NCBI GenBank assembly: GCA_013694595.1
Contig: JACDCC010000373.1
Span: 1 to 36,100, forward strand
Direction of reading: 5' to 3'
DNA from: Chthoniobacterales bacterium
Lineage (GTDB): Bacteria; Verrucomicrobiota; Verrucomicrobiia; Chthoniobacterales; UBA10450
Length of the DNA: 36,100 nt
Every line of letters starts with the position of its first letter. Within the stretch, counting starts at the first letter, position 1. The position numbers and the translations under genes were made by a program. Below, one piece after another: positions 1 to 36,100 of this stretch. The notes under the pieces were generated by a model, which saw nothing but the letters and a program-made list of their open reading frames with translations, made no database searches and was not told the origin of the DNA.

Positions 1-395
1 GCTTTCTCGAGCCAGCCGGCGGCCGGTGTGGTTAGATAGGAGATGCCGAAGATCAGCGCCGCGATTACACAGCTCAGCAGCAGTGCTGATCCGAAGTGGG
101 TGTTGATGCCGATTCTGGCGAGACCGCGCACCATCGGCCGGAAGAGATAGCTGAGCAGCAGCGCGAGGACCGCCGGCAGCAGCACCGGCCGCAGAAAATA
201 CATCGTGTAGAACAACGCCAGCACGAACAAGCCGGTGAGCGCCACCGAGCGCACATCGAATGACGCCTTCGGCATGTTCTTCTCCTTGAGCCGAGGCGCA
301 GCCTTGGTTTCGGTCTCAGGTTCGCCGGTCAACGGCGACTCGTCTGCCTCTGGCGGTGCCGGTTCAGGCGCTGCTTTCGTCTCGTCACGATCCAT
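1..395 (-). CDS. AI-2E family transporter (PerM/TqsA-like), N-terminal part only
   Basis: This gene is absent from the ORF track because it runs off the left edge. On the minus strand an ATG at 395 opens a frame that is still open at base 1, giving about 131 residues. The first 45 or so residues are a hydrophilic Pro/Glu/Lys-rich tail. They are followed by two closely spaced hydrophobic helices (LTGLFVLALFYTMYFL and LLPAVLALLLSYLF), the link 'RPMVRGLARIGI', and a third hydrophobic segment. The order helix-RP-helix-LL.PL matches the start of the AI-2E/DUF20 transporter family, eight-helix inner-membrane proteins. Members have been linked to export of autoinducer-2 or to sodium/proton exchange, but most have no known substrate. 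Family assignment is fairly secure; substrate is unknown. Confidence 0.75.
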   Translation of the reverse strand, partial: MDRDETKAAPEPAPPEADESPLTGEPETETKAAPRLKEKNMPKASFDVRSVALTGLFVLALFYTMYFLRPVLLPAVLALLLSYLFRPMVRGLARIGINTHFGSALLLSCVIAALIFGISYLTTPAAGWLEK

Positions 396-465
396 TGTGC
401 TTGTGAATCGCGCGTGACCAGCAGTTCACGCTTGCGCCGCGAGGCGACATTTCACCGGCCGAAGA

Positions 466-3400
466 TTAGCGACCGAGCGGCAGCAACGGCAGGGGAGTCG
501 GCTCGATGGGCGGCTCGGTGGGAAGGGGCGTCGCAGTTGGCAACGGAGACAACGTCGTGCCGCTCGTCGTGGTGAGATTGCCGTTTACCACCGATACGTC
601 TTCGACCCGGTAAACGCTGCCACCGCGCGACGCGCCGGCGTCTTTGGCGTCAGCAAACCCCGGCCGCCAGTAGAACCGCTCCATCTCCTTGAGGTGGAAA
701 GGCCGGGACCCGCGCCGGCCGAAGACAACGGTCTGCCCGCCGGTCTCGTCGACGACGCGGTCGCGATCGAGACCGCGCGAGACTGCGATGGCGTCGCCGT
801 GCGTGTGATAGGTGGCGATCAGCTTCGGATTCGGTCGCGGACTGAAACCCTGCGCGCCGGGCACCGTGTCGGGCGAGATCAGCTGCAGGACGCGCAGGCC
901 GTGGTGACCATCGGCGACGAGCGCGTACATCGAGGCGTTGACGCTCCCGATCTGCAACGCTCGCGTGTCATTCATCGCGCCGCCGGCGTTGAACATCTGG
1001 TCGAGGCGGGGGCGCTCCGGATTCTCGATGTCGATAATGGCGAGGCCTTCCTTGCCGTTCGCGACATAGGCATAGGTGCGGGCGACGTAGAGCCGCTGCG
1101 CGTGGTTCAGCCTAACGACACCACTGCTGACGGGGACCGGACGTGCCGGGTTGGTGATGTCGAGCACCTTGAGGCCGTCGTCGTCCGTGACAAAGGCGTA
1201 GCGCCATCGGGTGGCGACGCAGCGCGGATTCCGGAGGAATCCGTTGGTTACCTCGCTCTCGATCCACGGGTTCATCGGATCGCTGACGTTGATCACGTGG
1301 AGGCCGCGCGGTGTCGTCATGTAGAGCCGATGGCCGGCGGTGGCGACGAAGCTCGCGCCGGTGAGCACGCCGCCGGGGTTGAACACGGCATCCTTCTTCA
1401 GGAAGTTGTTGTCCGGATCGCCGTCCACCAGCGTCGCGACATTGATCACGACGAGGCCTTCCTCCCGGTCCGAGACGAACGCGTAGGCGTAGAACATGTC
1501 GATCGGCTGCTCTTCATTTTCCGGCAGCCGCACCCGCGCCGGATCAAGCGCGAGCGTGCTCGGCAGCGCGACCGAGGTGGCGTACGGCGTGTGCACATAC
1601 GTCCGCTGTCCGAGCGGCGAAAACGGTGCCGTCACGATGCGCTCCGAGAAGCCTTTCTGGTCGATGTTGGCGACGTCGAAGACTTCCATGCCGCCCGGGC
1701 CGTTTGCGGTGTAGAGATATTCGCCGCGCAAAACGAGATCCTGCACGTCTTTGCCGCCGTGTTCGTAAGCTTCCTTGAGCTCGAGATGCGCGTCGAGGTG
1801 CTTCTGGTAGTTCGCGGGATAGGCGAGCTTGTGGAGATAACTGCCGATCGCAGCCTGCGGCTCTTCGGGTTCAGTCCAGACGACGCCGTGAAAGCCCCTC
1901 GTTCCTTCCGCGACGTAGGCGTAGCGGCCGAAGAAGTTCACCGTCCCGGTGCCGAACCCGAGCAGCTGCGTCATCCAGGCGTTGTTGTCGTTGCTCTTCG
2001 AGATGTGGCAATCGGCGCAGTTTTTGGTAGTGCCGACGCCGCTCGTCGTGTGCGCGAAATGGGGATTGAACGCCTGGCCGCTGTAGCCTTCCGCCGAGAC
2101 CGTTTGCGCCTGCGAATAGACCCATTCGCGGTTCTGGTTCTGTGAGCTCACGACGACCGCGCTGGAGGAGCGGATCACCGCCATGCGGTTCTTCTTCACC
2201 GTGCCGTCGATGCCGAGCATAAAGACGTCATCGCGGACGACCTGCGGGTTGTAGGTGGTGAAATTGCGGCTCGTCACACCCTCGAATTTGTTCTGCGGCG
2301 TGCGCGTGTTGGCTTTCATTGGGAGGTGGCAGCCGAAGCAGCTGGTCGCCCACGAGGTGTGGCAGACCTGGCAATCCATCGCCGTATTGTCGTGCGCGAA
2401 TTTGCGCTTCTGCTCCTCCGGCGTTGCCAATGTCGCACCCCAGCTTTTGCCATCGCGCTGCAGCGTCTTCGCGTAGGCGGACTTCGCGTTGTAGTGCGGC
2501 GACGCGGGATCAACGGTGTCGATCGTCTGCGGGATTTCCCAGCGGATATCGGGTGACATCGTCGATTGCTGGATAAGCTGCGTCCCTTGCCACATGAAGC
2601 GTGGGCCAAAGGGCGTGTTGCTGGTATTGAGCAGGTCGACCTGACCGCCGTTGCCGGTGGTGATCAGCGTCGGCCGCCGCGCGACGGTGCCGTGGCAATC
2701 GATACAGTTGATCGTGGTCGCGTTGCGCGGCTCGCCGTAGAGATTGCCGTTCCCGTGCACGTCGAGGTCGAAGTGGCAGTCGGCGCATTGCATGCCGCGC
2801 GCGAGATGGATGTCCTTCAGGTGAACCGCCTTCGAGAATTTCTGCGGATCGTCGTGCGCGATCTTGTTGTCGTTCAGGTCGAGCAGATCGCCTTTGCGAT
2901 CGTGTTTGAAAACGGCGCGGAAGACCCAGCCGTGGCCGTGGTAATCGGCGAACTGCGTTTTCGTGAGCTTTGGATTTAACTCGGCGACACGCGCGACGAA
3001 TTCCAGATCGCCCCACAAGCCGCGCGCGGCTGCCGCCTCGGGATTGCGTTGCGTCACGCGCACCAGCTCTGCGTCCGTGGGTTCACGCTGCTCCTTCGGG
3101 TACATCAACTTCCCGTCGGTCTCCTGGTCCCACCACGTGTAGCCGAGATACGGATTCACGAAGAGGTTGCCCTGATGCATGTGGCAGTTCATGCACTGGC
3201 TCGACGGAATTGCGCGGGTGAACTGATGCGTGATCGGGTGGCCCTTTTCGTTCTTCGGGATCGTCTGGTCGGCCGTGAAGCTCAGCCCTTGATGACCGTA
3301 CTTCGGATACCAGCCGGAATTCGTCGGTGAGCGGTCGTTCGCATAGACGACGTGACACGCCGAGCAGCCGCTGGAGCGGTAATCCCCCGGATGATCGTTC

Positions 3401-3846
3401 GAACCGAGGAAGCCGAGCAGCGGATCGTGCAGCCGTGTTTTTTGCAGTCCGAGGAAGACTGGGTCGATCCGATTGAGCGTGCCGCGGCCGCGTTCCGATA
3501 GCCGGCGGAGCGGTTTGCCCGGTGGCTCGAAGACGGTGGGATCGCCGAGCTGGAGCTGTTTCTCGCTGCCCTTTTCGAAGATGCGGAGGATGTTACCGGG
3601 GGCGCCGAGATTGAAGCGGGGCACGGGATCGAGGAATGGAAGAATGCCGCGCTCCTGGGTGTCACGTGCCGTCACTGGCGTGTAGTTCACCAGCCGCAGT
3701 GGCACGCCGTTCGGTCCGTAGGCCTGGCCGAATCGGTAGTTCTTGAGGTTGAACCCGCCGTTGTTGTAGAGCGCGGCGCCCCAGAGCGTTTTCCGAACGG
3801 CATCACGATTTTTCCGGGCGGTTTTCCGCTGTATCGAAATGGACAA
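466..3846 (-). CDS. Multihaem c-type cytochrome fused to LVIVD-repeat propeller (probably 5'-truncated)
   Basis: The frame encodes 1126 residues. The first 620 carry seven CXXCH haem c sites: CSACH (about 161), CMNCH (218), CADCH (354), CIDCH (381), CQVCH (492), CFGCH (503) and CADCH (610). From about 705 to 1010 there are about six LVIVD-type repeats, for example 'YAFVTDDDGLKVLDITNPARP' shortened to its core 'GLKVLDITNP' and 'GLAIIDIENP'; these form a beta-propeller. The C-terminus is a Pro/Thr-rich tail. Haem attachment requires export, yet the predicted N-terminus (MSISIQRKTARKNRD) is not a signal peptide. The first 18 or so residues are antisense to a recognisable GlcG-type domain on the other strand. 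Conserved-looking sequence starts near residue 20 (TLWGAALYNNGG). I infer that the true 5' end, with signal peptide and possibly more haems, is missing. Likely role is periplasmic or surface electron transfer; partner and substrate are unknown. Confidence 0.82.
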   Translation of the reverse strand: MSISIQRKTARKNRDAVRKTLWGAALYNNGGFNLKNYRFGQAYGPNGVPLRLVNYTPVTARDTQERGILPFLDPVPRFNLGAPGNILRIFEKGSEKQLQLGDPTVFEPPGKPLRRLSERGRGTLNRIDPVFLGLQKTRLHDPLLGFLGSNDHPGDYRSSGCSACHVVYANDRSPTNSGWYPKYGHQGLSFTADQTIPKNEKGHPITHQFTRAIPSSQCMNCHMHQGNLFVNPYLGYTWWDQETDGKLMYPKEQREPTDAELVRVTQRNPEAAAARGLWGDLEFVARVAELNPKLTKTQFADYHGHGWVFRAVFKHDRKGDLLDLNDNKIAHDDPQKFSKAVHLKDIHLARGMQCADCHFDLDVHGNGNLYGEPRNATTINCIDCHGTVARRPTLITTGNGGQVDLLNTSNTPFGPRFMWQGTQLIQQSTMSPDIRWEIPQTIDTVDPASPHYNAKSAYAKTLQRDGKSWGATLATPEEQKRKFAHDNTAMDCQVCHTSWATSCFGCHLPMKANTRTPQNKFEGVTSRNFTTYNPQVVRDDVFMLGIDGTVKKNRMAVIRSSSAVVVSSQNQNREWVYSQAQTVSAEGYSGQAFNPHFAHTTSGVGTTKNCADCHISKSNDNNAWMTQLLGFGTGTVNFFGRYAYVAEGTRGFHGVVWTEPEEPQAAIGSYLHKLAYPANYQKHLDAHLELKEAYEHGGKDVQDLVLRGEYLYTANGPGGMEVFDVANIDQKGFSERIVTAPFSPLGQRTYVHTPYATSVALPSTLALDPARVRLPENEEQPIDMFYAYAFVSDREEGLVVINVATLVDGDPDNNFLKKDAVFNPGGVLTGASFVATAGHRLYMTTPRGLHVINVSDPMNPWIESEVTNGFLRNPRCVATRWRYAFVTDDDGLKVLDITNPARPVPVSSGVVRLNHAQRLYVARTYAYVANGKEGLAIIDIENPERPRLDQMFNAGGAMNDTRALQIGSVNASMYALVADGHHGLRVLQLISPDTVPGAQGFSPRPNPKLIATYHTHGDAIAVSRGLDRDRVVDETGGQTVVFGRRGSRPFHLKEMERFYWRPGFADAKDAGASRGGSVYRVEDVSVVNGNLTTTSGTTLSPLPTATPLPTEPPIEPTPLPLLPLGR

Positions 3847-4841
3847 CTGATCGGCGCGATCGGATCAGTGGCGACGGGATCGCCCAGGATGACATCGTGG
3901 GCGCGTCCGGCACGCGCGATTTTCTCCCGCCCGATCGCATTCGCGCGGACCATTTCGGCTTGGAAGGAACGCGACTGCCGTATGCGAAGTTTCCGCGTGA
4001 TCCGGAAGGGTTCGAACGCATCACGCCGGTCGTGCTGCCGGCGATCTCGCCATTTTCGATCGCGCCCGCTGAGCTGACGAACATCTCCCTGCGGCTCAAG
4101 GTCGGGATCGGCGAGAAGGTGATGATCGGTGGCTTCATCATCAGCGGAAGCGAACCGAAACGCGTCGTCGTTCGCGCCCTGGGTCCGGCCCTTTTAGGGG
4201 CGGGAATCAGCGATGCGCTCGTTAATCCGGTGCTGGAGTTGAATGACAGCGCGGGGAACAGTCTGGCGCACAACAATAGCTGGCGAGACGCGCAGCAGGA
4301 CCAACTGATCGCGACTGGTCTCGCGCCCGCGCATGACTCGGAAGCCGCGATCGTGCAGACGCTCCAGCCCGGCGCCTACACAGCGACCGTCAACGGAGCG
4401 GATGACGGCACCGGCGTCGGGTTGCTGGAACTTTACGATGGGGACGCGTCAGCAGATTCGCGCCTGGCGAACATCAGCTCGCGCGGATTTGTGGGGAGCG
4501 GGAGCGACGTGATGATCGCCGGGTTTATCGTGAGTGGTAGCGCGGGACAGGCGCGACTGATCGTGCGTGGCCTCGGGCCTTCACTCAGCGATCGTGGCGT
4601 GGCCGAGCCGCTTTTCGATCCACTGCTTGAGGTGCGCGACGTCAACGGCACCCTGATCACCGCGAACGACAACTGGCGTGAGACACAGGAAACAGAGATC
4701 GCATCGACTTCCCTCGCTCCGCAGACCGATCTCGAGGCAACGAGCATGATATCTGCCGCGCCGGGTGCGTACACCGCAACGTTGCGCGGAAATGACGGTG
4801 CGGCGGGCATTGGTCTGCTGGAGATCTACAAGCTCGATTAA
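3790..4841 (+). pseudogene. GlcG-type (haem-binding-like) domain plus two verrucomicrobial beta-domains; 5'-truncated and frameshifted
   Basis: The track shows only 3897-4841 (GTG start), but recognisable protein begins earlier in another frame: 3790-3864 reads 'PNGITIFPGGFPLYRNGQ' then 'LIGAIG'. This is the motif that precedes 'SGDG..QDD' in GlcG/HbpS-like domains. The continuation 'SGDGIAQDDIVGASG' is in the next frame, and one base missing near 3865 explains the shift. After the domain (to 'RLPYAKFPRDPEG') come two tandem copies of a roughly 125-residue beta-domain, each with 'VMI.GFI.SGS', 'R.LGP.L' and 'LLE.Y'. The second copy begins 'RLANISSRGFVGSGSDVMI'. This module is common in exported verrucomicrobial proteins. 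The 5' end abuts and overlaps the start of the divergent cytochrome gene, so an N-terminal part and signal peptide are lost. Function is unknown. It may be a remnant or an assembly artefact. Confidence 0.6.
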
Positions 4842-5008
4842 GCACGAGCTTTGGAACGCTCGGAAAACGGCCCTGGAATTTGAGGGGCGTCCGCAGTTTG
4901 TATCCGTGCGGGATGTTGCACGTGGTTTCCGCCGGCTGGTCGTGCAATTGCGGTGTGGTCGACACAACATAGACTCACCTGCGCCTCGCCAGCCGCTGGG
5001 GCGTGACC

Positions 5009-6433
5009 ATGCCCGACGACGAAAAGCCGCACGCGCCTCCTTCCGGCTATGAGACGCCGTCCTCGCGCCGACCCACCAGTGCGGAAGGCTCGCTCGGGCA
5101 GGTCCGCGAAGGGAAACGCGACCCGTACTCGGCCTTCCGCTTCCGCGCCTTCAGCCTCTACTCGGCAGGCAACCTCATCTCCGTCATCGGGCGGCAGATG
5201 CTGCTGATCTCGGTCGAATGGGAAATCTATGAGCGGACCAACTCTGCAACTGCCCTCGGGCTGGTGGGCCTGGCGATTGCGCTTCCTGTTGTTCTGCTCT
5301 CGCTCCCGGCCGGCCACATTGCCGATCGTTACAATCGGAAAACCATCGTGCTTTGCACGCAGGCGTTGAGCGCCGTCTGCTCCATCGCGCTGGCCTTCGT
5401 CTCGTGGAACCATCTCGCGATGCCGGCGTGGAAATTCTTGCGGAGCGGCAACGACGTTCTCCGCTCGATCGCCAGTGTATTCGAGCGTCAATCCTCTTAC
5501 CAGTTCGACGACCTGTCGTTGCCGTTGATCTACCTGATCCTGCTGATCTCCGCGACCGGCCGCACGTTCGGATGGGCCGCGCGTGCTGCCTATTTCCCGA
5601 AGCTCGTGCCGCGCGACACCTTCGCGAACGCCGTCACCTGGAACAGCAGCATGTTTCAAGTCGGCTCGGTCATTGGCCCGGCCGTCGGCGGATTGCTGCT
5701 CGTGCGGGCAGGGTTCCCGTTCATCTACGTGCTCGATGCGATCTGCGCGCTCTCGTTTTTTCTACTGGTGCTGCCGATCCGCAGTGGCGATCAAGGTGGC
5801 CGCGCGGAGAGCAATCCATGGCAAAGCCTCCTTGCCGGGATGCGGTTCGTGAGGAGCAAAAAGATCATCCTCGCCACGATCACGCTCGACATGGTGGCGG
5901 TGCTGCTCGGCGGCGCGACGGCCTTGCTGCCGATTTTCGCCGATCAGATTTTGCACTCGGGACCCGTGGCGCTCGGATGGATGCGGGCCGCGCCGGGCGT
6001 CGGTGCGTTCGTGATGGCGCTACTCATTGCTTACCTGCCGCCGTTCAGGCAGGCGGGGAAGACGCTGCTCTGGTGCGTCGCGGGCTTCGGGCTGGCGACG
6101 ATTGTCTTTGGCTTGTCGCGCAATCTTTGGCTGTCGCTCGCCATGCTGTTTCTCACCGGAGTGTTCGATAGCGTGAGCGTGGTGATTCGTCACACGTTGG
6201 TTCAACTGCTCACTCCCGATGCCATGCGCGGTCGCATCTCCGCCGTGAATAACATCTTTATCGGCACCTCGAATGAGCTCGGCGCGCTCGAATCGGGGCT
6301 GACAGCCGCCTACTTCGGTCCGGTGCTGTCGGTCGTCGGCGGCGGAATCGGAACGATTCTCGTCGTGCTTGGGGTGGCTAAAATCTGGCCGGAGACGCGC
6401 AAGATCGGCGCGCTCGACAAGAACCTGCGCTAG
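5009..6433 (+). CDS. MFS exporter (MFS_3/EntS-like)
   Basis: This is a 474-residue major facilitator with a hydrophilic N-terminal tail of about 48 residues, then '[17 protein letters not shown]', typical of the MFS_3 (EntS, macrolide-efflux-like) branch. The loop between helices 2 and 3 has the family signature as '[10 protein letters not shown]'. About twelve hydrophobic helices follow. '[19 protein letters not shown]' near the end matches the conserved RGR.sAv segment of this branch. The track starts at GTG 5003. I prefer ATG 5009 because GGGG lies 7 nt upstream of it, while the GTG is almost against it. The stop codon shares a CTAG with the convergent phnW stop. Such proteins export siderophores, drugs or other small molecules. 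Its position next to phosphonate genes is suggestive at most, because it is on the other strand. Confidence 0.85.
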
Positions 6434-7542
6434 CTGACTCGCTGAACGTTCATCTCGGTGAGCACGCGCTCGATCGCCGCGATCAGTCCGTTCACGTCGC
6501 CGACGGAAAGCCGGCCGATCGTGCCAATCCGAAAGCAATCGGCGTGGCTGACTTTCCCCGGATAGATGACGAAACCCCGCTCGGCGAGCCGTCGGTAAAA
6601 TTTGGCGAATTCAAACGCCGCATCTTCCGGAAAACGGAACGACGTGATGATGTCGCTCTGGCATTCAGGCTTTAGATATTCGCGGAAGCCAAGCTGCCGC
6701 ATTCCGGGCAGGAGGGCCTCGCGATTGCGGCGGAATCGTTCCGCGCGAGCTGGCACTCCGCCTTCTTCGCGCAGTTCTGCGAGCGCTTGCGCGAATGCCA
6801 GCAACGCGTGAGTGGGCGGCGTGAAACGGAACTGGCCGTTCGATTCGAGTGCTTCGAACTGCGCTAACAGGTCGAGGCTGACGCTGCGCGCCCATCCGGC
6901 GGATTCCTGCAGCGCGCCGCGACGCGTGATCACAAACGAGAACCCGGGGACGCCTTCGAGGCACTTGTTCGCCGAGGAGACGAGATAGTCGACCGGTAGT
7001 GCCGCCAGATCGAGCGCGACACCGCCGAAGCTGCTCATGGCGTCGACGATGAAGCGGCAGCCGTGTTCGCGCACGACCGCGCCGATCTCGTCGATTGGAT
7101 TGAGGATTCCGGTTGTCGTCTCCAGATGGACTATCGCGACGTGGGTCGGGCGCGGTTGTTGACGGAGTAACCGCCAGACGGTTACGACATTGGGGGACTC
7201 GTCTTCGGGCCAGCGATTGATCGACACGGCGATCTTCAGTCGCTCAGCAATCTGGCGGATGCGCTCGCCGTAGGCGCCGTTCGCCAGCACCAATAATCGA
7301 CCATCCGGCGGGATCACGGACGAGAGCACCGCCTCGATCGCGAACGTGCCGCTCCCCTGCATCGGCACTGCTTCGTAGCCGGCCTCCTTTGAAACGCCAC
7401 CGATGCGCAGCAGCTCACTCCTGATTTCCGCGACGATCCCGATGAACTCGGAATCGCGTGAGCCGACGTCGCGCTGCATCGCTGCCTTGACCTTCGCGCT
7501 GGTCGTCAGCGGCCCCGGAGTGAAGAGCAATGGATCGCTCAT
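6430..7542 (-). CDS. phnW: 2-aminoethylphosphonate-pyruvate transaminase
   Basis: This 370-residue fold-type I PLP aminotransferase has the diagnostic PhnW start '[18 protein letters not shown]', the '[14 protein letters not shown]' phosphate-cup segment, the PLP aspartate in 'VDAMSSFGG' (about 167) and the PLP lysine in '[12 protein letters not shown]' (K193). The enzyme interconverts phosphonoacetaldehyde plus alanine and 2-aminoethylphosphonate (AEP) plus pyruvate. PhnW is often catabolic, paired with the hydrolase PhnX. Here it is third in an operon after pepM and ppd, and no phnX is seen, so the direction is inferred to be biosynthetic (the AepZ role). Its ATG overlaps the stop of ppd by 4 nt (ATGA), implying translational coupling. 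Length is normal and there is no damage. Confidence 0.95.
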
Positions 7543-8687
7543 CGCGCGTTTTCGCGCAGAAAGGCCGAAAAGCGCTCTTTTACCTCGTGCGGTTTCACCG
7601 TCGGCCGGCCAAGCTTTTCCGGCGAACCCGGCCGAATCTTCACGTGCAGCAACGACGGCCCACGACGACCGCGAAGTTCCCGAACGGCTTTACGAATGTC
7701 TTCGCGCGCGTCGACTGCAAAGGCGGAGCGATAGTTCGCCGCTGCCGCAACCTGGGCGAAGCGCACCACCGGCGACGCGGTTCGTTGTCCGCCGGTCGAG
7801 TCGTGCGCTTCGTTGTCCAGGATGATGTGGAGGAAGTTTTCGGGCTGATAAAAGCCGATCGTTGCCAGCGAGCCCATCTTCATGAGAGCGGCCCCATCGC
7901 CGTCGATGACGACCACGGGCTGCCTCGGCAAAGAATGCGCCACGCCGAAGCCGATCGCCGACGCGGTTCCCATCCCGCCCACCACGTAGAGATGATTCGG
8001 CCGATCAGCCACGGTGAAGAGCTCGCGGCCTGTTTTGCCGGTTGTCGCAATGACCGCTTCGTCGCCGTGAAGGGTCGCGAGGATGAGCTTGATCGCTTCG
8101 GTTCGCGTCAGCTGCTCGTCACCCGAAAAGTTCTCGTGGAGATCACTGGCGATGCGCGTCGGGTGATGGTTTCGGGAAAGCTCATGCGGCGCAATCGTGT
8201 CCTTCTGCATCACGAGGGCGAACGGCCGCTTGGTTCGTGTCATGCTCTCCTCCGCCTGCGCCAGGGTCCCCGCGATCTCCGAATCGCTCTGTGGAAATGG
8301 CAGCCACGGAATCTCGAGCGTGTCGAGCAGCTGGTGCATGATGCGGCCCATTTGCTCGTGCTGTGGTTCGTCTTTCACACCTGGCTGGCCGCGCCATGTC
8401 ACGATCAGCAGCGTCGGAATCTGGAATGGGTAATTCAGTGAAGTGAGCGGGTTCACCATGTTTCCCAGGCCTGAGTTCTGGCACATCGTCACTGTCTTTC
8501 GCCCCGCCAGCGCTGCGCCCATCGTGATACCGACTGCCTCGCCCTCGCTGGTGGCGCCGACATAGTCGAGCCGCGGATCGTCGATGACGTAGTTGAGGAA
8601 CGACGTGAAGAACGAGCAGGGGACACCGGAGAACTGTGAGTAGCCGAGGCCGCGCAGTTGGTCGACGACGGAAGCTGCTTCGATCAT
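7539..8687 (-). CDS. ppd: Phosphonopyruvate decarboxylase
   Basis: This 382-residue ThDP enzyme converts phosphonopyruvate to phosphonoacetaldehyde and CO2, the irreversible step that pulls the unfavourable PEP mutase reaction forward. The N-terminal PYR half has '[14 protein letters not shown]' and the catalytic-glutamate segment '[11 protein letters not shown]' (about 45-55). It also has '[16 protein letters not shown]', which is characteristic of phosphonopyruvate and sulfopyruvate decarboxylases. The C-terminal PP half carries the ThDP/Mg signature from '[10 protein letters not shown]' (about 263) to '[12 protein letters not shown]' (about 290). '[10 protein letters not shown]' is the Ppd/ComDE hallmark. 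Sulfopyruvate decarboxylase is the main alternative, but pepM upstream and phnW downstream settle it as Ppd (AepY). A 22-bp-arm inverted repeat fills the whole gap to pepM and ends 2 nt upstream of this start codon. Confidence 0.95.
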
Positions 8688-8688
8688 G

Positions 8689-8746
8689 GTAGCGCAAGCT
8701 TCCAGCTTGCAGCCGCATGAAAGGGCAACCTGGAAGGTTGCGCTAC
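8689..8746. repeat. REP-like inverted repeat between pepM and ppd
   Basis: Two 22-base arms face each other: 8689-8710 (starting GTAGCGCAAGCTTCCAG) and 8725-8746 (ending CTGGAAGGTTGCGCTAC). They match at 20 of 22 positions, with a 14-base loop. The element occupies almost the whole 60-bp gap between the pepM stop (8748) and the ppd start (8687). In the transcript it would form a very stable hairpin directly before the ppd start codon and would cover any ribosome-binding site. No T-run follows, so it is not a classical terminator. The arm sequence resembles a dispersed repeat I associate with verrucomicrobial genomes; that is memory, not a search. Confidence 0.85.
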
Positions 8747-8747
8747 T

Positions 8748-10373
8748 CTAAAACGCCTGGGCGCGGGCAAGATCGTCGAGATCATCCACATCGAGCCAGT
8801 GGCCGGTGATGTAGAGAACCTGCACGCGCTCTCCCTTCGCGACCAGATGGTTTAGCAAATGATCGAAGCGAAGCGCGCGAAAATCTGCGCGAGCGGAAAG
8901 CTCCGTCAGTGCATTTTTCATGACCTCCGATCCGCGGGCAGTGGTTTTGATTAGTCCGATCCATTCGCCATCGATGTCTTCGCGCGGGAGATTGGGACCA
9001 GCTGCAACGAGGAACGCGTCTTCCTCGTCATAGCGCAACGAATACGGCCGTGTCGCGTTCACGTAATCGACGTACCCGGCGCCCCCGTGGCGTCGTTCCC
9101 ACGTCGCATCCACGGCGACGACGATGTCGCCCTGCTCCGTCAGCAGGTTGTTCAGGATGTGTTTGCGAAACAGGATGTCGCCAAAGGAGATGACCACGTC
9201 GTCCTGAAGATGATCGATCGCTTTGGTCAACGACAGCAGCTCGCCAGTCCCTTCGTACTCTTCGTTGTCCACGAACTCGACATCCGCTGCATCCACCTTC
9301 TCCCTCGCGTAACCGCGAATGACCACCACCTGGCGAATCCCCGACGCGCGAAACTGCGCGACGAGCTTATGCAGCAGCGGCGTGCCGCCGATCGAGACCA
9401 TCGCTTTCGGGATGCCAGCCGTGATTTCGCCCATCTCACTGCCGCGGCTGGCTGCGAGGATGATGGCGCGCGCGGAGTCGGGCGTCTTCGGCAGGTAACG
9501 CTCCTCCGCCTCCATCAACTCCTCCGCGTTCTGCAGTCGGAAGACTTCCCGCACCGGCACGATCATGTCTTCGACATTCTGCACCGAGCGTTCCTCGAAG
9601 ATGCGCCGCGTTGTCTGTTGCATGGCTGCGATCGAGCTGCGGACGTTCTGGTTCGCCCAAATGACGATGCTGATGCCCGCCTGCTCGAACACCTCGACCG
9701 GTGTGCTGTAGTAGGTGGTCGGCACGATCACGAGCGGGCAGCGGTTCTGCCACGCCGCCACAAATCCGAGCACCTGATCGGGCGTGGGCTTCTTGCTGTG
9801 GATCAGCAACGCGTCGGCACCCGCGGACTGATACGCCTCCGCACGCCGCAGCATCTCCTCTATTCCCCAACCGGCGATGAATCCTTCCAGCCGCGCGACG
9901 ACGCAGAAATCCGGATCCGCCTGCGCTTCCTTCACCGCTTTGATCTTGCCGGCGAATTCATCGCGATCGGCGAGCGGCTGGCGTTCGCTGTTGATGAACG
10001 AGTTCGTCTTCGGGAAGAGCTTGTCCTCCACGCAGACCGCCGCGACGCCGCGCTGCTCCAGCTTCTTCACCAGCCGGCGCATGTTGTTGAAGTTGCCGTA
10101 GCCGGTATCGGCATCAAGCAGGATCGGGATGCTCGTCGCGTCGGCCATGAACTCGACCACCTCGAGCACTTGCGTCCAGCTGGCTTCGTTGTTGTCGCGC
10201 ACGCCGAGCGCGGCGGAGATCGAGAGCCCGCTCGCCCAGATGCCGCGAAAGCCGGCCTCCTCCACGATGCGCGCGCTGAGGCCATTGTGCGCCTCCATCA
10301 GGAACTCGAGCCGGCCGGAGTTCAACAGGTCGCGAAATTGCGAAGTCTTCTTTGCGATGCACGCCGCGGTCAT
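8748..10373 (-). CDS. pepM: Phosphoenolpyruvate mutase fused to a nucleotidyltransferase domain
   Basis: This 541-residue fusion is the committing enzyme of phosphonate biosynthesis, rearranging PEP to phosphonopyruvate. Residues 10-295 are the PepM domain of the isocitrate lyase superfamily: '[19 protein letters not shown]', 'DADTGYGNF' for metal binding, and the PEP-mutase signature EDKXXXXXNS as '[10 protein letters not shown]' (116-125). The NS end separates true mutases from related hydrolases. Residues 303-541 are a sugar-nucleotidyltransferase-type domain with '[11 protein letters not shown]....GIPKAM' (305-325) and a metal aspartate in 'FGDILF' (about 399). The usual AAGxGxRxG loop reads AASRGSEMG, as I recall for PepM-fused domains. 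Such domains are thought to load CMP onto a phosphonate. It leads the operon pepM-ppd-phnW and is divergent, over 161 bp, from the lipid-type operon. Confidence 0.96.
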
Positions 10374-10534
10374 AGACGAGCGCCCAAGTTACAGCGGCGA
10401 GTGGTTTTTGCATTCATGATCCACGCGGCGTCGGTTACCGATTCCTCGACGACCGAGGAAATCGAGCAGGCCCCTCGCTAAACGCCAGCGTTGACGCCGC
10501 GAGCCTCTCGCAGCTAACTAGGCGCTTCGATAAT
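10374..10534. promoter_or_regulatory. Shared divergent upstream region of the two phosphonate operons
   Basis: This 161-bp gap separates the pepM start (minus) from the oxygenase start (plus), so both operons must be driven from it or nearby. A TTGACG hexamer lies about 45 bp before the plus-strand ATG, but no good -10 element follows at normal spacing. A small inverted repeat, CCTCGACGACCGAGG, is present near 10443. I cannot name a regulator-binding site. Confidence 0.35.
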
Positions 10535-11298
10535 ATGAGCACGACCGCATCTATCTCGATTGACGGCGCCATCCGCGAGGCTGTGCAAAAGCAGGATGAA
10601 GCCGCTCTGCAACGCCGATACATTGGCCAGGACGAATTTCTCGTCGTGGAAGATTTCCTGCCGCCTGAGGTGATGGAAGAATGGGAAGCGCAATTGCCGT
10701 CGCTCGTGCCACGAATCCATCGCAATCACCTCCCGGGTCACAAGAAAGGCGGCAGCGTAGCGTATGACACGGTGGCGTCGATGGCTCCGGCGATCACAGT
10801 GTTTATCACAGTCCGCAGCTGCTCGGGTTGCTGCGGCGCATTGTCGGCGCCGAGATGCAGGAGTGCCCGCCTAACGACCCGCACCGCTGCGCTTTCTACG
10901 CCTACACTGAAGAAGGCGATCACATGGGGTTCCATTACGACACGTCCTACTACAAGGATCGACGCTGGACGCTGCTCGTCGGTTTCAAGGATGACTCGAG
11001 CTCACGTTTGCTCTGCCACCTGCACACGAAGAACCCGGACCGCGAAATCGAGAAGCTCGAACTCAAAATGACTCCAGGCATGCTCGTGCTCTTCAATGGC
11101 GACAAGGTCTATCACTCTGTCTCGCCGGTGAAAGCTGGCGAGACGCGCTACGTGGTTTCGATGCAATTCGTTACCTCCGGCGAGATGAATCCCTTCATAC
11201 GTTTCATCTCCAATATGAAAGACGCCGTCGGCTACTTCGGATTGCGCGGTGTCTTCGGAGCCGGCCAGCGCAAACCCGACGCAAAAGCCGCGCGGTGA
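10535..11298 (+). pseudogene. 2OG-Fe(II) oxygenase-like protein, interrupted by one frameshift
   Basis: The track splits this gene into 10535-11071 and 10828-11298. Read together with one base restored near 10802 ('PAITV' then 'YHSPQLLGLLRRIVG'), it gives a continuous protein of about 254 residues. The second part has the iron-binding pattern of 2-oxoglutarate oxygenases: 'HYDTSYY' (HxD), then a distal His in 'KVYHSVSPV' and the 2OG-binding Arg in 'GETRYVVSMQF'. This is a prolyl-4-hydroxylase-like arrangement. The stop overlaps the next start by 4 nt, so it is the first gene of the five-gene operon. By context it could hydroxylate the phosphonate headgroup or the lipid; this is inference. All iron ligands lie after the lesion. 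The frameshift may be real decay or a sequence error, since everything else about the gene looks intact. Confidence 0.72.
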
Positions 11299-12374
11299 GC
11301 AAGGTGCCCGCCGTCCTGGTGTGTGATGGCGGGACGGGCAACCTCGAGATCGCGGGGCTGACTGTCCTGGATCGCATGGTGGTAGCGTCGCATCGGGCGG
11401 GTTGCGACCCGATTACGATCGTCGCGGAAACGGTGCCGCCGCTGGCGTGCGCGCAGGCACTTGGTATTCGGTTGTCGGTTGTGAAGGGCGCGCCTGCCGG
11501 GGTCCGCGACCCCGGCCACCCCACGCTCACGATCACCGGGGGCGTGCTGGTCGAATCTCGCGATCTCGAACGGGTGATCGCGGCTCGCGGACAGCTCGTC
11601 GCGCCGGATGGTTCGCCGCTGCCGATAAAAATGAACGCAGCCAATCCCCGCCCGGTCGTCGCACTTGGCGCCGCGCACACGATCACCGACGCAGCTTCAG
11701 CGCGTGAGGCGGAGCGGAAGCTTTGGGCATCGCTCGGGAGCAGCGCTGACGGCGTGGTCGATCGGTTTTTCAATCGCCCGCTCGGCCGCGCCGTGTTGAA
11801 GCTTCTCGTTCACACGTCGATCTCGCCGAACGCGGTTTCGATTGCCTCGATCCTGATCGGCGTCGGCGCAGCGCCGTTTTTTGTCGCGGGAGATTTTATC
11901 GTTGGCGCGCTGCTTCTCCAACTCTGCACGATTGTCGATTGCGTGGACGGGGATTTGGCGCGCGCTCTGTTCAAGCAGTCGCAACTCGGCAAATGGCTCG
12001 ATATTGGCGGCGATCAAGTCGTGCACGTCTGCGTCTTTGCCGCGATCGGGCTCGGGGTTGCGCGGGCGAATCCTCAGGTGCCGGCGATAGCGCTCGGCGC
12101 GAGCGCCGCGCTCGGAGTGTTGATTTGTTTCCCGGTGATCATCCGCGGCTTGCGCCGTCCGCCGGAACATCGCGGCTATCTGCTGAGCAAGCTGATGGAC
12201 GCCACCGCCAATCGTGACTTCACAGTTCTGCTACTCGCGCTCGCGTTTGTGGGCCGCATGGATCTGTTCGTCTGGATGGCTGGCATCGGCATCCACCTCT
12301 TCTGGATTGCGCTGCTCGCGCTACAGAGCGCCGGCCGGGTCCGCGCGGCCCCAATTTCGCGCGAGTCACCATGA
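11295..12374 (+). CDS. CDP-alcohol phosphatidyltransferase with degenerate nucleotidyltransferase-like N-terminus
   Basis: This 359-residue protein contains, at residues 215-240, an exact CDP-alcohol phosphatidyltransferase signature: D-x2-DG-x2-AR-x8-G-x3-D-x3-D ('DCVDGDLAR', then G232, D236 and D240). It sits in a membrane domain of several helices (about 165-350). This family moves a phosphoryl-alcohol group from a CMP or CDP carrier to an acceptor alcohol, usually making phospholipids. Residues 1-130 look like a shortened nucleotidyltransferase fold ('GLTVLDRMVVASHRAGCDPITIVAE') without the G-x-G-x-R-x-G loop. The layout recalls IPCT/DIPPS bifunctional enzymes, but here the front domain is probably inactive. 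The start is GTG, overlapping the preceding stop (GTGA). With CMP-AEP as donor it would create a C-P-linked phosphonolipid; this is inference from the neighbouring pepM operon. Confidence 0.9.
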   Translation: MSKVPAVLVCDGGTGNLEIAGLTVLDRMVVASHRAGCDPITIVAETVPPLACAQALGIRLSVVKGAPAGVRDPGHPTLTITGGVLVESRDLERVIAARGQLVAPDGSPLPIKMNAANPRPVVALGAAHTITDAASAREAERKLWASLGSSADGVVDRFFNRPLGRAVLKLLVHTSISPNAVSIASILIGVGAAPFFVAGDFIVGALLLQLCTIVDCVDGDLARALFKQSQLGKWLDIGGDQVVHVCVFAAIGLGVARANPQVPAIALGASAALGVLICFPVIIRGLRRPPEHRGYLLSKLMDATANRDFTVLLLALAFVGRMDLFVWMAGIGIHLFWIALLALQSAGRVRAAPISRESP

Positions 12375-13381
12375 AGCTCACGCTTCGTTGCCTGCTCGCA
12401 GCGGCGGGTCTCGTCCTCTTTGGCTGGTTCGTCTACCGCGCCGGAGTCGGTGAAATTGCGCGTGCCTTTACCAATCTTGGCTGGTGGCTACCCGTCGCGC
12501 TCCTGCCATTTCTGGCGGTCACATTACTCGACACGGTCGGCTGGCGCTTTGCGTTCGGGAGGGAGGGGACACATGGCATCGGGTTTCCGCGGCTGGTCCA
12601 GATTCGGTGGGCGGGCGAATCGATCAACGCGGTCCTGCCTTCTGCGTATATCGGTGGGGAGGCGGTGAAGGTGCATCTGCTGCGCAAGCGCGGGGTTCCT
12701 CCGCTGAACGGCGCTGCGAGTGTCGTTGCTGGCAAAACAGCGCAGGTGCTGGCCCAGGTCACGTTCATCGCGCTCGGTGCCCTGGCAGGAATGGCGAACC
12801 TGCCGTCGGATTCGCCGGCGCGCACTGGAATGTTGGCTGTCACGGGTCTGGCGCTCGCGATCGTTGCCACGCTCTTATGGCTGCAACGACGCGGCATCTT
12901 TACGACGCTCCTAGGGCTTACGAAGAAGCTCGGTCTTCGCATTCGCGCCTTCGCCGACCGGAGCGAGAAGCTGCGGCGACTCGATGACCGGATCTTCGAT
13001 TTCTACCGGAAGGAACCGGGAAGATTCGGGCTGAGTTGTGCCGCATATTTTTGTGGCTGGATGACGGACGCGCTCGAGATCCTGCTCGTGTCACATCTGC
13101 TCGGGATGCCGCTGGAGTGGAGCGAGGCGATTGCGATCGAAGCCTTCATCAGCGTCGCGAAGGCGCTCGGAATTTTCGTGCCGGGTGCGTTGGGCGTGCA
13201 GGAGTCCGGCTTTGTCTTTCTGTTTCTCCTCTTCGCGCTGCCGACCACGCTCGGGGTTTCCTATGCGATTTTTCGTCGCGGCCGCGAGGTAATCTTCGCA
13301 GGCGTCGGCGCCGCGATGCTGTATGCCGAAGGATTGATCTCCGGTGGCAAGCTGACGACGAAGGTGGAGGCGCCGGCATGA
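12371..13381 (+). CDS. YbhN/UPF0104 family membrane protein (HpnL-like, flippase-like)
   Basis: This 336-residue integral membrane protein has about eight hydrophobic segments. It shows the family landmarks of the LPG_synthase_TM/UPF0104 group: 'GWWLPVALLPFLAVTLLDTVGWRFAF' near residue 38 (quoted core 'LLDTVGWRFAF'), 'AVLPSAYIGGEAVKVHLL' (about 93), and 'FVPGALGVQESGFVFL' near 270. The group includes HpnL of hopanoid clusters and the membrane half of lysyl-phosphatidylglycerol synthase, where this part moves lipids across the membrane. No aminoacyl-transferase domain is attached. ATGA overlaps on both sides lock it into the operon. A role in moving the phosphonolipid or its precursor across the inner membrane fits the context but is not proven. 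Confidence 0.85.
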   Translation: MKLTLRCLLAAAGLVLFGWFVYRAGVGEIARAFTNLGWWLPVALLPFLAVTLLDTVGWRFAFGREGTHGIGFPRLVQIRWAGESINAVLPSAYIGGEAVKVHLLRKRGVPPLNGAASVVAGKTAQVLAQVTFIALGALAGMANLPSDSPARTGMLAVTGLALAIVATLLWLQRRGIFTTLLGLTKKLGLRIRAFADRSEKLRRLDDRIFDFYRKEPGRFGLSCAAYFCGWMTDALEILLVSHLLGMPLEWSEAIAIEAFISVAKALGIFVPGALGVQESGFVFLFLLFALPTTLGVSYAIFRRGREVIFAGVGAAMLYAEGLISGGKLTTKVEAPA

Positions 13382-14118
13382 AGGCGATCATCTGTGCAGC
13401 CGGGCGGGGGATGCGGCTGGGCGCCACTTCGCCGAAGGTGCTGCTCGAGTTTGGCGGTCGCACTTTGCTCGAGTGGCACGCGGTTCGATTGCGCGCAGTC
13501 GGCGTGCACGACGTGGTCATCGTCACTGGCCATCTGCACGAGCAAATCACGCGCGTTCTGCCCGCGATCGCCGCGCGTCATGAACTCACGATACGCGAAA
13601 TCGTGAACGAGCGGTTTCGCGAAGGCAGCGTGCTCAGTCTGGCCGCTGCGCTGCCGGAGATCGAAGGCCGTGAGGATCCCATCCTGCTGATGGATGCCGA
13701 TGTGCTTTATCCCGCGCAAATACTCGAACGGCTGATCCAGTCGCCGCATTCGACCGCGCTGCTTCTGGATCGGGAATATTCTACCGCCGATGATGATCCT
13801 GTTCTCGTGCCGGTAAAGAATGGTCGTGCGTGCGAGTTTCAAAAGAAGTGGGCGGGCGAGGCGGAGTTCGTGGGCGAGTCGATTGGCTTCTTCAAGATCG
13901 GGATCAACGACTTGACGATGCTCGCTGAAGAAACGCGCGGACGCAGTGCAGGCGCGGTGGTGCATGACTCTTACGACGACGTGCTGCGGGCGATGGTTTT
14001 GGCGGATCGCTTTGGGTACGTCGACGTAACAGGCATGCCTTGGACGGAGATTGATTTTCCCGATGACGCCCAACGCGCGCGAGACGTGATCCTGCCCGCG
14101 ATCGAAGCACTTCCATGA
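13378..14118 (+). CDS. LicC/PntC-like nucleotidyltransferase (probable CTP:AEP cytidylyltransferase)
   Basis: The track ORF 13036-14118 starts too early. The true start is ATG 13378, overlapping the preceding stop as ATGA, giving 246 residues. It has the full nucleotidyltransferase loop 'CAAGRGMRLGATSPK' (6-20) and the metal aspartates in 'LLMDADVLY' (D106, D108). The C-terminal 'WTEIDFPDD..RA' is typical of phosphocholine cytidylyltransferases (LicC) and their phosphonate relatives. PntC-type enzymes make CMP-AEP from CTP and 2-AEP, the donor required by the phosphatidyltransferase two genes upstream. Other zwitterionic phospho-alcohols such as phosphocholine are possible, but AEP is the one the adjacent operon makes. 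The motifs are intact, in contrast to the degenerate N-domain of 11295-12374. Confidence 0.88.
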   Translation: MKAIICAAGRGMRLGATSPKVLLEFGGRTLLEWHAVRLRAVGVHDVVIVTGHLHEQITRVLPAIAARHELTIREIVNERFREGSVLSLAAALPEIEGREDPILLMDADVLYPAQILERLIQSPHSTALLLDREYSTADDDPVLVPVKNGRACEFQKKWAGEAEFVGESIGFFKIGINDLTMLAEETRGRSAGAVVHDSYDDVLRAMVLADRFGYVDVTGMPWTEIDFPDDAQRARDVILPAIEALP

Positions 14119-15197
14119 TACCGCCGGACATTTCCACCTTCTTTGCCGGGCAACAGGTGCTCGTCACCGGAGCTTCCGGATTTATCGGGTGGCACGTCGC
14201 CGATCTGCTGGTGGCGGCTGGCGCGCGCGTTCGCGCGTTGGTTCGGCCGGCGACGCCCAGAGGCCGGGAAGCGTTCGATTGGATCGAGGGCGACCTGCTC
14301 CGGCGCGATTCGCTGGACGCCGCGCTGCGCGAGTGTCGCTACGTGTTCCATGTCGCCGGCGATTACCGTTTTTGGGCGTGCGATCCGCGGGAGATTTTCG
14401 CGAACAACGTGCAGGGCACAATCAACGTGCTCGCAGCATCGAAAGCGGCTGGCATCGAGAAGATCGTTTACACGAGCACGACCGGCATCCTGGAACGCGG
14501 CACCGCGGAAAACCTGGCGACAGAGTCACGTCTCGCGTCGCCTGCAACGTTCAAGGGACCTTACAAGCGATCGAAATTCGACGCTTTCCACGAAGCGCAA
14601 GCGCGCGCCGACGCGGGATGGCCGATCGTGACGGCGTTACCCACGGCGCCGATCGGGCCGCACGATGTAAAGCCGACGCCGACCGGGATGATCATCGTCC
14701 AATTCCTGAATGGACGCATCCCGATGCTCGCACGGACCGGGCTCAACTTCGTGGACGTGCGACAATGCGCACTCGGGCATCTCCTCGCGATGGTGCGCGG
14801 CGAGCGTGCCGAGCGTTACCTGCTCGGCGGGACGAATCTGTGGCTTGGCGAATTCCTGCAGCAACTGGAGCCATTCGCGGAGCATCGGGCGCCACGATGG
14901 CACGCGCCGCATTGGCTCAGCTATGCGGTGGCATGTGCCAGTGAAACAGCGGCCATGTTTTCCCCGCGCTGGACGCCATTCGTGACGCGCGAATCGGTGC
15001 AGATGTCGCGCGGCCCGCATTTTTCCAGCAACGAAAAGGCGGAACGCGAGCTCGGCTACGCAATGGTGCCGATCACCGATGCAATTCGCGCCGCCGTTGC
15101 GGATTTCGAAGCACGCGGCGTGGTGCGCCGGAGAGCTCCTGGTACGCGCGAGGCGGAGCCGCCGGCCTCTGACCGCAATTCATCGCAGGCCCGCTAG
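14115..15197 (+). CDS. HpnA-like NAD(P)-dependent epimerase/reductase (extended SDR)
   Basis: This 360-residue extended short-chain dehydrogenase has 'VLVTGASGFIGWHVADLL' (GxxGxxG, residues 15-32), a dinucleotide specificity region 'VRALVRPAT', 'YTSTTGI' and the catalytic 'YKRSK' (YxxxK). The segments 'YVFHVAGDYRFWACDP' and 'GPHDVKPTPTGMIIV' closely resemble HpnA, the 'hopanoid-associated sugar epimerase', a family named from context rather than known chemistry. Related SDRs also reduce ketone intermediates in lipid assembly. It is the last gene of the operon (ATGA overlap with 13378-14118), and its stop shares CTAG with the convergent gene. No hopanoid cyclase lies in the window, so a hopanoid role is not supported here. 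Modification of the lipid acceptor or headgroup is the likelier reading. Confidence 0.85.
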   Translation: MIPPDISTFFAGQQVLVTGASGFIGWHVADLLVAAGARVRALVRPATPRGREAFDWIEGDLLRRDSLDAALRECRYVFHVAGDYRFWACDPREIFANNVQGTINVLAASKAAGIEKIVYTSTTGILERGTAENLATESRLASPATFKGPYKRSKFDAFHEAQARADAGWPIVTALPTAPIGPHDVKPTPTGMIIVQFLNGRIPMLARTGLNFVDVRQCALGHLLAMVRGERAERYLLGGTNLWLGEFLQQLEPFAEHRAPRWHAPHWLSYAVACASETAAMFSPRWTPFVTRESVQMSRGPHFSSNEKAERELGYAMVPITDAIRAAVADFEARGVVRRRAPGTREAEPPASDRNSSQAR

Positions 15198-16099
15198 AAC
15201 TTCGTGCTGAGCGAGATTGATCCGTAGGGCGCGCCGCCATCGGCTTTGTAGCGGATATCTGCGCGGTAGTAATCGAACTCGCGGTAGGGGAGATAACCGC
15301 CTTCGAGAGCGATCTTGCACGTCTCGCCCAATTTCATGATCGCGCCGATTCCGGTGCGGATCTCTGTGTAACGCAGCATGGCGTTGTTCAGGTTGGCGGG
15401 TTCGCGCGCGTCGCCGACGAAATCGTCATCGACGCGGAAGTTCTTCGACTTCAGGTCGGCACCCACATAGAGGGTCAGGTTGCGGCTCATTTCGTACTCC
15501 AGCCGTGGAGTCGGCACGACGGCGTTCAGCACCCATTGCGGTGCAAATTTCCAGCGAATGCCGCCGCCGGGAATGACGGGAAATTCGCCCTCGTAATCGA
15601 CACCGACGCCGAAGACGAACTGAAGCGTCGAGCTGTAAAGATAAGTGCCGCCGAGGATGAACGGCGCGTTGAAGTCCCGACCTTCGATATCGTCGGCGGA
15701 ATAAAAGCCGGGCTTTGCCTCGAAGCGGATCAGGAACGAATCGGAAAGCTTGGTATCGAGGCCAATGATCGCGGCGATCGATTGCAGCCGATCGGGAACC
15801 TGCAAGCCCTCAGCGATATCGAAATCGTAGATTTCGTACTCTGCGCCAAGGCGCAGAATGCCGACTGGCGTGCGCGGCAGAATGAGGAAACGGGCGAGGC
15901 CTTGGAATTCATCGAAATCGTCGATCCTGCGGGAGCCGCGTTCGACGTCTCCTTCGCCGACGTACGTGCCTTGCACGTCGAATTCAAAACCGAGGGGATC
16001 AATGTCGCTCGTCGAGGCGGGAGCTTCCACCATCCCGGCGAAAGTGTGAGCAGCGAGGAAACAAAAGCCGAAGCCGAGGAGGCGCAGAAGATTTTTCAT
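15194..16099 (-). CDS. Outer-membrane beta-barrel protein, DUF6268-like
   Basis: This 301-residue protein begins with a clear signal peptide (MKNLLRLLGFGFCFLAAHTFA). The remainder is alternating-hydrophobicity beta-strand sequence with aromatic girdles ('GILRLGAEYEIYDFDI', 'LQFVFGVGVDYEGEFP', 'YGSISLSTKF'), and it ends in phenylalanine as barrel proteins do. The overall pattern resembles DUF6268 proteins. No enzymatic motif is seen. It is the second gene of a probable pair with the exported protein 33 nt upstream. The function is unknown; it could be a porin-like or structural barrel. Its stop overlaps the convergent SDR stop. Confidence 0.75.
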   Translation of the reverse strand: MKNLLRLLGFGFCFLAAHTFAGMVEAPASTSDIDPLGFEFDVQGTYVGEGDVERGSRRIDDFDEFQGLARFLILPRTPVGILRLGAEYEIYDFDIAEGLQVPDRLQSIAAIIGLDTKLSDSFLIRFEAKPGFYSADDIEGRDFNAPFILGGTYLYSSTLQFVFGVGVDYEGEFPVIPGGGIRWKFAPQWVLNAVVPTPRLEYEMSRNLTLYVGADLKSKNFRVDDDFVGDAREPANLNNAMLRYTEIRTGIGAIMKLGETCKIALEGGYLPYREFDYYRADIRYKADGGAPYGSISLSTKF

Positions 16100-16132
16100 A
16101 GAAGAGAGAAGAGACCGATCGCGGAGAGATTG

Positions 16133-17179
16133 CTAACGAGCGCCGCCGGTGTCACGCCGAAAGAGCGACACAACACGGGAAATGTCTTTGATCATCGTCG
16201 ACTCGGCCGCGATCCGCTCGATGCCGCGCAGCGATCCGACGGAGCCGGACGACACCATGTCGCCGCGCCACACCAGCGTCGATGACTTGCCCCCGACCTC
16301 GACGGGCCAGAGTTGGTGCAGCGTCAACCCGGCAAAATAACCGCCGCTCGCATAGTAAAGCGCGCTCGCGGTCTGGATTGAGCCGCCCGCTGCTGGCCGG
16401 CTGTAGAAGGCGCCAAGCGTCAGCACGCCGCGTTCGTCGACCGACTGCATCTCCCAGTATAAGTCGGGCTTGATCGAACCCGCGCCACGTCCGATGCCGG
16501 TCGCCGCCAGTAGCCCCGCGAACTGCTGACGCACCTTGCCCTGCTGACTCAGCATGGCGTTGAACTCCTCGCCGGCACGCACGTTCTGACCGGTGTGATC
16601 GTAGGGCGGCAAGGCCGAGCTGCCGCCGGATGCGAACGCCTGCGCGCGCGCGGCCAGCACATTGCTCCAGAACGCGGCGACCGAACCGGACATCGTCCCG
16701 GCGGCCTTCGCGGGAATTTGCTTTGCCTCCGCGCTGCTGAGCTGGAGATCGGACGAGCCCTGTGCCGTGGCGGTGGCGAGATACTGCACGGCAGGATTAT
16801 TAGGCGCATTCTGCAAGCGGGAAAAATTCGAGGCGCTCGGCGACGCTGGCAGATCGGAGTGAACAAATACCTTCAGCTCCGGGTGCCTGGTCGCGCTCCA
16901 TTGCCGCATCGCGGCGAGCTGCTCGGCGGGCGCTCGCGGCACGACGTAGGCGGTCTGCACTGAGAGAAAACGCCCGCCCGACGGGCCGCGCATCGGTTTC
17001 TGGTCGGCCTGGCCGAGCCGCGCGAGATCGACTTTCGGGAAGACCGAGAAGCTGGCGAGCTCGGAAGCCGGGTCAGCACGGACGTCGGAAGCGGGAACGA
17101 TCACCCACAGCAGTGCGGAGATGCCGCACAGGATCGTGCGTGCACGAAGAGTGGAGCTGCGGCAGCGTTGCGTTTCCAT
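16133..17179 (-). CDS. Exported protein of unknown function
   Basis: The track starts at GTG 17230, but ATG 17179 is preferred. From there the protein begins METQRCRSSTLRAR and a hydrophobic stretch 'TILCGISALLWVIVPAS' ending in 'VRADP', a good signal peptide that the longer start would bury. The mature part is about 310 residues, rich in Ala, Ser and Gly. It includes a central helical region ('AAFWSNVLAARAQAFASGG') and a C-terminal beta-rich part ('GVLTLGAFYSRPAAGG', 'STLVWRGDMVSSGSVGSL'). I do not recognise the family. It lies 33 nt upstream of the DUF6268-like barrel on the same strand, so the pair is probably co-transcribed and acts in the envelope. Confidence 0.65.
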   Translation of the reverse strand: METQRCRSSTLRARTILCGISALLWVIVPASDVRADPASELASFSVFPKVDLARLGQADQKPMRGPSGGRFLSVQTAYVVPRAPAEQLAAMRQWSATRHPELKVFVHSDLPASPSASNFSRLQNAPNNPAVQYLATATAQGSSDLQLSSAEAKQIPAKAAGTMSGSVAAFWSNVLAARAQAFASGGSSALPPYDHTGQNVRAGEEFNAMLSQQGKVRQQFAGLLAATGIGRGAGSIKPDLYWEMQSVDERGVLTLGAFYSRPAAGGSIQTASALYYASGGYFAGLTLHQLWPVEVGGKSSTLVWRGDMVSSGSVGSLRGIERIAAESTMIKDISRVVSLFRRDTGGAR

Positions 17180-17306
17180 TTTGAAGAAGGGACTTCTATT
17201 CCCATAGTGCAGGGCTTGCAAACCTATCACTCAGCGAGGCGCGAGTCATCGCCGGCTCCATACGTTCGCACGCCATCATGACGACAAGCGCGCCGCGTCA
17301 ATGCAC

Positions 17307-17433
17307 GCTTGTCATCCTGAGCCGCGCAGACGGCGAAGGATCTCGCATAGGGTTTTTGGCTCATCGCTCGATCGTGTGTGCACAGGACCCTGCGCGGGGT
17401 CCTTCGGCGCGCTTTGCCAGCCCCAGGATGACC
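17307..17433. repeat. GTCATCCT-bounded palindromic repeat upstream of the ABC operon
   Basis: The left arm begins GTCATCCTGAGCCGCGCAGA near 17311. The right arm, read on the other strand from 17432, begins GTCATCCTGGGGCTGG, and both continue to a GCGAAGGA/GCCGAAGGA-like block. The arms are imperfect in the middle. An extra inner hairpin, GGACCC-TGCGCG-GGTCC, lies near 17385-17401. The left arm is nearly the same as the outer arms of the repeat at 19611-19838, so this is one dispersed family. It fills most of the 279-bp gap before the ABC operon. Confidence 0.7.
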
Positions 17434-17458
17434 GCGTGATGCAGGCCAGCTTTGCGAC

Positions 17459-18403
17459 ATGAGCGCTCCTGTCATCGTCCTCGATCAACTCCGCAAAACC
17501 TACGGCGACTTCGTCGCCGTCGAGGGGCTCACGCTCTCGATTGAGCCGGGCGCGATTTTCGGCTTTCTCGGCGCAAACGGCGCCGGCAAAACCACTACGA
17601 TGCGGATGCTCTGCGGGCTGCTTCGACCGACCAGCGGCCGGGCGACCATCGCCGACGCGGATGTCTGGACGCAACGGCACGAAGTGCGATCGAAGTTTGG
17701 GTATGTGGCGCAGCGCTTCAGCCTTTATCCCGACCTGACCGTGGATGAAAACATGCGGTTCTTCGCCGGAGCTTCGCGCGTTCCTGCTGGCGAGATCGAC
17801 AGCCGCATCGCGCGCTTGTTGAAGCTGACCGACATTGAAGGAAAGCGTCACACGGCGGCAGGCAGTCTGTCCGGCGGGATGCGCCAATTGCTCGCGCTCG
17901 CCTGCGCGTTGGTGCACGAGCCGCCGCTGCTGTTCCTTGATGAGCCGACCTCCGGGTTGGATCCGGTGCATCGGCAGCAGATGTGGAATCTGTTGTACGA
18001 CTTGAGCAACGCCGGCATCACGGTGTTTGTCACGACGCACTACATGGATGAGGCGGAGCGGTGCACGGAAGTCGGCTTCATCGATCGTGGGCGCCTGCTC
18101 GCAAAAGCGTCGCCGCGTGGTTTGAAGGCGAGCTTCCAGGCGAGGCTGCTCGAGATCGATGTCGAACCGGTGATGCCGGCGCTCGTCAGGTTGCGGGATG
18201 AACCGGAGATCCTCGGCGTGTCGCTGCGCAGCGGCAGCTTGCGCCTTTACATCGCGGAGCCGGAGAAGCTGCTGGCGCGCTGGCGCGAAAAATGGCCATT
18301 CGAGGGACTGCGGCTAGTCGGAGACCGTTGGGTCGAGCCGGACATGGAAGACGTTTTCACCGCTTACTCGCAAGGCTACGACGCGGTCCTGAAGCAACCA
18401 TGA
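17459..18403 (+). CDS. ABC exporter ATP-binding protein
   Basis: This 314-residue ATPase is of the CcmA/YbhF type found with ABC-2 permeases. Walker A is 'GANGAGKTT' (38-46), the Q-loop lies in 'FGYVAQRFSLYPDLTV', the signature is 'LSGGMRQ' (137-143) and Walker B is 'LLFLDEPTSGLDP' (about 157-169), followed by the H-loop in 'FVTTHYMDEAERC'. The last 80 residues form the small C-terminal extension usual in this family. The permease start overlaps the stop by 4 nt. It powers export of an unknown substrate across the inner membrane; the YbhFSR/YhiH-like relatives handle drugs or lipids. A single ATP-binding domain is present, so it is expected to act as a dimer. Confidence 0.93.
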   Translation: MSAPVIVLDQLRKTYGDFVAVEGLTLSIEPGAIFGFLGANGAGKTTTMRMLCGLLRPTSGRATIADADVWTQRHEVRSKFGYVAQRFSLYPDLTVDENMRFFAGASRVPAGEIDSRIARLLKLTDIEGKRHTAAGSLSGGMRQLLALACALVHEPPLLFLDEPTSGLDPVHRQQMWNLLYDLSNAGITVFVTTHYMDEAERCTEVGFIDRGRLLAKASPRGLKASFQARLLEIDVEPVMPALVRLRDEPEILGVSLRSGSLRLYIAEPEKLLARWREKWPFEGLRLVGDRWVEPDMEDVFTAYSQGYDAVLKQP

Positions 18404-19587
18404 ACCGAAGCTCCATCACCGCGATCGCGAGCGTCGCGTACAAAGAATTCCTGCATATCTATCGCGATCGACGCGTGCTGCTGTTGCTGTTGATCCTGCC
18501 GCCGGTATTTACGCTCATTTTTGGACACGCCTTCGAGTCCGGTGAGCGCAAGAACGTGCCAGCGTTGCTGATTAACGCCGATGACGCCGAGCGCACGCAG
18601 CGTTTTGTCGATCGGCTGCTCGCGAACGAGACTTTCGCGTGGCGCCAAGAGGCGCCTGGCACAGGCAGCGAGACGGATCTGCTCGGCCGAGGAGCGCGCG
18701 GCGCGCTGGTCATCCCGGCGGGCTGGAGCCAGAGCCTCACGAACGGCGAACCTATCCCGCTGCAGATGTATCTCGACGGCAGCGACACGAGCACGGGCGA
18801 GCAATTGCAGGGTGCGCTGCAGAAGACGCTCGGCGACTTCCAGCTCAGCGAGCGCACGGAGCTGATCGATCGATTGCCCGACGAGGTGATCAAGTTCGGC
18901 AAACAGTTGCCGCTGGAAGTGCGCAACGAATTTGTCTCGGCGATGGAAGCCTGGGAGGTCGAGGAGCAGGTGCTCTATAACCCGGAGGAGCGTTTCATCG
19001 ATTACGTGCTGCCGGGCGTGATCGGCATCATCTTGCAGCTCATCACGGTGACGCTGATGGCCTGCACCCTCGCGCGCGAGCGGGAGTCCGGCACGCTCTA
19101 CCAGCTGATGGTCACGGCGCTGCGCCGCGGTGAGATTGTCGTCGGCAAGATGCTGCCCTACCTGGCGATCTCGGTGTTTCTGATCATCGTCATCATGCTG
19201 CTGGCCGGCTGGCATTTTAACGTGAAATTTCACCAGCCCGGCGCGCTCGCTCTAATCTGCTTGTTGTTCCTGCTGTGCTCGCTCGGTTTAGGTCTCCTGA
19301 TTTCAGCGGTCTCGCGGACACAGACGCAGGCGATTCAATTCTCAGTGTTTTTTCTGCTGCCGGTTTTCGTCTTATCCGGCGCGTTTGCGCCGCTGGAACA
19401 GCTGCCGGGCGCGATCCGCTGGATCTCCGAACTCTTCCCGCTGACGCATTTCTGCCGCGCGTTTCGGCTGGTGAACCTCTATCACGCGCCAATGTCGTTT
19501 TACGCGCCGAGTCTGATCGCGCTTTGCATCGGAACGGTGGTGACGTTCGTCGGCGCCGCGTTCCTGTTGCGCAGAATAGAAGAGTGA
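18400..19587 (+). CDS. ABC-2 type permease (YbhS/YbhR-like)
   Basis: The track extends the frame to 18292, but ATG 18400 (ATGA with the ATPase stop) is the clear start, giving 395 residues. The N-terminal helix lies in 'RRVLLLLLILPPVFTLIFG', followed by a large extracytoplasmic domain (about 45-200). Five or six C-terminal helices follow, including 'VLPGVIGIILQLITVTLMA' and the ABC-2 motif region 'LARERESGTLYQLMVTALRRGEIVVGK' (core 'ARERESGTLYQL'). It forms the membrane pore with the adjacent ATPase. Relatives commonly occur as two permeases plus a HlyD-type fusion protein. Only one permease and no adaptor are seen here, so it may homodimerise. Confidence 0.92.
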   Translation: MNRSSITAIASVAYKEFLHIYRDRRVLLLLLILPPVFTLIFGHAFESGERKNVPALLINADDAERTQRFVDRLLANETFAWRQEAPGTGSETDLLGRGARGALVIPAGWSQSLTNGEPIPLQMYLDGSDTSTGEQLQGALQKTLGDFQLSERTELIDRLPDEVIKFGKQLPLEVRNEFVSAMEAWEVEEQVLYNPEERFIDYVLPGVIGIILQLITVTLMACTLARERESGTLYQLMVTALRRGEIVVGKMLPYLAISVFLIIVIMLLAGWHFNVKFHQPGALALICLLFLLCSLGLGLLISAVSRTQTQAIQFSVFFLLPVFVLSGAFAPLEQLPGAIRWISELFPLTHFCRAFRLVNLYHAPMSFYAPSLIALCIGTVVTFVGAAFLLRRIEE

Positions 19588-19920
19588 CGGTGCACATGAC
19601 GTGTCGCACACGTCATCCCAAGCCGCGCAGACGGCGAGGGACCTCACGCGAGCTGCACAACGCTTTGCAACCCGTTGTCATGTCGAGCGAAGCCGAGACA
19701 TCCCGGGGCGGTGCCTCAAGGTAAGGCAACGGGGTTCCTCGGCTTCGCTCGGAATGACAGAGTTGGAATGAGGTCTTCCGAACGACGTGACTCCCGACTG
19801 CGCGAGGTCCCTCGCCGTCTGCGCGGCTCGGGATGACGCGGCACGCAGCGCGAACGATTCTACCAAGATCGCACATTTCCAGCTTCGCTACGCGCGGCGA
19901 AGATTGTACTTCGGAGTCGA
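19588..19920. repeat. 333-bp gene-free stretch filled by two nested inverted repeats
   Basis: The outer arms are 19611-19649 and 19801-19838. The left begins CGTCATCCCAAGCCGCGCAG and the right, on the other strand, begins CGTCATCCCGAGCCGCGCAG. They differ at one base over the first 35 or so, then at a few more. Inside them lies a second, unrelated inverted repeat: 19676-19704 (TGTCATGTCGAGCGAAGCCG) against 19731-19759 (other strand TGTCATTCCGAGCGAAGCCG), about 24 of 29 matching. No coding sequence or promoter is apparent. The outer family also occurs at 17307-17433, on the other side of the ABC operon. Strong secondary structure could stop or stabilise the transcript. Confidence 0.85.
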
Positions 19921-20577
19921 ATGCCGGAGCAACAAACATCGCCCGAGATCGCAGCGGCTACGCGACAGCTCGCCGCGAGCGATCCACGCTTCGCCGCGCT
20001 GATCGCGCGGTCGAAGCCGTTCGCACCGCGCGCGGCTGTCATTGTGCGGCCGTTTGACGCGTTGGCGGAATCAATCGCTTACCAGCAATTGAGCGGCAAA
20101 GCTGCGGCCACGATCTGGGGCCGCGTCAAAGCGCTCTACGGCACGCGCAAGTGGCTGGATCCGAAGCTGGTGCTCGTGACGCCCGACGAAAAACTGCGCG
20201 CGTGCGGCTTATCCGGCAGCAAGACGGTCGCGCTGAAAGACCTCGCCGCGAAACGGATCGACGGAACAGTGCCATCCGGCCCGGTGCTCGCAGAGCTCTC
20301 TGACGAAGAGATCATCGAACGGCTGACGGCGGTGCGGGGCATCGGGCGCTGGACGGTCGAGATGTTGCTGCTGTTCGAGATGGGGCGGCTCGATGTGTGG
20401 CCGGTCGCGGATCTCGGGGTGCAAAAAGGCTACGCGACGACGTTTGGGAAAAGGAAGTTGCCGACGCCGAAGCAGCTCCAGAAGATCGGGAACAAATGGC
20501 GACCGTATCGCTCGATCACGGCATGGTATTTCTGGCGCGCTTGCGACATTGCAACACCGGGCGCGAACCGCAGCTAA
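19921..20577 (+). CDS. DNA-3-methyladenine glycosylase II-like (HhH-GPD, AlkA group)
   Basis: This 218-residue base-excision repair glycosylase has 'SIAYQQLSGKAAATIWGR' (about 50), typical of AlkA-like enzymes. It then has the helix-hairpin-helix 'LTAVRGIGRWTVEMLLLF' (about 138) and the catalytic aspartate in 'WPVADLGVQKG' (about 163). The conserved tail 'WRPYRSITAWYFWRA' confirms the group. It removes alkylated purines from DNA. It lacks the AlkA N-terminal AlkA_N domain and has no iron-sulfur cysteine cluster, unlike the nth gene later in the window. It stands alone after the repeat region. Confidence 0.92.
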   Translation: MPEQQTSPEIAAATRQLAASDPRFAALIARSKPFAPRAAVIVRPFDALAESIAYQQLSGKAAATIWGRVKALYGTRKWLDPKLVLVTPDEKLRACGLSGSKTVALKDLAAKRIDGTVPSGPVLAELSDEEIIERLTAVRGIGRWTVEMLLLFEMGRLDVWPVADLGVQKGYATTFGKRKLPTPKQLQKIGNKWRPYRSITAWYFWRACDIATPGANRS

Positions 20578-20646
20578 TCGTTCGCAGTCTCCACGATCAC
20601 CTGCGCCGTTGACTTGAAGACGCGCGCTCCCTAGAAACGGCCGCAT

Positions 20647-21537
20647 ATGGCGATGATCCACATCAGCCGCAGCGGCGGCACCCTCGGCGTGTTTGACGAA
20701 GCTCGCGTGCGCGAAGGCCTCCGCACCGGTGAGTTCATCGAGACGGATCTCGGCTGGACCGAAGGCATGCCGACCTGGCGCCCACTCTCCGAGCTGGAAA
20801 CTTTCACCGCTGCGGCGCCCGCACCAACACCGCCGCCGCAGATGGCGATGGTGGAGTCGCCCGCCTCGACCGCGGCGGGTGCGGCGACACCGGAGGTTTC
20901 TTCCGTTGTGCAACCCAGCGGGCTGCCGTGGGAACACCGCGAGCAGCTTGGCTTCGTCAACGCGCTCTTTGCGACGATCGGGATGTTCCTCACGCGCCCG
21001 GCGGAGGCGTTCACGGTCATGAAACGCGACGCCGGACTGCTCGATCCACTGCTTTACGCGTTGATCATCGGAACCGCCGGCGGCGTTATTTCGTTCGGAT
21101 TTTCGCTCATGATGAGCTCGTTCGGAATGCTCGGCGGCGCCGACAGCGCATTAGGCGCGATGCTCGGGATGGGGCTTGGGTCGTTCTTCGTGCTGTTCCT
21201 CACGCCGATTTTCGTTGTGCTCGGCACGTTCATTGGCGCGGGGATTCTTCATGTCTGCCTGATGGTGCTCGGCGGCGCGAATCGCTCCTTCGAGACTACC
21301 TTCCGTGTCGTCGCCTATGGCGGCGGATCGGCCAACGTCTTTCAGCTGGTGCCGGTGTGCGGCGGCATGATCGCGGGCGTCACCGCACTTGTGTTGTACT
21401 GCATTGGCCTGGCGCGCGCTCATGAGACAAGCACTGGCCGCGCCGTCGGCGCGGTGCTGTTGCCCGCGGTGGTGTGCTGCGGCGGCATCATCCTCTTCGC
21501 GATCACGATCTCGGGCATGGCCGCGCTCGGGCAGTAA
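20647..21537 (+). CDS. GYF_2 (DUF4339) plus Yip1-like membrane protein
   Basis: This 296-residue protein has at residues 1-55 a GYF_2 domain ('IHISRSGGTLGVFDEARVREGL', core 'LGWTEGMPTWRPLSEL'), a peptide-binding or regulatory module common in bacterial membrane proteins. A Pro/Ala-rich linker (56-95) follows. From about 98 on comes a five-helix Yip1-type domain starting with 'ALFATIGMFLTRPAEAF' and including 'YGGGSANVFQLVPVCGGMI'. The function of bacterial Yip1 proteins is not established. It lies 11 nt before the DUF2752 gene, suggesting one transcript. Confidence 0.85.
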   Translation: MAMIHISRSGGTLGVFDEARVREGLRTGEFIETDLGWTEGMPTWRPLSELETFTAAAPAPTPPPQMAMVESPASTAAGAATPEVSSVVQPSGLPWEHREQLGFVNALFATIGMFLTRPAEAFTVMKRDAGLLDPLLYALIIGTAGGVISFGFSLMMSSFGMLGGADSALGAMLGMGLGSFFVLFLTPIFVVLGTFIGAGILHVCLMVLGGANRSFETTFRVVAYGGGSANVFQLVPVCGGMIAGVTALVLYCIGLARAHETSTGRAVGAVLLPAVVCCGGIILFAITISGMAALGQ

Positions 21538-21548
21538 CACGCGCAGCC

Positions 21549-21959
21549 ATGCGCTTCCACTGGCGCCGGTTGCGTGCAGGTGAACTGGACCACGAGCTGA
21601 TCTGGCTGCTCGTCAGCGTGGCGACAGCAGTGCTCGGCACGGCGTGGTTGAGGTTCGGTTTGCCCTGGCCGCGGTGCACGTTTTTGGCGGTGACGGGGCT
21701 GCCGTGTGTGACGTGCGGCGCCACGCGCGCGGCGGTGGCGTTCCTCGCTGGCGACACGATTGGCGCGTGGCTGATGAACCCGCTCGTCGCGGTGCTGCTC
21801 TGTGTGCTGGTTCTCTTCGATCTTTATGCGGCTGCCGTGCTGATTGCTCGCGCGCCGCGTTTGCGAATCTCACTCACGCATCCCTCCGCGTGGCGAGGCA
21901 TCGCCGCCGCTGCGGTGCTCGTCGGCCTTCTGAATTGGGCCTATCTGCTGACGCTTTAA
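21549..21959 (+). CDS. DUF2752 membrane protein
   Basis: The track frame starts at 21474, inside the preceding gene. ATG 21549 lies just after that gene's stop and gives 136 residues with three helices. It shows the DUF2752 pattern of a short membrane protein with a TG-x-x-C-x-x-CG-x-TR motif, here 'TGLPCVTCGATRAAVAFL'. The CxxC could bind metal or form a disulfide, but the function of the family is unknown. DUF2752 genes often follow Yip1/GYF_2 or TM2-type genes, as here. The stop shares a TTAA with the convergent peptidase stop. Confidence 0.85.
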   Translation: MRFHWRRLRAGELDHELIWLLVSVATAVLGTAWLRFGLPWPRCTFLAVTGLPCVTCGATRAAVAFLAGDTIGAWLMNPLVAVLLCVLVLFDLYAAAVLIARAPRLRISLTHPSAWRGIAAAAVLVGLLNWAYLLTL

Positions 21960-22660
21960 GGGGGCGACGCTTGCTCCACAACCGCGCGCCCTACGTCTTC
22001 CTCCAGGGCACCACGGTGCTGCTGGATGAACTCACTTGGATTGATCCAGCCGCGCGTATCCTCGCGGTAGCCTGGCCCCACGAAAGGCGTGAGGAACTCG
22101 CGCATCTCGAAGTGCAGGTGCGCGAGATAACGCCCGCCGGCGCTGCCAACCGTCGCCACCTGCTCACCACGACGGACATCCTGCCCCGCCGCAACGAGCA
22201 TCTCCTCCACGTGTCCGTAAAATGACTGCACGTACTTACGCGCGCCGTTCTCCTCGTAGGCGTGCAGCACGATGATCAGGTTGCCCCAGCCGGGCCCGCC
22301 TTCCTCGGCGAGCAACACCCGACCATCGGCTACGGAATAAACGGGATCGCCGAAGTCACTATTCTCGCCGCCGACGCCGTTCAGGTCGTCGCCGAGGTGT
22401 CGGTTCTCGGTAAACGGTTGTGCGTTGTAGACGAGCGCGCCGTGCTCACTTCCCATCGGGAAATCGAAACGCGTGGCCGTACGCAGTGAGGCAAGCTCGA
22501 GCGGCGATGTCATTTGAAACGCAAGATCGAGGCGAAGGCGCGGCTGCAATTCGGGCGCGAGCCGGAAGTAAAGCGTGGCGGCCAGCGCGAGTAGAAAGAT
22601 GGCGAGGAGCGCGAGCGTCATCGCGATCTTTGTTCCGCCCTTGCTCGTGTTCAGCTTCAT
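21956..22660 (-). CDS. M23 (LytM-type) peptidase, membrane-anchored
   Basis: The track shows a 512-residue frame up to 23494, but everything upstream of 22660 is antisense to the epimerase gene. ATG 22660 gives 234 residues starting MKLNTSKGG with a membrane-anchor helix ('IAMTLALLAIFLLALAATLYF'; core IFLLALAATLYF). The catalytic domain has the zinc residues of LytM enzymes: 'HLGDDLNG' (HxxxD), a later His in 'QSFYGHVEEM', and 'LAHLHFEMR' (HxH). It probably cleaves peptidoglycan cross-bridges at the outer face of the inner membrane or in the periplasm. Its start is 15 bp from the divergent epimerase start. Confidence 0.9.
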   Translation of the reverse strand: MKLNTSKGGTKIAMTLALLAIFLLALAATLYFRLAPELQPRLRLDLAFQMTSPLELASLRTATRFDFPMGSEHGALVYNAQPFTENRHLGDDLNGVGGENSDFGDPVYSVADGRVLLAEEGGPGWGNLIIVLHAYEENGARKYVQSFYGHVEEMLVAAGQDVRRGEQVATVGSAGGRYLAHLHFEMREFLTPFVGPGYREDTRGWINPSEFIQQHRGALEEDVGRAVVEQASPP

Positions 22661-22675
22661 CTCTACGCTCGCGCG

Positions 22676-23629
22676 ATGCGGACTCTGGTGACCGGCGGCG
22701 CGGGCTTTATCGGGTCGCACCTTGTCGAGAAACTGCTCGCCGCCGGTGAAGAAGTCTCGATTCTCGACGACTTCAACGACTTTTACGATCCGGCGATCAA
22801 GCGGGCGAACATCGCCGGAGTGGCGAAGCAGATCCACCTCCATCAGCTGGACCTGCGCGACAGCCACGCAGTGCGCGATTTGTTTCACCGCGAAAAATTC
22901 GAGGTTGTGGTGCATCTCGCGGCACGCGCCGGCGTGCGGCCATCGATTGGAAACCCGCAGCTTTATTACGACACGAATGTGAGCGGGACACTGCACCTGC
23001 TGGAGGCGGCGCGGGCGAAGGATGTGCAGCGTTTCATTTTCGCCTCGAGCTCTTCGGTTTATGGGATCTCGAAGACGGTGCCGTTTTCGGAAGAGCTGCA
23101 TCTGACGCAAACGATCAGCCCCTACGCGGCGACGAAAATTGCAGGCGAGTTTCTTTGTTCCACCTACTCGCACCTTTACAAGATGCGGATCGTGACGCTG
23201 CGGTTCTTCACCGTTTACGGCGCTCGCCAACGGCCGGACCTCGCGATTCATCAGTTCACGCGGCGGATCCATGAGGGGCAGCCGATCGAGCAGTTCGGTG
23301 ATGGCACGACACGCCGGGACTACACTTATATTGATGACATCATCCAAGGGGTAACCGCCGCGCTGGCTTACGAGGGGCAGCTGTTCGACATTTTCAACCT
23401 CGGGGAAAGCGAGACGATCGAGCTGCGGGAGTTGATCAAAGAAATCGAACGCGCGCTCGGGCGCGAAGCCGAGATCCATCAGCTGCCGGAGCAACCCGGC
23501 GACGTGCCGATCACCTGCGCTGATATTTCGAAGGCGCAGCGACTTTTGGGGTACAAGCCGACGACGCCGTTACGCGCAGGGCTGCCGAAGTTCGTGGATT
23601 GGTTCCTCGAAACGCGCGCGGGGCGTTAA
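22676..23629 (+). CDS. Nucleotide-sugar epimerase, UDP-glucuronate 4-epimerase-like
   Basis: This 317-residue extended SDR has 'LVTGGAGFIGSHLVEKLL' (GGxGxxG), 'ILDDFNDFYDPAIKR', 'HLAARAGVRPSI' and 'ASSSSVYG', with catalytic Tyr/Lys in 'SPYAATK'. 'FNDFYDPAIK' and 'LAARAGVRPS' are typical of UDP-GlcA 4-epimerases (LpsL/CapI), which make UDP-galacturonate for surface polysaccharides. The tail 'QPGDVPITCADISKAQRLLGYKP' is also standard. No glycosyltransferase is adjacent. dTDP-glucose dehydratase is less likely because of these motifs. It is divergent from the M23 peptidase; both serve the cell envelope. Confidence 0.88.
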   Translation: MRTLVTGGAGFIGSHLVEKLLAAGEEVSILDDFNDFYDPAIKRANIAGVAKQIHLHQLDLRDSHAVRDLFHREKFEVVVHLAARAGVRPSIGNPQLYYDTNVSGTLHLLEAARAKDVQRFIFASSSSVYGISKTVPFSEELHLTQTISPYAATKIAGEFLCSTYSHLYKMRIVTLRFFTVYGARQRPDLAIHQFTRRIHEGQPIEQFGDGTTRRDYTYIDDIIQGVTAALAYEGQLFDIFNLGESETIELRELIKEIERALGREAEIHQLPEQPGDVPITCADISKAQRLLGYKPTTPLRAGLPKFVDWFLETRAGR

Positions 23630-24003
23630 ACAGTTCCGCGCCGATCGCGCAGTCGCAGCGACTCAAAAGCCGCCTGCTCCCGCAGCTTGCCATTCACCCC
23701 AAACTCCCCATACTTATTCACAGATGTCGGGAATGTTCTTCGAATATCCGGGCGTCCGCTTTTCACGGCGTTTCAGACTCTGGGAGATTTCCATGCGAGC
23801 GCTCGCATCTCTGCTGGTCCGCCGCTTGATTGATGCGGTTCGCCTTTCGGTCCTTTCCCGATCCCATGCGGCGGAGTTTCCACCAGCCACGCTACCAACT
23901 GCTACCAAGCGAGCAGGGACCTCTCGGGGGTTGCGTGCTGCGGACCGGGCATCATTCGATGCGCTCCGCCCGAACTGCAATTCGGTCAACATTGAGGATC
24001 ATT
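23630..24003 (+). promoter_or_regulatory. 374-bp leader region upstream of the RRM gene, with a 16-bp perfect palindrome
   Basis: I see no convincing gene here. The several overlapping ORFs in the track show no protein family, and most simply extend the RRM frame or its neighbours. The region contains the perfect palindrome ATGCGAGCGCTCGCAT (23793-23808). A good ribosome-binding site, TGAGGATC, lies 6 nt before ATG 24004. RRM proteins of this type are often cold-regulated through long leaders, so a structured 5' UTR is possible. This is inference; no known riboswitch was recognised. Confidence 0.4.
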
Positions 24004-24534
24004 ATGACAACTCATTCATCCGGGAGAGGCTCGCGGCGTCCACGCGGCGGCGGCTCCCGCAGAAGGGGCGACGATCGCCCTTACCGGCAGAAAACCAGCA
24101 CTGCGAAAGCGCCGGTCAAAAAATCGCTCTGGGACAAGTTCCTGGATTTTTTTACGAACGGAAGTCCGCCGATCGCGAGAGCCCCGCAGGAGCCGCGGAC
24201 CAATGGTTCGCACGCGAGCGATTCACCCCGCGCGAACTCGCCGCGCAAGCCTGAGTCGGTCGAAGTCACGACGCCGCGTCTTTACGTCGGCAACCTGTCA
24301 TTTGAAGCCACGGAGAGCGACCTGTTCGAGCTCTTCAACGGCGTCGGCCAGGTGCAGAACGCCGAGGTCGTGACCTACAAGCACAACCAGCGTTCGAAGG
24401 GTTTCGCGTTTGTGCAGATGCAAACCGTGGAAGAAGCGCAGCGCGCCGTGCAAGAGCTGCACGACAAGGACTTCCTCGGCCGCAAGCTCCTGGTGAGCGG
24501 TGCGAAATCGAGCGAGCACCACTCGGCGAGCTAA
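24004..24534 (+). CDS. RRM RNA-binding protein with basic N-terminal tail
   Basis: The track start at 23830 is rejected in favour of ATG 24004, which has the Shine-Dalgarno GAGG 6 nt upstream. The 176-residue product has an N-terminal Arg/Gly/Ser-rich tail ('GSRRPRGGGSRRRGDD'), an amphipathic piece 'KSLWDKFLDFF', a Pro/Asn/Ser-rich linker and one RRM at about 92-168. The RRM has RNP2 'LYVGNLSF' and RNP1 'KGFAFVQM'. The usual bacterial (cyanobacterial Rbp-type) protein is shorter, with a Gly-rich tail at the C-terminus; here the basic tail is at the front. It likely binds single-stranded RNA and acts as a cold or stress RNA chaperone. A strong terminator follows. Confidence 0.9.
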   Translation: MTTHSSGRGSRRPRGGGSRRRGDDRPYRQKTSTAKAPVKKSLWDKFLDFFTNGSPPIARAPQEPRTNGSHASDSPRANSPRKPESVEVTTPRLYVGNLSFEATESDLFELFNGVGQVQNAEVVTYKHNQRSKGFAFVQMQTVEEAQRAVQELHDKDFLGRKLLVSGAKSSEHHSAS

Positions 24535-24551
24535 ATCACATTTTGCTCCGG

Positions 24552-24597
24552 AACGGGAGACCTGGTGGCGAGTGCCGCCGGTCTCCCGTTTTCGTTT
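24552..24597 (+). terminator. Rho-independent terminator after the RRM gene
   Basis: The arms AACGGGAGACC (24552-24562) and GGTCTCCCGTT (24580-24590) are perfect complements. A second, inner pairing of GGTGGC with GCCGCC allows one G-U. TTTTCGTTTT follows. It lies 18 nt after the RRM stop and separates this gene from miaA. Confidence 0.9.
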
Positions 24598-24640
24598 TCG
24601 AGGAAGCACCTGCGCTGCCGTCGAGAGCCGTGAAACGCGC

Positions 24641-25537
24641 ATGAAAAACGCATTCTTCATCGTCGGACCCACAGCAGTCGGAAAATCCGAGCTGGCGGCG
24701 GAAGTGGCGCGTGCGTGTGGTGGCGAGATCGTGAGCGCTGACGCGTTTCAGGTTTATTGCGGTCTCGATCTTCTCACGGCCAAACCCGAGGCAGCGGTCC
24801 TCAGAGCGGTGCCGCACCACCTCATCGGATGCGTGCCGTTGGATGAGGAGATGAATGCGGAGCGGTTCCGCGCGGCTGCGGTTCGGGCGATCGGGCAGAT
24901 TCACTCGCGTGGCAAACCAGCGTTCGTGGTGGGTGGCAGCGGGATGTATGTGAAAGCCATCACGCACGGTTTGTCGCCACTGCCGCCGGCGGACCCGCAC
25001 CTGCGGCAGGAGCTTGAGCAGCAAACTGCGGCCGAACTGAACGCGCGCCTTGCAGAGCTTGATCCCGTGACGGCTGAAGCAATCGACCGGAACAACAAAC
25101 ATCGCGTGCTGCGCGCGGTGGAGATTTGTCTTTTAACCGGCCGACCGGCTTCCGAGCTGCGTCGACTGCCGGTCACCGACGCGTCGGCCGGTGTGCTCGT
25201 TTTGCGCGATCGCGCCGAGCTCTACCAGCGCATCGATGAACGCGTGGCAATGATGTTTCGGAGCGGCGTTATCGACGAAGTCCGCACGGCTGGTCCGACG
25301 AGTTCCACGGCAGTCAAAACACTAGGGTTGTCACAGATTCAGGAGCTGATTGCCGGCCGCATCTCGGAGGCCGAATGCATCGCGCAGATCCAACAGGCGA
25401 CGCGGCGCTACGCCAAAAGGCAATTGACCTGGTTCCAGCGACAAACTAATTTTGAACCGCTGAACCTCTCCTCAGAAGGCTGGCCGAAAGCCATCGAATG
25501 CATCACGCGCAAGGCACGTCTCTCCTTCGCGCCATAG
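24641..25537 (+). CDS. miaA: tRNA dimethylallyltransferase
   Basis: The track frame begins at 24500, but the protein proper starts at ATG 24641 (MKNAFFIVGPTAVGKSELA), giving 298 residues. The P-loop is 'GPTAVGKS' (about 9-16), followed by 'GGEIVSADAFQVYCGLDLLTAKP', 'VVGGSGMYVKAI', 'NKHRVLRAVEI' and the C-terminal 'RYAKRQLTWFQRQ'. All are MiaA hallmarks; the usual 'D(S/A)xQVYrgmdigTaKp' is present with the catalytic Asp. It adds a dimethylallyl group to A37 of tRNAs reading UNN codons. It leads the miaA-hflX-PGPGW-nth operon. hfq, which lies between miaA and hflX in proteobacteria, is absent. Confidence 0.96.
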   Translation: MKNAFFIVGPTAVGKSELAAEVARACGGEIVSADAFQVYCGLDLLTAKPEAAVLRAVPHHLIGCVPLDEEMNAERFRAAAVRAIGQIHSRGKPAFVVGGSGMYVKAITHGLSPLPPADPHLRQELEQQTAAELNARLAELDPVTAEAIDRNNKHRVLRAVEICLLTGRPASELRRLPVTDASAGVLVLRDRAELYQRIDERVAMMFRSGVIDEVRTAGPTSSTAVKTLGLSQIQELIAGRISEAECIAQIQQATRRYAKRQLTWFQRQTNFEPLNLSSEGWPKAIECITRKARLSFAP

Positions 25538-25538
25538 G

Positions 25539-26810
25539 ATGATCGAAGTTCAAAAGAAGAAGAAACAGGAGCGGGCGGTTCTCGTTGGTCTGGAGCAGGA
25601 TGGGATCTCGAAGTGGGACCTTCGCGACTCGCTCGAAGAACTTCGTGAGCTCGTAAACTCCGCCGGTGCGGAGGTGGTGAACACCGTCACGCAAAAGCTC
25701 GAGAAGCCGACGGCGCCCTACTACATCGGCAAAGGCAAAGCGGAGCTGATCAAGCACTCGTTTCAGACGCAGCAGGTCACATCCGTCATTTTCGACAACG
25801 AACTTTCTCCAGCGCAGGGAAGGAATTTGGAGCACCTGTTCAACCGCAAGGTGCTCGATCGCACCCAGCTGATTCTCGACATTTTCGCGCAGCGCGCGCG
25901 CAGCCGCGAAGGGCGGCTGCAAATCGAGCTCGCGCAGCTGCAATACCTATTGCCGCGCCTGACTCGGATGTGGACGCACTTATCGCGGCAGAGCGGCGGC
26001 ATCGGCACCCGTGGACCCGGCGAGACGCAGCTGGAAGTCGATCGGCGGCGCGTGCAGGAGCGGATCGCGCGACTGGAGCGTGAACTCGAAGGCGTCCGGA
26101 AAGTCCGCAGCTTGCAGCGCGAAGGGCGGCGCCGGCATCAGTGGCCAGTCGCGGCGGTGGTCGGCTACACGAACGCCGGCAAATCGACGCTCCTGAATCT
26201 GCTCACCGGCGCGGACGTGCTCGCGGTCGATCGTCTCTTCGCCACGCTCGATCCGACCACCCGCAGCTTCACCTTGCCGAACAAGCAGCGCATGCTGCTC
26301 ACCGATACGGTCGGATTCCTCCGGAACCTGCCGCACATGTTGATCGAGTCATTCAAGGCAACGCTCGAGGAAGTCAGCGAAGCCGATCTGCTGATCCACG
26401 TGGTCGATCTCAGCCATCCACGCGTGGATGAGCACATCGAGGCGGTGAATACGGTCCTGGAAGAGCTCCACGCATCCGACAAGCAAACGCTGCTCGTCTT
26501 CAACAAAGTAGACGCGGTGCAAAGCGACGATCATCTCGAGGCTTATCGCCAGCGCTTCCCGCGCAGTGTCGCCATTTCCGCGCGCACTGGCGAAGGCGTC
26601 AGCGCTCTCGTCCAGGCACTGCAGGACGAGATCAGCTCGTGGCGATTGCAGTTGCGGTTCCGCATTCCGCTTGGGGAGCCTGGTTTGCTGGCGGAAGTTC
26701 ACCGGGTGGGGCGAGTGATCGAGGTGCAGTACGAGGCACAGCATGCGATCGTGACAGCTCACCTTCCCGCCCAACTGGAGCAAAAGCTCGCGCCTTTCGC
26801 GGAGGCGTAA
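25539..26810 (+). CDS. hflX: Ribosome-associated GTPase HflX
   Basis: This 423-residue protein has the N-terminal HflX domain (about 15-190: 'APYYIGKGKAELI', 'FDNELSPAQGRNLE', 'VLDRTQLILDIFAQRA', 'GGIGTRGPGETQLE'), then the G domain. The G domain has G1 'GYTNAGKSTLLN' (about 208), 'LFATLDPTTR' (G2), 'LTDTVGFLRNLP' (G3) and 'FNKVDAV' (G4), the usual order. HflX splits or rescues stalled ribosomes, especially under heat or antibiotic stress. It begins 1 nt after miaA. All motifs are intact and length is typical. Confidence 0.97.
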   Translation: MIEVQKKKKQERAVLVGLEQDGISKWDLRDSLEELRELVNSAGAEVVNTVTQKLEKPTAPYYIGKGKAELIKHSFQTQQVTSVIFDNELSPAQGRNLEHLFNRKVLDRTQLILDIFAQRARSREGRLQIELAQLQYLLPRLTRMWTHLSRQSGGIGTRGPGETQLEVDRRRVQERIARLERELEGVRKVRSLQREGRRRHQWPVAAVVGYTNAGKSTLLNLLTGADVLAVDRLFATLDPTTRSFTLPNKQRMLLTDTVGFLRNLPHMLIESFKATLEEVSEADLLIHVVDLSHPRVDEHIEAVNTVLEELHASDKQTLLVFNKVDAVQSDDHLEAYRQRFPRSVAISARTGEGVSALVQALQDEISSWRLQLRFRIPLGEPGLLAEVHRVGRVIEVQYEAQHAIVTAHLPAQLEQKLAPFAEA

Positions 26811-26833
26811 GCATCTCCGCGCGCCTGTTCACC

Positions 26834-27151
26834 ATGTCAGCTGAAACGGACCATCGTCACCATCATCCGATCGCGGCGCGGAAACGGGCGTGGCAGCAAC
26901 GACTGAACGCGAAGTTCGGCCTCGACCGGATGCCGGTGATCCGGAAGCTCGTTTACTCCGTCATCGGGGTCACGATTCTGCTGATCGGCGTTGTCATGAT
27001 CGTGTTGCCGGGACCGGCGTTCATCGTCATCCCACTCGGTCTGGCGGTGCTGGCGAGTGAGTACGCGTGGGCGCGCAGGATCATTCGGCGCGGGCGAGTG
27101 TTCGTCGGTCGGCGGGTCGGCAAACGGAAACCACCGCGTCACGTCGCATGA
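26834..27151 (+). CDS. PGPGW-type small membrane protein
   Basis: The track frame runs back to 26639 inside hflX. ATG 26834 lies 23 nt after the hflX stop and gives 105 residues. The family pattern is two helices around a PGP motif: 'VIGVTILLIGVVMIVLPGPAFIVIPLG' (quoted core VVMIVLPGPAFIVIPLGL), then 'LASEYAWARRI' and a very basic tail. It resembles TIGR02611/PGPGW proteins, whose function is unknown. The stop overlaps the nth start as ATGA. Confidence 0.82.
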   Translation: MSAETDHRHHHPIAARKRAWQQRLNAKFGLDRMPVIRKLVYSVIGVTILLIGVVMIVLPGPAFIVIPLGLAVLASEYAWARRIIRRGRVFVGRRVGKRKPPRHVA

Positions 27152-27837
27152 CGGCTCGGGAGCGGGTGTCGCAGCTCGTGGAGGCGCTGCCGGAGGTGTA
27201 CCCGGGCGCGCATTGCGAGCTCGATTTCAAAACACCGCTGCAGCTACTCGTGGCGACGATTCTCTCCGCGCAATGCACCGACAAGCGCGTCAACATGGTG
27301 ACGCCGAAGCTGTTTGCGCGGTATCGCACCGCAGCTGAATTCGCCACCGTGCGGCAGGAAACGCTCGAGCAGGAGATTCGTTCTACCGGCTTCTTTCGGA
27401 ACAAGGCGAAGAGTATTCGCGCGGCCGCCGCAGCGATCGAAGCACAGCACGGCGGCAAAGTTCCCGATTCCATGGGCGCGCTGCATGCGCTGCCGGGAGT
27501 CGGGCGAAAAACCGCCAATGTGGTGCTCGGAAATGCGTTTGGAAAAGATGAGGGCATCGTCGTGGACACACACGTCGCGCGGCTGTCGCAGCGGCTGCGT
27601 CTCACGAAACAGACTGACGCCGAGAAGATCGAGGCCGATCTGATGAAGCTCGTGCCGCGGAAGCATTGGACGGTGTGGAGCCATTGGCTGATCTGGCACG
27701 GACGCCGGCGGTGCTTTGCGCGCAAACCGGATTGCCGTCAATGCGAGATCTTGCGGCTCTGCCCTAGCGGCAAGGTGTTCATCCGCACCGGTGAAGCGCG
27801 TCCCCCGTCGGAAGCGGCGGCGGAGGCGTCAGCGTGA
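27148..27837 (+). CDS. nth: Endonuclease III
   Basis: The track start 27067 lies in the preceding gene. ATG 27148 (ATGA overlap) gives 229 residues. It has 'LVATILSAQCTDKRVN' (about 33), the helix-hairpin-helix 'LPGVGRKTANVVLG' with the catalytic lysine, and the catalytic aspartate in 'VVDTHVARLSQRL'. The [4Fe-4S] motif C-x6-C-x2-C-x5-C ('CFARKPDCRQCEILRLC') is exact. It removes oxidised pyrimidines and nicks abasic sites. A C-terminal extension of about 25 residues follows the cluster. Its last 9 nt overlap the end of the convergent iron permease gene. Confidence 0.96.
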   Translation: MTARERVSQLVEALPEVYPGAHCELDFKTPLQLLVATILSAQCTDKRVNMVTPKLFARYRTAAEFATVRQETLEQEIRSTGFFRNKAKSIRAAAAAIEAQHGGKVPDSMGALHALPGVGRKTANVVLGNAFGKDEGIVVDTHVARLSQRLRLTKQTDAEKIEADLMKLVPRKHWTVWSHWLIWHGRRRCFARKPDCRQCEILRLCPSGKVFIRTGEARPPSEAAAEASA

Positions 27838-28340
27838 GTTTGCGTCCGCCGCTTCTTCGACTTCTTCCACGGCGTCCTCGATCCGGTCGATCGTTTCGTC
27901 GGCTTTGTTGTTGATACGCTTGAACTGCGCCTCGAGTTTCTTCAACTCGTCGTCACTGAGGCGGTCGACATTCACAAGGGTGATTGCGAGCGCTGTCGAT
28001 CGAGCGGATCAGCTCGTCGAGCTTCAAGTGCACCGCCTTGGAATCGCGGTTCTGCGTGTTCTGAATGATGAAAACCATCAGGAAAGTGACGATTGTGGTA
28101 CCGGTATTGATGAGCAGCTGCCACGTGTCGGAGTAATCATAAATCGGCCCGGTGATCGACCAGGCCGCGATGATCGTGATCGCGGCGACGAAAAGCCCAG
28201 GCGGTGCCGAGCACCGAAGAGGCACCCCGCGCGAAGACGCGGAAGGCATCCTGCACACGGCAGAGCAGACTCCGCTCTTCGGGTGATGCCGTTGCGCCCA
28301 CGACCTGCCAGTTCTTCGGTTTACTTTTGATAATGTTCAT
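27829..28340 (-). pseudogene. Low-affinity iron permease family protein, two frameshifts
   Basis: The track gives only fragments (28137-28340 and 27953-28258). Removing one base near 28190 and one near 27979 restores a single 169-codon frame. The restored protein starts MNIIKSKPKNWQ, passes through 'GTAWAF' into 'VAAITIIAAWSITGPIYD' and 'TWQLLINTGTTIVTFLMVF', then 'IQNTQNRDSKAVHLKLDEL', and ends in an acidic helix ('DRIEDAVEEVEEAADANSR'). The WQL.INT.TTI.TFLMVF.IQNTQNRD block is diagnostic of PF04120. The 512-nt span minus two bases is divisible by three, which fits two single-base insertions. As written it is broken; real decay and sequence error both remain possible. Confidence 0.8.
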
Positions 28341-28456
28341 TTCGGAGCTGCGACGAAGGATGCGCCTATCCGCGCACCTTCTGTTTTGACGCCGGTTCGT
28401 GCGGGAACTTCAATGGCAGTGGACGCTGCGGCGTCACCCAAGGACGAACACGAGTT

Positions 28457-29305
28457 TTGCCAACAGCGTTTCACCTCAACCTCGACGACGCGTGGGATGC
28501 GTCGGCGCTCAACCTGCCAACGCTCGACGCGCGGGAATGGGGACCGCAATTGCGGTTCTCCGCGCCCTCGCGATTGGTGGAAGCTTTCTTCCGCGAGCGG
28601 AACGGGCAATTAGGCGACTTCGTCGTCTATGGCTCGGGCGACTTCCATCATCTGAGCGCCCTCTGGATCCGACGTACCAACGAACCGTTGGTGGTCGTTT
28701 CCTTCGATAATCATCCCGACTGGGACATTCGGCCGCCGAAGTGGTGTTGTGGCAGCTGGGTGAATCGCGCACTCGAGTTGCCGAACGTGCAAAAGGTGAG
28801 CGTCTGGGGTTGCGGCAATTTTGAATGCTGGTGGCCGGGACAGGCATTTGGCAATCGCCGCGCCGAACGCGCGGGAAAGCTCGATGTGCACCCTTGGGCA
28901 GACGATCGGCCCGCCAAGGAACAGCGACGCCGGGGCGCGATTTTTCGAGGTTCCTGGCGGGATCAGTTTGATGGATTCGTTAGGGAGCTCGGCGGCGGGA
29001 ACGTCTATGTCACAGTGGATTTGGATTGTCTCCGCGCGGGTGATGCGGCGACGAATTGGGAGAGCGGGAAGTTCTCGACTGAGGATGTGGCCTGGGCGTT
29101 AGGCCGACTGCGGAGCGACACGCGCGTCGTGGCGGGGGATATCTGCGGCGCGTTCTCGCCGCCGCGATACGCGCGCGTAAAGCAGCGGTTCGTATCCACG
29201 ATTGATCATCCGAAGTTGCCGCCGCCTGATGCCGAGCAGGCGCGGGGAGTCAATCAGGCCGCCTTCGCGAAGCTCTGGCCCATTTTGTCTGGCACTAGCG
29301 GGTGA
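28457..29305 (+). CDS. Arginase-fold-like protein (UPF0489-like), function unknown
   Basis: This is a 282-residue protein from a TTG start; no ATG is available in frame nearby. It carries metal-site motifs like those of the arginase/deacetylase fold: 'GSGDFHH' (61-65), 'SFDNHPDWD' (D84, H86, D88, D90) and 'VTVDLDCLRAGD' (D188, D190). The order His, DxHxD, DxD matches binuclear-manganese ureohydrolases, but the surrounding sequence is unlike arginase or agmatinase. It is closer in my judgement to UPF0489 proteins. The conserved Cys/Trp cluster ('PPKWCCGSWVNRAL', 'GNFECWWPGQAF') is distinctive. The substrate is unknown. It is convergent to the SMR-like pair. Confidence 0.7.
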   Translation: MPTAFHLNLDDAWDASALNLPTLDAREWGPQLRFSAPSRLVEAFFRERNGQLGDFVVYGSGDFHHLSALWIRRTNEPLVVVSFDNHPDWDIRPPKWCCGSWVNRALELPNVQKVSVWGCGNFECWWPGQAFGNRRAERAGKLDVHPWADDRPAKEQRRRGAIFRGSWRDQFDGFVRELGGGNVYVTVDLDCLRAGDAATNWESGKFSTEDVAWALGRLRSDTRVVAGDICGAFSPPRYARVKQRFVSTIDHPKLPPPDAEQARGVNQAAFAKLWPILSGTSG

Positions 29306-29346
29306 CCAGCGAGGGCGCACCGCAACCGTGCGGTCACTCCCACCGC

Positions 29347-29691
29347 TCAACTAACAGAGACCAGTACCACGCCTGCCGTGATCAGCACGGAGCCGAGGAT
29401 CAGCTGCAGGTTCAACTTCTCCCGGAGTAACAGTGCGGCAGCGATGCTGATGAAGATGACGCTCAGTCCTTGGAACGGGTAGAGGTAACTCAGATCAAAC
29501 TGCTGCAGCAGACCAAGCGTAAGGAAGAAGTAGACGGCCATCGCGGAAACGCCGCCGAAAAGGAAGAGCACGAACGTGCGCTGACGGAAGCCGCCCGCAT
29601 GCGTTGATTGCATCGCGTGCTTCAGGAGCAGCTCACCGGTCACGAGGCCGGCGATGGATGTCAAAATCAGGAACAACGCGAACGGCGTCAT
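29347..29691 (-). CDS. Half-size EamA/SMR-like membrane protein (second of a pair)
   Basis: The track start 29763 lies in the previous gene. ATG 29691 overlaps its stop (ATGA) and gives 114 residues with four helices: 'FALFLILTSIAGLVTGELLLKHAM' (core 'TGELLLKHAM'), 'FVLFLFGGVSAMAVYFFLTL', 'LSYLYPFQGLSVIFISIAAALLL' and 'LILGSVLITAGVVLVSVS'. The E-x-x-x-K in helix 1 and the SY.YP..GLS segment are typical of ArnE/ArnF-like half-transporters. These pair to flip lipid-linked sugars. The partner is directly upstream. The cargo is unknown. Confidence 0.82.
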   Translation of the reverse strand: MTPFALFLILTSIAGLVTGELLLKHAMQSTHAGGFRQRTFVLFLFGGVSAMAVYFFLTLGLLQQFDLSYLYPFQGLSVIFISIAAALLLREKLNLQLILGSVLITAGVVLVSVS

Positions 29692-30092
29692 AGTTTTTCC
29701 TCCAGCTTCGCCACTGGTCGTGCGACCAGCACCAATCCCACGAGCACGAGAACAATGCCGCACCAGCGGATCGGCGTAATCAGCTCACCGAGCACAAGCC
29801 AGCTGCTCAATGGAATCGTGACGTGCACCACCTGCGAGGCGGGAAAGGCGACCGAGAGCGGCAGATGTCGCAGGACATACAGCCACGTCACGAAACTGCA
29901 GATCACGAACACGATCCCGACCCAGACGTACGGCGATGCCAGGCCGGTGAGACCGGTCCATCCCCATTGCTCGGAGATGTGCGCCGTCTCGACCGCGCCC
30001 CGCTTGAGAAACAATTCAGAGACAGTGGTGCAGAGGGCGCTGAGGGCCAGTTGCAGCCAGGGACTGGCGAGGCCGGAAGGTTGCGGCGGCAC
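29688..30092 (-). CDS. Half-size EamA/SMR-like membrane protein (first of a pair)
   Basis: This 134-residue protein starts at GTG, 1 nt after the stop of the GNAT-like gene. It has four helices, with 'TVSELFLKRGA' in the first, 'YVWVGIVFVICSFVTWLYVLRHLPL' (core 'FVTWLYVLRHLPLSVA') in the second and third, and 'LGELITPIRWCGIVLVLVGL' in the fourth. It resembles the EamA domain and ArnE-like proteins. Tandem half-size partners with a 4-nt overlap suggest an obligate heterodimer, as in ArnE/ArnF or paired SMR systems. The operon order GNAT, EamA-1, EamA-2 suggests export or flipping of something the transferase modifies; this is inference. Confidence 0.82.
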   Translation of the reverse strand: MPPQPSGLASPWLQLALSALCTTVSELFLKRGAVETAHISEQWGWTGLTGLASPYVWVGIVFVICSFVTWLYVLRHLPLSVAFPASQVVHVTIPLSSWLVLGELITPIRWCGIVLVLVGLVLVARPVAKLEEKL

Positions 30093-30093
30093 G

Positions 30094-31257
30094 TTAACAA
30101 AGTTCGTGCGCGTTTGGGAAACGCTGCAGCACCGGATCGTGCCGGGTTGGTTCGAGGAATTTGAGCGCGCGACGGAACACGCGATTGAGCAGCGGCTGCG
30201 TGTGCATCACATAGAGATCGAGCGGCATCAGTTCGCAGCCCAGATGCAGCTTCGGATTGTAATTCAACGGGCTGCTGCAGTAGCGATGCAATCCCTGCTC
30301 AATCGCCCAAGTGATGATGTCGCGAAAAGTGTGGAAGTAGAGATGCAGATCGAGCGCGACGGCGTAGTCGAGGCCAAGGCAATCGTCGTAGATCGTGCCG
30401 TTGTGCACGAAGCAGAGGCTGAACGCGACCGCCTTGCCGTTCTGCCGCCAGATGAAGAAGTGTGTTCGTTCCGGCATCCGTTCGCCGAGCGTGCGGAAGT
30501 AGTCCTTGGTAAGGCGTTCGAACTTCAAATGCGAACGGTCGTGCACCTGCAGGTAGAGCGGGTAGATCTGATCGATGAACGGTGCGACATCCGTCCTGAC
30601 CTCGCGCTCGATGGGCGCAGCCTTTTCTATCCGGCGGAACTTCCTGCGGAGATCTTTGCGCGTCGCTTCACTAAGGCTGTTAAGGTATTCATCGAAATTG
30701 CGATACCGCAGCATGAGCGTCGTCATCGGCATGCTTGGGACGCGCGTATAGCCGTTGGAGGAAAAGCTGCGCAGCGGGGCGCGGTAAGTCGCGGGGAAAT
30801 CCTTCAACACGACGAGCGAAGCCTTGCTGGCACGCGCGTAGATCTTCAGCGCCGAATGCAGAGCTTCCGCTGCCCAAGGTTCATCTTCGGCGTGGCAGAA
30901 GCCAAGATGACCTTCCCCCGCCGCGCAACCAACCATGAGGATGCGCATCGTGAGGAACCGCGGGAAACGACCGCGGACCGCATCGACAGCGAGGCGAAGG
31001 GCCGGCACGCCTTCCACGAGATTCTGTTGCACGAAGAAAAGCGGCTGGATTGCCCGGACCGCGCCGGAGTGATCCTCGAGCAGGAGATAACGATGTGCGA
31101 AGCCCGATTGGAGCGTCTGCTCGATGATCTCGTAGAACCGGTGATCTTTGCATCTTTGCGAAAACGCCTCCCGCCACGCGTCGCACTGGTGCAGCTCGCC
31201 GCCTTCCAGAATTCGGGCGACGCCATCGCGGATCGAAATGGTGCGTTCATCTTTCAT
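30094..31257 (-). CDS. GNAT-superfamily acyltransferase, FemAB/BioF2-like
   Basis: The track starts at GTG 31269. ATG 31257 (MKDERTISIRDG) is equally possible and gives 387 residues. The C-terminal half looks like the BioF2-like acetyltransferase (Acetyltransf_6/FemAB) fold: 'LSEATRKDLRRKFRRIEKAA' (about 200), 'YLQVHDRSHLKFERLTKDYF', 'FIWRQNGKAVAFSLCFVHNGTIYDDCLGLDY' (core 'AVAFSLCFVHNGTIYDD') and 'LHLYFHTFRDIITWAIEQG'. Such proteins transfer amino acids or acyl groups in the envelope or cytosol. The substrate is unknown. It is the first gene of the operon with the two EamA halves and follows the MscS gene by a few bases, so all four may be co-transcribed. Confidence 0.78.
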   Translation of the reverse strand: MKDERTISIRDGVARILEGGELHQCDAWREAFSQRCKDHRFYEIIEQTLQSGFAHRYLLLEDHSGAVRAIQPLFFVQQNLVEGVPALRLAVDAVRGRFPRFLTMRILMVGCAAGEGHLGFCHAEDEPWAAEALHSALKIYARASKASLVVLKDFPATYRAPLRSFSSNGYTRVPSMPMTTLMLRYRNFDEYLNSLSEATRKDLRRKFRRIEKAAPIEREVRTDVAPFIDQIYPLYLQVHDRSHLKFERLTKDYFRTLGERMPERTHFFIWRQNGKAVAFSLCFVHNGTIYDDCLGLDYAVALDLHLYFHTFRDIITWAIEQGLHRYCSSPLNYNPKLHLGCELMPLDLYVMHTQPLLNRVFRRALKFLEPTRHDPVLQRFPNAHELC

Positions 31258-31275
31258 TGAACGGGCCACGCTTGA

Positions 31276-32406
31276 TTAAGCGCGCGAGCCATCGCTCGCC
31301 GGCTGTCCACCGCGCGTTCCGGCGGAGGCGACCTGAACGACGCCGCTGCGAACGTGGAGGTCGCGCTGTGGGGATGGAATCTCGATGTTCGCCTCGCGCA
31401 GCTTCCGTTCGATCGCGAAGTTGAGATCGCTTTTGTAGCGTAGCGGCCGTCCGCTCATTTCGCTGCACCACACCACGAGCTCGAAGTTGAGCGAACTTTC
31501 TCCGAACTCCGCAAAAAACACGTTCGGCGCTGGATCGCTGAGCGTTTTAGGATGTTCGCGGTCGGCGGCGATCAGTGCTTCGCGCACTTTGTCGATGTCG
31601 CTGCCGTAGGCGACGCCGACCGGGATGCGGAATCGCACGCGCGGATGGCCGTAGGTCCAGTTCGTTACCGGATCTTCGATGAACTTGCTGTTCGGGACGA
31701 TGATCGAAATGTTGTCGTTCGTCACGATGACGGTGCTGCGCGCCCCGATGCGTTTTGGGGTGCCGGCGCTCTCACCCACTTCGACTCGGTCTCCGATTGA
31801 GATGGGCCGCTCCGCGAGAATAACGAGGCCGCTGATGAAGTTGCTCGCGATGCCTTGCAGGCCCATGCCGATGCCGACGCCGATTGCGCCGGCAAACACC
31901 GCAAGGGCGCCGAGGTTGATGCCCGTCTGCGTCAGGACAATCAGGATGCCGATCACCAGCACCACGTTGCTGACGATCTGCGAGAGCGCGTACTGCAGGG
32001 AGCGGTTGAGGCCGCTGTTCACGAGGAAGCGGTTGAAGAGGAAGCGCTTCGTGTGCGACGACAGCCAGAAGACTCCGATTAGCATCACGATGAGGAGGAG
32101 GATTTGAAGCAGGCTCAGCTTCACGCCGGGCAGCGGCGCGTCCCATGGCAGTGGCACACCCGCGGCGTTGATGGCGCTGACCGTGAAGAAGACGAGCGCG
32201 GCGAGGCTCAGGATCGTCGTAACGATCGCGATGAAATTCGTATCGAGCTTGAACCGACTTAGCAGCCGGCGCACGCAGCTGCTCTGGACGAAGCGTGCCA
32301 GGATCAGCCCGGTGGCGAAGAGGCCGATAAAGGCGATGAGGCCCAGCACTGAGACATAGTGCTGCCCGACGTAAAAGAGCGGGCTTTCGAAGAGCGCGAA
32401 ATTCAT
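31276..32406 (-). CDS. Small-conductance mechanosensitive channel (MscS family)
   Basis: The track starts at TTG 32454. ATG 32406 (MNFALFESPLFYVGQ) is preferred and gives 376 residues. There are four or five N-terminal helices, then the pore-lining helix with the alternating Gly/Ala pattern of MscS ('ALAVFAGAIGVGIGMGLQG'), followed by 'IASNFISGLVILAERPISIGD' (core 'NFISGLVILAERPI'), the beta-domain, 'IIVPNSKFIEDPVTNWTYG' and a C-terminal alpha/beta domain. It opens under membrane tension to release solutes during hypo-osmotic shock. The tail ends in a disordered Gly/Ser-rich piece. All family landmarks are present. Confidence 0.94.
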   Translation of the reverse strand: MNFALFESPLFYVGQHYVSVLGLIAFIGLFATGLILARFVQSSCVRRLLSRFKLDTNFIAIVTTILSLAALVFFTVSAINAAGVPLPWDAPLPGVKLSLLQILLLIVMLIGVFWLSSHTKRFLFNRFLVNSGLNRSLQYALSQIVSNVVLVIGILIVLTQTGINLGALAVFAGAIGVGIGMGLQGIASNFISGLVILAERPISIGDRVEVGESAGTPKRIGARSTVIVTNDNISIIVPNSKFIEDPVTNWTYGHPRVRFRIPVGVAYGSDIDKVREALIAADREHPKTLSDPAPNVFFAEFGESSLNFELVVWCSEMSGRPLRYKSDLNFAIERKLREANIEIPSPQRDLHVRSGVVQVASAGTRGGQPASDGSRA

Positions 32407-32456
32407 CGATTGACGAGGCAGTCTCTGCTCGGGCCTCGGGTGTGCAACTAGCAAAC

Positions 32457-32483
32457 AAAAAACACGGCCGGAGCCGTGTTTTT
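32457..32483 (-). terminator. Rho-independent terminator after acpP
   Basis: An 11-bp perfect stem, AAAAACACGGC / GCCGTGTTTTT, encloses a 4-nt loop. On the minus strand the T-run TTTTTTGTTTG follows. It lies about 50 nt past the acpP stop and just before the MscS gene, so it separates the two. Confidence 0.88.
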
Positions 32484-32531
32484 CGAAAGCTTTAGCCGCA
32501 GTGCCTCATGGCCTGCGTCTCGGGGGGAAAG

Positions 32532-32780
32532 CTACTGTTTCGCCTGCTTCTCCTCGATGTATTTATTCACGTCGCCGACCGTCTGCAGTTTCTCGGCATC
32601 TTCGTCCGGCACTTCGACGTTGAATTCCTCTTCGAAGGCCATCACGAGCTCGACGATGTCGAGTGAATCAGCGCCCAAATCTTCGATGAAAGATGCGGTC
32701 GGTGTGACCTGCTCCGGGTTAACGCCGAGTTGCTCGACGATGATGTCTTTGACCTTCTCTTCAATTGGTTTGTCGCTCAT
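32532..32780 (-). CDS. acpP: Acyl carrier protein
   Basis: This is an 82-residue acidic helical protein. The phosphopantetheine serine is S39 in '[20 protein letters not shown]', the classical DSL motif of fatty-acid ACP. The N-terminus '[14 protein letters not shown]' is also standard. It carries growing acyl chains in type II fatty acid synthesis. In most genomes fabF follows; here a terminator follows instead, so it stands alone. The sequence looks like primary-metabolism ACP rather than a specialised lipid or polyketide carrier. Confidence 0.96.
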
Positions 32781-32842
32781 AAATTTCCGGTTCAGGTTCG
32801 CGTGGCGCAGGCACCCTTAAGTCAGTGTCGGCAGGATTGGCA

Positions 32843-32868
32843 AGTAAATGAATTAGCTACCTTGTCAA
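32843..32868 (-). promoter_or_regulatory. Possible acpP promoter
   Basis: On the minus strand a perfect TTGACA (32868-32863) lies about 85 bp before the acpP ATG in an AT-rich patch, unusual for this window. The downstream hexamer at 16-bp spacing, TACTTG, is a poor -10. It is suggestive only. Confidence 0.3.
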
Positions 32869-32948
32869 TTATTTTCAGGCAGCGCGCACGGCCGCGGAAA
32901 ACGGTCGCGGCGGTTTACATCCCCGAGGCTTGGCGTATGTGAAAAGGA

Positions 32949-34778
32949 ATGTCCGCGCCGACCACGCCAACCGATTTGCTCGACCTGAAATTGATGCCCG
33001 CCTGGGTCAATGAACCAGCGGGCGGGACCGACTATTCCGAATACACCGGAGAGGAGGGGGCAGCCCCGTTCAACCGCGAACGCCGCCCGCCGCAGCGCGG
33101 TCGTGAGGGAGCTCCGCGCGGCCCTCGCCCGCAGGGCCGCCGCGACGATCGCAAGCCGCGCGAGCAACGTGATCAGCGCCGCCCCGGCGGACGACCGGAA
33201 GGTCGCCGCGATGAGGCTCCGCGGCATCCGCGCGAGCAGCGTGAAGCGCCCGCTCCGCTGCCGCAGGTAAGCGTCCGCTTTCTTCCGCACGGCGGAGCGT
33301 TCGAGAGTGTGGTGAACCAGATCAAATCTGGTTCAGTCACTTACTCGGTGTTCGCACTCGCGCGGCTTTTCCTCGAGAAGCCGGAGCGTTATGATGTCCG
33401 CCTGACGAGCGCTGAAGGCGGCGAGCTGCACCAACTCGGCGAACATGGTGCGGTCGCGGCGGATCAGCGCGTGCTTGAGAGCGGCGCGTTCCTCGCGGCG
33501 AAGGATGATTTCTACACGGTCGAGACGGTCCAATCGGAGCCGCTGAAGGGGAATTTCACTAACGTGGCGCGTTGTCGCCTGAGCGGGACTCTTCTCGGCC
33601 CGACGAACCACCACAGCTATCAGCCGCAGCTCCGGAACCTTTACGAGCAGCGCTTCAGCCGAAGGACGAGCTTTCAGGATTACCAGCGCGCGATCGAGAT
33701 CGTAAGCGATCCCGCGGTGGTCGAGGAATGGAAGGAACAGGCGCGCAGCGTCACGACCTACACGACGAAAAACATCGAGCCGGCAGTCACGTTCAACAGT
33801 GTCGCGGAGGCGGAAAGGCACTTTCGGCAGACGCATCTGCCGACGTTGCTGCGGAGCGCGCCGGAGTTGACGATCAGCGGTGTCCTCAGCCGTGCTTTGC
33901 CCGACCGCGGCCTCGGACACGTGATCGAAGATGCGTGGGCGGCGGAAATTCGCTCGCCGTCGAAAATGATGCAGGAGCTGGCGGGCGGTCTGCGCCAAGG
34001 GGGGCTCAACATCTTCCGCCATCGCCGCGGCATGCTTTACGTCTCGCCCATCCGGATCAAAATGTTCGCGCACGATCGTGCCTCCGTCTCCGTGTCCATC
34101 AACGGCGTCCTGCAGACGCTCTCGGAAGCGCCGGGGCTGAACCGGAAGCAGCTGGCGGGGAAGTTAACCGCGAGCCTCACCGAGCCGGCTGAAGCGGATC
34201 GAGTGAAGCTCAGCCTGGCGTCCGACCTGCGCTGGCTCGTGAGCGAGGGGTACGTGATTGAGTTCAACGACGGTACGCTGGACCTGCCGCGGACGAAGCC
34301 GCCCGGAACGCCTCCTGCGACGGGCAAACCTGCGGGAGCCAAACCGTCGGCTGCGAGCCAGGCGCCAGCAGCTGCCGCCAGCTCGGAAATTCAAACTCCG
34401 GCGACCGGAGGCGATGAACCTGCGACGGCGGCTCACGAGAGCACCGAAGTGTCTACCACGCCAGCTGCCAGCACTGACGCCGGCAGCATTGAAGACACAG
34501 CGCCCGCGACTGCAGAGCAGCCCGCCGTCCAAGCTGCCAACGAAACGGCCGAGGAACCGGAAGCGTCTGCCATCGCTGCTGACGAGCAACCTGCCGCCGC
34601 TGGGGAGACGATGGGAATGTCTATCGAACAATCGATCGAACCGGCGGCGGAGCCAGCCGACCAAACCGCCGCGGAGCCCGACGGATCGTCCGGTGCAGAA
34701 GAACCTTCGGCAAGCGCGGGCGAAGGCGAGAGAGGCGACCAGCCGAGCACGCTAGGCGAAGGCGCCGTTCCGTCGTAA
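32949..34778 (+). CDS. Large low-complexity protein with conserved core, possibly nucleic-acid associated
   Basis: This 609-residue protein has three zones. Residues 30-105 are Arg/Pro/Gly/Glu-rich ('RRPPQRGREGAPRGPRPQGR'), like RNA-binding tails. Residues 105-450 are a folded core ('VSVRFLPHGGAFESVVNQI', 'YSVFALARLFLEKPERYDVR', 'LSGTLLGPTNHHSYQPQLRN', 'RHRRGMLYVSPIRIKMFAHD'). The core ends in what looks like a winged-helix ('LSEAPGLNRKQLAGKL', 'LSLASDLRWLVSEGYVIEF'). Residues 455-609 are an acidic Ala/Glu/Thr/Pro tail. The sequence AAAAGGA sits directly against the ATG. I do not recognise a named family. Basic front, acidic back and a helix-turn-helix-like end suggest RNA or DNA association. 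It is flanked by acpP and rpmB. Confidence 0.82.
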   Translation: MSAPTTPTDLLDLKLMPAWVNEPAGGTDYSEYTGEEGAAPFNRERRPPQRGREGAPRGPRPQGRRDDRKPREQRDQRRPGGRPEGRRDEAPRHPREQREAPAPLPQVSVRFLPHGGAFESVVNQIKSGSVTYSVFALARLFLEKPERYDVRLTSAEGGELHQLGEHGAVAADQRVLESGAFLAAKDDFYTVETVQSEPLKGNFTNVARCRLSGTLLGPTNHHSYQPQLRNLYEQRFSRRTSFQDYQRAIEIVSDPAVVEEWKEQARSVTTYTTKNIEPAVTFNSVAEAERHFRQTHLPTLLRSAPELTISGVLSRALPDRGLGHVIEDAWAAEIRSPSKMMQELAGGLRQGGLNIFRHRRGMLYVSPIRIKMFAHDRASVSVSINGVLQTLSEAPGLNRKQLAGKLTASLTEPAEADRVKLSLASDLRWLVSEGYVIEFNDGTLDLPRTKPPGTPPATGKPAGAKPSAASQAPAAAASSEIQTPATGGDEPATAAHESTEVSTTPAASTDAGSIEDTAPATAEQPAVQAANETAEEPEASAIAADEQPAAAGETMGMSIEQSIEPAAEPADQTAAEPDGSSGAEEPSASAGEGERGDQPSTLGEGAVPS

Positions 34779-34831
34779 GTGAACTCGAGGCGATCAGCGA
34801 CACGCGGCCGCTATGAGAGACCCGCTTGGCC

Positions 34832-35101
34832 TTAGGCCGAGATGAGCCCGGCCTTCTTCAAGGTCACGTAGGCGCCGTTCTTATTGATCGTCTTCATCGC
34901 ACGGGCGGTGACTTTGATCCGAACGTATTTGCGCAGCTCAGCCACCCACACCCGATGCTCGTGCAGGTTGGGAGTGAAGGTGCGGGGCACGTTCTTCGTG
35001 ACGTGACGGCCGACGCCGCCCTTTTTCTTGGCCATACCGCGACGGTGAATGATGCTGCCGCGCGTGACCTTGGCTCCTGTGATATCGCAAACTTTTGACA
35101 T
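34832..35101 (-). CDS. rpmB: 50S ribosomal protein L28
   Basis: This 89-residue basic protein starts 'MSKVCDITGAKVTRGSIIHRRG' (core 'CDITGAKVTRGSIIHR') and contains 'RTFTPNLHEHRVWV' and 'VRIKVTARAMKTINKNGAY', all typical of bacterial L28. It lacks the four-cysteine zinc form; only one Cys (C5) is present. GGGG lies a few nt before the ATG. The usual neighbour rpmG is not seen. A small GC-rich hairpin overlaps its stop but has no T-run. Confidence 0.96.
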   Translation of the reverse strand: MSKVCDITGAKVTRGSIIHRRGMAKKKGGVGRHVTKNVPRTFTPNLHEHRVWVAELRKYVRIKVTARAMKTINKNGAYVTLKKAGLISA

Positions 35102-35270
35102 AACTACCCCGGAAAAGAGTCGGCTAAGCTGCCGTGCACCACTCCGTGGGTCAAGGGAATCTTCGTCCGAAGTGCTCCGGCGTTGAACGCCAGCTGATGA
35201 CAGCAGTCAAAGCTTGCCCACCGCGTTGAGACCTGCGTCTTATGGGCGCTCAAGCACGTAAAAATTTCAC

Positions 35271-36100
35271 ATGGCCAGGACCAGCAATAACAAGATTCGG
35301 ATCGGCATCGTCGGCGCAGGGGACATCGTTCGCACGCGGCATTTGCCGGGTTTGAAGCGACATTCTGAGGTCGAGATCGTCGCGGTTTCGAATTCCACTT
35401 ACGAAAGCTCGCAGCAGTTCTGCGACGAACACCTGCCGCAGGCGACGCCGATGCAAAACTGGGCCGACCTGCTGGCCCTTCCGGACCTTGATGTCATCTG
35501 GATCGGCACGCCGCCTTACATGCATTCAGCGGTCACGGTGTCGGCGCTCGAAGCCGGCAAGCACGTCTTCTGTCAGGCGCGGATGGCGATGGACCTGGAG
35601 GAAGCGGAGGAGATGCTCGCCACCGCACGCCGGTTTCCGAACCAGGTGACGATGCTCTGCCCGCCGCCGTTTGGGCTCCGCGGCGATGCGCTGGTGAAGA
35701 AGCTGCTGGCCGAGAATTATATCGGGAATCCGCATCACATTCGGCTGCAGAGCTTCACCGGAGCGTACTTGAACCCGGATGCGCCGGCACACTGGCGGCA
35801 GCGAATCGAGATCAACGGCTTGAACGTGCTCGCGCTCGGCATCTACGTCGAAGTCGTTCAGCGCTGGCTCGGTGACATCACCGGCGTTTTCGCGCGTGGC
35901 AAAAACATCAACCCCATCCGCCAGGGTTACGAAGTCATCGTGCCCGATCTCTTAACGGTGCTTTGCACCTTTGAGAATGGCGCCGAGGGCGTGCTCGAGT
36001 TCAGCGGGATCAACCCCCTGCCGCCGAGCGACCGGCTGGAGGTCTACGGTGATCTCGGCGCGATGAGCTACGATTTCGGTTCTGACACCGTCCAGGCCGG
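35271..36100 (+). CDS. Gfo/Idh/MocA family oxidoreductase, 3' end beyond the window
   Basis: This gene is absent from the track because it runs off the right edge. ATG 35271 opens a frame of at least 276 residues: 'MARTSNNKIRIGIVGAGDIV' with the Rossmann GxGxxxR ('GAGDIVRTRH'), then 'VIWIGTPPYMHSAVTVSALEAGKHVFCQARMAM' (core 'GTPPYMHSAVTVSALEAGKH'). In the canonical 'EKP(L/M)' motif the lysine normally takes part in catalysis. Here the segment reads 'CQARMAM', so the EKP lysine is replaced, as in some divergent members. The C-terminal domain begins 'LLCPPPFGLRG...' and continues with 'WRQRIEINGLNVLALGIYVE'. It is probably a sugar or cyclitol dehydrogenase relative; substrate unknown. Confidence 0.88.
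   Translation, partial: MARTSNNKIRIGIVGAGDIVRTRHLPGLKRHSEVEIVAVSNSTYESSQQFCDEHLPQATPMQNWADLLALPDLDVIWIGTPPYMHSAVTVSALEAGKHVFCQARMAMDLEEAEEMLATARRFPNQVTMLCPPPFGLRGDALVKKLLAENYIGNPHHIRLQSFTGAYLNPDAPAHWRQRIEINGLNVLALGIYVEVVQRWLGDITGVFARGKNINPIRQGYEVIVPDLLTVLCTFENGAEGVLEFSGINPLPPSDRLEVYGDLGAMSYDFGSDTVQA

Follow-up and report, generated by a model that had tools for sequence, protein, structure and literature searches.

Three nucleotidyltransferase-type domains in one phosphonate locus

The window, a 36,100-nucleotide stretch of DNA from a soil bacterium of the Verrucomicrobia (Chthoniobacterales), carries a phosphonate locus with three nucleotidyltransferase (NTase)-type domains, and judged by its residues the free NTase is the sole one with a canonical active site. 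The domain fused to PEP mutase (PepM) is unlikely to be a second 2-aminoethylphosphonate (AEP) cytidylyltransferase, and the third domain, at the front of the CDP-alcohol phosphotransferase, is predicted to be a catalytically dead remnant of the fold. The earlier note had correctly recognized all three domains; PF12804 matches two of them, and the third is identified by profile–profile comparison (hhalign) and an AlphaFold2 model. The motif strings that it quoted are also found in the sequence. Nearly all natural phosphonates are made by way of PEP mutase. If the fused domain is incapable of canonical nucleotidyl transfer, pathway predictions that count it as an activating enzyme are wrong. 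The locus also illustrates how a check of a handful of residues can single out the real activating enzyme from look-alikes.

The locus encodes PEP mutase, phosphonopyruvate decarboxylase, AEP transaminase, a 2OG-Fe oxygenase, a CDP-alcohol phosphotransferase and a flippase-like protein, arranged with the NTase-type domains as follows.

6430–7542, reverse strand: 2-aminoethylphosphonate transaminase (NF010006, 493 bits; TIGR02326, 477 bits; both above cut-off)
7539–8687, reverse strand: phosphonopyruvate decarboxylase, Ppd (TIGR03297, 432 bits, above cut-off)
8748–10373, reverse strand: PepM (residues 1–295) with a C-terminal NTase-like domain (residues 296–541), 541 amino acids (TIGR02320; PF12804)
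10535–11298, forward strand: 2OG-Fe(II) oxygenase, possible AEP hydroxylase (PF13640, E = 3e-7, downstream frame)
11295–11735, forward strand: reduced cytidylyltransferase-like domain, N-terminal part of the CDP-alcohol phosphotransferase (hhalign; AlphaFold2 model with Foldseek match to AF2299)
11736–12374, forward strand: transmembrane domain of the CDP-alcohol phosphotransferase (PF01066, E = 6e-9; 4o6m/4mnd matches)
12371–13381, forward strand: LPG_synthase_TM/HpnL-like flippase-type membrane protein (PF03706, E = 4e-35)
13378–14118, forward strand: free NTase, PntC-like, 246 amino acids (PF12804, E = 2e-18; PDB matches 2xme and 6pd1; residue mapping)
14115–15197, forward strand: HpnA-like SDR (TIGR03466, 335 bits, below the cut-off of 367.65)

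The PepM half matches TIGR02320 with 382.1 bits (cut-off 319.55; residues 13–284) and contains the PEP mutase motif EDKXXXXXNS (E116–S125). The flippase-type protein scores 174 bits against the HpnL model, below the cut-off of 195.65. In this assembly the oxygenase frame is broken near 10798–10801; tblastn with the intact oxygenase homologue of locus L018 as the query matched residues 20–116 and 118–273 in two frames. The HpnA-like SDR adjoins the free NTase also in loci L013/L014 and L049/L060.

Active site of the free NTase

The most relevant characterized enzyme is PntC, the AEP cytidylyltransferase known from the N-terminal domain of Tde1415 and from Ari1348 (PMC6697681; PDB 6PD1/6PD2), whose defining activity is the formation of CMP-AEP from CTP and AEP, with AEP preferred over phosphocholine. 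The free NTase carries the GXG(T/S)RX4-8PK signature as AAGRGMRLGATSPK, in which G9, G11, R13, P19 and K20 are present and Met occupies the T/S position. Its canonical residues are G9, G11, R13, K20, D106, D108, K156, D200, W222, E224 and D226. Compared with the PntC reference positions Asp106, Glu104, Lys153, Glu196 and the acidic pair near the C-terminus, the metal and AEP-contact residues are D108, D106, K156, D200 and E224/D226. Glu104 and Glu196 are thus both replaced by Asp, as they are in LicC (PMC6697681). The free NTase therefore resembles PntC in GxGxRx5PK, in the metal residues, in the three acceptor counterparts and in its adjacent AEP genes. It differs from Tde-PntC in being free and not fused to a transaminase, in the Met of the signature and in its tree group.

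In the NTase tree, which was built without the signature columns, the free enzyme groups with alpha- and gammaproteobacterial and cyanobacterial copies, apart from the transaminase-fused ones. Since it lies outside this Tde-PntC-like clade, we infer its AEP specificity from residues and neighbours. A separate NTase is present in 17 of the 19 loci with an AEP transaminase and in four of the 17 without one (naive Fisher p about 1e-4, uncorrected for relatedness between loci). On these grounds the free NTase is, of the three domains, the strongest candidate for the activating enzyme of the locus, the CTP:AEP cytidylyltransferase.

The PepM-fused domain has lost the PntC signature

The PepM-fused domain is a member of the NTP_transf_3 fold, with a PF12804 match of 60.1 bits (cut-off 27; E = 4e-16; best stretch residues 303–423) and a retained Lys/Asp core. 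Mapped to Tde-PntC, its active-site positions are S309, E313, K323, E378, F397, D399, A453, W526, D528 and D530. The catalytic lysine and the metal aspartates are kept; however, the signature arginine and the acceptor set are not, and the positions of Arg15, Glu104, Lys153 and Glu196 are taken by E313, F397, A453 and D504, respectively. The Glu196 position is unconserved across the fused-domain family. The resulting signature, S-x-G-x-E, is non-canonical, a point absent from the earlier note. In Tde-PntC, the substitutions R15A, K25A and K153A each leave less than 10% activity (PMC6697681).

These losses extend through the family. Arg occupies the Arg15 position in none of the 84 aligned fused domains, compared with all 42 separate or transaminase-fused copies. 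The Glu104 position holds Tyr or Phe in 84 of 84 fused domains and Asp or Glu in 38 of the 42 others, while Lys25 and Asp106 are kept in every aligned copy of either kind. GxGxR is also absent from 16 additional fused domains drawn from plasmids, megaplasmids and other genomes, three of which have lost Pro-Lys as well. In the tree the fused domains group together as a single clade (SH-aLRT 99) with members in many phyla. We found no report in the literature of this family-wide loss of Arg.

Three other explanations were rejected. Recent duplication within the locus is ruled out by the tree, in which the fused and free domains are separate old lineages. Random decay of one copy is ruled out by key-position substitutions common to 84 loci from many phyla, with the other pocket residues invariant. 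A trade-off, with Arg kept in fused domains wherever a second NTase is absent, is ruled out by the Nitrospira loci, which have no second NTase within their flanks and a fused domain still devoid of Arg.

With Arg15, Glu104 and Lys153 missing and Glu196 unconserved in the family, it is unlikely that the PepM-fused domain acts as another AEP cytidylyltransferase. Some genomes carry the fused type without a second NTase in the vicinity; thus, the domain follows PepM and not a second headgroup. The family-wide residue loss, the single clade in many phyla and the occurrence apart from a second copy indicate that it probably either assists PepM or acts as an enzyme on a different substrate. Channelling or regulation, which the earlier note had offered as a role for this copy, is possible. 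A more specific proposal, which we hold tentatively and at somewhat below even probability, is that the MobA-like domain on about one third of PEP mutases is no usual nucleotidyltransferase but a fold put to new use: by sensing a nucleotide or (CMP-)phosphonate, it would control or stabilize PepM. The predicted model of the fusion leaves the domain arrangement uncertain (pTM 0.60), and the best 50 Foldseek matches cover the PepM barrel only and are uninformative on the NTase half.

The main rival to an accessory role is an active transferase that uses another substrate, such as phosphonopyruvate or phosphonoacetaldehyde, or a nucleotide donor with no need for the pyrophosphate-stabilizing Arg. 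Across 61 non-redundant fused domains, Lys323, Asp399, Asp528 and Trp526 do not vary and Glu378, Thr376 and Asn370 hardly do. The first four of these residues and Glu378 together resemble a functional ligand site, so the domain may be an enzyme. Phosphonopyruvate and phosphonoacetaldehyde are intermediates common to all PepM pathways, and the occurrence of the domain in genomes with neither a transaminase nor a second NTase nearby points to such a common intermediate. However, the Arg15 position has no single fixed substitute (41 Glu, then Ala, Ser, Gln and others; conservation rank 107 of 244), which points to loss more than to a swap, and Pro-Lys is gone as well in the three divergent fusions. 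We regard this transferase as rather unlikely.

The N-terminal domain of the CDP-alcohol phosphotransferase

The third domain spans residues 1 to about 147 of the 11295–12374 product and has no Pfam match in the profile search. In hhalign it matches the free NTases with a probability of 93.6% (E = 2e-7; 95% in a rerun) and the fused NTases with 83% in the rerun, compared with at most 2.4% for six unrelated control profiles. Against an NTase profile built mostly from fused copies the value is 13.7% only; the match therefore depends on the NTase alignment chosen. The AlphaFold2 model of the phosphotransferase (mean pLDDT 89.8, pTM 0.82) places a cytidylyltransferase-like N-terminal fold packed on the transmembrane domain, and Foldseek aligns the whole chain to 4o6m_A/4o6n_A with TM scores of 0.75–0.77. 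AF2299 is a CDP-alcohol phosphotransferase described with such an N-terminal domain (PMC4634129).

The description of this copy as shortened and motif-less proved accurate: the loop that bears the active IPCT/DIPPS motif GxGxR...PK is deleted, and Gly occupies the metal Asp position. The earlier note had singled out missing metal and nucleotide sites in the other two domains as telling against its reading; the third domain does lack both, whereas the fused domain keeps the lysine and the metal aspartates. In the transmembrane part, the class I motif D-x2-DG-x2-AR-x8-G-x3-D-x3-D is complete from D215 to D240, and its residues are invariant in the 11 sequences of alignment A1.

As modelled, the N-terminal domain is a reduced cytidylyltransferase fold with no catalytic motif, a stripped structural remnant. 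It is conserved in ten Verrucomicrobia homologues (mean pairwise identity 43%, compared with 55% for the transmembrane domain) with Arg27 and Arg34 invariant, as a regulatory nucleotide-binding domain might be; yet the entire phosphate-binding loop is gone and transferases from other phyla lack the domain, so that we consider a regulatory role unlikely.

Proposed pathway and comparison with known systems

We consider the following account probable. PepM, Ppd and the transaminase would make the AEP headgroup, or 1-hydroxy-AEP where the oxygenase works. The free NTase would then convert AEP and CTP to CMP-AEP, from which the CDP-alcohol phosphotransferase would transfer the phosphonate to an acceptor alcohol, most likely a lipid, and the flippase-like protein would probably move the product. 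The PepM-fused domain would be an ancient, separate NTase-fold subfamily that lost the pyrophosphate-stabilizing Arg and the AEP-binding residues and kept the lysine and metal-site aspartates, most likely serving PepM as a nucleotide- or ligand-binding, regulatory or structural accessory. The third domain would be a dead module packed on the transferase, as in AF2299. The account builds on the gene identities, folds, residue losses, phylogeny and co-occurrence observed here, from which we infer the reactions, the order of steps, the lipid acceptor and the role of the fused domain. Neither AF2299 nor AfDIPP synthase processes lipids (PMC4634129), which counts against a lipid acceptor.

These two enzymes (PDB 4O6M and 4MND) are the top Foldseek matches and, like the window protein, join a CDP-alcohol phosphotransferase to an N-terminal cytidylyltransferase-like domain; however, they are archaeal with CDP-glycerol/CDP-inositol chemistry, whereas the window domain is about 150 residues long, motif-less and part of a bacterial AEP locus. 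The free NTase and the transferase could in principle be a split IPCT/DIPPS-like pair that makes an inositol phosphodiester with no relation to AEP. NF041135 is the best NCBIfam match of both proteins (62 bits each), and their nearest PDB entries are IPCT/AF2299. These scores fall far below the 580-bit cut-off, though, and D106, K156 and D200 preserve the PntC acceptor positions in the free NTase, which travels with the AEP transaminase. The same NTase–transferase pair is found in Mycetohabitans and Bacteriovorax AEP operons as well, and we judge the inositol product improbable.

It is very doubtful that the fused domain serves one phosphonate, such as hydroxy-AEP, while the free NTase activates a second, as the earlier note took the redundancy to suggest: two NTases do share the locus and several loci have an oxygenase able to make a second headgroup, but there is one canonical active site only, the fused domain lacks the Arg and acceptor-binding positions, fused domains occur independently of the oxygenase (L014 keeps both NTases with no oxygenase) and of a nearby second NTase, and the window's own oxygenase gene has a broken frame.

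The PepM–NTase fusion and this locus type are already known. Ppm-PF12804 fusions make up 33% of Ppm enzymes and have been read as the coupling of two catalytic activities (PMC6697681). The window likewise has a PEP mutase with a MobA-like domain, plus a second NTase in the cluster; in contrast to the published reading, the Arg essential to PntC is missing from the fused domain family-wide. If the sensor reading is true, the published 'nucleotidyl activation' view of PepM fusions needs revision. Fom1 is also a PEP mutase fused to a nucleotidyltransferase, an N-terminal PF01467 cytidylyltransferase active on 2-hydroxyethylphosphonate (PMC6697681), whereas the window fusion is from another Pfam family and at the opposite end of PepM. 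Finally, clusters of this composition in cyanobacteria (Nostoc) and Burkholderia have been proposed to produce (hydroxy-)AEP lipids (PMC5987646, Fig. 7). The window, these clusters and the Mycetohabitans rhizoxinica locus have in common CDP-AP, the 2OG-Fe oxygenase, NTase, pepM, ppd, AEPT and hpnL; the gene order differs, and the Mycetohabitans CDP-AP, unlike that of the window, has no N-terminal cytidylyltransferase-like domain.

Organization of the phosphonate locus

The locus comprises two gene groups that run outwards from a divergent promoter region, one per strand:

6430–7542, minus strand: 2-aminoethylphosphonate (AEP) transaminase
7539–8687, minus strand: phosphonopyruvate decarboxylase (Ppd)
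8748–10373, minus strand: PepM–nucleotidyltransferase (NTase) fusion
10535–11298, plus strand: 2OG-Fe(II) oxygenase, frame broken
11295–12374, plus strand: CDP-alcohol phosphotransferase with an additional N-terminal domain
12371–13381, plus strand: HpnL-like flippase-type protein
13378–14118, plus strand: free NTase
14115–15197, plus strand: HpnA-like SDR

PepM, Ppd and the AEP transaminase pass curated family cut-offs. The three NTase-type domains proposed in the earlier note are all real, as judged from profile matches, an AlphaFold2 model and profile alignments. The genome is a draft metagenome-assembled genome (MAG) of Verrucomicrobia, with a Chthoniobacterales MAG (G000:C125) as its closest relative bearing a name; several compared loci likewise come from draft MAGs. 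The distribution of the locus (6430–15197) is patchy: of six congeners just one (G004) has a full-length PepM–NTase, as do 4 of 338 sampled Verrucomicrobiota genomes, a pattern suggesting that it was transferred horizontally or lost more than once. The oxygenase lies in two frames with a break near 10798–10801; among relatives it is intact (loci L018 and L027), fragmented (L015 and L017) or absent (L014 and L022), so that repeated decay, or an assembly error in the window, seems to be involved. L015 and L016 are apparent near-identical locus copies on different contigs of the same MAG (Udaeobacter AEW3), reflecting real duplication or assembly redundancy.

Comparison of the NTase domains with PntC

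The structure of the AEP cytidylyltransferase PntC from Treponema denticola has been reported (Rice et al., 2019; PMC6697681). According to that study, Arg15 serves the leaving pyrophosphate, Lys25 the α-phosphate and Lys153 the phosphonate, Glu104 and Glu196 are assigned to the AEP amine, and the R15A, K25A and K153A mutants each show activity below 10%. The free NTase retains all of the mapped positions (R13, K20, K156, D106 and D200; metal residues D108, E224 and D226), with Asp at the amine positions where PntC has Glu; the same paper describes this replacement at both positions in LicC. By these residues, the free NTase is the predicted canonical NTase of the window locus.

The mapped positions of the fused domain are S309, E313, K323, A453, F397, D504, D399, D528 and D530. 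To place these in the family, we took 80 loci with full-length PepM–NTase, weighted towards relatives of the window protein, from at least 588 pattern matches in genomes of many phyla. The alignment joined 84 fused domains to 38 separate and four transaminase-fused NTases from the same loci; the 84 contain repeat entries of the window, its own-genome copy and its closest relative. Arg occupies the Arg15 position in 0/84 fused domains versus 42/42 others; the first glycine of the signature is Ser, Thr or Ala in 83/84 versus Gly in 42/42, and the Glu104 position is Tyr or Phe in 84/84 versus Asp or Glu in 38/42. The Lys25 and Asp106 positions are conserved in all aligned domains, and the metal Glu220 position is Asp in every fused domain. 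GxGxR is also absent from all 16 further fused domains (Burkholderiaceae megaplasmids, a Roseomonas plasmid, and Bacteroidota, Spirochaetota, Bacillota and Verrucomicrobiota genomes), three of which have lost Pro-Lys too (L110, L116 and L117). These replacements mark the fused domain as a predicted NTase subfamily different from the canonical cytidylyltransferases; what the E-values and residue counts establish is homology and the loss of residues with a known function, which is not the same as inactivity. No published mention of the missing Arg was found in sections 6–10 of PMC6697681 or in literature searches.

Within the fused family, the Arg15 position is variable (conservation rank 107 of 244), whereas Lys323, Asp399, Trp526 and Asp528 never vary and Glu378, Thr376 and Asn370 hardly do. 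A conserved metal/lysine core without the pyrophosphate clamp is compatible with two roles, that of an accessory domain binding a ligand and that of an enzyme acting on another substrate. The invariant core speaks for an enzyme with a different substrate, which we consider rather unlikely; an accessory role is the reading we cautiously favour.

Phylogeny and co-occurrence

In a tree built without the signature columns (short search, support by SH-aLRT only), all 61 non-redundant fused domains fall on one side of a branch with SH-aLRT 99. This single branch rules out both recent duplication and window-specific decay as the origin of the fused domain. Among the 36 loci flanked by 6 kb or more on each side, a second NTase lies near in 17/19 loci with the AEP transaminase versus 4/17 without (Fisher p about 1e-4, uncorrected for relatedness, the latter loci being mostly Nitrospira). 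Thus, the canonical NTase goes with AEP and the fused domain goes with PepM. In Nitrospira locus L062, PepM–NTase is isolated: neither Ppd nor a transaminase nor a second NTase was found within 9 kb, even though the PepM reaction is unfavourable and needs a downstream step to pull it.

The CDP-alcohol phosphotransferase and its N-terminal domain

Modelled with AlphaFold2 (pLDDT 89.8, pTM 0.82), the CDP-alcohol phosphotransferase best matches AF2299 (TM 0.75–0.77); the N-terminal domains of AF2299 and AfDIPP synthase are cytidylyltransferase-like (PMC4634129). Profile alignment of the window's N-terminal domain, the third NTase-type domain, with free NTases gave a probability of 93.6%, and of 95% in a repeat in which six unrelated control profiles reached at most 2.4%. 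The signature loop is deleted and Gly stands at the metal Asp position. Since the transferase occurs without this domain in other phyla, including in the same operon in Mycetohabitans, the domain would be dispensable for transferase chemistry.

AEP has no free alcohol, so that a transferase of this kind can take it only in the form of the CMP-AEP donor, which supports the proposed order of activation, then transfer; diacylglycerol, ceramide or others are candidate acceptors. Phosphonolipid synthesis has been proposed for Nostoc and Burkholderia with the same gene set, in a paper that lists hydroxy-AEP among its abbreviations (PMC5987646), and a hydroxy-AEP lipid has been reported in Bdellovibrio stolpii (as cited in PMC8154272). 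Bacteriovorax loci combine the fused PepM, a separate NTase, the CDP-alcohol phosphotransferase and a TauD-type oxygenase. In one of them (L046, 5782–6711), this dioxygenase, of a different 2OG-Fe family, adjoins the NTase and CDP-alcohol phosphotransferase genes in the slot of the PF13640-type oxygenase of other loci, possibly as a non-homologous replacement of a putative AEP hydroxylase. Four loci of Rhodospirillales and relatives (L060, L077, L080 and L092) carry three to four CDP-alcohol phosphotransferase genes each, some on the opposite strand.

Finally, the hopanoid genes hpnH, shc and ispH abut the AEP cluster on a Roseomonas marmotae plasmid (L098). The window has HpnL- and HpnA-like genes at 12371–15197, neither of which reaches its curated cut-off, and a squalene-hopene cyclase is encoded in the same genome. 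A link between phosphonate and hopanoid is possible in the plasmid locus and in this part of the window.
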